64,000 nucleotides of DNA from NCBI RefSeq assembly GCF_963675975.1, contig NZ_OY780939.1, positions 1-64,000 of the forward strand. Reading direction: 5' to 3'. The stretch comes from Halarcobacter sp. GTDB taxonomy: Bacteria; Campylobacterota; Campylobacteria; Campylobacterales; Arcobacteraceae. Shown here in pieces: positions 1-64,000 of this stretch (position 1 is its first letter; every line of letters starts with the position of its first letter). The position numbers and the translations under genes were made by a program. Below the pieces are notes generated by a model. The model did not search any database. It was not told the DNA's origin and saw nothing but the letters and a program-made list of their open reading frames with translations.

Positions 1-720
1 AATTACTAACTTTCCATATTTTCTTGAATAAGAATCTAATATGAGCTTTTCCTCATTTTCATGGGTACTTCCAGCTGTGATTAAAATTTCATCAACTCTT
101 TTAAACTCTTTAGTGACTTTTGGAAGTTGAGCTAATTTTATATTTCCAATAACTTCAACATTTTTTGCACCAAGTTCTAAAAGTCTTTGTTTATCTATAT
201 TTGTTTGTGCAAATACTTTATCTATATTTTTAAAAACTTTTTTATAAAAAAAAGCAAATTTTTTATAAGATTTATAAGACTTATCAGAAATTCTTGCATT
301 TATTAAATATGTTTTAGCACCTTTATTTTTAGCACTTAAAAAAAGCATATACCAAAGTTCAGCTTCCATAACCACTAATGCTTTTTGCTTATTTACCCAA
401 AAAGGTAAAAATATCTCAAAAGGCAAATACCTTACATTTGATGTTAGTTTTTTCGCTTCTTCAAAACCTGTATTTGTTATTACTGAAATATTTACCTCTT
501 CTAACTCATCCACTAAAGGTTTTATTGCTTTTGTTTCCCCCATAGAACAAGTATGAAACCATACTGCATTTTTTTTAAAACTAGGATTATCTTTTAAAAA
601 AAATTTTGAAGGTATAGCAACTTTGTATTTTGGATTTTTTAATTTAAATAATAAAAAGGGTAAAGCTAAAATATAGATTATTAAAGCAAATAGATAATAG
701 ATTATACTAAAGAGGCTCAA
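1..720 (-). CDS. waaA: 3-deoxy-D-manno-octulosonic acid (Kdo) transferase, partial
   Basis: Transfers Kdo from CMP-Kdo to lipid A precursor at the inner membrane during lipopolysaccharide assembly. The visible 240 residues begin with a hydrophobic anchor (about residues 3-25), followed by the motif WFHTCSMGE and, near the window edge, AGSTHENEE, which matches the GSTHxGEE nucleotide-sugar signature of this family. The start is a TTG at 718-720, two bases after the stop of the upstream zinc-ribbon gene, so translation is probably coupled. The 3' part (C-terminal half) lies outside the window. The order zinc-ribbon protein then waaA matches Helicobacter and Campylobacter. Identity is well supported; the exact start is an inference from spacing and from the lack of an ATG. 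Confidence 0.88.
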   Translation of the reverse strand, partial: MSLFSIIYYLFALIIYILALPFLLFKLKNPKYKVAIPSKFFLKDNPSFKKNAVWFHTCSMGETKAIKPLVDELEEVNISVITNTGFEEAKKLTSNVRYLPFEIFLPFWVNKQKALVVMEAELWYMLFLSAKNKGAKTYLINARISDKSYKSYKKFAFFYKKVFKNIDKVFAQTNIDKQRLLELGAKNVEVIGNIKLAQLPKVTKEFKRVDEILITAGSTHENEEKLILDSYSRKYGKLVI

Positions 721-722
721 TA

Positions 723-1445
723 TTAAGCCTCTTCAGTTGTTTCTTCTTCTTTATATAAAATTCTTCCACAATGAGGACAATTTATAATCTCTTCTGATTT
801 AATTACCTCTGAATAAGTTTTGTCATTGATTTTCATATAGCATCCATAACATGCTTGGTCTTTTACAGGAACAACAGCTGAATCTTTTGCCCATCTTCTA
901 ATTTTTTGGTAGAAAGTTAAGATTTTTTTATCAAACTCTTCTAAAAGTTCACCTCTTTCTTGAGACACTTTATTTCTTTCTTGGTTAATCTCTTCAATTG
1001 CATTATCTACAGCAATTTGAATCTCTTTAATTGATTCTTCTTCTTCTGTAAGTTTTCCTTGAAGCTCTTTTAACTCTTCTTCTTTTGCAACTGCAATCTC
1101 ATCTAATCTTACAATCTCTTCATTTGCAAATGAAATCTGCTCTTTTGCAATCTCTTCTTCAAGTTGTAATGCTTTTAACTCTTTTTCATTTGTAATTTCA
1201 TTATTCTTTTTAGCAATATCTTCTAACTTAGTTTTTAATTCAGCTAAGTGGATATTGTTTTTTGTTCTTTTAGATTTAACATCATCAATTTGTGCATATG
1301 TATCATTAATTTGTGACTTAATTGATTCTGCAACTTCAACAAATGTTGATAATTTTGCTTTTTCATTCTCAATTTTTGGTTCAAACATACTAATAACACT
1401 ATCATACTTAGATAGTTTTATCAAATCTTGTAAATATTTATTCAA
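723..1445 (-). CDS. Coiled-coil zinc-ribbon protein (HP0958/FlgZ-like)
   Basis: A 240-residue protein: a long charged coiled-coil hairpin (about residues 15-170) followed by a C-terminal C4 zinc ribbon with CYGC and CPHC pairs near residues 200-228. This is the architecture of the family that includes H. pylori HP0958, which acts in flagellar biogenesis as an RpoN-stabilising factor and a flagellin mRNA-binding protein. Neighbours support this: Nif3 and glyQ upstream and waaA downstream, the order of HP0957-HP0960. Its ATG overlaps the end of nif3 by 8 bases, so it is probably translated from the same message. Family assignment is firm; a flagellar role here is inferred from H. pylori and is not shown by the sequence. 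Confidence 0.82.
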   Translation of the reverse strand: MNKYLQDLIKLSKYDSVISMFEPKIENEKAKLSTFVEVAESIKSQINDTYAQIDDVKSKRTKNNIHLAELKTKLEDIAKKNNEITNEKELKALQLEEEIAKEQISFANEEIVRLDEIAVAKEEELKELQGKLTEEEESIKEIQIAVDNAIEEINQERNKVSQERGELLEEFDKKILTFYQKIRRWAKDSAVVPVKDQACYGCYMKINDKTYSEVIKSEEIINCPHCGRILYKEEETTEEA

Positions 1446-2193
1446 CCGTTTCTCCTTGTGTACAAAACTTAAATGGATTTTTTGAAGCTGTTATTATAGC
1501 TTTTAATTTATTTTTTTTCAAATATTCTTCTATAAGTCCCATTAATAGGACAGAGAAGTATTTTTCACTTTCATAGTGTCTTATATCTATTAAAGATATA
1601 CCTCGTACTTTTGCATCCATTGCATCATGATATTTAATATCACCAGTTAAAAAACAATCAGCTTTAACTTCGTTTATTAAAGACATCCCTGCACCTGTAA
1701 CTAAAGCAACTCTTTTAACCTTATCATTACATTTTACATATTTTATATATTCAAGTCCTAGTTTTTTAGAAATTTTATTTGCAAATGTTGAAAACTCTTC
1801 ATTTACATTGGCATAGCAAATAAACTCTTCACTATCAACAACTTCTAATCCTAAAACCTCTTTTGCAACATATTTATTTAAATGTGTTTTATCGATATTT
1901 GTATGCATTGAAATCAATGCAATATTTTTTCTAATTAATGTTTTTAATAATTTCGTGCTGTATGTATCATAATTTACTTTTTTTAAAGCAGAAAATATTA
2001 AAGGATGATGAGTAATAATCAAAGAGTTTTCTTCAACTTTCTCCAGATTTTCTTCATCTAAATCTATTGAGATATAAACCTGTTTTATCTCATCATCAAA
2101 ATTTCCAACTAAAAGTCCTGAGTTATCCCATTTTTCCTGTAATTCAAAAGGTGACAACTCATCTAAAAATTGATAAATCTCTTTTAGTTTCAA
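1438..2193 (-). CDS. Nif3-like dinuclear metal centre protein
   Basis: A 251-residue member of the Nif3/YbgI/DUF34 family, toroidal hexamers with a two-metal site whose substrate is unsettled (GTP cyclohydrolase-like and DNA- or damage-related roles have been proposed). Visible landmarks are WDNSGLLVG near the N-terminus, LIITHHPLIF (a metal-binding HH pair, about residues 56-65), ISMHTNIDK, and GDIKYHDA with IDIRHYESE near the C-terminus, giving the expected His/Asp/Glu metal ligands. Length is that of the short form without the inserted PII-like domain. It lies downstream of glyQ after a terminator and spacer and overlaps the next gene by 8 bases. Exact cellular function unknown. Confidence 0.88.
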   Translation of the reverse strand: MKLKEIYQFLDELSPFELQEKWDNSGLLVGNFDDEIKQVYISIDLDEENLEKVEENSLIITHHPLIFSALKKVNYDTYSTKLLKTLIRKNIALISMHTNIDKTHLNKYVAKEVLGLEVVDSEEFICYANVNEEFSTFANKISKKLGLEYIKYVKCNDKVKRVALVTGAGMSLINEVKADCFLTGDIKYHDAMDAKVRGISLIDIRHYESEKYFSVLLMGLIEEYLKKNKLKAIITASKNPFKFCTQGETVE

Positions 2194-2321
2194 ATTAAAT
2201 TCCTAATAATTTTTTCTCTCAACAATCTAGTTCATTTCATTCACTACGATTGATACGCTTAGCTAACTCGTACAGCCTTTTGTGTAAGTTCTTAACTTAC
2301 AAACAAAAGTCAAAATAATCT
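2194..2321. other. Intergenic spacer with imperfect inverted repeat
   Basis: Between nif3 and the glyQ terminator is a stretch richer in G+C than its surroundings (about 2240-2300). It contains the dyad GTAAGTT-CTT-AACTTAC at 2284-2300, which extends on both sides into CTTTTG/CAAAAG with a two-base bulge. No open reading frame or tRNA fold was found. It could be a dispersed intergenic repeat, a small RNA or the remains of a gene. Confidence 0.3.
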
Positions 2322-2347
2322 AAAAGAGTAAAACTATTTACTCTTTT
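2322..2347 (-). terminator. Rho-independent terminator after glyQ
   Basis: Perfect 11-bp stem AAAAGAGTAAA/TTTACTCTTTT with a 4-base loop, starting about 8 bases after the glyQ stop. On the minus strand it runs into a T-rich tract (TTTTAGATTATTTT). Confidence 0.7.
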
Positions 2348-2354
2348 TTAACGA

Positions 2355-3239
2355 TTATTTTCTACCAACTCTTTTTAATCTATCTTCTTCTTGGGTCTTA
2401 TATAAAACTGCACAACCTTGTGCTAGTTCTCTAACCTTTAAAATATAATTTTGTCTTTCTGTTACAGAAATAGCTTTTCTTGCATCAAGTGTATTAAAAG
2501 CGTGTGAAGCTAACATACATTGGTCATATGCAGGTAAAGGTAGACCTTTTTCTAAACACACTTTACACTCATTAAATGCATCATCAAAATGTCTAAAAAG
2601 CATCTCAGTATTTGCTACTTCAAAATTATATGTTGAGAACTCATATTCACTCTCTTTGTGAACATCCCCATATGTTGTTTGACCATATTGGTTTTCATTC
2701 CATACAATATCATAAACAGAATCAACACCTTGAAGATACATAGCAAGTCTTTCTGTACCATAAGTAATCTCAACTGCAACAGGATCACAAGGAAGCCCTC
2801 CAACTTGCTGGAAGTAAGTAAATTGCGTTACTTCCATACCATCTAACCATACTTCCCAACCAAGTCCCCAAGCTCCAAGAGTTGGAGATTCCCAGTTGTC
2901 CTCTACAAATCTAACATCATGTTTACTTAAATCAAGTCCTAAAAATTCCAACGACTTTAGATATAAATCTTGAATATTATCTGGACTAGGTTTAATTAAA
3001 ACTTGAAATTGATAGTATGCACCTAGTCTATTTGGGTTTTCCCCATATCTTCCATCTGTTGGTCTTCTACTTGGGGCTACATATGCTGTAGACCAAGGAG
3101 TTGAATCTAAACTTCTTAAAAGTGTTGCAGGGTGGAATGTTCCAGCTCCTGCTGGGATATCATAAGGTTGTACTACGTTACACCCTTGCTCTGCCCAAAA
3201 TTGTTGTAATTTTAATAGAATTTCTGAAAATGTTACCAT
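2355..3239 (-). CDS. glyQ: Glycyl-tRNA synthetase alpha subunit
   Basis: Catalytic subunit of the bacterial alpha2beta2 glycyl-tRNA synthetase, which charges tRNA-Gly with glycine in the cytoplasm. The 294-residue protein contains the family hallmarks [14 protein letters not shown] near the N-terminus, [31 protein letters not shown] (class II motif 2 region) and [11 protein letters not shown]. Length is typical. The beta subunit gene glyS is not in the window, so the two subunits are encoded apart, as in other Campylobacterota. It follows the glutaredoxin gene after one base and ends at a strong terminator. Confidence 0.97.
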
Positions 3240-3240
3240 C

Positions 3241-3474
3241 TTATTTTATTCCTAATGCTTTATTAATTTTATTTTTATCAAAACCACAAATCCACTGATT
3301 CTCTATTAAAACTACAGGCGCTCCACTGCAGCCATGCTTTTTACAATCGTTTAAAGCTTTTTTATTTGTGGAAAGATCAATTTGATTATATTTAATCTTT
3401 TTTGCTTTTAAATAAGCTTTAGCTTCATTGCACCATTTACATTTTGGTAAAGTAAATAGTGCAACTTGCTTCAT
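3241..3474 (-). CDS. Small glutaredoxin/NrdH-like thiol protein
   Basis: A 77-residue thioredoxin-fold protein with an N-terminal CKWC redox motif (residues 12-15), a cis-proline SGAPVV segment (residues 50-55) and a C-terminal GFD motif, all typical of glutaredoxin/NrdH proteins. It probably reduces disulphides or carries electrons; the partner cannot be told from sequence. Its ATG overlaps the purE stop as TAATG at 3472-3476, giving tight coupling to purE. An extra cysteine pair (residues 44 and 49) lies just before the cis-proline loop, which is less common and could affect redox potential or metal binding. Confidence 0.8.
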
Positions 3475-3968
3475 TATAATCTAACTTCAATAGAAGCTGA
3501 ATCAGTTTCAACAGCTTTAGATTTTACTAATCTGTCTTCTTTAAGTTTAGCAGCTAATTCTTTATCTGAAATAGCTAAAATTTGCATAGCTAAGTATGCA
3601 GCGTTTACAGCACCAGCTTTACCAAGTGCAACTGTTGCAACAGGCATACCTGAAGGCATTTGAACAGTTGAAAGCATAGCATCCATACCATCCATAGCTC
3701 CACCTTTCATTGGAACACCAATAACAGGTTTAGTTGTAGTTGCAGCTAATGCTCCAGCTAAGTGTGCAGCCATACCAGCAGCAGCAATAAATGCAACTGC
3801 ACCTTTCTCTTCAGATTCTTTAACATAACTTTTAGTTCTCTCTGGACTTCTATGTGCAGAAGAGATTATCATCTCATATTTAACATCAAATTTTTCAAAA
3901 GTATCAGCACAGTTTTTCATTATTTCATAGTCTGACTTACTTCCCATTATAATAGATACAAAATTCAT
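3474..3968 (-). CDS. purE: N5-carboxyaminoimidazole ribonucleotide mutase
   Basis: Class I PurE, which converts N5-CAIR to CAIR in de novo purine synthesis. The 164-residue protein starts with IIMGSKSDYE, followed by SAHRSPER (active-site His, about residues 42-49) and the glycine/alanine-rich AAAGMAAHLAG segment that binds the substrate phosphate. Length and motifs are those of bacterial class I enzymes. The start is well placed behind AAGGATGATG. No purK is nearby. First gene of a likely purE-glutaredoxin-glyQ transcript. Confidence 0.96.
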   Translation of the reverse strand: MNFVSIIMGSKSDYEIMKNCADTFEKFDVKYEMIISSAHRSPERTKSYVKESEEKGAVAFIAAAGMAAHLAGALAATTTKPVIGVPMKGGAMDGMDAMLSTVQMPSGMPVATVALGKAGAVNAAYLAMQILAISDKELAAKLKEDRLVKSKAVETDSASIEVRL

Positions 3969-4003
3969 ACATCATCCTTATTTTAAAAATGGTAGATATT
4001 ATA

Positions 4004-5308
4004 TCAAAATTTTTCTAACAGTTTAATAATCTTCGATGAATTAAGCTTATTCCAAGCATCAAAATCATGCAAAATCAATGAATCATTTTTAAATACAAAT
4101 TGACTAAAATTTTTTGACTTATCTTTTACATATATTGCTTTTGAACAATCATAATTGTGAGGGGTTTCTTTCTTGGCTGAATCAGTAAATATGACAATTG
4201 TAGGTATAAAAAAAGCTTCTGCAATATGGTAAGTTGCAGTATTTACAGTAAGAACATTTGTCATATTTGAAACAATATATGCATAATCCAAAAATCCATT
4301 AGAATACATTGATAAATCTACATATCTATCTTCATCAATTTTTGCATCAATTTTTAATACTGAAACAATAGTATAATCAGGAAGTTTTACTACAAGCTCT
4401 TTTAATAATGATACGGCAATCTCTTTTGGAATAGATTTTGATATATTTGCAGAAAAAGGGTGAAAAAGTAATAGTTTCCCTTTTGCTTTTAAAGATTTGA
4501 ATCTTTGTTTTAATTCATTTTTTGGTTTATAATATTCTAAACTTATATTATTATATTTTTTTTCTTGAGGAATTGAATTATAATCAATTCCAAATTTATA
4601 CAACCATGCATCAATATGAGGTAATTTTTCATAATAACTTCTTTTTGATACTGAACTTACATCTATAAAAAAATCATATTCACAAAATTTTTTTACATTT
4701 ATAGATAATGCAGTTACTTTACGAATAAAAGATTGATTTGAAAAAATTGCTTTATCTCTTGAAAAATACTTATTTTCAGAGGCATTTAAATATATATCAA
4801 TAGTAACACTTTTAAATCTTTTTTTTAATTTTTCATACAAAAGTCTAAGTGCGGTACAAGAACAAATCATTTCTGAAATACTTAATCCTGGACTTCCTAA
4901 AATCATTAAAGTGATATCTTCTTTTAACGTTTCACTTATTTGCTTATCAATATCAATTTTTCTTTCATTTAGATATAAAGATTCAATCTCTTTACTAATT
5001 CCTAGTAAAGTATGTTTTTTATATTTATAATTAAGGCTTTGAGTTATTGCAAACTCATTTAGATTTGAGATACCTAACTCTTTTGGAAATTGACTTAGGT
5101 ATCTAATTTTTGATTCTTCAATTGTTTTTGCTTTGTATTTTTTACCTACATTAAAAAAAACTCTTTTCAAATCCTCAAAATCTTCTAAGGTAGTAATATA
5201 AATATTTTCATTAAAAAGATTTGATGGATTCTTTAATTTAGAGTAGTTTATTAAAGTTCCATCAGTTGTTTTTATATTTATATTTTCTGTTGCTCTAAAG
5301 ATAACCAT
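4004..5308 (-). CDS. Glycosyltransferase family 9-like protein
   Basis: A 434-residue cytoplasmic protein, probably a glycosyltransferase. The C-terminal part (about residues 290-430) has a Rossmann-like pattern with LLLFHPFSAN (compare the HPG motif region of heptosyltransferases) and LTVNTATYHIAEAFFIPTIVIFTD, which resembles the D-T/G-x-x-H-x-A-A-A-x-x-x-P-x-x-x-x-F signature of GT9 heptosyltransferases. The first 130 residues match nothing I recognise. I chose the ATG at 5306-5308 because it overlaps the stop of the upstream U32 gene as TAATG; a longer reading from 5335 would need a start inside that gene. A substrate cannot be assigned. The pairing with a tRNA-modification protein is unusual. 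Confidence 0.62.
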   Translation of the reverse strand: MVIFRATENINIKTTDGTLINYSKLKNPSNLFNENIYITTLEDFEDLKRVFFNVGKKYKAKTIEESKIRYLSQFPKELGISNLNEFAITQSLNYKYKKHTLLGISKEIESLYLNERKIDIDKQISETLKEDITLMILGSPGLSISEMICSCTALRLLYEKLKKRFKSVTIDIYLNASENKYFSRDKAIFSNQSFIRKVTALSINVKKFCEYDFFIDVSSVSKRSYYEKLPHIDAWLYKFGIDYNSIPQEKKYNNISLEYYKPKNELKQRFKSLKAKGKLLLFHPFSANISKSIPKEIAVSLLKELVVKLPDYTIVSVLKIDAKIDEDRYVDLSMYSNGFLDYAYIVSNMTNVLTVNTATYHIAEAFFIPTIVIFTDSAKKETPHNYDCSKAIYVKDKSKNFSQFVFKNDSLILHDFDAWNKLNSSKIIKLLEKF

Positions 5309-6615
5309 TAATTGCCACAACCACCTGTAGAACAAGTCTCATCAAGATTTTCTATTCTTAACATAGTTAAATAAGGAAGTTTCCCTGGTAATTTAATTTT
5401 ATTAGTATTTCCACTGTGAACTGATTCTAGTTCTTTATTTGTTTCTGTAAGGATTTTTTTGAAACTAATATAATATTTACCATCCTCTTTTTTATAAATT
5501 TTTCCTATCTCATTATCAACTTCTTCAATAGTTGAACCCAATGGAGCAAAGATTTCTGTTTCTTCATTTGGATAAGTTTTATATTTACACATAAAATGTT
5601 CTTCATCTTCTGTTACTAATCCACTTACTTCAAAACTACCTTTACTTAAAGCATATTCATGGTTTTGAGTATCATTTTTTTCAAAAGGTCTATGAACTAA
5701 ATAAGCATCAGTAAAACCTCTGTTTTTTGTAGTTGCCAACTCTGTTTGATATTTTTCTGACTCAAACTTATTTGCATAAAAATCATCAATTGCTGATCTG
5801 TAAGCATATGCTGTAACAGCAGCATAATAAGGAGATTTTGTTCTACCTTCAATCTTAACTGAATCAACTGCACCAGACTCTAAGATTTCGTCAAGATGAG
5901 AAGCTAAATTCATATCTTTTGCATTGAAAATATATGTTCCTATACCTGGTTCCTCTTCAAGTCTAAATAGTGTACTATGATCTTCATTTGCAGCATAAAG
6001 TGTGTATTCAAATCTACAATCGTTTGCACAAGATCCCCTATTTGGAACTCTTCCCATTTGTACAGCACTTACTAAGCATCTACCACTATAAGCAAAACAC
6101 ATTGAACCATGAACAAATATCTCTATCTCCATATCAGGTAAGTGTTTTTTTATCTCTTTTACATCTTTAAGTGAGATTTCCCTTGCTGCAATAATTCTTC
6201 TAACACCCATATCATAATAAACTTGTGCATCAAGATAATTCATAACATTTGCTTGTGTTGAAAGGTGTATTGGTATATTTGGTGCTAATTCTCTACAAAG
6301 TCTAACAACACCTGGTGCTGCTACAATTAAAGCATCTGGCTCTAATTTTGCCATCTCTATAATATGTTTTTTTAATAATTCAATTTGAGAATTAAATGGA
6401 AATCCATTTATTGTTGCATAAACTTTTTTACCTTGTGAGTGGGCATAATCAATACCCTCTTTAAAAGTTTCATAGGTAAATTCTTTTCCACTTCTAATTC
6501 TTAAACTAAAATGACTAACTCCACCATATACGGCATCTGCACCATATTTAAAAGCAATTTTCAATTTTTCTAAGTTTCCAGCTGGTGAAAGTAGTTCTAC
6601 TTTTTTATTATCCAT
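5308..6615 (-). CDS. trhP: Peptidase U32-family protein, probable tRNA hydroxylation protein TrhP
   Basis: A 435-residue U32-family protein. It opens with ELLSPAGNLEKLK and contains the family signature EIFVHGSMCFAYSGRC (about residues 166-181) followed by GSCANDCR, a cysteine-rich region typical of this family. In E. coli the relative TrhP (YegQ) is needed for prephenate-dependent hydroxylation of wobble uridine in tRNA (ho5U), and true peptidase activity is doubtful for most members. The protein ends in CSTGGCGN, another cysteine cluster. Its stop overlaps the start of the GT9-like gene. Family is certain; the exact reaction is inferred from E. coli. Confidence 0.82.
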   Translation of the reverse strand: MDNKKVELLSPAGNLEKLKIAFKYGADAVYGGVSHFSLRIRSGKEFTYETFKEGIDYAHSQGKKVYATINGFPFNSQIELLKKHIIEMAKLEPDALIVAAPGVVRLCRELAPNIPIHLSTQANVMNYLDAQVYYDMGVRRIIAAREISLKDVKEIKKHLPDMEIEIFVHGSMCFAYSGRCLVSAVQMGRVPNRGSCANDCRFEYTLYAANEDHSTLFRLEEEPGIGTYIFNAKDMNLASHLDEILESGAVDSVKIEGRTKSPYYAAVTAYAYRSAIDDFYANKFESEKYQTELATTKNRGFTDAYLVHRPFEKNDTQNHEYALSKGSFEVSGLVTEDEEHFMCKYKTYPNEETEIFAPLGSTIEEVDNEIGKIYKKEDGKYYISFKKILTETNKELESVHSGNTNKIKLPGKLPYLTMLRIENLDETCSTGGCGN

Positions 6616-6710
6616 TTTATTCCTTTAAAATCGCAATTATATCAAACTTTTTTATAAAAAAGATTTTGTTAAAAGTTAATTAAATTTTATTAAGAAAAGT
6701 TTAGTTTAAA

Positions 6711-6734
6711 GGGAAAGCTTTTAAAAGCTTTCCC
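6711..6734 (-). terminator. Terminator overlapping the chemoreceptor stop codon
   Basis: A 24-bp perfect palindrome with arms GGGAAAGCTT/AAGCTTTCCC. On the minus strand the 5' arm contains the last codons (Trp-Glu-Ser-Phe) and the stop of the chemoreceptor gene, and the 3' arm is followed by TTTAAACTAAACTTTTC. Confidence 0.7.
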
Positions 6735-9615
6735 ATTCATCATCACTATCTTCTTGAACAATAGCTTTAGATTCTTTTTTTGGTGTTGTAGGTTTATTTT
6801 TTGTTTCAGTTTTCGAAACTACAGGATTAGAAGAAGTTTTAGCTTCATTTTTCTGATGTTCACTAATTGTTTCATTTGCTTTAAAATTTTTACATCTTTC
6901 TACTTTAATATTATCCATAATATCAAATAATTTATTTGTAAAACTCTCTAATTCCTCAGAAACTTTTTCAAGTTGATCATTTGAAGCTTTTTCTGCATTT
7001 AGTTTTACATATTGAGCAACACTATTATGAACTTTTTCATGATACTCTTTCATACTATTCCATACAGTTGCTTTTGTAAACGCTTCACCTTTACTTTCTT
7101 GTTCTAAAATCCATTTTCCAAAATCACAAGTACTTGCTGAAGAAACATCCCAAGATTCAAAACTTCCCACTTTTGCAAAATTTTTATTTTTGAATATTAT
7201 GTGATCATTTTTCAATTCTGTCATTTTAAATACTAAATTAATATCACATATTTCTGCTTTTTTATTTACATTAAATTTTGCTCTATCTGCAATATCTAAA
7301 AGGTTAGTTGATAATTTAGATACTTCACTTGCTAAGTTACTAATTTGAGTTGCAGATGAAGCATTAACTTGTGTTGCTCTATCAAGGGAATTAACAGCAT
7401 CATTAATTTGTACAATTCCACTCTCTTGTTCTTTACTAGCTGTTGTAACATCTGTAATAAGACTTATTGTTTCACTAACTTTATTATTTAGATCCCCATA
7501 TCCTGATATCATATTATCAGCAATAGATTTCCCTTCATTTGCTTTTGTTGTAGCACTTTCAACTAAATCTTTAATCTCTTTAGCAGCTTCTGCAGATCTA
7601 GAAGCTAGATTTCTAACCTCTTGTGCAACAACAGCAAAACCTTTACCAGCTTCTCCAGCAGTAGCAGCTTCAACAGCTGCATTAAGTGAAAGGATATTTG
7701 TTTGGAATGCAATTTGATCAATTACTGTAATTGCTTCATTAATTGCATTAACTTGTTGATCAATATCTTCCATAGCTTTTGTTGTTTTAGAAGCTAGATT
7801 TTCTCCATCAGTAGCAGATTTACTTAAATCATTTGCAAGTACTGACATTCTATTTACTTTTTCATTACTTGATTTAATAATAGAAGTTATCTCTTCAACT
7901 GCAGCCGCAGTTTCCTCTAGCGAAGCTGCTTGTTCGTTTGCTGATGTAGAAAGTTTGGTAGATGAAGAAGATAAAACTCCAGTATCACCATCTAATTTTT
8001 CACCTGTACTTGTTATCATTGCTAAAAACTCTGAGATAGTTCCACCAAGAAGTCTTGTACTCGTATAAATAGACCCTATAATACCATTTGAACTACTGTG
8101 ATCTACTGCTGCAGATTTGTAATCAAAATTAGAATTTCCATACTCAATAAGAGTTTTATTAATCTCTTCAAGTTTTTGATTCGTTCCACTAATCATTGTA
8201 TTAATTGAATCTTTTAATTTCATTACAAGTGGATTAGAAGAAGTTTTTTGTACTTTATAAACATAGAATCCATTATTTACTTTTTGAATAACATCTTCCA
8301 CTTCAGCAATAACTTTTGCATCTTGCTCATAGCCATCTTGAAGTTTTTTAATATAAGCATTAAAACTATCAACTACTTTTCCAATCTCATCATCTGATTT
8401 TTTATCAATTTGACTATTATGTGAAGAATCTGATGCAACTGTTTCTATAGCATCATTTAAATCTTCAAGAGGGTTAATTATTGCTCTTTTTACCATGATT
8501 GAGAAGATTCCTAATACAACTAGACCTGAAATAAGTGTATATACTAATACAAAGATTACAACTTCTCGAATCTCTTCATCAGTTTGCTCTTGCATTTTTA
8601 GAATATTCTCTTCTATATCATCAACATATGCCCCTGTACCTATAATCCAATCCCATGGCTCAAATTTAGTTACATAAGAGTATTTTTTCTGAGGTTCATC
8701 TTTCCCAGGTTTTTCCCACATATACTCAACTAAGCCACCTTTTTTATCTGTTTTTGAAACTTCAACCATCTCATTAAACAAAAATTTTCCAGCAGGGTCT
8801 TTTACTTTTGATAAATCTTTTCCATCTAGTGCCGGTTTAATTGGGTGCATAATCATATTTGGATGAGAATCATTTATCCAAAAATATCCACTTTTTCCAT
8901 ATCTCATATTTGCAATTGATTTTAAAGCTTCTTTTTTCAAACTTGCAGAAACATCTGATACATATTCACCTGTTCCAATAACCCAACCAAAAGGTTCAAA
9001 TAACTTTACATATGAAACTTTTGGTTGTGGTTCTTCAAATCCTGGTTTTGGCCATACATAATCAACAAATCCCTCTTTATCTTTTTTAGCAACATTTGCA
9101 AACTCTACAAATATTCTCTTACCACCTTTATCTTTGAAATTAGATAAATCTTTTCCATTTAATTGAGGTTTAATTGGATGTACAACAATATTTGCATCTA
9201 AGTCATTTACCCAGAAATATCCCGTTTCTCCGTATCTTGTTCCATCAATGATCTCTATTAGTCTTGATTTAAGTTCTTGAGTGCTTAGTACATCTTTGTA
9301 TTTATTATACTCATAATCTAAAATAGAAAATAGAAATTTTGCTTGTGCTTTTAAATCCTCTTGAACTTCAACTTTTATTTTATCTATTGCTGTTCTATCA
9401 TAATATGATTGAACAGTTTTCAAAGCTAAAGAAACATAATTTTCTAACTCTTTTTCTTTGTTTAAATAAGATTCCTCTTTAAACTTCTCAATTTTTTCTT
9501 TTGAAAGTTTATTTATTGAATATATTGATTCAAAAGATATTGAAATTGAAACAATTACTATAGCTAATAATGATATTAATAACACTTTAGCTTTTATTGA
9601 CAGATTCTTGAACAT
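6721..9615 (-). CDS. Methyl-accepting chemotaxis protein with tandem Cache units and CZB domain
   Basis: A 964-residue transmembrane chemoreceptor. TM1 is about residues 8-30. Two homologous Cache_2-type units follow (about 120-225 and 230-335), each with GYFWxND, HPIKPxLxGKDLS and a W(V/I)IGTGxYV end. TM2 is about 350-375, then HAMP, a long linker and the signalling hairpin with tip sequence around [21 protein letters not shown]-terminal CZB-type zinc site is visible: His in NDHIIF, Cys in CDFGKW, and the two His of EYHEKVH. The last five residues EWESF fit the xWxxF CheR/CheB tethering pentapeptide. Ligand unknown; Cache_2 receptors often sense small organic acids. It has its own terminator, so it is probably transcribed alone. 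Confidence 0.92.
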
Positions 9616-9753
9616 TAAATAACTCCAATTAATTATTTTGTATATATTATATACTCTATGTATACTAAAGTCAATATTTAAGAAGAGTAATTTACTATTA
9701 TTTCCTCTTTCTTATTTTTATGTTAAAATATGGAATATTCCTAAAGGATTTAT

Positions 9754-11682
9754 ATGATTAGTAAATTATTTAAAAAAAATACTATTGATGACTTACTAGA
9801 TGAATTAAAAAATAACAGTCTAAAAGAGAGTGTTGTTGATTCAATGCTAAAAGATGTAAATATACATCATATAAATCAAAATCAAGAAAATTTTTTACAT
9901 AAAATTATAGTTGAAAATAAAATAGAATCAGTTAAATGGTTAATAAGACAAAAGCTAAATCTTGATGAACAAGATATAAAAGGAATAACTCCTCTAATGC
10001 TTGCTTGTAAATATGGCTATTTAGATGCAGTAGAAGAACTAATTAAAGCAGGAGCAAATGTTGATTGTGAAAGTTACAGCGGAAACACAGCTATAGAATT
10101 TGCTGTATATAACAATTATTTTTCTATTTATAAAATATTAAAACCACTTGTAAAAGATATAAATAGAAGAAATAAAAAAAACTACACTTTACTCCATACA
10201 GCAGTAAAAGCTGAAAATTTAAATGTTATAGATGATCTTTTTGAAGATTCTAACTTTATTCTTCCCCAAGATATACTTTTTTATAAAGCAACATATACAA
10301 ATATTAATGTATTAGAAAAAATAATTAATGGATTTGAATCACTTGATATTTATGATGAAAAAAATAGGAATATTTTATTTTATGTTATTGAAAATGGAAT
10401 TAGATGTGAAAATATATTTTTAGATCTTTTAGAAAAAGGTTTAGATATCAATTGTATAGATAAAAATGGCAATAATATACTTTTACATCTAATTGAATAT
10501 ATTACGCAATTAGAAAATTCACACAACAATTCAGAAGAAAAAGATAAAGAGATTGATGAAACTAGAATTAAAGAATTAGTTGAATTGATACCTATTATTT
10601 TAGATTGTGAAATAGATACTACACAATGTAATAATAAAAATGAAACAATCTTGGCATATGCAGCAAAACACAAGAATATAGAGGTACTAAAAACTCTTTT
10701 AGATAATGAAGTAGAGATTAATATTTTAAATAAAGATAATGAAAATGCTTTAGCATCAATTATTACTAAAGGGCCTGATTTTCTAGAAACTATATACCTA
10801 TTTTTTGATTATGGTATAAATCCAAACATAAAAAATAAAGATAATAAAACTATAATTGAAACTTTTATAGATGCTAGTTTAATTACAAGAGATTTCAAAA
10901 AAGTTAGAACTATAGAAAAAAGATCAATAAACTATGAAAATGATTATTTAGCTATGCTTGAAAGTTTATTGGTTAATACTGATACAAACTTAACAGCTTT
11001 AAACTCTAAAGATGAACCATACTTTTTTGAAGCTGTAAGACATGGAGCCTTAGATATTGTAAAACTTCTAATTAAATATGGTGCAGATATTAATCAAACT
11101 GATATAGAGGGGAATAACATAATATATAAATATATGGCAGAGAAAGAGAACTTAAAAAAAGAGAGTGAACTAAAAACATATTACAATATTTTGCATTCTA
11201 TAATTATGATGGGAGCAAATGTTAATGCAAAAGATTCCTTTGGTGGAATAACCCTACACAAAGCTATTTTAAAAGCTGATCCAACTGTTGTTAAAATGAT
11301 TTTACATTCAGGTGCAGATATCAATGCCATTGATAATAGAGGAAGACATATACTACACAATACAGTTTGGAAAAACAATATTAAACTATTTAAACTAATC
11401 CACTCTTATAATAAAAATTTAGTAAACGAACCAGATAAGTTTGGAGTTCTACCTATAAATTATGCTGCATTTTTAGGATATACAGATATGGTTTTGGAAC
11501 TTATTGAACTAAATGCACATATAAATAACCCATACAAAAAAACAAAATATATAATTAATTTTTTAAAGAAATTTCATAAAAACTTAAAACCATTGATAGA
11601 TAATGCAAGAACAAAAAATCAAAAAGAAAAAATAAAAGTGTTAGTTAATAATATGAAAAATGAGTTTGAAGTAGAGAGTTAA
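9754..11682 (+). CDS. Ankyrin-repeat protein
   Basis: A 642-residue protein that is ankyrin repeats over most of its length (about residues 45-620). Clear units include DIKGITPLMLACKYGYLDAV, KNYTLLHTAVKAENLNV, NKNETILAYAAKHKNIEV, FFEAVRHGALDIVKLLIKYG and GGITLHKAILKADPTVV. There is no signal peptide or membrane segment, so it is probably cytoplasmic unless secreted by a route without a classical signal. The repeats suggest protein-protein binding; partner and function are unknown. It is convergent with recN: the two stop codons overlap within TTAA at 11679-11682. A TAAAAT box upstream (near 9724) could serve as its promoter. Base composition resembles the neighbours. Confidence 0.85.
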   Translation: MISKLFKKNTIDDLLDELKNNSLKESVVDSMLKDVNIHHINQNQENFLHKIIVENKIESVKWLIRQKLNLDEQDIKGITPLMLACKYGYLDAVEELIKAGANVDCESYSGNTAIEFAVYNNYFSIYKILKPLVKDINRRNKKNYTLLHTAVKAENLNVIDDLFEDSNFILPQDILFYKATYTNINVLEKIINGFESLDIYDEKNRNILFYVIENGIRCENIFLDLLEKGLDINCIDKNGNNILLHLIEYITQLENSHNNSEEKDKEIDETRIKELVELIPIILDCEIDTTQCNNKNETILAYAAKHKNIEVLKTLLDNEVEINILNKDNENALASIITKGPDFLETIYLFFDYGINPNIKNKDNKTIIETFIDASLITRDFKKVRTIEKRSINYENDYLAMLESLLVNTDTNLTALNSKDEPYFFEAVRHGALDIVKLLIKYGADINQTDIEGNNIIYKYMAEKENLKKESELKTYYNILHSIIMMGANVNAKDSFGGITLHKAILKADPTVVKMILHSGADINAIDNRGRHILHNTVWKNNIKLFKLIHSYNKNLVNEPDKFGVLPINYAAFLGYTDMVLELIELNAHINNPYKKTKYIINFLKKFHKNLKPLIDNARTKNQKEKIKVLVNNMKNEFEVES

Positions 11683-11689
11683 ACTCTCT
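11673..11689. terminator. Short hairpin containing both convergent stop codons
   Basis: AGAGAG-TTAAA-CTCTCT. The loop holds the overlapping stop codons of the ankyrin gene (plus strand) and recN (minus strand). The stem is only 6 bp and the T-tract is poor, so termination is possible but not strong. Confidence 0.35.
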
Positions 11690-13220
11690 TATCTTCTAAC
11701 AAATTTTTAGCAAAACTATAAGCATCTTCAGTAATATCTTCCCCACTTATCATTCTAGCTATTTCATCAACTCTTGAATTATAATCAAGTTTTTTTACAG
11801 TAGACTTACCATCTTTTTTATCAACTAAAAAGTGAATATCAGCAGTAGAAGTTAGTTGAGGCTGATGAGAAATAGCAAATATTTGATAGTTTTGTGATAA
11901 TTTATTTAATACTTTTGCAATTGCAGAACTTTCTTTACCACTTAGGTTTGCATCAATTTCATCTAAAAATAAAATCCCATTTCCTATTATGTCAAACTCA
12001 CTAATTGAAGTTAACAAAGCAAGTCTTAATCTGTTGAATTCACCTGAACTTATTGTGTCAAGATTTACTCCATTTAGCTCAAAGATTATTTCATCTGTAC
12101 CTGTTTTATCTAACTTTTTTTCAACAAAATGTATTTTTGCATTTGAAAGATACAAGTATTCTAAATAATGGTTTATTCTTTTTTCCAAAGTTTTGCTGTA
12201 CTCTTTTCTAAATAAGCTAATTTGTTTTGCTTGTTCATTTACTTCTACAGAAATCTTTTTTAAGTTTTTTTCTAAAATAGACTTTTCAAATGAGATATTT
12301 TCATAAGATTCTAACTCTTTTTTCTTCTCTTCTTTATATTCTAAAGCCTCTTTTATAGAACCAAATCTTTTTTGTAAAGATGAAAGTTTTTCTATTCTAT
12401 CTAAAACATTTTCAATATCTAACTCTTCTAATTCATATAAAGAGTCATTAAATTTTTCAAAAATATTATTAAGTTCATTTATTGCTTCATCAAAAAATGT
12501 TGAATCCTCATCTAACAAATTCAATGCAGTGTTTACAGAAGAACTGTAATTAAAAATAGGATTTGCTTGGTCTATTACTTCTTGGATTTTCTCTTTTTTT
12601 GATAATCTTTTTTTAAGTTCATTAAGCTCTTCATATTCATCAATTTGTGGATTTATATTTTCTATTTTTTCTATTTCAAATTTTGCAAACTCTTTTAAAT
12701 CTTCAAGATTTTTTTCATCATCTTTTATTTTTTCAAGCTCTTTTTCCATAGTAAAAAGTTTTTGAATATTTTCATCAAAACTAGACTTTAAATCTTTAAA
12801 TTCATTTTTCTCTTTTATACAAACAGAATCAAGAAAATTAATCAATTTTGATGATTCAAAATCACTTGTATCTTTTAGATGTAAATGTTTTATTAAAGAT
12901 TTTGAAAAACTGTTTAGATTCTTTTTTGATATGGTTTGAGCATTTAAAAAATATCTAGCTTTATCTTTTTTTATCTCTTTAATAATTATCTCATCACCTT
13001 TTTGTATATCAAAAGCTTCCTCTTCAATATCTAAGCCTGAAAGAGCAACTTCACCTAAAGATGCTTTAGGTTCAGTTATAGCAAAAAGTGAAAGTATTGA
13101 TTGCATTAAAACTGATTTACCAGCTCCTGAAGGTCCAGTAAAAACAACAAGTCCTTTATCTAACTCTAAATCAACCTCTTGAAAAGATAAAAAATCTTTT
13201 AAATATATTCTGTTTATCAA
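11679..13220 (-). CDS. recN: DNA repair protein RecN
   Basis: SMC-like ATPase that gathers DNA ends during recombinational repair. The 513-residue protein has an N-terminal Walker A (GPSGAGKS, about residues 29-36), a central coiled coil (about 150-345), the ABC signature ISSGEFNRLRLALL (about 390-403) and Walker B with FLDEIDANLSGKE (about 422-434), followed by a switch histidine in ISHQPQ. It is a little shorter than the E. coli protein (553), which is normal for the group. Its ATG directly follows the nadK stop, and the nadK-recN pair is conserved in related bacteria. Confidence 0.95.
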   Translation of the reverse strand: MINRIYLKDFLSFQEVDLELDKGLVVFTGPSGAGKSVLMQSILSLFAITEPKASLGEVALSGLDIEEEAFDIQKGDEIIIKEIKKDKARYFLNAQTISKKNLNSFSKSLIKHLHLKDTSDFESSKLINFLDSVCIKEKNEFKDLKSSFDENIQKLFTMEKELEKIKDDEKNLEDLKEFAKFEIEKIENINPQIDEYEELNELKKRLSKKEKIQEVIDQANPIFNYSSSVNTALNLLDEDSTFFDEAINELNNIFEKFNDSLYELEELDIENVLDRIEKLSSLQKRFGSIKEALEYKEEKKKELESYENISFEKSILEKNLKKISVEVNEQAKQISLFRKEYSKTLEKRINHYLEYLYLSNAKIHFVEKKLDKTGTDEIIFELNGVNLDTISSGEFNRLRLALLTSISEFDIIGNGILFLDEIDANLSGKESSAIAKVLNKLSQNYQIFAISHQPQLTSTADIHFLVDKKDGKSTVKKLDYNSRVDEIARMISGEDITEDAYSFAKNLLEDKRV

Positions 13221-14090
13221 TTAATTTCCCCAACCTAATTTATCATTTAATACTTCAAAAAAGTTTCTTTTTGTTTTGTGTATCAGTTTAGCTTTTTTAT
13301 TTGCAATTTTAAATTTTATTACAGCTCCATCATCAACTTCATAACTGTCTTGCCCATCAATTAACAATACAGCACCTTGTACATCTTTTATTTTAAATTC
13401 TATTTCTATATCAGCTGGCATCACTAAAGGTCTTTGTGTTAAAGAATGAGATGCCACAGGTGTGATAATAAAAGCTTCTGTAAGTGGGTAAACAATTGGA
13501 CCTCCAACTGAAAGGTTATATGCAGTTGAACCTGTTGGCGTTGAGATAATTACTCCATCACCATGATAAGAGTTAAAAGAGATACCATTGATTTTTGCTT
13601 TTATTTTTATCATTGAAGATACAGTTTTTCTTGATATTACGATATCATTAAAAGCAACAAAACATTTGTTATCAACATGACATTCAACCATCATTCTATT
13701 GTCAATTTTATAATTACCTTTTTTTAAATCATTTAAAAAAGGATCTAATTCTTCAACTAATACATCAGTTAAAAAACCTAATGTACCCATATGTATTCCA
13801 AGAATTGGAAGACTAAACTCAAAAGAGTTTCGAACTACAGATAATAGTGTACCGTCTCCTCCAATTGAGACTAAAAAATCCACTTCATCACATAAATCTT
13901 TTAAAATAAGTCCTTCATCTAGACCTATCATTTTTGCACTGTTTTTTTCTAAAATTAACTCAATACCATATTGGTTAAAACAATTTTTAATTTTTAAATA
14001 TTCATCTTTGATTTCAGGTGATTCTGGTTTTAAAACAATCCCTGCTTTTTTTATAGAGTCAAGCTTTTCATTACTAGTTGTAAGTTTCAC
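13221..14090 (-). CDS. nadK: NAD kinase
   Basis: Phosphorylates NAD+ to NADP+ in the cytoplasm. The 289-residue protein contains the diagnostic GGDGTLLS (about residues 76-83), the NDIVISR segment and STPTGSTAYNLS, which together form the ATP/NAD site, and ends with an IDGQD segment. Length is typical. It lies between the SPOR-like protein (7 bases upstream) and recN (directly downstream), so the three are likely co-transcribed. Confidence 0.95.
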   Translation of the reverse strand: MKLTTSNEKLDSIKKAGIVLKPESPEIKDEYLKIKNCFNQYGIELILEKNSAKMIGLDEGLILKDLCDEVDFLVSIGGDGTLLSVVRNSFEFSLPILGIHMGTLGFLTDVLVEELDPFLNDLKKGNYKIDNRMMVECHVDNKCFVAFNDIVISRKTVSSMIKIKAKINGISFNSYHGDGVIISTPTGSTAYNLSVGGPIVYPLTEAFIITPVASHSLTQRPLVMPADIEIEFKIKDVQGAVLLIDGQDSYEVDDGAVIKFKIANKKAKLIHKTKRNFFEVLNDKLGWGN

Positions 14091-14097
14091 TAAATTC

Positions 14098-15942
14098 CTA
14101 TCTAATATCTATTTTTTCTATATTATCTTTATAATCTTCTATTTTTCTATTATTGTAGCTTTCAAATTTGTTTTGATTTGTACTTATTCTAGAGATATAA
14201 GGTTGATTTTTCTTTAAATTATAATCTAAATTCTCTATCTCATTTTTCGCTTCATCAAAACTATCAAAAACTTTATAGAAGAGTCTATAATAATCATTAT
14301 TAGAACCTATTGAATAAATAAGAATATTATTTTGAAGTTGATTTTCTTCTAAATATGTTACTAAATCTATATCTTCTTTAGCAAAAGTTATTAATGTAAT
14401 TGTATATTTTTGGGATTCTCTATTAAATATCTCATCTTTTAAAAAATTCTCTTGACCATTTTCAACATATAAAATATCATTTGTAATATTTGTTGGTGAA
14501 GATATAACTTGTTTTTTTTCAATATCTTTGTGATATGTTTTGTAAAGTTTTTGATGATTTTTAATATTACTAACTCGTAAACCATTTTTAGGAATACTTA
14601 ACTTTGTTATTGCATCTTTTGCTTGTGTTTTTGATTCATATGCCCCATATATAATTCTGGCATATTCATTTTTATCTCCATATTTATAGGCTAAAGAGTT
14701 ATCTTTTAAACCATTACTTAAATAATATTGTTCAATTGTTTCATTTGATAAATCTAATTCTCCTAAATCTACTGTATAAAAAGAACTATTTTCATTTAAA
14801 AACACTTCACTCAAAATATTAAAATTACCATCACTTTCAATGAAATAAACATCATCTAATTTGGTTACTTTTAAAAACTTATTCTCATTTTTTTCTATTT
14901 TTGACTCAATCTTTTTTTTCTTGATATTTTTTACACTATTTGCTATTTTCTTTTGCTCTTTTTTAGATTCTTTAGATTCTTTAGATTTTTTAGATTTTTT
15001 AGGTTCTTTAGGTTTTTCTATTTCTTTTTTATTATCTTTAACTATTTTAGTTTCAAGATTTTTATCATTTTTTATAATTTTTATATCATCACTAAGTTCT
15101 GGTGTACTAGCTAATTCTTTTTCTTTTTTATCATTAACTTTTAATTCAATAATTGAACTATTATCATTTTTAGACATATTTTTATTATAAAAACTTTGAA
15201 ATTTTTCCATTTTCATAGAAAAAGGTTTATTTAATTTTAGATTATCATTAAACTCTTTTATAGCCTCTGTTGCTTCAGCCCTTGATTTATATAAACCATA
15301 TATTATTCTAACTTTATCTTTGTTTTTACCATACACATGAGCTAAGGCTTTATCTGATATATTATTATTCTCAAAAAAATTTTTAACTGCATCTTTTTTT
15401 AGTGCAATTGATGCAACTGCAATAGAATAGTATTCTGAATCATCATTAAAAAGCTCCTTTTTTAACTTTTTTGAGTCATCAGAGTTTGATATAAAAATTG
15501 ATTGATTTGTCTCTTTTGTTTTATTATTTGTTTGTGTTTTAGAAGAATTATTTTTTTGATATCTTTTTTGCAGTGTTGAAATCTTAACGGCATAAGGATT
15601 ATTTTTTTTAAGGTTTTCATCTAATTTACTAATAGCTATTTTAGCACCATCAAAACTATTATATACACCTAAAAATATTTTAGAATAGGTACTTTTTGAA
15701 TGATTATACGATATTGCATTTCTAATATTATTTTCTTTAAAAAAATCTATTGGATCAATATTATTTGTATCTATTGTAGCTAATACTATTGTATATTTGT
15801 TTGAATCTTTATTTGAAAATTCATCTTTTAAACTTAGTTCTTTACTGTCCAAATTCTCAACATATATTACATTATCTTCAATTGAAGATAATAGCGAAAC
15901 AGAAAAAAAAGAAATTATTAATAGAATTTTTAGGAATTGCAT
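14098..15942 (-). CDS. Exported protein with four SPOR-like repeats
   Basis: A 614-residue protein with an N-terminal signal peptide (residues 1-20, hydrophobic, ending LLSS). The rest consists of four related units of about 90-95 residues, beginning near residues 36, 158, 376 and 499. Each starts with an acidic segment such as ILSEVFLNENS, then a beta strand (YTIVLATID, YYSIAVASI, FYTVDLGEL, YTITLITF), and ends with a (K/R)IxxGxY-S--EA segment like the second half of a SPOR domain. A highly charged Lys/Ser/Glu linker (about 300-350) separates units 2 and 3. SPOR domains bind denuded peptidoglycan at the septum, so a periplasmic cell-wall role is plausible but inferred. It is the first gene of the unit with nadK and recN. 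Confidence 0.6.
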   Translation of the reverse strand: MQFLKILLIISFFSVSLLSSIEDNVIYVENLDSKELSLKDEFSNKDSNKYTIVLATIDTNNIDPIDFFKENNIRNAISYNHSKSTYSKIFLGVYNSFDGAKIAISKLDENLKKNNPYAVKISTLQKRYQKNNSSKTQTNNKTKETNQSIFISNSDDSKKLKKELFNDDSEYYSIAVASIALKKDAVKNFFENNNISDKALAHVYGKNKDKVRIIYGLYKSRAEATEAIKEFNDNLKLNKPFSMKMEKFQSFYNKNMSKNDNSSIIELKVNDKKEKELASTPELSDDIKIIKNDKNLETKIVKDNKKEIEKPKEPKKSKKSKESKESKKEQKKIANSVKNIKKKKIESKIEKNENKFLKVTKLDDVYFIESDGNFNILSEVFLNENSSFYTVDLGELDLSNETIEQYYLSNGLKDNSLAYKYGDKNEYARIIYGAYESKTQAKDAITKLSIPKNGLRVSNIKNHQKLYKTYHKDIEKKQVISSPTNITNDILYVENGQENFLKDEIFNRESQKYTITLITFAKEDIDLVTYLEENQLQNNILIYSIGSNNDYYRLFYKVFDSFDEAKNEIENLDYNLKKNQPYISRISTNQNKFESYNNRKIEDYKDNIEKIDIR

Positions 15943-16010
15943 AAAGCTCTCTTATCAATTGATATTTCAAAATTTTAGCAAAAAATAATTTAAAAAAGGA
16001 TTTAAAATAA

Positions 16011-16040
16011 AAAAGCCCCACTATTGCTAGTGAGGCTTTT
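16011..16040 (-). terminator. Rho-independent terminator after fusA
   Basis: 13-bp stem AAAAGCCTCACTA/TAGTGGGGCTTTT on the minus strand with one G-U pair and loop GCAA, followed by TTTATTTT. It lies about 28 bases past the fusA stop and ends the rpsL-rpsG-fusA unit. Confidence 0.88.
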
Positions 16041-16068
16041 TATAAAAATTAAAATTTGTTAATAAATA

Positions 16069-18177
16069 TTAACCATTTCTCTTTTTGATGATTTCTTCAG
16101 AAACATTTTTAGGTACTTCTAAATATGAATCAAAAAGCATAGAATAAGTTGCTCTACCTTGAGACATAGATCTTAAGTCTGTAGAGTAACCGAACATTTC
16201 AGATAATGGAATCATTGCAGTAACTAATTTAACACCAGCTCTGTCATCCATAGATTGAACTTGTCCTCTTCTTTTGTTAACGTCACCGATAACATCTCCC
16301 ATATAATCTTCAGGAGTTTCGATTTCAACTTTCATGATTGGCTCTAAGATTACTGCTTGTGCAGCAGCACTTCTACAACCTTGTTTGAATCCCATAGAAG
16401 CAGCAAGTTTAAATGCCATCTCAGATGAATCCACGTCGTGGTAAGAACCATCATAAAGTGTAACAGCAATATCAACCATTGGATATCCAGCTAAGATACC
16501 ACCAGCCATTGCTTCTTCACAACCTTTTTGAACTGCAGGAATATACTCTTTTGGTACAACCCCACCTTTAATTTCGTTGTTGAAAATGAAGTTATCTTCG
16601 CTACCAGATTCTAATGGCTCAATTTTTAAGTATACGTGACCGTATTGACCTTTACCACCAGATTGTTTAGCATATTTGTACTCTTGGTTAACTGCATTTT
16701 TAATAGTTTCTCTATATGCAACTTGTGGAGCACCAACTTCTGCTTCAACTTTAAATTCTCTTTTCATTCTGTCTACAAGAATTTCAAGGTGTAATTCACC
16801 CATTCCTGAGATAATAGTTTGTCCAGATTCTTCATCTGTAGCAACTCTAAATGATGGATCTTCTTCAGCAAGTTTACCTAATGCGATACCCATTTTTTCT
16901 TGGTCAGCTTTTGTTTTTGGCTCAACTGCAACAGAGATAACTGGTTCTGGGAATTCCATTCTTTCTAGGATAACTGGATCTTTTTCAGATGCTAAAGTAT
17001 CACCTGTGATTGTTGATTTAAGACCAACAACTGCACCGATTTCACCAGCATATAACTCACTTACTTCTTCTCTATTGTTAGAGTGCATTTTAAGTAATCT
17101 ACCGATTCTTTCTTTTTTCATTTTAGTTGAGTTCATTACATAAGTACCAGATTGTAACTGTCCTCTATAAACTCTTGTAAATGTTAATTGTCCAACAAAT
17201 GGGTCAGTCATAATTTTAAATGCTAATGCAGCAACTTCACCATCATCAGAAGAAGGTACAATTACAGCTTCACCATCTTGAGTTTCACCTCTAATGTCTG
17301 CAACCTCAGTTGGAGCTGGTAAATACATTGCAACAGCGTCAAGTAAAGTTTGAACACCTTTGTTTTTAAATGCAGTACCACAAGTCATTGGAGTAATAGA
17401 CATAGCTAAACAACCAGCTTTAAGACCTGCAACGATTTCTTCTTCAGATAATTCACCTTCTTCGAAGTATTTTTCCATTAACTCTTCTGAAGACTCAGCA
17501 GCAGCCTCAATCATTTTTTCTCTATACTCTTCTGCTTTGTCCATCATATCAGCTGGAATATCTTCTACGTGGTAGTGTGATCCCATTGCAGCATCTTCAT
17601 CCCAAACGATAGCTTTCATTTGAACTAAATCAACTACACCTTGGAAGTTTTCTTCTGCACCAATTGGTAATTGAATTGGCACTGGATTAGCTTTTAATCT
17701 TTCAGAAACTTGTTTTTCAACCATATAGAAATCTGCACCAGTTCTGTCCATTTTGTTAACAAAAATCATTCTTGGTACTCTATATTTGTTTGCTTGTCTC
17801 CAAACTGTTTCAGATTGTGGTTGAACTCCACCAACTGAACAGAATACTGCAACAGCACCATCAAGAACCCTCATAGATCTCTCAACTTCAATAGTAAAGT
17901 CAACGTGACCTGGAGTGTCGATTATGTTAATTTGCAGTTGCTCATTAGTTTTTGGGTGAGGCCAGTGACAAGTTGTTGCCGCAGAAGTAATTGTAATACC
18001 TCTTTCTTGCTCTTGCTCCATCCAGTCCATTGTTGCTGCACCGTCGTGAACCTCACCAATTTTGTGAGATACACCAGTGTAGAATAAAATTCTTTCTGTA
18101 GTTGTTGTTTTACCAGCATCAATGTGTGCAGCAATACCAATATTTCTAACTCTATTAAGTGGTGTTTTTCTTGCCAT
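16069..18177 (-). CDS. fusA: Translation elongation factor G
   Basis: GTPase that drives ribosomal translocation and, with RRF, ribosome recycling. The 702-residue protein starts with [21 protein letters not shown] (P-loop), followed by the switch [10 protein letters not shown] and the NKMDR guanine-specificity motif (about residues 138-142). All five EF-G domains fit the length. It is the last gene of the rpsL-rpsG-fusA unit and is followed by a strong terminator; tuf is not next to it as in E. coli but is at about 58 kb with the tRNA cluster. Confidence 0.98.
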
Positions 18178-18192
18178 TTTATTAGTTTCCTA

Positions 18193-18672
<480 letters not shown>

Positions 18673-18676
18673 CTAC

Positions 18677-19051
18677 TTATTTCTTAGGTCTTTTAGTACC
18701 ATATTTAGATCTTGCAACAGTTCTGTTTGCAACACCAGCTGTATCTAAAGCACCTCTAACGATGTGATACTTAACCCCAGGTAAATCCTTAACTCTTCCC
18801 CCTCTAACTAATACGATAGAGTGTTCTTGAAGGTTATGACCCTCACCACCGATATATGAAATAACTTCAAAACCTGTAGTTAATCTAACTTTTGCAACTT
18901 TTCTTAAAGCCGAGTTAGGTTTTTTAGGAGTTGTTGTATATACTCTTGTACATACACCTCTTCTTTGTGGACATTTTTCTAATGCTGGTGATTTAGATTT
19001 TTTAATCACCTTTTTTCGCTCTTTTCTTACAAGCTGATTGATTGTAGGCAT
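18677..19051 (-). CDS. rpsL: 30S ribosomal protein S12
   Basis: Decoding-centre protein. The 124-residue protein begins [10 protein letters not shown] and contains [13 protein letters not shown] and [14 protein letters not shown]. The lysines at the two classical streptomycin-resistance positions (K43 and K88 by E. coli numbering) are both present, so S12 looks wild-type. First gene of rpsL-rpsG-fusA, behind an AAGGGAAAGA ribosome binding site and a leader of about 190 bases. In most bacteria it directly follows rpoC; here rpoC lies 26 kb away in the same orientation. Confidence 0.98.
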
Positions 19052-19241
19052 TCTTTCCCTTTATTTATTTTATAGAGAGTCTAATATATTATGAATCAAT
19101 ATAGATTCTCTACTACGTGGTTTGAGCTTTTAAGCGGCTCATGCTTCTCGTTACGTCCCAATGACGCCATGACATATGACAAGAGTCATAATCAAAACGA
19201 TACTACCATTCTAGAGAAACGTTGAGTGTTTTCTAAAAAAG
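19052..19241 (-). promoter_or_regulatory. Long structured leader of the rpsL operon
   Basis: Non-coding region between a predicted transcription start near 19241 and rpsL. It holds at least two stems: TATGAC-TCTT-GTCATA near 19185, and a 10-bp stem AGAGAATCTA/TAGACTCTCT (one G-U pair) at 19074-19083 with 19102-19111. The middle part is richer in G+C than neighbouring spacers. A role in autogenous control by S7 or S12 is possible but not shown. Confidence 0.4.
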
Positions 19242-19247
19242 TTTTGG

Positions 19248-19253
19248 ATTATA
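19248..19253 (-). promoter_or_regulatory. Predicted -10 box for rpsL-rpsG-fusA
   Basis: TATAAT on the minus strand in an AT-rich context (AAGTATAATCC), with no obvious -35 box, as is common in Campylobacterota. It would give a leader of about 190 bases before rpsL. Confidence 0.5.
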
Positions 19254-19363
19254 CTTAATTTAATCTTAAATATGCCTTATATTAATATTTAGTAAGAGAG
19301 AATACTATCTATCATATAAGGCTAAATTTGAGGACAAAACATAGTTTTAGAAATTAAAAAATC

Positions 19364-19387
19364 TCATACGCTTCTTAGAGCGTATGA
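19364..19387 (-). terminator. Rho-independent terminator in the rpsL/DUF1294 spacer
   Basis: Perfect 9-bp stem TCATACGCT/AGCGTATGA with a 6-base loop, followed on the minus strand by GATTTTTTAATTT. It could end a minus-strand transcript running out of the DUF234 gene, antisense to the DUF1294 gene, and insulate rpsL. The rest of the 19254-19458 spacer shows nothing I can identify. Confidence 0.6.
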
Positions 19388-19458
19388 AATTATAGTTTTG
19401 TTAGGTTTCCCTTAGGTTACAATTAAAATTTTAAGTACTATTTAATTAGAATACTTTT

Positions 19459-19743
19459 ATGACAACTAATAATATACTAATTTATATACTGATAATAAAT
19501 CTAATTACATTTGTATCTTTTGGTATGGATAAATACAAAGCTATCAAACAGCAAAGAAGAATTCCTGAGAGAAACTTACATAACTATTCTTTTATAGGTG
19601 GAGTGATTGGTGGGATTTTAGGGATGCTTGTGTTTAGGCACAAAATAAATAAATTAAAATTTGTATTTATACAAGTTTCAATCTTTTTATTTTGGTTAGT
19701 AGTATTTATTTTTTATAATTTAAACTATCAAAAGTCCTTTTAA
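19459..19743 (+). CDS. DUF1294 family membrane protein
   Basis: A 94-residue integral membrane protein with three hydrophobic segments (about residues 5-22, 44-60 and 68-88). It carries the DUF1294 pattern: GMDKYKAIKQQRRIPERNL, then GGVIGGILGMLVFRHK, then K-x-x-F. Function unknown. The end of the gene overlaps the end of the DUF234 gene on the other strand by 24 bases. The ribosome binding site is weak. Confidence 0.8.
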   Translation: MTTNNILIYILIINLITFVSFGMDKYKAIKQQRRIPERNLHNYSFIGGVIGGILGMLVFRHKINKLKFVFIQVSIFLFWLVVFIFYNLNYQKSF

Positions 19744-20535
19744 ACTTTTTACTGTAAAAAGTCTAAGTCCTTGACCTTTTTGCTCTTTTACTTCATTTGT
19801 AAATCCTGCTTTTGAAAATAGCATTACCTCATCAGGTACTATATCTAAAGTTTCACACAACTCTTTTAATCTTGTAATTTCTGTTTTTTTCATCTTTGAG
19901 TTTGTATATCTACATGAACCTATTATGATTTTACCACTTTGAGTTTGTGCTAATAGCTCTATTTGATTATCACTTTCATCCCAATATCTTCCTATATCTT
20001 CTATCTCATCTTCACTAAAGATTGTTTTTACATACTCATGACAAAGTTGTTCAAAAACCAAATTCATAAACTCATTTTGATAATTATTAAATCTTTCAAA
20101 ACACTCATCATACTCTTCTCTAGCTATTCCTCTATATAAAGGTGAAACAAAAGCAAACCAAAATCTTAAAAATGGAGCAGTAAAAAGTAGTTTATCTGCT
20201 ACTTCATTCTCTTCAAATTGATTTGTTAAAAAGTCCAATGAAGTTTCCGTATGAATTATATTTAACTCTTCTAGTTCATAAAGACTTTTAATCCCCTCTG
20301 CATACTCTATATCTGCTCTTTTAAAAGCTGAATTTACTCTTCTGTCACCTAAGGCTATACCTGTTAATATTTTATGATACGGAGCACTGTTTTTTGTAAG
20401 TTTTGCGATACTATCTTGAATCGCATAATATTCATCTAAAATATGTCTTATTATCAATGTTCTTAAGGGTTTTGTTGTATCTATTTTTACATCAAGACCA
20501 CCAAATACTGCAAAATAGTTTAAAGCTGTTTGCAT
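19720..20535 (-). CDS. Stand-alone DUF234 protein
   Basis: A 271-residue cytoplasmic protein that looks like the C-terminal half of archaeal/bacterial AAA-type ATPases with DUF234: a winged-helix-like N-terminal part, then FTAPFLRFWFAFVSPLYRGI (about residues 117-136), FMNLVFEQLCHEYV and IELLAQTQSGKIIIGSCRY, resembling a nuclease-like fold. No P-loop ATPase is encoded upstream. The annotated start is the first ATG, but an in-frame open stretch continues upstream to about 20600 with coding-like composition, preceded by AAAAGG and a TAA; it contains no ATG, GTG or TTG. The true start may be non-standard, or the original start may have been lost. Confidence 0.6.
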   Translation of the reverse strand: MQTALNYFAVFGGLDVKIDTTKPLRTLIIRHILDEYYAIQDSIAKLTKNSAPYHKILTGIALGDRRVNSAFKRADIEYAEGIKSLYELEELNIIHTETSLDFLTNQFEENEVADKLLFTAPFLRFWFAFVSPLYRGIAREEYDECFERFNNYQNEFMNLVFEQLCHEYVKTIFSEDEIEDIGRYWDESDNQIELLAQTQSGKIIIGSCRYTNSKMKKTEITRLKELCETLDIVPDEVMLFSKAGFTNEVKEQKGQGLRLFTVKSLKGLLIV

Positions 20536-20644
20536 ATCTTTTGGTTTATTAGTTTCACAAAATATTTGAAACTGTTCTTTTAGTGTTTTGTCATTTTGTA
20601 TGATGGGAAAACCTTTTTATTTTTTTGAAGTATAACATAAAATA

Positions 20645-21091
20645 CTATAGATATTTTTGTAAGAAAGCATTTAAAGAATTTGCAAAACTCTGTACATCAT
20701 TTTTTGAAAAGGGTTTTGGTCCTTTTGTTATCTCTCCACTATCTCTTATCTCTTGCATCAAATTTCTTATTGCTAGAAACTGTTTTATATTATCTTCTGT
20801 GTATAACTCACCTCTGTGGTCTATTGCATGAGCTTGTTTTTCAATAACTCTGTTAGCTAAAGGGATATCTGCTGTTATAACCAAATCGCCCTCTTCTAAG
20901 AGTTCAACTATTTTATTATCTGCTTCATCAGCTCCTTGTTCAACTATTTCATAGTTTATAAAAGAGCTTTTTCCTATATTGATTTTTTTATTTGAGATAA
21001 CTTGTGTTTTAAGAGAAACTCTTTCAATCGCTCTTAAAACAACAGGTTTTAAAAGATTTGGAAATGCATCACCATCTATATATAAAGTCAT
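20645..21091 (-). CDS. YaiI/YqxD family (DUF188) protein
   Basis: A 148-residue protein of the YaiI/YqxD family, which has a PIN-like fold. Visible family features: LYIDGDAFPN at the N-terminus (an acidic DGD site), VITADIPLANRVIEK (about residues 70-84) and DHRGELYTEDNI. Biochemical role not established. It overlaps ywbE by 4 bases (ATGA), so the two are coupled. Confidence 0.85.
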   Translation of the reverse strand: MTLYIDGDAFPNLLKPVVLRAIERVSLKTQVISNKKINIGKSSFINYEIVEQGADEADNKIVELLEEGDLVITADIPLANRVIEKQAHAIDHRGELYTEDNIKQFLAIRNLMQEIRDSGEITKGPKPFSKNDVQSFANSLNAFLQKYL

Positions 21092-21276
21092 AAAATCTCT
21101 TGAACACGTCCAACTTGACCATCTTGAAGTCTAACTTTTATTCCGTGAGGATGTGTAGGAGAATTTGTTAATATATTTTTAACTATCCCTTGAGTTAATT
21201 TACCCGTTCTTTGGTCTTGTTTTAAAACTATATTTACTTTTTGACCTTGTTTTATATTAAACCTTTTTCTATGCAT
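21088..21276 (-). CDS. YwbE family protein
   Basis: A 62-residue protein of the YwbE/DUF2196 family: RFNIKQGQKVNIVLKQDQRTGKLTQGIVKNILTN followed in this family by the SxxHPHGIKVRLxxGxVGRV pattern, seen here as PTHPHGIKVRLQDGQVGRVQ. It has a small beta-barrel character and may bind nucleic acid, but the function is not known. It overlaps the genes on both sides, so the three belong to one transcript. Confidence 0.82.
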   Translation of the reverse strand: MHRKRFNIKQGQKVNIVLKQDQRTGKLTQGIVKNILTNSPTHPHGIKVRLQDGQVGRVQEIL

Positions 21277-21754
21277 TATAGTTTAATGCCTTTTTTGCTT
21301 CATTTAGGTTATAAAAAAATATTGTTTTGAAAGCAAAAGTTGCTTTTGTTTTCTTCTCTTCACTAGTATCTAAAATAGGAAAAGAAAAACTCTCATTTTC
21401 ATTCTCTTTTGATTCAAATGTAATAGTAACTGATTTTAAAGTTCTCATCATATTCATAGTAGTTTTATACTCTTTTGGACTTGTGCCATTTAGCATATCA
21501 CCATTTTTTTCTTCTCTTCTTATTGCCTCAAAAAGTGCTGTAAATGTATCTTTGAACATAGCCTTACTAAGTGTTACTTTTACATTTGATGTGTGAAATG
21601 CACCTGTTTTATTTAATAGTGGATTAGGTTTAATATCTCTAATATCTTCAATCATCTTTAGAAAAGGGTTTTTACCACCTAAAACCTTACTATAATTATC
21701 AAAATCTAAACTAAGTTGTTCTTTTATTGATACATCAAGTTTGTTAAAATCCAT
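21269..21754 (-). CDS. Hypothetical protein, 161 residues
   Basis: I do not recognise this protein. It is soluble, mixed alpha/beta, with no signal peptide or membrane segment and no obvious catalytic motif. The N-terminal third is helical (QLSLDFDNYSKVLGG), and the C-terminal part alternates charged and aromatic strands (SVTITFESKEN, ATFAFKTIFFYN). It is the first gene of a three-gene overlapping unit with ywbE and yaiI (8-base overlap with ywbE), which is good evidence that it is real. Confidence 0.6.
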   Translation of the reverse strand: MDFNKLDVSIKEQLSLDFDNYSKVLGGKNPFLKMIEDIRDIKPNPLLNKTGAFHTSNVKVTLSKAMFKDTFTALFEAIRREEKNGDMLNGTSPKEYKTTMNMMRTLKSVTITFESKENENESFSFPILDTSEEKKTKATFAFKTIFFYNLNEAKKALNYNA

Positions 21755-21850
21755 AATTCTCCATTCTTTTATTATAAATATATTTAATTATCTAAAAACA
21801 CATTTTATCTAAAATCTGAGTATTTGTATCAATATTTAAAATTTTATTTC

Positions 21851-21876
21851 AAGAAAAGGTAAAAATACCTTTTCTT
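21851..21876 (-). terminator. Terminator after the second chemoreceptor gene
   Basis: Perfect 11-bp stem AAGAAAAGGTA/TACCTTTTCTT with loop TTTT on the minus strand; the 5' arm overlaps the stop codon. The following tract (GAAATAAAATTTT) is only moderately T-rich. Confidence 0.6.
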
Positions 21877-23998
21877 ATTCTTTTCTAAATTGTTTTGTAC
21901 TTACGTTTTGGATTATATTTTGAGCGATGTTTGAAGTATCATTTGAGATTTGCTGTGTTTGATTTGCTACATTTGCATTCTCTTGAGTTCTTGAATCAAG
22001 TTTTGCTACAGCATCATTTATCTGTTCAATACCTTGTTTTTGTTCCTTAGAAGCACTTTCAATTTGAGCAATTAATTCAGTGGTTTTATTGATATTTTCA
22101 TTCAACACAGAATATCCACTAATCATTTGGTCAGCATTTTTCTTACCAGTATCAGTTTTAATTGTTGCATTCTCAACAAGCTCTTTAATCTCTTTTGCTG
22201 CTTCTGCACTTCTTGAAGCTAGGTTTCTAACCTCTTGAGCAACTACAGCGAACCCTTTACCAGCTTCTCCTGCTGTTGCTGCTTCAACTGCTGCATTAAG
22301 AGACAAAATATTTGTTTGGAAAGCAATTTGGTCAATTACTGTGATTGATTCAGCAATTGCTGTTGTTTGTTCATTAATCTCATTCATAGACTCAACTGTT
22401 ATTTTAGCTAGTTTTTGTCCATCATTAATTGAAGCCAATAAAGTATTAGAATACTGTGCCATTTGAGAGATATTTTGTGTTGTTTCAATAATAGTTGAAG
22501 TAATCTCTTCAAGTGATGCTGATGTTTCTTCAAGTGATGCAGCTGTTTCATTTGACGATTTATTTAATACATCCACATTTTCTAAAAGTTGTTTTGCATT
22601 TTTTTCTAAAACCTGACCTAAGTTATAGTTTTCTTGCAACATCTCATTGATAATATCACATAGTCCATTCAAGCCTTGAGACACTTTACCATTAGCATTT
22701 GGTATATTCTCCACAAAGTTAAATTTTGAGTACTCATCTAAAGAGTTAAGAATAGTATTTATGTCACTATTAACATTTTTACTGATTGTTTTAATCATCT
22801 CATTTAAAATATCTTTTAATTCATTTAAAGATTTATTTGAAGATTCTTTTACTACTTGAACATCAAGTTTACCTGCTTGGATTTTATTTACTACACTTTT
22901 AACATCTTCAATTAAAACTCTATCTTTATCGATATTTACTTTTACACTCTCTATCTCGGCATCAATTTTCTTTGCCATATTTCCAAACTCATCATTTGTA
23001 TTTATATTCAACATTGAAACACTATTTGTTTCCCCTTTTAAATATGTAAAGAAACCGTTAAGTCCCTCTTCTAGAGTTTTAAGAGGGTTAAGAAGTTTTC
23101 TTAATAGAAAATATATCATCAATAAAATGATAATCAAAAGTACTACATAAAGAACTATTTCTGTATAGATGCCTTTTTTTATCTCTTTAAAGATTACATC
23201 TTTTTCTATCTCTACAACTAAATACCAAGATGAAAAAGGAACTTTACTATAAGAAACAAGCTTTGATATACCATTGTCTTTTGTGTCCGTAAACTTATCA
23301 TTTTCTTCTGTTCTTATTTGTTCAAAGAGTTTACTTGGTTTTTTTAACAGTTCTTTATTTTTATGGATTAAAGTTGTACCATCACTTGATAAAAGGTAAG
23401 CCAATCCAGTCTCACCTAAATCAAGATTTAATATCTCATTTACAACTGTATCTAAAAAGATATTTGCACCAACAACCCCTACAAGTTTCCCATCTACAGT
23501 GTATGGAGCAAAAACTGTAATAACTAGTTTTTTGGTTGTATTATCAACAAAAGGTTCTGTTACACCTTTACCTTGTATTTTTTTTGATTTTTTATACCAA
23601 GGTCTAAGTCTTGCATCATAATTCATAGTAGCAATACTTTTTAAACTACCATCAAACTTGATTAAGTCGCCACTATCCTCTAAACCTAAATACATACTTG
23701 CAAAATCCCCCGATTTTTTTCCAAGCATTAATTGGTCTATCAAAACTTGATTTTCTATAGTCAAGTTTTCATTTTTTATCATCTCTACAACAGATGAAAC
23801 TACCTGCATTTTTGACTCTAAATAATCATTAATAAACTTAGAAGTCTCTTTTGCTATTGTAAGTTGATCATGTTGAACTAAATTGTACTCTGATTCAAAC
23901 TTATTAGAAGTATTGTAAAATCCTAAGATAAGGAATGAACATGAGATACTAATAAGTAGTAGTACGAGAAGCTTTGATTTTATGCTAGACAGTTTCAT
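21875..23998 (-). CDS. Methyl-accepting chemotaxis protein with dCache sensor
   Basis: A 707-residue transmembrane chemoreceptor. TM1 (about residues 8-28) is followed by a periplasmic dCache_1-type sensor (about 35-270; landmarks [45 protein letters not shown]), TM2 (about 278-300), a HAMP-like linker and a signalling hairpin whose tip is almost identical to that of the receptor at 6721-9615. The start is set at 23998 because AAGGGG lies six bases upstream; a longer reading from 24049 lacks such a site. dCache_1 receptors often bind amino acids, but the ligand is unknown here. Unlike the other receptor it has no CheR-binding pentapeptide and no CZB domain. Confidence 0.92.
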
Positions 23999-24101
23999 AA
24001 TTTCCCCTTTGTATTTACTTTTTTTCATTTTATATTTTATATGTGTCATAAAGATGACAAAAGTAACAATAGTAACATTTTAAATGAAACTTAATTAAAT
24101 C

Positions 24102-26855
24102 TTACTTTCTTTTGTATAATACAATTACAAACGCAGCTCCAAAATATTTTTCTCCCATATAAGTGAACTCTTCATTTTTAGCTTCAATTATTCCCTGATG
24201 TCTTTCTCTAATGATTTTATCACTCATAGATAATCCAAGCCCTGTACCAACAGATTGGTCTTTTGTAGTAAAATATGGTTCAAATACCCTTTTGATTATA
24301 TTTTCATCTATACCACCACCATTATCTAAAATTTTGATTTCTATAGCATTCTCTTCTATTTTTTTTGTGGATATAAAAAGATATCTTTTTGAATCATTTT
24401 GATTTAATTCTTTTAATTTATCTTTTGCATTATTAATGATATTAATAAAAGCTTGACTCAATTCATTTTTATTTCCTTTTATTGTTAAATCACTTTCATA
24501 TTGTTTTACAACTTCAATATAGTTTCCTTTTATGGAAGCTATAGTTAGACCTAAAGCACTACCTAATGCATCTTTTACACTAACAGCTTGCTTGTGGACA
24601 TCCACTTTTATAAAATTTCTAAAATCATCAATTGTTTTAGACAAATAATCTGCTTGTTTTATAATTTGTTCAGAAAAATCTTGAATCTCTTCATCTTTTA
24701 TCTCTTGTTTTAAATCAACTTTCAACGCCATACCACTTGCACTTGTAGTAATAATACTTAAAGGTTGTCGCCATTGATGGGCAATATTTCCTATCATTTC
24801 ACCAATAGATGCTAATTTTGATTGGGATTCTAACAGTTTAACTGAAGTCACATCTTTTGCTGTAATTAGTATTCTATTTCTATCTGATAATAAAGTAATT
24901 GAAAGATTGATTGTTATTATCTTATTGTCTTTACCTATAAATGATTTTTCAAAATTATTAAAATGACCTTTTTGCATAACCTTTTTAAATATTCTTCTCA
25001 TATTCTCTTTTTGCTTATCAATAATAAAATCTAAAAAGTTCCTACCTAACAACTCCTCTTTGGGATAAGATAAAATATTTAAATACGCCAAATTTAAATC
25101 CAATATATTTAAATCTAAATCCAAAATCCCTATACCATCTTTGCTATATCTAAATATCGCCTCAAATTCATCTTTTTGTTTTTTTAATTGTTTTTTAGAT
25201 TTTGATAATAAAAAATTTATTCTTTTTATCTCTTTATTTGTCCTTTTTAAAACTAAAAACCTCCAGAATCCCAAAGCAATCAACAATGACATTCCAGCTA
25301 AAATTTGAAATATAAAATTATAATCAAATACTTTTTCAACTTTTACTGCTGTCCAGTTATTAACTATTGAGTTTAATTTTGTTGGAGAAAGCGTTTTTAT
25401 AGTCTTTTGTAAAATTGAAGCTAAAACTGTATCATCTTTTTGTGAGGCCATGCTAATTTGCAAAGGCTTAAGTAATCTTCCAATTATTTTTAAATCATCA
25501 TAAGATTGTTTTGCAATTTGAAATTTTGCGATAGGATATAAAGTAAGATGGATATAAACCTCACCAGTTTTTACTAAATTTAACCCCTCTTCTATGCTAT
25601 TTACTCCAACTATTTCTATAGAGGGATGGTTCTGTTTTAACTCTTTGATCAATGATGTATATGCTATAACTGAGATTTTTTTACCTTCTAACTCAGATAA
25701 ATCAGAAAAAAAATCTTTATTAGACTTTCCTATTGCAACGTAGGGTATCTCAAGAAAAGGTTGAGTTAACAAAAAGTTTTCATTGTTTTTTTCAGAATAC
25801 TCAACAGTAGGTAAAACATCACATTTTTTATCTTCTAAATTATTAAAAGTTTCATTGAAATTTTTGCTTTCAACAATATCAAAACTCAAATTTGTATTGT
25901 TTTCTATCTCTTTTAAAATATCAGAAACTATCCCCGTTGCTTTGTTATTTTTAATATCACTAAAAGTTGTTAAGCCAGGAAGAATACACATTTTAATTTT
26001 TTCTTTTGTATCTAAATAGTTTTGTTCATTGATTGTAAAGATAAGTTGAGATTCTTTTTTTGAACCAAACCACTTTTCTTGAATTTTTTCTAAAGTTTTT
26101 ATATCTAAATTGATATATGCTTTATTTAATATGGAAATTAATATTGATTCCTCTTTTAATGCTGCAAAATAGTATTTATCTAACTCTTTATCATCATTTT
26201 GTATTACTTGATTAGAAATTTTGAGATTCGAATAACCATATTTCTTCATATAATAGTTTGCAATATTTTTATCATTTAAAACAGCATCAACCTCACCTAT
26301 AGAAAGAGCATTTAACTTTTGTTTTAAATCTTTAAAATATACTTTTTCTATTTGCGGATATTTATTTAAAAACAACTCCTCTAACCACCCCTTGGTAACA
26401 GCAACTTTTTTCCCAAATAAATCTTCAACTTTATTTATGTGTTCACTCTCTTTTCTAACAATATAAACATTTTCTCCTACTAAATAAGCATAAGAAAAAT
26501 CAAAAAATTTTTCTCTGTTTTTATTTTTATAAAGGGTATGCATTAAATCAATTTCCCCATTATGTAAACTTTCTAAAAGTTTTGTCCAAGGCATAGTTTT
26601 ATATTCAACTTTTAAACCTAAACTTTTTGTTAAAATATTTAATAAATCTATAGAATATCCAGTAGGAACCCCTGCAAGTGTAAAATCCATCGGCTCATAA
26701 TCAAATTCACTTGAAGCAATAATTGTTTTTTTGTTTTTTATATAGTTTATTTCACTAGTAGTTAAGAATTTTTTGACATTAGAATCTATTTTATATATAT
26801 CATTTGAGAAGAGAGATGTTATGAAAAATGATAAAATCAATATAATCTTATTCAT
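24102..26855 (-). CDS. BvgS-like sensor histidine kinase with two periplasmic binding domains
   Basis: A 917-residue membrane kinase. A signal peptide leads into two tandem SBP_bac_3-type (Venus-flytrap) domains (about residues 30-270 and 285-505; landmarks FDYEPMDFTLAGVPTGYSID and FFDFSYAYLVGE in the first). A TM segment lies near 515-535, a PAS domain about 560-680, and a kinase core with H-box GNIAHQWRQPLS (about residue 700), N-box INIINNAKDKL, DNGGGI and TGLGLSM. No receiver domain and no response regulator gene is adjacent, so its partner is unknown. The start was taken at 26855 because GAGGA lies 7 bases upstream of that ATG. It probably senses an amino acid or similar solute. Confidence 0.88.
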   Translation of the reverse strand: MNKIILILSFFITSLFSNDIYKIDSNVKKFLTTSEINYIKNKKTIIASSEFDYEPMDFTLAGVPTGYSIDLLNILTKSLGLKVEYKTMPWTKLLESLHNGEIDLMHTLYKNKNREKFFDFSYAYLVGENVYIVRKESEHINKVEDLFGKKVAVTKGWLEELFLNKYPQIEKVYFKDLKQKLNALSIGEVDAVLNDKNIANYYMKKYGYSNLKISNQVIQNDDKELDKYYFAALKEESILISILNKAYINLDIKTLEKIQEKWFGSKKESQLIFTINEQNYLDTKEKIKMCILPGLTTFSDIKNNKATGIVSDILKEIENNTNLSFDIVESKNFNETFNNLEDKKCDVLPTVEYSEKNNENFLLTQPFLEIPYVAIGKSNKDFFSDLSELEGKKISVIAYTSLIKELKQNHPSIEIVGVNSIEEGLNLVKTGEVYIHLTLYPIAKFQIAKQSYDDLKIIGRLLKPLQISMASQKDDTVLASILQKTIKTLSPTKLNSIVNNWTAVKVEKVFDYNFIFQILAGMSLLIALGFWRFLVLKRTNKEIKRINFLLSKSKKQLKKQKDEFEAIFRYSKDGIGILDLDLNILDLNLAYLNILSYPKEELLGRNFLDFIIDKQKENMRRIFKKVMQKGHFNNFEKSFIGKDNKIITINLSITLLSDRNRILITAKDVTSVKLLESQSKLASIGEMIGNIAHQWRQPLSIITTSASGMALKVDLKQEIKDEEIQDFSEQIIKQADYLSKTIDDFRNFIKVDVHKQAVSVKDALGSALGLTIASIKGNYIEVVKQYESDLTIKGNKNELSQAFINIINNAKDKLKELNQNDSKRYLFISTKKIEENAIEIKILDNGGGIDENIIKRVFEPYFTTKDQSVGTGLGLSMSDKIIRERHQGIIEAKNEEFTYMGEKYFGAAFVIVLYKRK

Positions 26856-27020
26856 GTCATATCCTCGCATGCTATTATAAAAATAATTTTTATAATGGCT
26901 TTGATTATAATTTTACAATACAATACTTATCATACAATTAAGCAAAAAAACTAATTGATATAATCTCTCTTATAAAAATAGAAGTAGTTTTAATATAAAA
27001 TTCCCAAACAAAGGCTAAAC

Positions 27021-27773
27021 ATGATAAATCTAAATTATAAAGTAATAGGTAAAGGTGAAAAAAAAGTTTTATTTTTACATGAATTAATGGGAGATTGTAG
27101 AAATTATGAACCAATGTTTCCTTTTTTGGATAAAGAAAACTTTACATATATTTTCATAGATTTAAGAGGTTATGGTTTATCAAAAAATATAGAAGGCGAA
27201 TATAATTTAGAAGAGGCTTCAACAGATGTAATAAACTTAATATCAAAATTAAATTTTGATGAAGTTATTCTTGCTGCACACTCAATGTCAACTATGATTG
27301 CTCAAAGAGTAGCACTTATTGAACCAAAAGTAAAAAAGCTAATTTTAACTACTCCAATATCTGCTTCAGGGATAAAGGTTCCTGAAATACAAAAGAAAAG
27401 TTTAATTAGAAAAATGAGTGAAAACAAAAGAGCAGTAGAACAAATAGTTATAAGTTCAAGTAGAAGATATAATCAAACTTGGAGAGACTATAGAATAGAT
27501 ATGGGATACAATTCCTCTTTAAGTGAAGCTAGAGCTTCGTATATGAATATGTATCTAAATACTACTGAGATAGAAAATGAGATAAATGAAAATATTGAAG
27601 TTACTATAATTATTGGGAAAAATGATTCTGCAGTTTTTTCAAAAAAAGAAACAGAAAAAAATTTTTCAAAATATAAAAATATAAATATCATCGAATGCCA
27701 AGAAGCAGGACATTATCCTATGATAGAATGTCCAGTATTTTTTGCTACACAAATAGAAAACTCTTGTAAATAG
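27021..27773 (+). CDS. Alpha/beta hydrolase
   Basis: A 250-residue alpha/beta-hydrolase-fold protein. The oxyanion region is FLHELMGDCRNYEP, the nucleophile elbow is AAHSMST (serine at about residue 92), an acidic residue lies in the IIGKNDSAV segment, and the catalytic His is in EAGHYPMIE near the C-terminus. The canonical G-x-S-x-G elbow is here A-H-S-M-S, a conservative variant. Probably a cytoplasmic esterase or related enzyme; the substrate is unknown. It begins a plus-strand group with an MFS transporter and a phosphodiesterase-like protein. Confidence 0.82.
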   Translation: MINLNYKVIGKGEKKVLFLHELMGDCRNYEPMFPFLDKENFTYIFIDLRGYGLSKNIEGEYNLEEASTDVINLISKLNFDEVILAAHSMSTMIAQRVALIEPKVKKLILTTPISASGIKVPEIQKKSLIRKMSENKRAVEQIVISSSRRYNQTWRDYRIDMGYNSSLSEARASYMNMYLNTTEIENEINENIEVTIIIGKNDSAVFSKKETEKNFSKYKNINIIECQEAGHYPMIECPVFFATQIENSCK

Positions 27774-27865
27774 ATATTAATCATTTTTTTAAGTAAAAGG
27801 TAAACTTTTTTTACTAAAATTCCCAAATAGTTGTATATACTATCAATAAAAACTAAAGAGACTTA

Positions 27866-29011
27866 ATGACTAAACAACTTTTCCCCTTAGCACTTGGTGG
27901 TTTGGGTATCGGAACAACAGAATTTGTAATTATGGGATTATTACCAGATATAGCAAATAATATAGATGTAACTATTCCTACAGCAGGACACCTTATATCT
28001 TCATACGCTTTTGGAGTAGTTATTGGAGCTCCAATTCTTGTTGCACTTAGTGCAAAATTTCCACCAAAAAATATTTTAATTGCTTTAATGGTACTTTTTA
28101 CAATATTTAATTTTTTATCTACAATTGCACCTGATTACTATACTTTGATGTTATCTAGATTTTTAAGTGGGCTTCCACATGGGGCATTTTTTGGTGTTGG
28201 AACAGTAGTTGCCTCAAAACTTGCCAAAGAGGGTAAGTCTGCCCAAGCTATTGCTTCCATGTTTACAGGACTAACCTTAGCAAACTTAGCCATGGTTCCA
28301 CTTGTTACTTTTATAGGGCATCATCTTCATTGGAGATATGCTTTTGGTATTGTTTCCCTCATAGGTATTATTACCATATTCTTTTTATATAAATGGCTTC
28401 CAAAACAAAAACCTCTAAGAACAGTAACTTTTAAAGAGGAATTAGAGTTTTTTAAAACAATAAAAGCTTGGCATATTTTAACTATTGTTTCTATTGGTTT
28501 TGGTGGTTTATTTGCTTGGTTTAGTTATATTGCACCACTATTAATCCATGTATCAGATTTTAATGAGGGAAGTGTTTCTTATCTTATGATTATTGCTGGA
28601 GCTGGAATGGTTGTAGGAAATATTTTTGGAGGATACTTAGCCGATAAAAAAAACCCAATTCTTGCTTGTATTTTGCTACTTTCTATGATGGTGACATCTT
28701 TGATATTGGTATTTTTGCTTTCAGATAGTAAAATAATATCAATAATCTTAACATTTATCTGTGGAGCTTTAGCTATGTCTATTAGTTCTCCAATTAATAT
28801 GATTATGTTAAAAAGTGCAAAACACTCTGAAATGCTTGGAGCTGCTTTTTTACAAGCTGCTTTTAATGTCTCAAATACTTTAGGTGCTTTCTTTGGAGGG
28901 ATACCTTTAGTTTTAGGATTTAGTTATAGCTCTCCAGCGCTAGTCGGAGCTGGTATGGCAACATTTGGTGTAGTACTTTGTATCTTGTTTTTTAGGAAAT
29001 ATAAACTTTAA
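27866..29011 (+). CDS. MFS transporter, AraJ-like
   Basis: A 381-residue twelve-helix major facilitator superfamily transporter. The N-terminus (LALGGLGIGTTEFVIMGLLPDIA) and loop LSRFLSGLPHGAFFGVGTVVAS match the AraJ/YdhP drug-proton antiporter subgroup. It is probably an exporter; the substrate is unknown. Its TAA overlaps the ATG of the next gene (TAATG at 29009-29013), so translation is coupled. Confidence 0.87.
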   Translation: MTKQLFPLALGGLGIGTTEFVIMGLLPDIANNIDVTIPTAGHLISSYAFGVVIGAPILVALSAKFPPKNILIALMVLFTIFNFLSTIAPDYYTLMLSRFLSGLPHGAFFGVGTVVASKLAKEGKSAQAIASMFTGLTLANLAMVPLVTFIGHHLHWRYAFGIVSLIGIITIFFLYKWLPKQKPLRTVTFKEELEFFKTIKAWHILTIVSIGFGGLFAWFSYIAPLLIHVSDFNEGSVSYLMIIAGAGMVVGNIFGGYLADKKNPILACILLLSMMVTSLILVFLLSDSKIISIILTFICGALAMSISSPINMIMLKSAKHSEMLGAAFLQAAFNVSNTLGAFFGGIPLVLGFSYSSPALVGAGMATFGVVLCILFFRKYKL

Positions 29012-30009
29012 TGAATTTAAGAGTAGGAACATTTAATCTTTTTCAATTTTGTGCACCACCTTTTGCTTGGTATATAAAAAAAGATAAATTTAATGAAAAT
29101 GAATGGCAAAAGAAAAAAGAGTGGATAAAAAACACTTTACTTGAGATGGATTGTGATATTGTAGGTTTTCAAGAGGTTTTCTCACAAGAGGAGCTTGAAA
29201 ACCTAGTTAAAGAACTAGGTTTTAATCATTTTATTACAGTTGATAAACCAAAAATCCAAAACAACAAAAAAGTATTTACCTCTACAACTCTAGCCTTGGC
29301 TTCAAAATACCCAATTAAAGAGATACAAAAAGTAAAACCCCATGGACAAAGTATTTTAAAATATAAGTTTGAGGGACACTTTCGTTTTTCAAGATTTCCA
29401 ATAAAAGCCTTAATTGAATTGCCAAACAAAAAAGATATTACAGTTTATGTAAACCATTTTAAATCAAATAGATTAAATGAATTTGAATATATTTTTAATA
29501 AAAACACAACTTTAAAAGAGAAAAAACAAAAAGTATTAGAAGCTTTAGAAAATAAATATTCCCCTGCTTTAAAACAAAGATTGTGTGAAACCTCATCTTT
29601 ATATTATGATTTTAGAAGAACAAAAACACCTATTATTTGTATGTGCGATTTAAATGATAAAGAATACTCTTTATCAATAGATGTTCTAACAAATACTGCT
29701 TATCATCAAGATTTAGATAAAGATTACAATCTTCTATTTGATGCATATTATTTATGTGATAAAAAACCATATAATCCCCATCCTGAAAAAAAGATAGAAA
29801 GAACTCCTACAAGCTATTTTCAATCTATTGGAAATGTAATAGATTATATTTTTGTATCAAAAGAGTTTAATAAAAGATCAAAAGCCTCTATTGGTAAAAT
29901 CTCATCTTATGAAGTTCTTGATAAGCATTTAAAAGACAATAAAAATGGCTCTTTAATACAAAGTGACCATGCCCCTGTGGTTTGTGAAATCACTTTTAAT
30001 AATCTTTAG
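29011..30009 (+). CDS. Endonuclease/exonuclease/phosphatase family protein
   Basis: A 332-residue member of the EEP (DNase I-like) metal-dependent phosphodiesterase superfamily. Visible catalytic landmarks are VGTFNLFQF at the N-terminus, GFQEVF (metal-binding Glu), VNHFKS, CMCDLND (Asp/Asn pair) and QSDHAPV (catalytic Asp-His) near the C-terminus. No signal peptide, so probably cytoplasmic. Substrate could be nucleic acid, a phospholipid or another phosphodiester. Coupled to the MFS gene upstream, and its last 14 bases overlap the end of sigZ on the other strand. Confidence 0.85.
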   Translation: MNLRVGTFNLFQFCAPPFAWYIKKDKFNENEWQKKKEWIKNTLLEMDCDIVGFQEVFSQEELENLVKELGFNHFITVDKPKIQNNKKVFTSTTLALASKYPIKEIQKVKPHGQSILKYKFEGHFRFSRFPIKALIELPNKKDITVYVNHFKSNRLNEFEYIFNKNTTLKEKKQKVLEALENKYSPALKQRLCETSSLYYDFRRTKTPIICMCDLNDKEYSLSIDVLTNTAYHQDLDKDYNLLFDAYYLCDKKPYNPHPEKKIERTPTSYFQSIGNVIDYIFVSKEFNKRSKASIGKISSYEVLDKHLKDNKNGSLIQSDHAPVVCEITFNNL

Positions 30010-30568
30010 AGTTTACTAAAGAACAGTTTTTTTCATCTTTTATCTTTACCTCTACAATTCTATTATGCTTGTTTATCTCTAATTGGCAACACTCAAGCAA
30101 CATCTCTTTTAATATTTTTCTTCCCCTCTGAACTCTTGATTTAGCAGCAGGCAAAGAAATATTCTCTTTTGTTGCCAACTCTTGTTGGGTATTGTTTTCT
30201 ATCTCTGAAAGCTCAATTGCTTTTTTATACTTATCGGGCAATCTACTTATTAAAAAACCTAAACATAATGATAACTCATCTTTAATAATCTCTTCAGAAT
30301 CTACCTCAAAAGGGTCATTCACCCAAGAGGGAACCTCTTTAATATTTTTGTTTGTTCTATAAAAGTCGATAATTGTATTTCTTGTTATTTGGTATACCCA
30401 ACTTTTTAGTTTTGTAATATCATCTAAAGTATCCATTTTTGTATGTATTTTTATAAAAACCTCATGCAAAATATCTTTTGCAGTTTGGGTATTTGATACT
30501 TTACTACTTATAAATCCTAAAAGTTGTTTATGGTATTCCCTCCAAACATCTTCTGTACTTTTATCCAT
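29996..30568 (-). CDS. sigZ: ECF-type RNA polymerase sigma factor, SigZ-like
   Basis: A 190-residue group 4 (ECF) sigma factor. Region 2 is about residues 8-75 (DILHEVFIKIHTKMD, WVYQITRNTIIDFYR); region 4 is about 105-160 (LPDKYKKAIELSEIENNTQQELATKENISLPAAKSRVQRGRKIL). The C-terminal LLECCQ cysteine pair and a later cysteine fit the SigZ subgroup. No anti-sigma factor gene is adjacent; the SigZ group often lacks a classical one. It follows the LysE-type exporter by 10 bases, so the pair is probably co-transcribed. Signal and regulon unknown. Confidence 0.82.
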   Translation of the reverse strand: MDKSTEDVWREYHKQLLGFISSKVSNTQTAKDILHEVFIKIHTKMDTLDDITKLKSWVYQITRNTIIDFYRTNKNIKEVPSWVNDPFEVDSEEIIKDELSLCLGFLISRLPDKYKKAIELSEIENNTQQELATKENISLPAAKSRVQRGRKILKEMLLECCQLEINKHNRIVEVKIKDEKNCSLVNSKDY

Positions 30569-30578
30569 TTTTACCCTT

Positions 30579-31181
30579 TTAAATTACTTTTATCAATTGC
30601 ATATAAAAAAGATATAATGCTACTAAAATTAATAAACTACCCATTATAATATTTAAAATTTTAACTCTTCTTTGTGTTTGAAATAAAAACATCACCCTTT
30701 GTCCTACTATTGCCCAAAAACTTAAGCACAAATAACATACTAAGAAATATATTATTATAAACAGTATTAAATCATTTGTGGAAGTAGAAAACAAAGAAAC
30801 CCCAGCTACACAAGCTATCCATGCCTTTGGATTTAACCATTGCAATAAAAAACCTTCATAAAATTTTGGTACAAAACTTTTGTTTTTTTCCAATTCTATT
30901 TTTTCTGCTGAGTTAATAATTTTATATCCCATATATATAATAAAACTAGAACCCAAAAAAGACAAATATATTAAAAAGTTAGGAAAAGACTCAATAATTT
31001 TTGAAAACCCAAAACTTATAAATGCCAACAATACAGTAAAACCAATAGTAGCTCCACTTATAAATAGAAAGGTTTTCTTAAACCCATTACTAATCCCTGA
31101 AGATATGATTATCATATTTACAGGACCTGGTGAAATTGACATAACAAAAGAGAAATAACTCATCGCAAAAATTACACTCAT
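30579..31181 (-). CDS. LysE family translocator
   Basis: A 200-residue inner-membrane protein of the LysE/RhtB amino-acid exporter superfamily with about six transmembrane helices. The N-terminal SPGPVNMIIISSGISNG is the family signature, and QWLNPKAWIACVAGVSLF (about residues 112-129) is the second conserved segment. It probably exports an amino acid or a small polar compound. Encoded just upstream of sigZ. Confidence 0.85.
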   Translation of the reverse strand: MSVIFAMSYFSFVMSISPGPVNMIIISSGISNGFKKTFLFISGATIGFTVLLAFISFGFSKIIESFPNFLIYLSFLGSSFIIYMGYKIINSAEKIELEKNKSFVPKFYEGFLLQWLNPKAWIACVAGVSLFSTSTNDLILFIIIYFLVCYLCLSFWAIVGQRVMFLFQTQRRVKILNIIMGSLLILVALYLFYMQLIKVI

Positions 31182-31246
31182 ATAAATCCTTTTAAGTATT
31201 TATATATGTAGACGAAAAGAGTTTAAAAAAGATGCAAAATTTGATC

Positions 31247-31756
31247 TTAAATTAAACTATTTAATTTGTAAGCCCAAGCTTTATATGCAGCTTGTCCTAG
31301 ATGAAGGCCATCTGTAGTTAGATTTTCTTTTAAAAGTTTTTTTTCATTTTCAAAAGATTCATTTAAATCAAGAAATTTCAAACTGTTTTTCTTGCAATAC
31401 TCTTCTATCATAGAGTTTAATTTTAAAACTTTTTTATTGACTGCTGGCATTTGGGTTATAAAAATACCATTTACAAGAATATTGGCATTGCTTTCTTGTA
31501 AAATTTTTAATATTTTTTTATAGTTTTCAAATACTTCATCTAAAGGGATTGATAAACATAAATCATTTACACCAATCATCAAAACAATTGTTTTAGGCTC
31601 TATGTTTTTTATTAAGTCTATTCTTTCTAAAACACCTTTTGTAGTGTCCCCATCAATACCTAAGTTTAAAAGATGCTCTTTTTCTAAAAGTTTATTCCAA
31701 TCACCTCTTGCTATTATAGAATCACCTAAAAGTACAACTTCTATATTTTTTTTCAT
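31247..31756 (-). CDS. SGNH/GDSL hydrolase
   Basis: A 169-residue SGNH-type hydrolase. Block I is VVLLGDSIIARGDW (nucleophile Ser about residue 13), block III is LMIGVNDLC (Asn), and block V is TTDGLHLG with the catalytic Asp/His pair (about residues 149-152). No signal peptide, so it is probably a cytoplasmic esterase or lipase-like enzyme; substrate unknown. Its start overlaps the racemase gene by 4 bases. Confidence 0.85.
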   Translation of the reverse strand: MKKNIEVVLLGDSIIARGDWNKLLEKEHLLNLGIDGDTTKGVLERIDLIKNIEPKTIVLMIGVNDLCLSIPLDEVFENYKKILKILQESNANILVNGIFITQMPAVNKKVLKLNSMIEEYCKKNSLKFLDLNESFENEKKLLKENLTTDGLHLGQAAYKAWAYKLNSLI

Positions 31757-32448
31757 TTTAAAGCTTCCTCTACTGCTTCTAACACATGAATAACAGTAGT
31801 ATCAAAAATAGGAATATCTACATAACCTTGTTTAATAATCATAGATATCTCAGTACAACCTAAGATTACCCCTTCACACTCTTGCTCTTTTTCTAATCTT
31901 TTTATTATTTTTATATATTCATCTCTTGATTTTTTATTACATATTCCTAAACATAACTCTTTATAAATCACATCATGGATAATATCTTGCTCTTTTTCAT
32001 TTGGAGTTATAACTTCAATACCAAAATTCTCTTCTATTCTATTTTTATAAAACTCTTCAGTCATGGTAAACTTTGTACCTAAAAGGGCTACTTTTTTTAT
32101 ATTGCTTTTAAGTAAAGCTTTACCTGTAGCATCTGCAATATGTAAAATAGGTATAGAGATATTTTTTTCTATTTGAGGTACAACTTTATGCATTGTATTT
32201 GTACAGATTATTAAAAAATCTGCTTTTGCAGATTCTATTGCTTTTGCTTCTTCAGATAATATTACAGCTGTTTCATCCCAAAGTGCACTGTGCTGAAACT
32301 TTTCTATCTCTTCAAAATCGACACTAGATAGGATTATTTTTGCACTATGAAGACCACCTAGTCTATTTTTTATCTCTTCATTTATTAATTTATAATAAGT
32401 AGAAGTACTCTCCCAACTCATTCCACCAAGCATTCCTATTTTTTTCAT
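31753..32448 (-). CDS. Aspartate/glutamate racemase family protein
   Basis: A 231-residue PLP-independent racemase of the YgeA/RacX type. It starts with IGMLGGMSWESTSTYYKLIN, and both catalytic cysteine regions are present: IICTNTMHK (about residues 82-90) and ILGCTEISM (about 195-203). It interconverts amino-acid enantiomers; the substrate may be aspartate, glutamate or a broader set. It overlaps the SGNH hydrolase by 4 bases and follows a RhtB-type exporter by 9 bases, so the three may act on the same class of compounds. Confidence 0.87.
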   Translation of the reverse strand: MKKIGMLGGMSWESTSTYYKLINEEIKNRLGGLHSAKIILSSVDFEEIEKFQHSALWDETAVILSEEAKAIESAKADFLIICTNTMHKVVPQIEKNISIPILHIADATGKALLKSNIKKVALLGTKFTMTEEFYKNRIEENFGIEVITPNEKEQDIIHDVIYKELCLGICNKKSRDEYIKIIKRLEKEQECEGVILGCTEISMIIKQGYVDIPIFDTTVIHVLEAVEEALK

Positions 32449-32457
32449 TTAATCCCT

Positions 32458-33096
32458 TTATTTATTTGTACTAAATATCAATTTTAACCCTAATGCTAAA
32501 AATATTGTCCCAACAATTTTATTTAACCAAGCACTTACAGATTTATTTACTTGTATTCTTTTTGAAACCTTTGAAGTTAGTATAACTATACTAAACTCTA
32601 CAACCATTCCTACTAAGATAACTAGAAAACCTAAATATAAAAGTTGTATTGGTATAGAACCATGTCCTTCTCTTACAAATTGAGGGAGAAAAGCCATAAA
32701 AAATATTGCAACTTTAGGATTTAATATATCTATTAAAACACCTTCTTTAAAAGCTTTAAACATAGAAATATTTGTAAAAGATTTTTTTGTAACATTTAGA
32801 TTTCTATTTTTTTGCTTAAAAGCCTGATATGCAAGAAAAAATAAATAAAAAGCTCCAACTATTTTAACTATTGTAAAAGCATACGCCGAAGTAACTAAAA
32901 TAGCAGAAATACCAACTGCTGCTGCAACTACATGAACTAAAGCCCCAGTACAAACTCCCAAAGAAGAGATTAAGCCAACTTTTTTACCATTATTAACAGT
33001 TCTAGTTAATATATAAATCAAATCTGGTCCAGGGGAAATACTTATTAATACTGCCGCAGATAAAAAAAGAAACCAAAAGTTTAAATCTTCAATCAT
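32458..33096 (-). CDS. LysE/RhtB family translocator
   Basis: A 212-residue six-helix amino-acid exporter. Signatures: SISPGPDLIYILTRTVNNG at the N-terminus and DILNPKVAIFFMAFLPQFV (about residues 117-135), both typical of RhtB-type homoserine/threonine or leucine exporters. It leads the exporter-racemase-hydrolase unit. It differs clearly from the LysE protein at 30579-31181, so this is not a recent duplication. Confidence 0.88.
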   Translation of the reverse strand: MIEDLNFWFLFLSAAVLISISPGPDLIYILTRTVNNGKKVGLISSLGVCTGALVHVVAAAVGISAILVTSAYAFTIVKIVGAFYLFFLAYQAFKQKNRNLNVTKKSFTNISMFKAFKEGVLIDILNPKVAIFFMAFLPQFVREGHGSIPIQLLYLGFLVILVGMVVEFSIVILTSKVSKRIQVNKSVSAWLNKIVGTIFLALGLKLIFSTNK

Positions 33097-33159
33097 TTAT
33101 TGTCCTTTATAAAAGAAGATTATAATCAAATATAATTAAAAAATAAAATTATACAGGTA

Positions 33160-33813
33160 TCAATTTAACTTTTGTAAGCCATCTTTATTTAGTTTATACA
33201 CACTAGGAGCAAGTTTTTCAATAAATGTTTTATGGTGTGAAACTATTATCATAGATTTTTTTATAGAATTTAAAATTTTTATTATCTTCTCTTCTGCATC
33301 TTCATCGAGGGCATTTGTAGGTTCATCTAGAAGTAAAATTTTTGGTTTTGTAATTAGTATTCCAGCTAAAGCTACAATCTTTTGCTCACCTCCACTTAAA
33401 TCATAAATATTTCTATTTTCTAAATGGGAAATTCCTAAGTCTTCAAGGATTTGACAAGATTTAGTATAAGCATCATCTTTTTTTTCACCCTGAGCTCTTA
33501 ATGCAAACATAACATCTTCTATAACAGTTGGGCAAAGGAAATGATCACTTACATCTTGGGGAAGATATCCAATATCACTTCTATATTTTCTAAAATCTTT
33601 TAGATTTTTCATCTCATCATGAAATAAAAAAACTGAACCAGCACTTGGTTTTATAAGACCTACAATAATTTTAAGCAAAGAGCTTTTTCCACTCCCATTT
33701 GCACCAATAATTGCCACTTTTTCTTCATGGGAAACATTTAGTGTAACATTGTTAAATACTTCTTTACTAGTGTTTTTATAAGCTAACTCTTTTAAATTTA
33801 TTGAACAACTCAA
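33160..33813 (-). CDS. nikO: Nickel ECF transporter ATPase subunit NikO
   Basis: A 217-residue ABC ATPase that powers nickel uptake by the energy-coupling-factor complex. Walker A is GANGSGKSSLL (about residues 39-49), the signature is LSGGEQKIV, Walker B is ILLLDEPTNALDE, and the switch His is in VSHHK. The start chosen is the TTG at 33811-33813, which overlaps the nikQ stop as TTGA and has AGAGGT upstream; the longer reading from 33843 would overlap nikQ further. Last gene of nikKMLQO. Confidence 0.85.
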   Translation of the reverse strand: MSCSINLKELAYKNTSKEVFNNVTLNVSHEEKVAIIGANGSGKSSLLKIIVGLIKPSAGSVFLFHDEMKNLKDFRKYRSDIGYLPQDVSDHFLCPTVIEDVMFALRAQGEKKDDAYTKSCQILEDLGISHLENRNIYDLSGGEQKIVALAGILITKPKILLLDEPTNALDEDAEEKIIKILNSIKKSMIIVSHHKTFIEKLAPSVYKLNKDGLQKLN

Positions 33814-34457
33814 ACCATTACCTCTTTTACATATAACATACAAACAAAAAATATTAAAGCTACATCATAAAGTGATAGCTTTGAATTGTTTATTAGATAG
33901 ATTTTTCCATGAAATCCCCTTAACTCAAAAGAGTCTTGTAAAGCGTTTGCTTTTCTTATTGATTTCACAAAAATATGACCAAACAGATTACCATAAGTTT
34001 CATAAGCAAAAAGTGAAGAATTTGCTCTAAATCCCCTAGCTCTTAGTGTTAGTTTTATTTTTTTAAATTCATCAGTTAAAACTTGTATCATCTTCAAAGA
34101 GAAATAAACTGAACTTACAAACTTTTTTGGAAATCTTAGTTCATTTAAAGCCCTTACAATATCATAACCACTAGATTTTGAAAATAAAAGTAGATTAAAA
34201 AAGATAATCATATTGGTTCTAATATATATATTTATAGCATTTTGAATATCATCTTGAAGTATCAAAATTATAAATATCATTGCAATAAAAAGGTTTAAAA
34301 ACAGTAGTTTCTTAAGTATTTTAAATATATCTTTATACTCACAAATCATTGCAAATATAATTGGAAGTAAAAATAGAATTTCAATTTTATTAAAACTTAT
34401 AAGTATTGAGTATAAAAAAGCACATATTAATATAATTGAAGAGTTAAATTTACTCAT
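33810..34457 (-). CDS. nikQ: Nickel ECF transporter T component NikQ
   Basis: A 215-residue integral membrane T component (CbiQ/NikQ family) with about five hydrophobic helices. Two coupling-helix motifs are visible: the Ala-Arg-Gly type segment TLRARGFRA (about residues 138-146) and SFELRGFHG (about 176-184), which contact the ATPases. It overlaps nikL and nikO by 4 bases each, so it is translated as part of the nickel operon. Confidence 0.85.
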   Translation of the reverse strand: MSKFNSSIILICAFLYSILISFNKIEILFLLPIIFAMICEYKDIFKILKKLLFLNLFIAMIFIILILQDDIQNAINIYIRTNMIIFFNLLLFSKSSGYDIVRALNELRFPKKFVSSVYFSLKMIQVLTDEFKKIKLTLRARGFRANSSLFAYETYGNLFGHIFVKSIRKANALQDSFELRGFHGKIYLINNSKLSLYDVALIFFVCMLYVKEVMV

Positions 34458-34852
34458 TTTTTAATTCTCTTTAATCCTATAAATATTAAAACCAATAAAG
34501 CTATTGCAATAATAGCTTCAATAAGATTATAATCTTTTACTTCAGGTTTTTCCTCTTTTAAGTTTTTTACTTCAAACTCACTTTGTGCACCATGTCCACC
34601 CATAGCTTCTGCTTTTATCACAAGCTTTGGTTTTAACTGTTTTACTATATATTCACCAGCTTTATTTGTAAGTCCCTTTTCAAGTAAATTTCCATCTTGG
34701 TCATATACTTCAATTTTACACTCATTACAATGTGTTCCTGAAGCAAAATATGTAGAAGCTATAACCTTTGAATTCTCTTCATAAATAAAAAGATTTAACT
34801 TATGTGCAAAAGCACAAATTGTTAATAAAAACAATAAAGATACTATTTTCAT
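34454..34852 (-). CDS. nikL: Nickel transporter accessory protein NikL
   Basis: A 132-residue membrane-anchored periplasmic protein: an N-terminal signal (residues 1-16, ending AFA), a small beta domain with metal-binding candidates HCNEC (about residues 41-45) and MGGHGA, and a C-terminal TM helix (about 110-127). This fits NikL, which replaces NikN in some NikM-containing transporters. It overlaps nikM and nikQ by 4 bases each. Role in delivering nickel to NikM is inferred from the family. Confidence 0.78.
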   Translation of the reverse strand: MKIVSLLFLLTICAFAHKLNLFIYEENSKVIASTYFASGTHCNECKIEVYDQDGNLLEKGLTNKAGEYIVKQLKPKLVIKAEAMGGHGAQSEFEVKNLKEEKPEVKDYNLIEAIIAIALLVLIFIGLKRIKK

Positions 34853-35451
34853 AAATTCACCTCTTCTAAAAGTTGAGGAGTTGATTTTTTTAGATAATTA
34901 ATCAAGAAAATTGTAATCAATCCTTCTATTACCATTGCTGGAACATTTGCTAAAAATATTGTTAAAGAAGCATAAAAATACTCCTCTTTAGATAAAGCTA
35001 ATATAAGTGCAAGTAAAAATGTAGCTAATAGTACAGGGAAAAATCCAATTACAAAATATTTTATTTTTTCTTCTAAAAGATTAAAAAATCCTTTTTTTAC
35101 AAATAGATATGTTATAAAAGCAGGCAAGGACATGATAATAAGATTTGCCCCAAGGGAAGTTATCCCACCATAACCTAAAAGCGTAGCTTGAAATAAAAGT
35201 GCTATTAAAACACTTAAAAAAACACATGGACCAATCAATATACCAATTATTCCTATTAGTACCAAATGTATTTGTACAGGACCTAAAGGGATATGTATAA
35301 ATGAAGCGATAAAAAATATTGCACTCATAGCAGCTACAAGTGCAATATTTTTATTTTTTAAATTTTTAAGTGAATAGATTACTAGCCCTGCTCCTATTAC
35401 TGCTGTAGTAATAGCAACCTCACTAGATAAAATACCATCTGATATATGCAT
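34849..35451 (-). CDS. nikM: Nickel ECF transporter substrate-binding membrane protein NikM
   Basis: A 200-residue CbiM/NikM-family membrane protein that binds the metal. The N-terminus MHISDGILSSEV is diagnostic: the first Met-His, together with an internal His, forms the Ni2+ site, so the start is fixed here. Further support is ASFIHIPLGPVQIHLVLIGI (about residues 48-67), which has the expected histidines. Nickel is preferred over cobalt because nikK and nikL flank it and no cobalamin genes are present. Confidence 0.87.
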   Translation of the reverse strand: MHISDGILSSEVAITTAVIGAGLVIYSLKNLKNKNIALVAAMSAIFFIASFIHIPLGPVQIHLVLIGIIGILIGPCVFLSVLIALLFQATLLGYGGITSLGANLIIMSLPAFITYLFVKKGFFNLLEEKIKYFVIGFFPVLLATFLLALILALSKEEYFYASLTIFLANVPAMVIEGLITIFLINYLKKSTPQLLEEVNL

Positions 35452-35454
35452 ATT

Positions 35455-36177
35455 CTAATAAGCCTTTACCCAAATTAAAGCACCATTTTCAATAGGATAT
35501 TTTTTCCCTTTGTATTCCTTCTCACCCTCTTCTATAAGTGCAGCAAATCCCCACCACCCTTTGTGGTTCATAACAAAAGAAAATACTCCATTGTCGTCTG
35601 TTTTTACAACTTGTGTAATGTGGGCATCAGTTGGTGCTTTTAAATTAAATTCATTATATAATTCAACTTCAACCTCTACATTTGAAACAGCTTCACCATT
35701 ATATACAACTTTTCCTTGAAAAATATTCCCTGCATATAGTCCAAAAGGCTTTGTTAAAGGGATAATTTCATAAGTTAAACCAATTGGTTCATCCCAACCA
35801 TCTTCTAATCCATATGAAGATACAATAACTTTAGGTACATGAGAGATATATTTTCCCTCAGCAGGCTCAAAATATGGCTCAGGGATTGTATAAAACTTGT
35901 AAACACCAGGTTTTTTTATCTCATAACTACTTTTCCAAGCTTTATGGTCAAACACTTTTGTTTCACTTAAAGGTAAAGATTGTTTATTTTTTTCATAAAA
36001 AATACCCTTTGGTTTAACCATTGTCATACCAGTTTGCTCAAAAGGATGAATAAACATAGCATCTAAAGTTATTTTAGATTCCTCTTTTGAAGTAACATTA
36101 TCAGTAGATGGGATAAAAGTAAGAAAGTGAGCATTTGCAAACACTGCAAATACTCCAGCTAAAATCAGTTTTTTCAT
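35455..36177 (-). CDS. nikK: Nickel uptake periplasmic protein NikK (DUF4198)
   Basis: A 240-residue exported DUF4198 protein. The signal peptide (residues 1-16) is followed by the typical start HFLTFIPSTDNV, whose N-terminal His is expected to bind metal after cleavage, and TLDAMFIHPFEQTGM. NikK is thought to bind periplasmic Ni2+ for the NikMLQO complex. It has a good AAGGAG site and leads the operon nikK-nikM-nikL-nikQ-nikO. Nickel would serve hydrogenase or urease, neither of which is in this window. Confidence 0.82.
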   Translation of the reverse strand: MKKLILAGVFAVFANAHFLTFIPSTDNVTSKEESKITLDAMFIHPFEQTGMTMVKPKGIFYEKNKQSLPLSETKVFDHKAWKSSYEIKKPGVYKFYTIPEPYFEPAEGKYISHVPKVIVSSYGLEDGWDEPIGLTYEIIPLTKPFGLYAGNIFQGKVVYNGEAVSNVEVEVELYNEFNLKAPTDAHITQVVKTDDNGVFSFVMNHKGWWGFAALIEEGEKEYKGKKYPIENGALIWVKAY

Positions 36178-36187
36178 TATTTGCTCC

Positions 36188-36225
36188 TTGAATTTATGAA
36201 AAGATTATAAATATTTTAAATTCAA
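36188..36225 (-). promoter_or_regulatory. Dyad around the predicted nikK promoter
   Basis: Nine-base arms TTGAATTTA and TAAATTCAA separated by 20 bases, with a TATAAT -10 box (36204-36209, minus strand) between them, 27-32 bases upstream of the nikK start. A possible metal-responsive operator; spacing is longer than the usual NikR site. Confidence 0.35.
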
Positions 36226-36281
36226 AGGAAATAAATTAAATTTTTTCTTATGTATTTTTAGAACTAATTAATAAAAATAAT

Positions 36282-36638
36282 TTAAATTTCAAAAACCTTT
36301 CCTATATTTTGTAATTCCTTTTTATATTCTTTAGAAATATAATAGTTTATCATAAGTCCTTCTCTTTTTGATATTAAAATATTTGCATCTTTTAATTTTC
36401 TAAGATGTTGGGATACAGGAGATTGCTTCATAGATAAAATATCACTTATATCACATACACACATTTTTTCATATTTTAAAAGTAAATAAACTATTTTAAG
36501 TCTTACTTCACTTCCTAATAAAGAGTAAAGTTTGGCCTCTTTTGAAAACACTTTGTCTAATCTTTTTACCTCATCTCTTTCATGATTAATTAGATTTTCA
36601 TTTACTTCAATTCTAAGACAAGTTGTATCTACTTTCAT
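36282..36638 (-). CDS. ArsR/SmtB family metalloregulator
   Basis: A 118-residue winged-helix repressor. The N-terminal Cys (residue 7, DTTCLR) and the Cys pair in MCVCDIS (about residues 66-72, the ELCVCDL metal motif) suggest binding of a thiophilic metal. The recognition helix is MKQSPVSQHLRKLKDANI. The start at 36638 was chosen because AAGGA lies just upstream and the N-terminus then matches ArsR relatives; the longer reading from 36833 overlaps the permease gene. It is downstream of the Cu/Zn efflux permease and probably represses that operon through the repeats near 37893-37920. Confidence 0.86.
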   Translation of the reverse strand: MKVDTTCLRIEVNENLINHERDEVKRLDKVFSKEAKLYSLLGSEVRLKIVYLLLKYEKMCVCDISDILSMKQSPVSQHLRKLKDANILISKREGLMINYYISKEYKKELQNIGKVFEI

Positions 36639-36648
36639 TTGATTCCTT

Positions 36649-37881
36649 TTAAAGCTTTGTTTTAAAACTTGTATTTTGATTTGGACTGAAGCCACCCTTT
36701 GATACAAAACTATTTTGTGGTTTGTTTGCTTGAAGTTTATTTGGTGTTGGCTTTGAAGATGAACACGTCTCATTTGTATCACAACATGAAGTCTCTTTTT
36801 TATTAAACTTATCTTTAAATATATGATAGACAATTAAAGCTATCATAGCTATAGAAGCTATTATATTAAATATAGATACCTCTTCATTGTCTATTGAGAT
36901 TGTTAATAAGCTTAATTCTTTAAAAAATGTATCATATAAATATCCAAATAATAAAGCCATAATAGCAATAACTACAAGATAAACTATAAGTGCTGTTTTT
37001 CCAAGCATTTTATAAACTACACTCATAGTAACAGCACTAGTTGCAGGTCCTGCTGTTAAAAATATAAAAACAGCTCCAGGTGACATTCCTTGAATCATAA
37101 AAGCAGCTGCTATTGGTAAAGATGCTGTTGCACAAGTATATAAAGGCATAGCAAAAAGCATAACTACAATATATGTCAAAAACTGATTTTCAAAAAGCAT
37201 TTGTGTATACTCTTTTGGTGTAAAAGTCACAAATAAAGCACCAAGTATAAGACCTATAATCAAGGCTTTTGCCATATCATTAAAAAGAGTTCCATATCCA
37301 TATTTTAGTACAGCTATAAACGAAAAGCCTTTTTTACTACTTGAACTACTGCAACAACTCGATGTTGTAGTGGAATTAGAACTGCAACAGCTAGATGTAG
37401 AACTAGAGTTTGAACTACTACAACAGCTTTGAGGCTCTTCCATATTTTCATTAGTATCTTTTGTATCTTTTTTTTCAAACAGATTTTGAACTAATCCAAC
37501 TGTAATAGCTATAATTACAGAAGAAACAACTCTATATAAAGTGAATACAAATCCAAATAATGAGTATGTTGCTAAAATAGAATCTACTCCCGTAATAGGA
37601 GTTGAGATTAAGAAACTTTGAACTGCACCCTTACTAGCACCCTCTTTTTTTAGTCCTTGTGCCAAAGGGATTACAGAGCAAGAACAAACAGGTAAAGGTA
37701 TTCCAAAAAGTGTTGCTTTTATAACTGAGCTTGTTGAATCTTTTCCAAGATGTGAAGAGACAAAAGTATCTGGTATTAGTTGTTTTAAAATACCTGCAAA
37801 AAATAAACCAATGATTATATATATTGACATTGCATTTAATAAATCTAAAAAGTTTGCAAAAAAATTTTGTAATATTTCCAT
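36649..37881 (-). CDS. SO_0444 family Cu/Zn efflux permease
   Basis: A 410-residue inner-membrane permease (DUF318/ArsP-like fold) of the SO_0444 family. The N-terminal half has LFGIPLPVCSCSVIPLAQGLKKEGASKGA (about residues 58-86) with the conserved CSC and the family proline/glycine pattern; the C-terminal half repeats it with MPLYTCATASLPIAAAFM. Between them lies a cytoplasmic Cys/Ser-rich loop with three CC pairs (about residues 152-178), and another CC plus Cys near the C-terminus (ETSCCDTNETC). The protein probably exports copper or zinc. It is co-transcribed with the ArsR regulator downstream (10-base gap). Confidence 0.85.
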   Translation of the reverse strand: MEILQNFFANFLDLLNAMSIYIIIGLFFAGILKQLIPDTFVSSHLGKDSTSSVIKATLFGIPLPVCSCSVIPLAQGLKKEGASKGAVQSFLISTPITGVDSILATYSLFGFVFTLYRVVSSVIIAITVGLVQNLFEKKDTKDTNENMEEPQSCCSSSNSSSTSSCCSSNSTTTSSCCSSSSSKKGFSFIAVLKYGYGTLFNDMAKALIIGLILGALFVTFTPKEYTQMLFENQFLTYIVVMLFAMPLYTCATASLPIAAAFMIQGMSPGAVFIFLTAGPATSAVTMSVVYKMLGKTALIVYLVVIAIMALLFGYLYDTFFKELSLLTISIDNEEVSIFNIIASIAMIALIVYHIFKDKFNKKETSCCDTNETCSSSKPTPNKLQANKPQNSFVSKGGFSPNQNTSFKTKL

Positions 37882-37892
37882 TATGATTCCTA

Positions 37893-37920
37893 TAGTATAT
37901 TAGAATATACTAATATACTA
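37893..37920 (-). promoter_or_regulatory. Probable ArsR operator
   Basis: A 9-2-9 perfect inverted repeat TAGTATATT-AG-AATATACTA (37893-37912) followed by a direct copy of AATATACTA (37912-37920), located 12-39 bases upstream of the efflux permease start. This is the position and type of site expected for an ArsR/SmtB repressor. Confidence 0.6.
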
Positions 37921-37954
37921 AAAAGAACTTATATTAAACTTTAATTTTTGCTAG

Positions 37955-40900
37955 TTATACAATTTTTCTATTTCTAAAAGCCAATACAATAGTTATAAAA
38001 ACCACTAAAAGTGTAATCGGTACAAAAGGTGGTATTGGGATTGGGTCACCTGCTGCATAAGAGTGTAATCCAGCTAAATAATAGTTAACTCCAAAATAAG
38101 TCATCACAATAGAAGAATAAGCTACTAAAGATAAACTAGAAAAAATAAAATTAGAAGCTAAGCCTTTTATGTAGTGTAGGTGTAATATTACTGCATAAAT
38201 TAAAATAGATACTAAAGTCCAAGTCTCTTTTGGATCCCATCCCCAATATCTACCCCAAGATTCATTTGCCCAGATTCCACCTAAGAAGTTACCTATTACA
38301 AGTAAAACTAAACCTATTATCATAGACATTTCATTTATTCTTCTTGCTTCTTTTATAGAGATTTTCAAAGATTCTTGTTTTAAATCATTTTTATTTTTAT
38401 TAATAAATATAAAAAAGACTAGTGTTAAAAATCCTAAAATTGCACTAAGTGCTAAAAAAGCATAACTAGCTGTAATTACACTTACATGAATTGTTAACCA
38501 ATAAGATTTTAAAACAGGAGTTAAAGTAGTAATCTGAGGTTCTAACCATGATAAATGTGCTACAAAAAGGGTAATCCCTGATAACAATGATGTGGTAGCT
38601 AGTGCTAATATTGATTGTTTTGAAAAGATGATTCCTGCTAAAACAATAGCCCATGCTATATAAATCATAGATTCATATCCATTTGACCAAGGGGCATGAC
38701 CTGAAACATACCATCTTAATGCAAGTCCTGAAGTATGAACTATAAAACTTAGTATAAATATCACAAGAAAAAATTTTGATATTTTATTTAAAGATATCAT
38801 TGGTTTAAATATTTTTACAAATACAAAAGCCAATAAAACAACTCCTAAGATTAGATATACAGGAGTTAGTCTTTTAAAAATATTATATTTGTTAAAAAGT
38901 AATTCTGCTTTTATTTTCCATTCATTAGGGATAATATTAGCTGCATATTTTGTTTGATAGTTTATAATATTATCAAGGGCGATATTTGCTTTATCCCAAG
39001 AGGCTTTACCTTCATTTGCTTCTTTTAATGCAATAAAATAACTATCCATAAGATTTGCTATATCTTTTGCCTCTGTTTTATTTAAAGCACCAACTCCATC
39101 ATTTATAACTGATATTGCTAAAGTTGGGTCTAGCCATTTGTTGTTGTTATCATCAATTTTTGGAAATAGTTTTAGAAAAGCTCCTGAAAACAGATTATAG
39201 ATAATATTTAATCTTTCATCTACTTTTATAACATCCTTATCGTAAGTTGTTCTTTGTGAGGGTTTCTTTTTATTTATTATTTCTAAATCATCTTCTAATT
39301 TATATTTCCCTAAATTACCATATATATCATCAAATTTAAAGTATTTTGAATCACTATTTATATTTAAAACATTTTTCAATTTATCATTTTTTACACTAAT
39401 AATTGGAACTTTTTGCCAGGCTCTTGGATTTATAAGCATACTAATAAATAGTTGATTTGCATTTAATCCATATAAACTCTCTTTTCTCATCACTTTATTC
39501 ATAATCTCAATAGCTAAAGAATTAATAGGTTTGATTCTTCCTTGATAATCTTGAACTAATACTGCCCCTAATTTGTTTGCATGGTCTAAATCTATATTTG
39601 TGATAAGTTTCATATCAATATTTGAGTTTGTTTCTGCTTTTAAATCACTTGTAAATAGAAATACAAAACAGATAAGAAAAGCACTTGCAATATTTTTTAA
39701 TTCATATTTTGTATTTGCCAGTTTTCTAAATCTACCATTTTTCATAAAAAGACTAAAAATAAGCCCTGTAAATAATAAAAAGTAACCAATATATGTTGGT
39801 ATTACTCCTGGGTCTTTATTTACAGAAAGTATTGTTGCAGTTTCATTCATAGTGTATGAACTTTGAAAAAATTTATACCCTTTATAGTTTAGAGTATTGT
39901 TCATAGATATTAATTGCTCAAAAGTTATATCATCTTTTGTATCATATACTTTTACTAAACTAGAATAACTTGAAGGGGATTTAGAACCAGGATATCTTTC
40001 TAGATTAAAATCATTTAAATATAAAGAAAATGGCAACTCAATAATCTTTGCACCCCAAGATAGTTTTAGTGTTTTATCATCTAGCTTAATTGTTTTTTCA
40101 TAACCTTGATTTGAACCACCTTTTCCAAAAAGAGAGATCTCACTCTCTTTTCCTTTGTAAGTTAGTTTAGTAATCACGGCATTTAGTCTTTTATCTTTTT
40201 GAACAAGATTTTTATCCATACTTACAACTTGAACTTTCCCTGATGCTGCAAAATCTGGCGTTGCAAATCTCGTTTGTGCTACTATATAAATAACATCATC
40301 TCTTAAAGGTAAAACTTCATTTGCTTTTATAGTACCTTGCCCTACTCCATCCATAAAGTTGTATGTGATTGATACATTTGATTTAATATAAACTTGATTA
40401 TCTTTTGTTTCAAATAAAACTTTAGGTTTAGAGTTATCTTCAATCTTTTTATTTAAAGAAAAAGTAGTATATTTATCTGAGTATATTTTTGTATTTTGTA
40501 AATCTATACTTCTTGCTCCTGTTAAATCAGTAATAATAAGATTTACCATAGGTTTTCCATCTTTTACTGTTACAATTTTCTCTGCTGCATTTGGAACAAA
40601 ATTTTGAAATTTTAAATTTATATTTGAGTTAATATCTAAATCAAAATCTGTTTGAGAAAGTTCTGTCATTAATACTTTTGTATCTTTTTTAAGTATCTCT
40701 TTTCCATCTTTATTTAATAAAACAGCTTGAATATATTCATCATTTGAAAGCATTTTATTTTGTATAGTAAATTCAGGAATAGTCATCAAACCTTCATAAC
40801 CTAAATATCTAGTAAGAGCAGCTCCAACTAAGATAAATGCAAATGATATATGGATAAAAAAGATAAAAAACTTTTTGATTTTATACATTTTAAACCAAAT

Positions 40901-41095
40901 AATATTAGCTAATGAAGAGATTACAAGAATAAGCATAATAAGTTCAAACCAAGTTTTATTATATACAAAAGACCTTACAGCCAATGTACCATAATCATTT
41001 TCTATAAATGTAGCCACAGCACATGAAAAAGCGAAAAGAAGCATTAAAACTGTTGCAGTTTCAATTGATAGAATATTTTTTAGTAATTTTTTCAT
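37955..41095 (-). CDS. nrfI: Cytochrome c maturation protein CcsBA (NrfI/CcsA1 type)
   Basis: A 1046-residue fusion of ResB-like (N-terminal half, TM helices near residues 10-30, 50-70, 75-95 and about 430-450) and ResC/CcsA-like (C-terminal, about 700-1040) proteins; it exports heme and attaches it to CXXCH motifs in the periplasm. The tryptophan-rich WWD segment is WGRYWGWDPKETW (about residues 947-959), and heme-ligand histidines are seen in FIVHTSGLALRW and LTIHVSVITASYA. It lies downstream of nrfHA, the position of W. succinogenes NrfI, which is needed for heme attachment at the CX2CK site of NrfA. Which isoform it is rests on this context. Confidence 0.86.
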   Translation of the reverse strand: MKKLLKNILSIETATVLMLLFAFSCAVATFIENDYGTLAVRSFVYNKTWFELIMLILVISSLANIIWFKMYKIKKFFIFFIHISFAFILVGAALTRYLGYEGLMTIPEFTIQNKMLSNDEYIQAVLLNKDGKEILKKDTKVLMTELSQTDFDLDINSNINLKFQNFVPNAAEKIVTVKDGKPMVNLIITDLTGARSIDLQNTKIYSDKYTTFSLNKKIEDNSKPKVLFETKDNQVYIKSNVSITYNFMDGVGQGTIKANEVLPLRDDVIYIVAQTRFATPDFAASGKVQVVSMDKNLVQKDKRLNAVITKLTYKGKESEISLFGKGGSNQGYEKTIKLDDKTLKLSWGAKIIELPFSLYLNDFNLERYPGSKSPSSYSSLVKVYDTKDDITFEQLISMNNTLNYKGYKFFQSSYTMNETATILSVNKDPGVIPTYIGYFLLFTGLIFSLFMKNGRFRKLANTKYELKNIASAFLICFVFLFTSDLKAETNSNIDMKLITNIDLDHANKLGAVLVQDYQGRIKPINSLAIEIMNKVMRKESLYGLNANQLFISMLINPRAWQKVPIISVKNDKLKNVLNINSDSKYFKFDDIYGNLGKYKLEDDLEIINKKKPSQRTTYDKDVIKVDERLNIIYNLFSGAFLKLFPKIDDNNNKWLDPTLAISVINDGVGALNKTEAKDIANLMDSYFIALKEANEGKASWDKANIALDNIINYQTKYAANIIPNEWKIKAELLFNKYNIFKRLTPVYLILGVVLLAFVFVKIFKPMISLNKISKFFLVIFILSFIVHTSGLALRWYVSGHAPWSNGYESMIYIAWAIVLAGIIFSKQSILALATTSLLSGITLFVAHLSWLEPQITTLTPVLKSYWLTIHVSVITASYAFLALSAILGFLTLVFFIFINKNKNDLKQESLKISIKEARRINEMSMIIGLVLLVIGNFLGGIWANESWGRYWGWDPKETWTLVSILIYAVILHLHYIKGLASNFIFSSLSLVAYSSIVMTYFGVNYYLAGLHSYAAGDPIPIPPFVPITLLVVFITIVLAFRNRKIV

Positions 41096-41114
41096 ATTAA
41101 ACCTAGATTATACA

Positions 41115-41173
41115 ATTAATAAATAACACCTAAATTAATAGGAGAGATATGTGACTAGGTGTTATTTATTAAT
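41115..41173. repeat. 18-bp perfect inverted repeat between nrfA and ccsBA
   Basis: Arms ATTAATAAATAACACCTA (41115-41132) and TAGGTGTTATTTATTAAT (41156-41173) with a 23-base loop, 20 bases before the ccsBA start and just after the nrfA terminator. No T-tract follows, so this is more likely an mRNA-stabilising or regulatory stem than a terminator. Confidence 0.75.
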
Positions 41174-41178
41174 CATAA

Positions 41179-41205
41179 AAGAAAAGAGGATTAACCTCTT
41201 CTCTT
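41179..41205 (-). terminator. Hairpin terminator after nrfA
   Basis: Eleven-base arms AAGAGAAGAGG/CCTCTTTTCTT on the minus strand with one G-U pair and a 5-base loop, 20 bases past the nrfA stop, followed by TTATGATT. Probably partial, letting some transcription into ccsBA. Confidence 0.55.
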
Positions 41206-41224
41206 AAATTTGTAATTTAAAGTC

Positions 41225-42715
41225 TTAGTTATAAGAAGTTTTATCTTCTATACCCTCTGTTGATTTAGGGTTATAGATACCTTTTTTCTCAGCCTCTTTT
41301 TTCCATTCAATTAAAAGTCCACTTTTGAATTTTTTCTTATCATCTACAAGTTTTTCAAATGGTAAACCAATAATCTCTTGAGCTTTCTCTTTAGAAGTAG
41401 CTTCAGGTGCTTTATAATCAGCAGCTCCATGTTTAGCTAAGATTTTAGCTAATTTAATTCTAGCATTTCCAGCTTTTTCAATTGCTGTTGCTAAAACTCT
41501 TAAAGTCTCTTCAGGTGCATGGAAGAATGCTGGGTGTGATGCAACTGCATAATCCCATCTCCATTGTGCATGTCTGATATCTTTTAATACAGGTGCCATT
41601 TCTGCTTCACTTGCTCCAACTTCCCAAGCTTTTCCAGCTTCTAAGTGTGCAGCAGCTAATTGTTTCATAGCTTTTTTGTGTAACTCATCTTTTCTTTGTT
41701 TTTTCTCATTAATTGTTTTAAGTAATGAGTCTTCAGAAACTCTGTGACAAGTCATACAAGTATTTTCCATATTTTCCAATGGATTACCAATTTTATGATC
41801 TGTATATTTAACTCCACCTTCTCTTTTATAAGGCATGTGACAATCTGCACAAGAAACATTGTTTTTACCGTGTGCACCTGTTTTCCACATCTCATAACCT
41901 GGGTGTTGAGCTTTTAACATTGGAGTTTTAGAGATTTTGTGTGTCCAATCTTTGAAATCCATATTATCATAATATCTTTCCATATCATCAACTGATGTAC
42001 CTTCAGACCAAGGTAAAGTAACAACAGCCGCTTTTTTACCATCAGGAGTATCAGTTTTTTTGAAATAATATTCAACGTGACATTGTGCACAAACCATTGT
42101 TCTCATCTCTTGGTGAGTTGCATCAGCTAACGAAGTTTCACCATTTGATTGTAAAGCAGTATCTAAATACTTTCTATTTACTTGAAGCTCCATAGTTTCA
42201 GGATTATGACAATCTACACAACCAATTGGATTAATAATATCTGAACCATATTTTGCCCATTTACCAGTAAAGTACTCTAAGTCACCTTGCTCATTCATAA
42301 TTCTAGGAACATCAGGTGATTTACATGTCCAACATGCTGTTGGCATTGGTCCAGTTTTACCATCTACTGGTGCACCTGTTCTAAGAGTATTTCTATTATC
42401 TTCAATAGCATAGAAGTGACCTCTTGGAGCGTTATAGTCTTTTGCAAAACCATATCCTGCCCATAATACAACTAATTCAGGATATTTTTCTAACATATCC
42501 TCGATTTTATCACTTTGTTTAGTTTGTTTCCAAGAATCATATTCTCTTGGATAAAACTTTTTAAACTCTTCGTTTTTTGTTTCCCATTTGTCAATTTTTG
42601 GAACAGAATTTATAATTTTTTGTTCCTCTTTTTTCTCATTAATAGATGCAACTAATGCACTTAAACAGCCAATTGCTACTAATGAAGCTACAAGTAAGAC
42701 TTTAAACTTTTTCAT
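41225..42715 (-). CDS. nrfA: Cytochrome c nitrite reductase, pentaheme NrfA
   Basis: Periplasmic enzyme that reduces nitrite to ammonium with six electrons. The 496-residue protein has an N-terminal signal/anchor (about residues 5-25) and five heme motifs: the active-site CWTCK (128-132), CVDCH (166-170), CAQCH (209-213), CADCH (289-293) and CMTCH (320-324). The segment KAQHPGYEMW (about residues 268-277) carries the conserved Lys, Gln and His near the active site and calcium site. The CX2CK active-site heme is the classical form and needs a dedicated lyase, probably the adjacent ccsBA. A strong AAGGAAG site precedes the start. Works with NrfH encoded 13 bases upstream. Confidence 0.97.
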   Translation of the reverse strand: MKKFKVLLVASLVAIGCLSALVASINEKKEEQKIINSVPKIDKWETKNEEFKKFYPREYDSWKQTKQSDKIEDMLEKYPELVVLWAGYGFAKDYNAPRGHFYAIEDNRNTLRTGAPVDGKTGPMPTACWTCKSPDVPRIMNEQGDLEYFTGKWAKYGSDIINPIGCVDCHNPETMELQVNRKYLDTALQSNGETSLADATHQEMRTMVCAQCHVEYYFKKTDTPDGKKAAVVTLPWSEGTSVDDMERYYDNMDFKDWTHKISKTPMLKAQHPGYEMWKTGAHGKNNVSCADCHMPYKREGGVKYTDHKIGNPLENMENTCMTCHRVSEDSLLKTINEKKQRKDELHKKAMKQLAAAHLEAGKAWEVGASEAEMAPVLKDIRHAQWRWDYAVASHPAFFHAPEETLRVLATAIEKAGNARIKLAKILAKHGAADYKAPEATSKEKAQEIIGLPFEKLVDDKKKFKSGLLIEWKKEAEKKGIYNPKSTEGIEDKTSYN

Positions 42716-42728
42716 CTTTCTTTCCTTC

Positions 42729-43265
42729 TTATTTCATTCTTTCTTTAACACCTATACTATAAGGAGTTGATGTTAAACTTCTAACTTTGCCATGAGGAGT
42801 AAACTTATGACATTCCCAACATTTTCGATCAGCTTTTAAACTATCTTCTTCTGAACCATGGTAATTATTTGCATTTAGACCCATTTGAGATGTTAAATCT
42901 CCATGACATCTAATACAGTTTGCTTGCACTCTGTCTGCACCATCTTCACTTATGTCAATATTATTTTCATAAGTGTTCAAGGTAAATGCAACTGAGTGAT
43001 TCCAACCATCGATTGCTTTAGCTTTATACTTAGCAACCACATCACCAACTGGCAAGTGACAATCCACACATGTAGCAACATTCTTATGAGAACTTTTTGA
43101 CCATGTTGCATATGCAGAATTCATCGTATGACAATTGATACAGGCTTTAGGATCACTTGACAGGTATGACAACATTTTTGATGCATGCACTGTATAAGCA
43201 AATAAACCAACAGCAATAAGAAAAGCTAAAATTGATCCATAGACTACAATTTTTTCTCTTTTCAT
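42729..43265 (-). CDS. nrfH: Tetraheme quinol dehydrogenase NrfH
   Basis: Membrane-anchored NapC/NirT-type cytochrome that oxidises menaquinol and passes electrons to NrfA. The 178-residue protein has one N-terminal TM helix (about residues 7-28) and four CXXCH motifs: CINCH (42-46, followed by a methionine at 48, the ligand of heme 1 in known NrfH), CVDCH (66-70), CIRCH (117-121) and CWECH (149-153). The start at 43265 has AAAGGA six bases upstream; a longer reading from 43286 adds seven residues without a comparable site. First gene of nrfH-nrfA-ccsBA. Confidence 0.95.
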   Translation of the reverse strand: MKREKIVVYGSILAFLIAVGLFAYTVHASKMLSYLSSDPKACINCHTMNSAYATWSKSSHKNVATCVDCHLPVGDVVAKYKAKAIDGWNHSVAFTLNTYENNIDISEDGADRVQANCIRCHGDLTSQMGLNANNYHGSEEDSLKADRKCWECHKFTPHGKVRSLTSTPYSIGVKERMK

Positions 43266-43290
43266 TCTTAATCCTTTAAATTGCATTAGA

Positions 43291-43296
43291 AGTATA
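43291..43296 (-). promoter_or_regulatory. Predicted -10 box for nrfH
   Basis: TATACT on the minus strand. A start near 43284 would give a 19-base leader before the nrfH ATG and place the activator dyad at about -41.5. Confidence 0.5.
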
Positions 43297-43318
43297 AATT
43301 AATTTTTAGTTTAAATCC

Positions 43319-43332
43319 TTGACCTATGTCAA
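43319..43332 (-). promoter_or_regulatory. CRP/FNR-family activator site upstream of nrfH
   Basis: Perfect dyad TTGAC-CTAT-GTCAA, the TTGAN-N4-NTCAA form bound by CRP/FNR-family regulators. Its centre is about 41.5 bases upstream of the predicted start, the class II activator position. Nss-type regulators control nrf genes in W. succinogenes and C. jejuni. Confidence 0.6.
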
Positions 43333-43603
43333 GAATGAATATTTAGTCATACTATAAAATGGTACTTTCTTATTAATTTAAATTTTTCGATTAAAATATC
43401 ATTTAATTTAATTATGTGAAATTTATAGTAAAAGTTATTTTACTTTATTGAAAATAAAGTTTTTTAGGTAGTTTTAGAATTTTATTTATAAGTTTTTATT
43501 ATATTATTTTAATATATAAAAAATTGATACGTATATTGATAAAAAAAATTATAAATATTTCAAAATTTGTAAATTTATTGATAGTTTGTATTTAAAAGAT
43601 GAA

Positions 43604-43632
43604 TTATAAGTGTCAAAATTTGACACTTATAA
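43604..43632 (-). terminator. Hairpin after the YciI-family gene
   Basis: Fourteen-base perfect arms TTATAAGTGTCAAA/TTTGACACTTATAA around one central base, 9 bases past the stop. On the minus strand followed by TTCATCTTTT. Best read as a terminator; the TTTGACAC core could also bind a regulator. Confidence 0.5.
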
Positions 43633-43640
43633 ATTAGAAT

Positions 43641-43925
43641 TTATCTTGGTAGTAATTTAACTGGAACGATTTGGAACTCTTCCATATTCCATACACCATT
43701 TACTACATATGGCTCATTTTCTAACCATTCATTAATCGCTTCATCATTTTCAAAATCAACAAATAGTGTAGAACCTACCATTTGGTCATCTTCTATAAGA
43801 GCACCAGCATTTATAATTTTTCCTTCTGCTATCATTTTTTTAGCACCCTCAACATGAGCGTCTCTTACTTCTAGTCTTTTATCTAAAGCACCTTCATTGT
43901 CATAAGCTATTACAAGGTATTGCAT
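43641..43925 (-). CDS. YciI family protein
   Basis: A 94-residue ferredoxin-like-fold protein of the YciI family. The family His is in the R-D-A-H segment (residues 21-24), and the C-terminal half has EDDQMVGSTLFVDFENDEAINEW and YVVNGVWNMEEFQIVP, typical of the family. Members are small cytoplasmic dimers with a proposed enzymatic or degradative role, but no firm function. Transcribed alone, with a hairpin directly after the stop. Confidence 0.86.
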   Translation of the reverse strand: MQYLVIAYDNEGALDKRLEVRDAHVEGAKKMIAEGKIINAGALIEDDQMVGSTLFVDFENDEAINEWLENEPYVVNGVWNMEEFQIVPVKLLPR

Positions 43926-43990
43926 TGGTTAACTCCTATTTTTAATTGATATAATTCTATCATTTAATCATTACAAGTAAATTAATATCT

Positions 43991-44704
43991 TTATCTTATT
44001 AAAGTCAAATTTGAAAAATAGTAACCTTGTACAAAATCACAATCAAGTTTATTTTGAATCAATTCAAAATCCTCTTTTGTTTCTACACCCTCTATAATAG
44101 ATTTTTGACCATTTTTTCTTATTGTTTCTAATAACCCGCATAGATATGATATATAGTTTTGATTTGTTTTGATTTGTTTTAAAAAAGATTTATCTATTTT
44201 TATATATTTACATCTATTCATAATAAAAAAAGAAAACATTGAGCCATCTTGCGCAAAATCATCTAATGCAGAATCTATGCCTTTTTCTTTTAGCCACATG
44301 GCAAAACTACGCATAATAGAAGAAGATACTTCATCATCACTGCCATTTTCAGTTATCTCTACAACTATATTGTCTTTATATTGTTTTAAAAATTTTTCCC
44401 AATAATTTTTTTGCTCTTCTGTTTTTACAATATCCGCATCAAAATTTAAAAATAATTTTTCTTTTTTATCAAATTTGTTTACTTGATGTAGTTTATTTCT
44501 TTTTTCTAGTTCGAAAAACAAATTATTATAATAGTGAAGTTTTCTAAAAATCTCTTCAGTTGATATTATCTTTTCATCTATTGCAAATTTTGATAATGCC
44601 TCATATGCGAATATCTTATTATCATTTTTTATATCTATTATTGGTTCATATTTTGTTTTATAATCAGCTCTTTTTATTATACTTTTAAACTCTTCTTTAT
44701 TCAT
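43991..44704 (-). CDS. Stand-alone EAL-domain cyclic-di-GMP phosphodiesterase
   Basis: A 237-residue cytoplasmic protein consisting of one EAL domain. The motifs are YEAL (residue 35 Glu), LNFD (about 86-89), VEITEN (116-120), ALDDF (146-150), IKIDKSF (168-174), EGVET (205-209) and QGYYF (226-230), so the metal and catalytic residues look present and hydrolysis of c-di-GMP is likely. One deviation: the usual D-D-F-G loop is D-D-F-A-Q-D-G-S, with Ala for Gly, which could alter activity or dimer coupling. No sensor or GGDEF domain is attached. Neighbours give no clue to a pathway. Confidence 0.85.
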   Translation of the reverse strand: MNKEEFKSIIKRADYKTKYEPIIDIKNDNKIFAYEALSKFAIDEKIISTEEIFRKLHYYNNLFFELEKRNKLHQVNKFDKKEKLFLNFDADIVKTEEQKNYWEKFLKQYKDNIVVEITENGSDDEVSSSIMRSFAMWLKEKGIDSALDDFAQDGSMFSFFIMNRCKYIKIDKSFLKQIKTNQNYISYLCGLLETIRKNGQKSIIEGVETKEDFELIQNKLDCDFVQGYYFSNLTLIR

Positions 44705-44755
44705 AAAGAGAATAATAACAAATTTTAAATTAATTTATGATAACAATTATCAATT

Positions 44756-45145
44756 TTATAAATTAAAATAATTAGCTGATAATATAAATGTAAGTGGATA
44801 TATAAGGGCATTCATATATCTAAAAAGAAAAGTCATTTTTACATTTGGAAGTATATCTTCTATATTTATATTCTCTTCTATCTTTTTTATAATACTAAGT
44901 TTTAAAGAGATATCTAGAAACTTTATCCCAACTATACTTAACATTAAAAAGCTATTGTTTTGCAAATATATAACTAAAAATATAGAATAAATAAAACTCA
45001 AATTTAGTAAAAAGAAAAGTAAAATACTTTTTTTGTAGATTGCATAGTTATTATAAATAACTCCATGCAGTGTGTCAGATTTTTGCCAGTTAGATTCAAA
45101 TATCTCAACAGCAATAAAGATAAAAAATAGTGAGATTATATCCAT
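44756..45145 (-). CDS. Hypothetical membrane protein, 129 residues
   Basis: I do not recognise this protein. It has an N-terminal hydrophobic stretch (residues 1-12), two further membrane segments (about 38-62 and 63-84) and a C-terminal one (about 107-127), with charged loops between. It starts about 28 bases after the rpoC stop, separated by a hairpin lacking a T-tract, so some readthrough from the polymerase operon is possible. It lies at the boundary of the accessory block between rpoC and rpsL. Confidence 0.55.
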   Translation of the reverse strand: MDIISLFFIFIAVEIFESNWQKSDTLHGVIYNNYAIYKKSILLFFLLNLSFIYSIFLVIYLQNNSFLMLSIVGIKFLDISLKLSIIKKIEENINIEDILPNVKMTFLFRYMNALIYPLTFILSANYFNL

Positions 45146-45151
45146 TATATC

Positions 45152-45172
45152 AATTAGGGCAAAGCCCTAATT
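45152..45172 (-). terminator. Hairpin after rpoC
   Basis: Perfect 9-bp stem AATTAGGGC/GCCCTAATT with a 3-base loop directly after the rpoC stop. On the minus strand it is followed by GATATAATGG, not a T-tract, so it is a weak terminator or an mRNA 3'-end stabiliser. Confidence 0.45.
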
Positions 45173-53867
<8,695 letters not shown>

Positions 53868-53899
53868 TTACTTTTTAGCTTTGTATATAAAGCGCAAAA

Positions 53900-53961
53900 G
53901 CATCCTTAAAGGATAGGGTTAAAATTTGCCTTCAAATTCTAACCTTAGCCCTCAAAGATGC
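53900..53961 (-). repeat. Long imperfect stem-loop in the rplL-rpoB spacer
   Basis: Arms 53900-53928 and 53933-53961 (29 bases each) with a 4-base loop. By eye the stem has about 23 Watson-Crick pairs, 4 G-U pairs and 2 mismatches in the minus-strand RNA. The G-U pairs show that the RNA, not DNA, is the selected form. Candidate RNase III processing site or attenuator. Confidence 0.7.
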
Positions 53962-53967
53962 TAATCT

Positions 53968-53994
53968 TTATACAAGGCATAAAGCCTTGTATAA
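53968..53994 (-). repeat. Second stem-loop in the rplL-rpoB spacer
   Basis: Perfect 11-bp stem TTATACAAGGC/GCCTTGTATAA with a 5-base loop, just after the rplL stop. No T-tract follows, so it may act as a partial terminator or 3'-end stabiliser. Confidence 0.6.
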
Positions 53995-54022
53995 CAGGAA
54001 ACAGGGTAATTACAAAAAGTAA

Positions 54023-54400
54023 TTATGCTAGTTCTACAACAGCACCTGCACCTTCTAATTCAGTTTTAGCAGCTTCAGCGTCTTCTTTAGAAACACCTTC
54101 TTTTACAACAGCACCAGCTTCTTCAGCCATTGCTTTTGCTTCTTTTAATCCAAGACCAGTTAACGCTCTAATTACTTTAATTACGTTAATTTTCTTAGCT
54201 CCAGCGTCTTTTAATACAACGTTGAATTCAGTTTTTTCTTCTGCAGCTTCAGCAGCTCCACCAGCAACTGCTCCACCAGCAACTGCAACAGGTTGTGCAG
54301 ATACACCAAATTTCTCTTCAAATTCTTTAACTAATTCTGATAATTCTAATACAGATAAACCAGAGATGTATTCTAATACGTCTTCTTTAGAAATTGCCAT
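54023..54400 (-). CDS. rplL: 50S ribosomal protein L7/L12
   Basis: The 125-residue stalk protein that recruits translation factors. N-terminal dimerisation part ([29 protein letters not shown]), an Ala/Gly hinge (about residues 37-54) and the C-terminal factor-binding domain beginning [20 protein letters not shown]. It follows rplJ by 59 bases and is separated from rpoB by a structured spacer. Confidence 0.98.
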
Positions 54401-54459
54401 TTCATTTTTCCTTAATTTATTTTTTTAATTTTTATTTATGTTATAAATGCGTATTTAAA

Positions 54460-54948
54460 TTACGCAGCCTCTTCTTCTTTTTTCTTTCTAAGAGCATCAA
54501 GCCCGATTGTAAAGTTAGTAACTGGAGCCATCCATGTAGCAGCAAGCATACCAAGAAGTTCTTCTCTAGATGGTAATTTAGCAAATGCATTAACTCTAGC
54601 AACATCTGCAATTTCACCTTCAATGATACCAGATTTAATTGCAAATTTATCTTTATTTGCTGTTGCAAATTTATCAGCAACTTTACAAGCAGAGATTTGA
54701 TCTTCAGACCATAAGAAAATGTTATTTCCAGATAATTCAATATCACCTAATTCTGCATTTTTTACAGCAACTGTAACTAATGTATTTTTAGCAACTTGAA
54801 CTTTAACACCATTTTCTTTAGCATCTTTTCTTAAACCTTCTAACTCTTTATGAGAGATTGCATTATAATCACAAACTACGATAGCTTGAGACTCTTTAAA
54901 TTCAGAAGTTAAGAAATCAATTACTTCAGCTTTTTGTTGTTTAGTCAT
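54460..54948 (-). CDS. rplJ: 50S ribosomal protein L10
   Basis: The 162-residue base of the ribosomal stalk, which binds 23S rRNA and L7/L12 dimers. It begins MTKQQKAEVIDFLTSEFKES and contains NTLVTVAVKNAELGDIE. The C-terminal helix that carries L7/L12 is present (about residues 130-162). It is preceded by a GGAG ribosome binding site and a 160-base structured leader. Confidence 0.97.
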   Translation of the reverse strand: MTKQQKAEVIDFLTSEFKESQAIVVCDYNAISHKELEGLRKDAKENGVKVQVAKNTLVTVAVKNAELGDIELSGNNIFLWSEDQISACKVADKFATANKDKFAIKSGIIEGEIADVARVNAFAKLPSREELLGMLAATWMAPVTNFTIGLDALRKKKEEEAA

Positions 54949-55108
54949 TTATATTTCTCCTTTCAAAACATCCAACTTCGGTAGGTTTTACAAAATACAG
55001 GAGTAGTATTTAACCCACTATCTTCAGTTTTTAATGTAGTGCTTTGATTAACACTCAAACGTGGGGATAATATCCCCACTATTGAATGTTAATTAAATAA
55101 AGTAAACC
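54949..55108 (-). promoter_or_regulatory. Candidate L10 leader upstream of rplJ
   Basis: The 160-base spacer between rplA and rplJ. It holds a compound stem (55048-55092): outer arms TTAACATTCAA/TTGAGTGTTAA and inner arms GTGGGGAT/ATCCCCAC with an internal loop, followed by conserved-looking single-stranded segments down to rplJ. Location and shape suit autogenous control by L10(L12)4, as in many bacteria, but the kink-turn motif was not confirmed. Confidence 0.5.
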
Positions 55109-55807
55109 TTATTTAATATCCATTAATTCTAAAACGTCAACATTAATTGATGGTGACATAGTTAGTGAAATTGCAGCATTTTTAATGTATCTACCTTTTG
55201 CAGATGCAGGTTTTGCTTTGTTGATTGCAGCAATAAATGCTTCAATATTTTCTTTGATTGCTTCTTCAGAAAATGATACTTTACCAACAGCAGCATGCAT
55301 ATTTCCTTTTTTATCAACTCTATATGCAACTTGACCACCTTTTGCATCACTAACTGCTTTAGTAACATCCATAGTTACTGTACCAGTTTTAGGGTTAGGC
55401 ATTAAACCTTTTGGCCCTAAGATTCTACCTAATTTACCAACTAGTCCCATACAATCTGGAGTTGCAATTAATACATCAAAATCAATGTTTCCAGCTTGTA
55501 CGCTCTCTACTAAATCATCATTACCAACAATATCAGCACCAGCTGCTTTAGCTTCATCCATTTTTGCACCTTTAGCAAAAACAGCAACTCTAACAGTTTT
55601 ACCAGTACCATTTGGAAGTACAACAGCACCTCTAATCATTTGATCAGCATGTCTTGGATCTACGTTTAAGTTTAATGCAACTTCAACTGATTCATCAAAT
55701 TTAGCTGATTTTAATTCTTTGATTTTTGCACAAGCTTCTGCAAATGCATAATTTTTATCTTCAACTTTCTCTAATAACGCTTTATATCTTTTTGAAACTT
55801 TTGCCAT
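55109..55807 (-). CDS. rplA: 50S ribosomal protein L1
   Basis: The 232-residue L1-stalk protein. Landmarks: [54 protein letters not shown] and [21 protein letters not shown] at the C-terminus. Length is standard. In many bacteria L1 represses its own operon by binding mRNA near rplK. Confidence 0.98.
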
Positions 55808-55875
55808 TTTATTCTCCGCAATTTTTTATTTTTTTTGCTACCGCTGTTTTTAGCCTAGTGGTCGGGCTTGTTATA

Positions 55876-56301
55876 TTATAACTCTGTATCAATTCCCATT
55901 GATCTAGCTGAACCAGCAACAATTTTTGCAGCTTGTTCTTTGTCGTCAGTATTTAAATCTGCGATTTTCATATCAACGATTTCAAGAATTTGGTCTTTAG
56001 TTAATTTTCCAACTTTGTTTTTAAGTGGATTATCTGAACCTTTTTTAACACCAGAGATTTTTTTAATTAAATCTGTCATTGGTGGTTGTTTTAATACAAA
56101 AGTAAAACTTTTGTCATTGTAAACAGTGATTTCAACTGGAATAGTGAATCCACCTTTATCTTTTGTTTTTTCATTGAATGCTTTACAGAATTCCATGATG
56201 TTAATCCCTCTTTGACCTAGAGCAGGACCAACAGGTGGTGATGGATTAGCAGCACCAGCTGGAATTTGAAGTTTTAATATTCCGTCAACTTTTTTAGCCA
56301 T
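55876..56301 (-). CDS. rplK: 50S ribosomal protein L11
   Basis: The 141-residue protein of the GTPase-associated centre. It begins [38 protein letters not shown], with the conserved proline-rich linker, and ends [12 protein letters not shown]. Its leader contains a long hairpin (56339-56397). Confidence 0.98.
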
Positions 56302-56338
56302 CGTATTTCCTTTTTAAATTTTTTATTGTTTTTAATGA

Positions 56339-56397
56339 TTTAGGCATTAGGCAAGAAAACTCAAAGGAAGCCGAAGTTTTTTTGCCTAATGCCTAAA
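56339..56397 (-). repeat. Hairpin built from repeated heptamers between nusG and rplK
   Basis: Perfect 16-bp arms (56339-56354 and 56382-56397), each made of two tandem copies of TTAGGCA or its complement, plus a further 6-bp inner stem AAAACT/AGTTTT. It lies 8 bases after the nusG stop and 38 bases before rplK, the place where L1 control or RNA processing acts in other bacteria. Confidence 0.75.
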
Positions 56398-56404
56398 AAT
56401 ATAT

Positions 56405-56932
56405 TTATACTACTCTTTCTACTTGAGTATAGTTTATTTCAACTGGAGTATTTCTTCCAAAAATTGAAACATTTAATTTTAATAATCCTGAAGCCATATC
56501 AAAATCTTCAACTACACCGTTAAAGTTTGCGAATGGACCTTCATTGATTCTTACCATCTCACCTTCATCAAATGAAATTTTTGGTTTAGCCGCAGCTCTA
56601 TTTTGAACTTTGTCTAAAATTGAATCAATATCTTTTTTAGATAATGGAGTTGGTTTTTTAGATTCACCAATAAATCTTCCAACTTTTGGCATTGATTGAA
56701 TTCTATGCCATAATGCAGTATCTAAATCTATTTTAGCAAAAGCATATGCAGGATATAGAGGTCTTTCAACAATTGTTTTATTACCTTTTTTAACTTCAAT
56801 TAAATCTTCTGTAGGAACTAAAACTTCAGAAATTCTACCATCAGCCATCTCTTCTGCAAGTCTTTCTAATGCTCTTTTTACAGCTAATTCACTTCCTGAG
56901 TGTGTTTGTATTGCATACCATTGTTGTGCCAT
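56405..56932 (-). CDS. nusG: Transcription antitermination factor NusG
   Basis: A 175-residue NusG that binds the RNA polymerase clamp and links it to Rho or the ribosome. The NGN domain starts WYAIQTHSGSELAVKRALE, and the C-terminal KOW domain contains GEMVRINEGPFANFNGVVEDF. Located downstream of secE with a 10-base gap, as in most bacteria. Confidence 0.97.
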   Translation of the reverse strand: MAQQWYAIQTHSGSELAVKRALERLAEEMADGRISEVLVPTEDLIEVKKGNKTIVERPLYPAYAFAKIDLDTALWHRIQSMPKVGRFIGESKKPTPLSKKDIDSILDKVQNRAAAKPKISFDEGEMVRINEGPFANFNGVVEDFDMASGLLKLNVSIFGRNTPVEINYTQVERVV

Positions 56933-56942
56933 TAAATATTCC

Positions 56943-57125
56943 TTAGTTCATTACAGCAGATAAGCTTAGAGACATAATTGCATCAATTAATGCTAAGAAA
57001 AGAGAAATAACTGTTACAACTACAAATACAGAAAGGTAAGCAGATCTAATTTGCTCTTTGATAGGGAAGATAACTTTTAAAAGTTCTTCTTTAGCATTTT
57101 TATAATAAGTTTTTAATTTATTCAC
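56943..57125 (-). CDS. secE: Preprotein translocase subunit SecE
   Basis: A 60-residue SecE, the minimal form with one TM helix (about residues 32-55). The pre-TM amphipathic part contains YYKNAKEELLKVIFP, matching the family's E-L-x-K-V-x-x-P pattern. It is short because the extra helices of E. coli SecE are absent, normal for the phylum. Located between tRNA-Trp and nusG. Confidence 0.95.
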   Translation of the reverse strand: MNKLKTYYKNAKEELLKVIFPIKEQIRSAYLSVFVVVTVISLFLALIDAIMSLSLSAVMN

Positions 57126-57195
57126 AATTGACTCCAGTTTCTAAGCTTGATAAATTCTTTTAAAAGAAGTCAATACTGCTTTTAAAAAAATTTAG

Positions 57196-57271
57196 TGGCA
57201 GGCCAGACAGGACTCGAACCCGTAACCATCGGATTTGGAATCCGGCGCTCTACCATTGGAGCTACTGACCT
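57196..57271 (-). tRNA. tRNA-Trp (CCA anticodon)
   Basis: 76-base cloverleaf on the minus strand starting AGGTCAGTAGCTC. The anticodon loop TTCCAAA has anticodon CCA, the T-arm is GGTTCGA type, and the encoded 3' CCA is present. Lies between rpmG and secE, a place where tRNA-Trp is often found. Confidence 0.97.
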
Positions 57272-57301
57272 GGTTACAAACCACAAAGGTTAAGAAAAGT
57301 C

Positions 57302-57472
57302 TTACGACTTTAACTTAACTTCTTTATGAATTGTGTGTTTTTTTAATCTTGGGCTATATTTTTTAATAGCCATTTTTTCTGTGTATGTTTTTGGGTTTTT
57401 GTAAGTAGTGTAGTTAATATCACCACACTCCTCACATTTTAGTCCAATTTTAATACTTACTCCGTTTGCCAT
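57302..57472 (-). CDS. rpmG: 50S ribosomal protein L33
   Basis: A 56-residue ribosomal protein with first residues [20 protein letters not shown] and end [13 protein letters not shown]. The first zinc pair CEEC (residues 13-16) is kept, but the two positions of the second pair are Ser40 and Leu43 ([11 protein letters not shown]), so the usual four-Cys zinc site is incomplete. It follows tuf after 9 bases and precedes tRNA-Trp. Confidence 0.95.
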
Positions 57473-57481
57473 AGCTTATCC

Positions 57482-58690
57482 TTACTTGATGATTTCAGCA
57501 ACAACTCCAGCACCAACAGTTCTACCACCTTCTCTAATAGCAAATTTAGTACCTTTTTCTAGAGCTACTGGAGCAACTAATGCAACAGTCATCTCAACGT
57601 TATCACCTGGCATAACCATTTCTGTACCTTCTGGTAAAGTACAAGAACCAGTAACGTCTGTTGTTCTTACATAAAATTGTGGTCTGTATCCTGAGAAGAA
57701 TGGAGTGTGTCTACCACCCTCTTCTTTAGAAAGGATATATACTTCACCTTTGAATTCAGTGTGTGGAGTAATTGAACCTGGCTTAACAAGAACTTGTCCT
57801 CTTTGAACATCTTCTTTTTTAATACCTCTTAATAAGATACCAGCGTTATCACCAGCAACACCTTCGTCCATCTCTTTTCTGAACATTTCAATACCAGTTA
57901 CAGTAGTTTTTTGTGTATCTCTCATACCAACGATTTCAATCTCTTCGTTTAGTTTGATTGTACCTTTTTCAATTCTACCAGTAACAACAGTACCTCTACC
58001 TTGAATAGTAAATACATCTTCAACAGGCATTAAGAAATCTTGATCAGCATCTCTTTCTGGAGTTGGGATATAAGCATCAACTTCTGCCATTAAGTTATAG
58101 ATTTTTTCAGACCATTCACCAGCAGTACCAGATTTAGCTTCTTCTAAAGCTTGGAATGCAGAACCAGCAACGATAGGAGTATCATCACCTGGGAAATCGT
58201 ACTCAGAAAGTAATTCTCTAACTTCCATTTCAACTAATTCTAACATCTCTTCTTTATCTTCATCATCAAGTTGATCTTCTTTGTTTAAGAATACAACGAT
58301 GTATGGTACACCAACTTGTTTAGATAATAAGATGTGCTCTCTTGTTTGAGCCATTGGTCCATCAGTTGAAGCAATAACTAAAATAGCACCATCCATTTGT
58401 GCAGCACCAGTAATCATGTTTTTAACATAATCGGCGTGACCTGGACAATCTACGTGTGCGTAGTGTCTAGTTTCAGTTTCATACTCAACGTGAGAAGTAG
58501 CAATTGTAATACCTCTTTCTCTTTCTTCTGGAGCATTATCAATTTGATCATAATCCATAGTTGCTTGACCATTTTTAAGCCCTAAACACATAGTGATTGC
58601 AGCTGTTAATGTAGTTTTACCGTGGTCAACGTGACCAATAGTACCAATATTTACGTGCGGTTTACTTCGCTCGAATTTTTCTTTTGCCAT
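57482..58690 (-). CDS. tuf: Translation elongation factor Tu
   Basis: The 402-residue GTPase that delivers aminoacyl-tRNA to the ribosome. P-loop GHVDHGKTT, switch [17 protein letters not shown] and NKEDQLDD (an NKxD guanine motif, about residues 136-139). The three EF-Tu domains are complete. Only one tuf copy is seen in the window. It lies downstream of the tRNA-Gly-Tyr-Thr-Phe cluster, as in E. coli tufB, behind a terminator, a promoter and a leader hairpin of its own. Confidence 0.98.
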
Positions 58691-58723
58691 AAAATTCCCC
58701 TTAAAAAATTTTGGTTGTTATTG

Positions 58724-58765
58724 CCCTCTGAGTAGATAAGTCCGATAACTTCTCTATTCAGAGGG
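58724..58765 (-). promoter_or_regulatory. Leader hairpin of tuf mRNA
   Basis: Arms CCCTCTGA (58724-58731) and TCAGAGGG (58758-58765) enclosing further pairings (GATAAGT/AACTT), in the predicted tuf 5' leader about 34 bases before the start codon. Its GC content stands out in an AT-rich region. Function unknown; possible stability or feedback element. Confidence 0.55.
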
Positions 58766-58778
58766 GATGTTTACTATT

Positions 58779-58784
58779 AATATA
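58779..58784 (-). promoter_or_regulatory. Predicted -10 box for tuf
   Basis: TATATT on the minus strand with T-rich sequence upstream, typical of sigma-70 promoters in this phylum. It would start transcription near 58772, giving an 80-base leader containing the hairpin. Confidence 0.5.
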
Positions 58785-58870
58785 CCTACAAAAAAAAGCA
58801 ATATTTTTTTGTGGACTGGTATTTTACTTAAAAAATACTAAAAAAAACTTTAATGGGAGATTTTTTATAA

Positions 58871-58902
58871 AAAAAGGGAGTTATAAAAATGCGTTATAAC
58901 TC
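58871..58902 (-). terminator. Rho-independent terminator between the tRNA cluster and tuf
   Basis: Nine-base arms GAGTTATAA/TTATAACTC with a 7-base loop, then CCTTTTTTTATAAAAAA on the minus strand. It separates the tRNA transcript from tuf, perhaps only partly. Confidence 0.78.
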
Positions 58903-58930
58903 AGCTCCCAGTAATCAATAAATAAATTAA

Positions 58931-59007
<77 letters not shown>

Positions 59008-59016
59008 AACATTACG

Positions 59017-59101
59017 TGGTGGTGAGAGAAGGATTTGAACCTTCGAAGCCATAGGCGGGAGATTTACAGTCTCCTGGATTTGACCACTCTCCAACCTCAC
59101 C
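59017..59101 (-). tRNA. tRNA-Tyr (GTA anticodon)
   Basis: 85 bases on the minus strand with the long variable arm of tRNA-Tyr. Starts GGTGAGGTTGGAGAG, anticodon GTA in loop CTGTAAA, and the 3' ACCA is encoded. Nine bases from tRNA-Gly. Confidence 0.97.
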
Positions 59102-59167
59102 GTTGAAAAAATTATTGTTCTGGTCAAGCGCTGATCTTTTTAAGATTACGCACGACATTAATAAAAA

Positions 59168-59244
59168 TGGAGCTGGTGAAGGGAGTCGAACCCCCGACCT
59201 GCTGATTACAAATCAGCTGCTCTAGCCAACTGAGCTACACCAGC
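59168..59244 (-). tRNA. tRNA-Thr (TGT anticodon)
   Basis: 77 bases on the minus strand, starting GCTGGTGTAGCTCAG. The anticodon loop is TTTGTAA with anticodon TGT, and the 3' CCA is encoded. Confidence 0.97.
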
Positions 59245-59259
59245 GTCCAATAATTTAAG

Positions 59260-59335
59260 TGGTGGCGCGGGGCAGAATCGAACTGCCGACACAAGGATTT
59301 TCAGTCCTTTGCTCTACCGACTGAGCTACCGAGCC
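59260..59335 (-). tRNA. tRNA-Phe (GAA anticodon)
   Basis: 76 bases on the minus strand, starting GGCTCGGTAGCTCAG, with anticodon GAA in the loop CTGAAAA and encoded 3' CCA. The acceptor stem GGCTCGG/CCGCGCC has a T-C mismatch at position 4-69, where the usual partner sequence would be CCGAGCC. Confidence 0.95.
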
Positions 59336-59374
59336 ATACGCTTTTTGAATGCGTCCTTCTTAAATTGGAGTGAA

Positions 59375-59380
59375 ATTATA
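59375..59380 (-). promoter_or_regulatory. Predicted -10 box for the tRNA cluster
   Basis: TATAAT on the minus strand with TG nearby (TGTATATAAT), 40 bases upstream of tRNA-Phe and just past the murD stop. It would drive tRNA Phe-Thr-Tyr-Gly. Confidence 0.5.
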
Positions 59381-59392
59381 TACAGTAATACA

Positions 59393-60553
59393 TTAAAAGA
59401 AGCTTAAACTAGAAACAAATCTTTTAAATTCTTCTCCTCTTTGCTTATAAGAGTTAAATTGATCTAAAGATGCAGCTGCTGGAGAAAGCATTGAAACACT
59501 GTCTGTATCGTGTTTCTTTGATATTTCTTCTACTGCTTTTTCTAAATTTTTACATTCTGAATTTTTTAATTTGTATTCATCACAAAATTTAGAAATTCTT
59601 TCACAATTACTTCCTATAGAGAAAATTTCCACTTCGTAATCTTTTAAAAATTCAAAAAGAGGCTTTAAGTTTGCACCTTTATCATCTCCACCTAATATTA
59701 AATATATCTTTTTTTCTTTATAAGGAGGTAATGCATTAATTGTTGCATCTATATTTGTAGCTTTACTATCATCTATCCATAATCTATTTTGTTTATCATA
59801 AAACTCTTCTACTTTATGCTTATCTACTTTATATGTATTTATTTTTTCATAGTCAATATCATCAAATACTATCTTTTTTGTTGCTAAAGCTAATAATGCA
59901 TCTAATAGAAATGGTTCTTTAAAATCTACTTTTTCTTTTTCTATATTAAAGTATGCACACAAATCATCACTATTTTTATATGTTATTTTCATAGCACTGG
60001 TAGGATAATCTTTATATGCTTCAGGTATTATTGCTATTTCCCCCTCTACCATCATAGATAAAGGTTTTAGTTTTGATTCTTCATATTCTTTAAAACTTCC
60101 ATGCCAAGAGATATGATCTTCAGATATTGGTAATAATACATATAAATTTGGTTTTGCTATATTTGTATAATGAAAAGTGAAAGAAGAGGTTTCAAGAATC
60201 CATATGGGTGCATTTTTATCTAATTTTGTAATGGGTGTACCAATATTCCCTCCACATACACTACCTTTAGATTCTAACAAATGCTGAATCATTTGGGTTG
60301 TTGTTGTTTTACCATTTGTTCCACTAATCCAAATTGAAAAGGGCATATCTTTATAAAGTAAATCATAATCACTTTGAATATTCTTTGCTTTTTTTACCAT
60401 TTCATTATATGGGGGAATACCTGGACTTACTATAGTTATATCGTCAGATTCTAAATTGTATTTATCGAAATCATTATCATCATATAATATGACATCATTA
60501 AAATTATCTTTAATAGCTTGGGCAGTGAGCCCTTTACCAAGTACTCTAATCAT
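59393..60553 (-). CDS. murD: UDP-N-acetylmuramoylalanine--D-glutamate ligase
   Basis: Adds D-glutamate to UDP-MurNAc-L-Ala in peptidoglycan precursor synthesis. The 386-residue Mur ligase has an ATP-binding loop SGTNGKTTTTQMI (about residues 109-121), the carbamylated-Lys/Glu region with LETSSF, and the WIDDSKATN motif (about residues 263-271). It is shorter than the E. coli enzyme (438) because the N-terminal domain is reduced, as in Campylobacter. Downstream of mraY, with a 103-base gap. Confidence 0.95.
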   Translation of the reverse strand: MIRVLGKGLTAQAIKDNFNDVILYDDNDFDKYNLESDDITIVSPGIPPYNEMVKKAKNIQSDYDLLYKDMPFSIWISGTNGKTTTTQMIQHLLESKGSVCGGNIGTPITKLDKNAPIWILETSSFTFHYTNIAKPNLYVLLPISEDHISWHGSFKEYEESKLKPLSMMVEGEIAIIPEAYKDYPTSAMKITYKNSDDLCAYFNIEKEKVDFKEPFLLDALLALATKKIVFDDIDYEKINTYKVDKHKVEEFYDKQNRLWIDDSKATNIDATINALPPYKEKKIYLILGGDDKGANLKPLFEFLKDYEVEIFSIGSNCERISKFCDEYKLKNSECKNLEKAVEEISKKHDTDSVSMLSPAAASLDQFNSYKQRGEEFKRFVSSLSFF

Positions 60554-60656
60554 TATATCTCCTAGCTTTTTTAGCTCAATTCTATTGGTGTCTTAAAATA
60601 ATTCCACATGCAATCTATATATAAAGGGGGAAGTATTTCTATATTTTTAACAATTC

Positions 60657-61718
60657 CTATCTAATTTTAAGACTTAACAAGGCAACTAAATTTGCCATAA
60701 AAGAAACAATCCAAAACCGAACTATGATTTTATTTTCTTTCCAACCCTTTTGCTCAAAATGATGATGAATTGGAGCCATTAAAAATATTCTTTTTTGTCT
60801 TAGTTTATATGAACCAACTTGTAGTATTACAGATACTGTTTCAATAACAAATACAAGTCCAATTAAAATAAGTAATATTTCAGATTTTGCTACGATTGCC
60901 ATATATCCCATAAAAGCTCCTAATGGCAAGGAACCACTATCACCCATAAATACTTGTGCAGGATGACAGTTATACCAAAGAAATGCAATCAAAGAGCCAA
61001 TAAGAGCTGAACCTATTATTGCTAATTCACCTGAGGTTTGAATACTAGGTAATAAAAGATAAGATGAAAATACGGCATGTCCACTAACATATACTAATCC
61101 TGAAAGTGTTACAAATGCTATTATTGATGGAACTGTAGCTAGACCATCTAATCCATCTGTAAGATTGACTGCATTTGATGCAGATACAATAACTAGCATC
61201 CAAAATGCAATAGCAAAATAACTCATATCAAAAAGTGGGTATTTATAAAATGGTGTATATATTGTAGTTGTATGGTGATATACAACTAAAACAATAGAAA
61301 CAACACAAGCAGCTAAAAATTGTAATATAAGTTTTCCTTTTGGAGTTAAGCCAGCTGAATTGCTATTTTTTAGAATTTTTGAAATATCATCTTTAAATCC
61401 AATAAAAGAGAAAGCACCTAAAACTAAAAGTGCCCCTACTACATAGAAATTGTTTAATTTTACAGTTAATAATGTTGCGATTATAGTAGAAAAAATAAAA
61501 ACAACACCACCCATAGTTGGAGTACCAGCTTTTTCTTGATGAGATTCAGGCGCATATTCATAAATAGGTTGGGAAGCCTTTTTTGATTTTGCCCATTTGA
61601 CAAACTTTGGAAGCAAATACATTGTTAAAAAAAATGAAATAAAAAATGCAATTCCTGCACGAACTGAAATATATTGAAAAATATTAATATCTAGATGTCT
61701 ATAAAACCAATAAAACAA
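60657..61718 (-). CDS. mraY: Phospho-N-acetylmuramoyl-pentapeptide transferase
   Basis: Integral membrane enzyme that makes lipid I from UDP-MurNAc-pentapeptide and undecaprenyl phosphate. The 353-residue protein has about ten TM helices and the conserved [11 protein letters not shown] (about residues 64-74), [13 protein letters not shown] (about residues 182-194), [12 protein letters not shown] and APIHHHFE motifs that form the active site. The start is TTG at 61716-61718 with AAGG seven bases upstream. Encoded with murD; divergent from gpmI, an order also seen in Campylobacter. Confidence 0.97.
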
Positions 61719-61826
61719 ATTTAAGCCTTCAATTTCAGGAAAGGATACTCCTGAGTTTTAAAAAACCCCAATCTCTGCCTTTGGACAAAGATATATATTT
61801 TCAGCAAATATAGGAGTTAGTTTTGG

Positions 61827-61832
61827 TATAAT
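61827..61832 (+). promoter_or_regulatory. Predicted -10 box for gpmI
   Basis: TATAAT in an extended context (TGGTATAAT), 45 bases upstream of the gpmI start. A second TATAAT lies at 61843-61848, so either may be used. Confidence 0.45.
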
Positions 61833-61876
61833 CCGCGAAGATTATAATACAATATACTTTTTAAAAGGTTTAAACA

Positions 61877-63352
61877 ATGAGCAAAAAAGCAATCTTAGTA
61901 ATTACCGATGGGATAGGGTTTAATGAATCAGAAAGTTATAATGCTTTTGTAAACGCAAAAACTCCTACATACGATTATCTATTTAAAAATATCCCTTATT
62001 CTTTAATCCATACTTATGGTAAATATGTTGGTTTACCAGATGGACAAATGGGAAATTCAGAAGTTGGTCATATGACAATTGGTAGTGGTAGAGTACTATA
62101 CCAAGACTTAGTAAAAATAAATATGGCTATTGAAAATGATACATTAAAAGATAATGAAATTATAAAATCAACAATAGATAGTTCTAATAATATTCATTTA
62201 ATTGGTCTTCTAAGTGATGGTGGAGTTCACTCTCATATAGAACATATAATAGCTCTTGCAAAAATTGCAAAAACAAATAATAAAAAAGTTTTTATCCATG
62301 CTATAACTGATGGTAGAGATGTAGCACCTAACTGCGCAGCAAAATATATTAAACAAATTTTAGATATTTGTGATGAGGATATAATCTTAGCAACAATTGC
62401 AGGAAGATATTACTCTATGGATAGAGATTCAAGATGGGAAAGAGTACAAAAAGGTTATGATGCAATAGCTTTCGCACAACCAAAAACTTCAAATAATCCA
62501 TTGGACTTTATAGAAGATTCATATAAAGAAGAGATTTTTGATGAATTCTTAGTACCAACTGCTTTTGAAGGATATGAAGGTTTGGCACAAAATGACGGAA
62601 TAATATTTTGTAACTTTAGAAGTGACAGAATGAGAGAGATCTCTAATGCAATAGCAAATAAAGATTTTAATGAGTTCAATAGATTTGAAGAAAAACTAAA
62701 TATCGCAACAATGACACAATATGATAAGAATCTTCCCCTACCAGTAATTTTTCCAAAAGAAACACCTAAAAATACTTTAGCAGAAGTTATATCAGATGCA
62801 GGATTAACACAACTTCATACAGCTGAAACTGAAAAATATGCCCATGTGACTTTTTTCTTTAATGGTGGAGTTGAAGAACCAGTATTAAATGAAAGTAGAG
62901 TTTTAATCCCTTCTCCAAAAGTAGCAACTTATGATTTAAAACCAGAAATGAGTGCTCCTGAAGTTGGTGTTGAAGTATTAAAAGCAATGGATGCGGATAC
63001 AGATTTTATTGTTGTTAACTTTGCAAATGGTGATATGGTTGGACACACTGGTGTTTACGAAGCAGGTATTAAAGCAGTTGAAGCTGTAGATAAAGAGATT
63101 GGTTTAATTATAGAAAAAGCTAAAAAGAAAAATTACAGTTTAATATTAACAAGCGACCATGGTAACTGTGAAATGATGAAAGATACAGAAGGAAAAACTC
63201 TAACTAATCATACAGTAGGAGATGTATTTTGTTTTGTAATGGCAGAAAATGTATCTGAAGTTAAAGAGGGAAGCTTAAATAACATAGCACCAACTGTACT
63301 TAAACTTATGGGTGTAGAAAAACCTGATGAAATGGATGAGGCTTTAGTTTAA
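61877..63352 (+). CDS. gpmI: 2,3-bisphosphoglycerate-independent phosphoglycerate mutase
   Basis: Interconverts 3- and 2-phosphoglycerate in glycolysis and gluconeogenesis, using two Mn2+ ions. The 491-residue protein has the metal-binding start VITDGIGFNES, the nucleophile region GQMGNSEVGH (Ser61), TDGRDVAP, HTAETEKYAHVTFFFNGG and the second metal site TSDHGNCE. Length is typical. Its stop overlaps the start of the next gene as TAATG. Confidence 0.97.
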   Translation: MSKKAILVITDGIGFNESESYNAFVNAKTPTYDYLFKNIPYSLIHTYGKYVGLPDGQMGNSEVGHMTIGSGRVLYQDLVKINMAIENDTLKDNEIIKSTIDSSNNIHLIGLLSDGGVHSHIEHIIALAKIAKTNNKKVFIHAITDGRDVAPNCAAKYIKQILDICDEDIILATIAGRYYSMDRDSRWERVQKGYDAIAFAQPKTSNNPLDFIEDSYKEEIFDEFLVPTAFEGYEGLAQNDGIIFCNFRSDRMREISNAIANKDFNEFNRFEEKLNIATMTQYDKNLPLPVIFPKETPKNTLAEVISDAGLTQLHTAETEKYAHVTFFFNGGVEEPVLNESRVLIPSPKVATYDLKPEMSAPEVGVEVLKAMDADTDFIVVNFANGDMVGHTGVYEAGIKAVEAVDKEIGLIIEKAKKKNYSLILTSDHGNCEMMKDTEGKTLTNHTVGDVFCFVMAENVSEVKEGSLNNIAPTVLKLMGVEKPDEMDEALV

Positions 63353-64000
63353 TGCAGCAAACTGTAGAGATAAAACATCTTAAAATCTCAACGGAAGATA
63401 AAACTCTAGTTGATATATGTTTTAATATAAAAAACTCTACAGCACTTATAGGGCAAAGTGGAAGTGGTAAATCTTTAACATTAAAGTCTATATTAAACCT
63501 ACTTCCTTCCAATTTGAATTTAAAGTTTGATTACAATTCACCATTTGAACTAAATAGTAAAAATATAGGGTTTATTCCGCAAAATCCATTTACATCACTC
63601 TCTCCAATGACAAAAATTAAAAATCAATTTTTTTGTAAAAATGAGAAAAAAGAGGAACTATTTAATCTAGTAGGATTAGATACAAAATTTTTAAATAGAT
63701 TTCCAAGTGAACTTAGTGGGGGACAACTACAAAGAGTAGTTATAGCTATTGCCCTTAGTAATGAAATAAAATTTTTACTTTTAGATGAACCAACAACAGC
63801 TTTAGATGAAAATTCAAAAAAAACAATCTTGGAACTAATATATAAGTTACAAAAAGAGTTAAATATTCTAACTCTTTTTGTAACTCATGATATAAATTCA
63901 ATAAAAAATATTTGCGAAAATATCGTGATTATAAAAGATGGTGCGATTATTGAAAAAGGTACAACAAAAGATGTACTAAATAATCCTCAATCAACTTATA
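63352..64000 (+). CDS. ABC transporter ATP-binding protein, peptide/nickel type, partial
   Basis: The N-terminal 216 residues of an ABC ATPase. Walker A is GQSGSGKSLTLK (about residues 33-44), the Q-loop PQNPFTSLSP resembles that of DppD/OppD/NikD-type ATPases, the signature is LSGGQLQRVVIA, Walker B is FLLLDEPTTALDE, and the switch His is in VTHD. The reading frame runs past the end of the window. Its ATG overlaps the gpmI stop, so the two are coupled. Substrate (peptide, nickel or other) cannot be told from this part. Confidence 0.85.
   Translation, partial: MQQTVEIKHLKISTEDKTLVDICFNIKNSTALIGQSGSGKSLTLKSILNLLPSNLNLKFDYNSPFELNSKNIGFIPQNPFTSLSPMTKIKNQFFCKNEKKEELFNLVGLDTKFLNRFPSELSGGQLQRVVIAIALSNEIKFLLLDEPTTALDENSKKTILELIYKLQKELNILTLFVTHDINSIKNICENIVIIKDGAIIEKGTTKDVLNNPQSTY

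Follow-up and report, generated by a model that had tools for sequence, protein, structure and literature searches.

FNR class II promoters, such as that of Escherichia coli nrfA, have a box centred at −41.5 and a −10 box, and no −35 box. In the Campylobacterota, TTGA-N6-TCAA is the consensus cited for Nss-type regulators (PMC11539149), and the reported targets of NssA, NssB and NssC in Wolinella succinogenes are nap, nrf and nos genes (PMC6682613, PMC8139620). Exact boxes of this form begin 49, 48 and 48 bp before the predicted napA, norE and nosB starts of Nitrosophilus labii (PMC11539149). Related rules come from Rodionov et al. 2005 (PMC1274295), in which HcpR proteins with the consensus TTGACnnnnGTCAA have Ser or Pro at position 180, and NssR of Campylobacter jejuni has the box TTAACnnnnGTTAA with A180/Q181.

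Here, we describe a 14-bp dyad upstream of nrfH in the window, that is, the whole stretch of 64,000 nucleotides of Halarcobacter sp. DNA that was analysed. We infer, at a probability of roughly 80%, that this dyad is the class II operator of nrfHA, bound by an Nss/Dnr-like CRP/FNR activator of a nitrogen-oxide regulon, and that a protein called here regulator B is most likely its main regulator; the inducing signal would be nitrate and/or NO.

The nrfH promoter and its orthologues

The box TTGACATAGGTCAA, recognised from sequence and from orthologue conservation, lies on the minus strand at 43319..43332 in the direction of nrfH (its plus-strand letters are TTGACCTATGTCAA). Exactly 22 bp downstream of it, we found the −10 box TATACT (43291..43296, minus strand), which places the predicted transcription start 7 bases further on, at 43284 (minus strand). 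Relative to this start, the box begins 48 bp upstream and the dyad centre (43325.5) falls at −41.5; hence, the position proposed in the preliminary description is confirmed. The hexamer located 17 bp before the −10 box, AGGATT, has no resemblance to a −35 box.

The gene behind this promoter, nrfH, encodes the small subunit of cytochrome c nitrite reductase (42729..43265, minus strand; TIGR03153, 162 bits, cut-off 134). Its longest reading frame starts at the ATG at 43286-43284; since this codon coincides with the predicted +1, we moved the start of nrfH to 43265. The ATG at 43265-43263 is likely the true start, as judged from its place behind the ribosome-binding site AAAGGA (43272..43277, minus strand; similar in most family relatives compared) and from the similar leader that relatives carry. 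The next gene, nrfA, encodes the ammonia-forming cytochrome c nitrite reductase (41225..42715, minus strand; NF008339, 707 bits, cut-off 595), and its product has one CXXCK haem motif (CWTCK). Likely the third gene of an nrfHAI operon is that of a 1046-aa CcsBA/NrfI-like cytochrome c maturation protein (37955..41095, minus strand), read from its translation, which contains the motif WGWDPKETW that we take to be a mark of such proteins. On the other side of the promoter, the inverted repeat AAGTGTCAAAATTTGACACTT (window 43610-43632) follows a 94-aa minus-strand reading frame (43641-43925) and is probably the terminator of that frame.

An NrfH search gave matches at E ≤0.001 in 32 of 104 family genomes, and we examined the upstream regions of the 22 with at least 67% identity (the second nrfH copy of genome G067 lies outside these 22). 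The preliminary description would have been overturned by absence of the dyad in close relatives; we found TTGAY-N4-RTCAA exactly in 18 of the 22, and 17 of these 18 have TATAMT at a gap of 22 bp. In G003, the hexamer is TACAAT and stands one base further from the dyad; in G060, TATAAT lies at gap 22 behind a degenerate box; and no dyad was seen upstream of nrfH in G013, G014 and G031. A separate scan for NrfA gave 80 loci, of which eight were examined (L047-L053 and L067); these are partly from the same genomes as the 22, so they were not added. The dyad is present in five of the eight: a Halarcobacter MAG (L048), Malaciobacter halophilus (L051), a Campylobacteraceae MAG (L050), and L049 and L052, two nrfHA copies of one Campylobacterales assembly. 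An Arcobacter MAG (L047) has a degenerate dyad, and no exact dyad was found at L053 or in a Sulfurospirillum MAG (L067).

The site is also kept beyond the family. From a class sample of 249 genomes, we examined loci L285-L303, except L302 and L303 (motif not located), and set aside L304-L311 as well as the many weaker NrfH matches. Of the 17 nrfH upstream regions located in other families, 13 have an exact dyad, two have one mismatch and two have no box; since relatives are not independent, these and the family counts overstate the number of events. TANNNT is found at gap 22 in 11 of the 15 upstream regions with a box and at other gaps (21 or 23 among them) in the remaining four, and five loci of the class sample that belong to another family or other families carry the identical 14-mer TTGACATAGGTCAA. 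The near-invariant 22-bp spacing, in orthologues as in the regulon below, strongly supports the class II position that had been suggested, relative to a predicted start. A dimeric Nss/Dnr-like CRP/FNR activator would bind TTGAY-N4-RTCAA centred at −41.5, covering the −35 region, and would help RNA polymerase use the TATACT −10 box of nrfHA.

The regulon and its candidate regulators

In this genome, TTGAY-N4-RTCAA (inner C or T) occurs at 45 places compared to 34 for the control; hence, most of these places are background. Better evidence than the bare dyad count is the box followed by 22 bp and TANNNT, which we found 18 times compared to twice for the reversed control. The looser TTGA-N6-TCAA with the same gap and hexamer gave 25 compared to 16, a weak excess, and the Y/R form was used instead. 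By our own reading-frame calls, 18 of the 45 places are intergenic and 27 intragenic. TANNNT stands at gap 22 in 16 of the 36 directions of the intergenic places (each other gap from 10 to 39 has 0-5) and in 2 of the 54 directions of the intragenic places. Twelve intergenic places have gap 22 in at least one direction, and six have no TANNNT there; counted among these six is the box of an NnrS gene (171492), which has CATACT at gap 22.

The twelve places comprise nrfH (window 43319-43332) and, with genes assigned by family search, napA (3031702), moaA (3030562), the hydrogenase small subunit (1906854) and hemerythrin (2999909). The box at 3030160 stands before ygbA (YgbA by family search) and regulator B, which are back to back. 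At 1558457, the box precedes the hydroxylamine reductase gene hcp (family search) and, in the other direction, an 822-aa gene; at 1331692, it faces the gene of regulator C on one side and an ABC-permease-like gene on the other, with an NnrS gene third in the latter's run. Hence, gap-22 boxes sit before two CRP/FNR genes, those of B and C. One cluster holds three sites, before a gene with a sub-threshold DUF2249 match (1319273), a run including another ygbA (1321801) and a small cytochrome c read from sequence (1324875). The last place (2835965) is at the 3′ end of a gene with no gene in that direction and is probably due to chance. With it, the far side of the nrfH dyad makes 2 of the 16 gap-22 directions that are probably incidental: the TAAAAT found there at 22 bp was set aside, as TANNNT occurs at this position only here and in the closest relative (TAAGAT), and in none of 16 others.

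Across the 104 family genomes, the box with 22 bp and TANNNT was found 1031 times compared to 141 for the reversed control, and 99 of the 104 genomes are above control. The nrfH box would be part of a nitrogen-oxide respiration and stress regulon with one common geometry.

We considered four CRP/FNR-shaped proteins of this genome, A, B, C and D. None of the four could be named specifically from NCBIfam, where all matches fell far below cut-off, and a PDB sequence search of A, B and C gave only general CRP/FNR and cyclic-nucleotide-binding relatives. The genome also has a sub-threshold HTH match at 643411 and two long cNMP-domain proteins. Regulator B (C1:3029466-3030125, also given as 3029463-3030173; minus strand) is encoded near napA (3031786), ygbA and moaA and has a box on its own promoter. 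Its recognition helix is QPETLSR, and HIQPETLSR is found in all 30 best-scoring B loci. Aligned to CRP, B has P180/E181, the combination expected of HcpR1 proteins (Ser or Pro at 180, Glu at 181); hence, by the published rules (PMC1274295), B fits the window box. In this genome, B contains only two cysteines (94 and 141), which cannot make up the four-cysteine cluster of FNR, so B is not FNR proper; this judgement leaves out 10 of the 30 B orthologues, whose N-terminal parts were cut by the start rule. B is probably NssA-like, its orthology to NssA being suggested by its place near nap. Most likely, B is the best candidate for the main regulator of the nrfH box, given its place near napA, the box on its own promoter and its QPETLSR helix.

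A B-like protein (E <1e-50) is encoded in 87 of the 104 family genomes; box, gap and TANNNT were found 955 times compared to 120 for the control in these 87, and 76 times compared to 21 in the 17 genomes without B. In 12 of the 22 nrfH genomes, no more than 25 kb separate B from nrfH; in this genome, the two are not near each other. The nrfH dyad is missing from G014 and G031, both of which encode B. Among genomes without a B orthologue, the box is enriched in G083 (7 vs 0), G086 (15 vs 2), G087 (14 vs 4) and G103 (8 vs 1), and G013 has lost the nrfH dyad yet has 5 boxes elsewhere compared to 0. Hence, B is not the sole reader of the box. Paralogues with the PETLSR helix exist and probably read the same box as B. 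In six genomes without a strong relative of B or C, no enrichment was found (4 vs 6); adding a seventh such genome, G018 (54% complete; 4 vs 1), gives 8 vs 7.

The enrichment in several genomes without B also bears on the reading that the main activator at nrfH is not B but a paralogue, A (654560-655195) or C (C1:1331740-1332375, L020). All three proteins have an xTLSR recognition helix, and C, like B, has a box on its own promoter. However, C of this genome has Ala at the Glu181 position expected for TTGA boxes, though some orthologues have Glu, and no respiration gene was recognised by eye among the translations in the 12 kb around A. We consider a leading role for A or C rather unlikely. 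They may also use the box beside B, as in Wolinella, where NssA, NssB and NssC reportedly have the same reductases as targets.

The helix of C itself reads APATLSR, with Ala at the usual Glu position as in L230 and L231 and Glu in other orthologues; judging from these residues, the target box of C may have shifted.

Directly behind B is the gene of a membrane protein with a PilJ domain and no kinase (C1:3028472-3029461, L018:6473-7462, minus strand). At 29 of the 30 best-scoring B loci, the gene after B, on its strand, encodes a PilJ-type protein, mostly about 330 aa long; at L207, the sequence ends too early to judge the partner. The distance from B to the PilJ gene is −4 to +2 bases in 27 loci, and the called start is about 75 bases on in L216 and L217. 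In the protein of this genome, a strong and a weaker hydrophobic segment (from ~8 and ~171) flank the PilJ domain, and the C-terminal part is charged. Pfam identified PilJ in all 14 members scanned; the remaining matches were weak and scattered, and neither a kinase nor a chemotaxis domain was found.

The published nitrate N-box, [IVL]-[ND]-x-A-G-x-Q-R-M-L-[ST]-Q (PMC6381276), is matched exactly in the PilJ protein of this genome (VNIAGKQRMLTQ). A script matched it in 25 of the 30 B loci, and L213, missed by the filter of the script, also has it; in L216, L222 and L225, it is off by one residue. In the PDB, the protein matched the nitrate-binding McpN domain weakly (E 0.028) and PilJ better (1.3e-5). 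Since Pseudomonas PilJ, without the N-box, is reported not to bind nitrate (PMC6381276), the reading of the B-linked protein as nitrate-binding rests on the N-box. Searches for PilJ together with nitrate in Campylobacter, Epsilonproteobacteria or Arcobacter showed no such pair among the matches listed, as judged from titles and the starts of abstracts. A 474-aa protein near the hemerythrin gene (C1:2996933, L139:1434-2858, minus strand) has a near-N-box, its first 50 residues ending in ISGKQR, and might be another sensor of the nitrate type.

Upstream of the nrfH box is a second palindrome, TGACTAAATATTCA (43336..43349, minus strand; centre about −58.5), one mismatch from TGAAT-N4-ATTCA. In the 22 family nrfH upstream regions, TGAAT-N4-ATTCA occurs exactly in 12 and with at most one mismatch in 16, compared to means of 0.04 and 0.9 (maximum 4) in 200 shuffled sets, which keep base composition only; the motif was first noticed on the same sequences as those counted. 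Where both elements are present (15 sequences), the palindrome begins 17-20 bp before the box in 11 and 29-30 bp before it in four, two spacing classes about one helical turn apart. G013, which has lost its CRP/FNR box, still has TGAAT-N4-ATTCA. Scanning the window together with 0.22 Mb from elsewhere in this genome gave a single exact copy, at 1906836, which precedes the hydrogenase operon box by 18 bp.

Combining these observations, we tentatively propose a nitrate-signalling pair, although we put it at less than even odds. The kinase-less PilJ protein would bind nitrate through its periplasmic domain, and its cytoplasmic, probably coiled-coil tail would contact B directly, without a histidine kinase. 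B, told of nitrate, would switch on nap and nrfHA. Both nrfH and the hydrogenase would also be regulated by a second factor, which would bind TGAAT-N4-ATTCA just upstream, in two classes whose spacings differ by one helical turn.

Inner bases of the half-sites and chance expectation

In the preliminary description, the outer bases of the dyad were said to depart from the FNR consensus, and TTGAC in place of TTGAT was taken as a possible sign of a separate regulator. In fact, the dyad departs from TTGAT at the inner base of each half-site, and the idea of a distinct regulator is unsupported, as the inner base alternates between C and T in orthologues and the other regulon boxes of this genome mix the two. 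At the 18 family nrfH dyads, we found C/G in six, T/G in nine, C/A in two and T/A in one, so that hybrids make up 11 of the 18. The same positions of orthologous nrfH promoters carry TTGAC/GTCAA, TTGAT/GTCAA, TTGAC/ATCAA and TTGAT/ATCAA, and even the two nrfHA copies of one assembly (L049 and L052) have boxes that differ in their inner bases.

In favour of a regulator that reads TTGAC-N4-GTCAA for a small regulon of its own, apart from the reader of TTGAT-N4-ATCAA, left C and right G co-occur beyond expectation (28 CG, 24 CA, 20 TG and 68 TA; odds ratio 4.0, p 0.0002) at 140 sites with box, 22 bp and TANNNT from genomes G001-G015 of the 104, with both-direction pairs counted once; these sites are all from one genus (g2), and orthologous sites are counted repeatedly. 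CG is also the commonest form among the exact class-level nrfH boxes (9 of 13). However, 44 of the 140 sites are hybrids, as are most of the family nrfH boxes, the C and T forms have the common 22-bp geometry and the same kind of genes, and TTGAC/GTCAA has already been published as the HcpR consensus (PMC1274295). Hence, we regard a separate TTGAC regulator as improbable.

On the nrfH strand, the left half of the dyad reads TTGACA, which might be taken for an ordinary sigma-70 −35 box within an accidental palindrome. This reading is contradicted by spacing, as 30 bp, and not the usual 17 or so, separate TTGACA from the −10 box, and orthologues keep both half-sites and the 22-bp gap; we give it hardly any weight.

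TTGAC-N4-GTCAA occurs once in the window, compared to 0.06 expected, and 6 of 100 shuffles contained one. In the 3.27-Mb genome, there are five exact places compared to one for the reversed pattern; with one mismatch allowed, the bare motif is at background level genome-wide (75 vs 73). The five are upstream of nrfH, napA (3031702) and a ThiF-family gene (2012428; TANNNT at gap 21, not 22) and inside two genes, the latter probably by chance. A −10-like hexamer at gap 22 is found at two of the five, nrfH and napA. With two of five exact places intragenic and no excess at one mismatch, a chance palindrome in an AT-rich upstream region might be considered, but the site and its spacing are kept in orthologues of this family and others, which contradicts this reading and leaves its probability negligible.

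Comparison with described systems

According to a 2019 review, genomes of Campylobacterota so far lack ArcA, FNR and NarP orthologues, and that of Arcobacter butzleri contains no homologue of FNR/CRP-family regulators (PMC6682613). Compared to these statements of the review, 87 of 104 family genomes encode the conserved CRP/FNR protein B, a count for the family as a whole rather than for A. butzleri, and the box with class II geometry is widespread in the family. Since the pairing of B and an N-box protein is conserved, the nitrate part is open to a direct test, and this putative B-linked sensor pair is the part that merits work at the bench. Searches for Arcobacter with NssR/Fnr or with Crp/Fnr/nap showed no study of this regulon among the matches listed, as judged from titles and the starts of abstracts, with few subscription journals covered. 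A full-text search for TTGAC-N4-GTCAA led to a single paper, on an Anr box of Pseudomonas.

Of the described regulators, FNR differs from B in its four-cysteine cluster, which the two cysteines of B cannot supply. NssR of C. jejuni has box geometry and superfamily in common with the system here, and the third base of its box differs from that of the nrfH box, TTGAC (PMC1274295). Sites of the NssR type, TTAAC-N4-GTTAA, were set aside as a regulon of this genome: there are 10 compared to 3 control sites, 7 of the 10 are intragenic and none has TANNNT at gap 22. HcpR of the HcpR1 branch, from delta-proteobacteria and cyanobacteria, has the consensus TTGACnnnnGTCAA with Ser or Pro at 180 (PMC1274295); here, B has Pro, hcp carries the box and the consensus is exact at nrfH and napA. 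In contrast to the described HcpR regulons, which centre on hcp, the box set here extends to nap, nrf, moaA, nnrS and further genes, with an inner base that is variable across the regulon and between orthologues.

The Nss system is like the one here in its CRP/FNR family, its occurrence in Campylobacterota, its nap, nrf and nos targets and its box start, 48-49 bp before the predicted starts compared to 48 bp here (PMC6682613, PMC11539149). As in an Nss-type regulon, a CRP/FNR regulator, B, is linked to nap, and TTGA-N6-TCAA boxes are found upstream of nap and nrf; the presumed likeness of B to the Nss proteins is drawn from its gene place near nap. Since the Nss boxes and the Wolinella targets have already been published, the nrfH site belongs to a known kind. 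It is real and conserved and, in all likelihood, an ordinary operator of the class II type in a CRP/FNR regulon resembling that of Nss.
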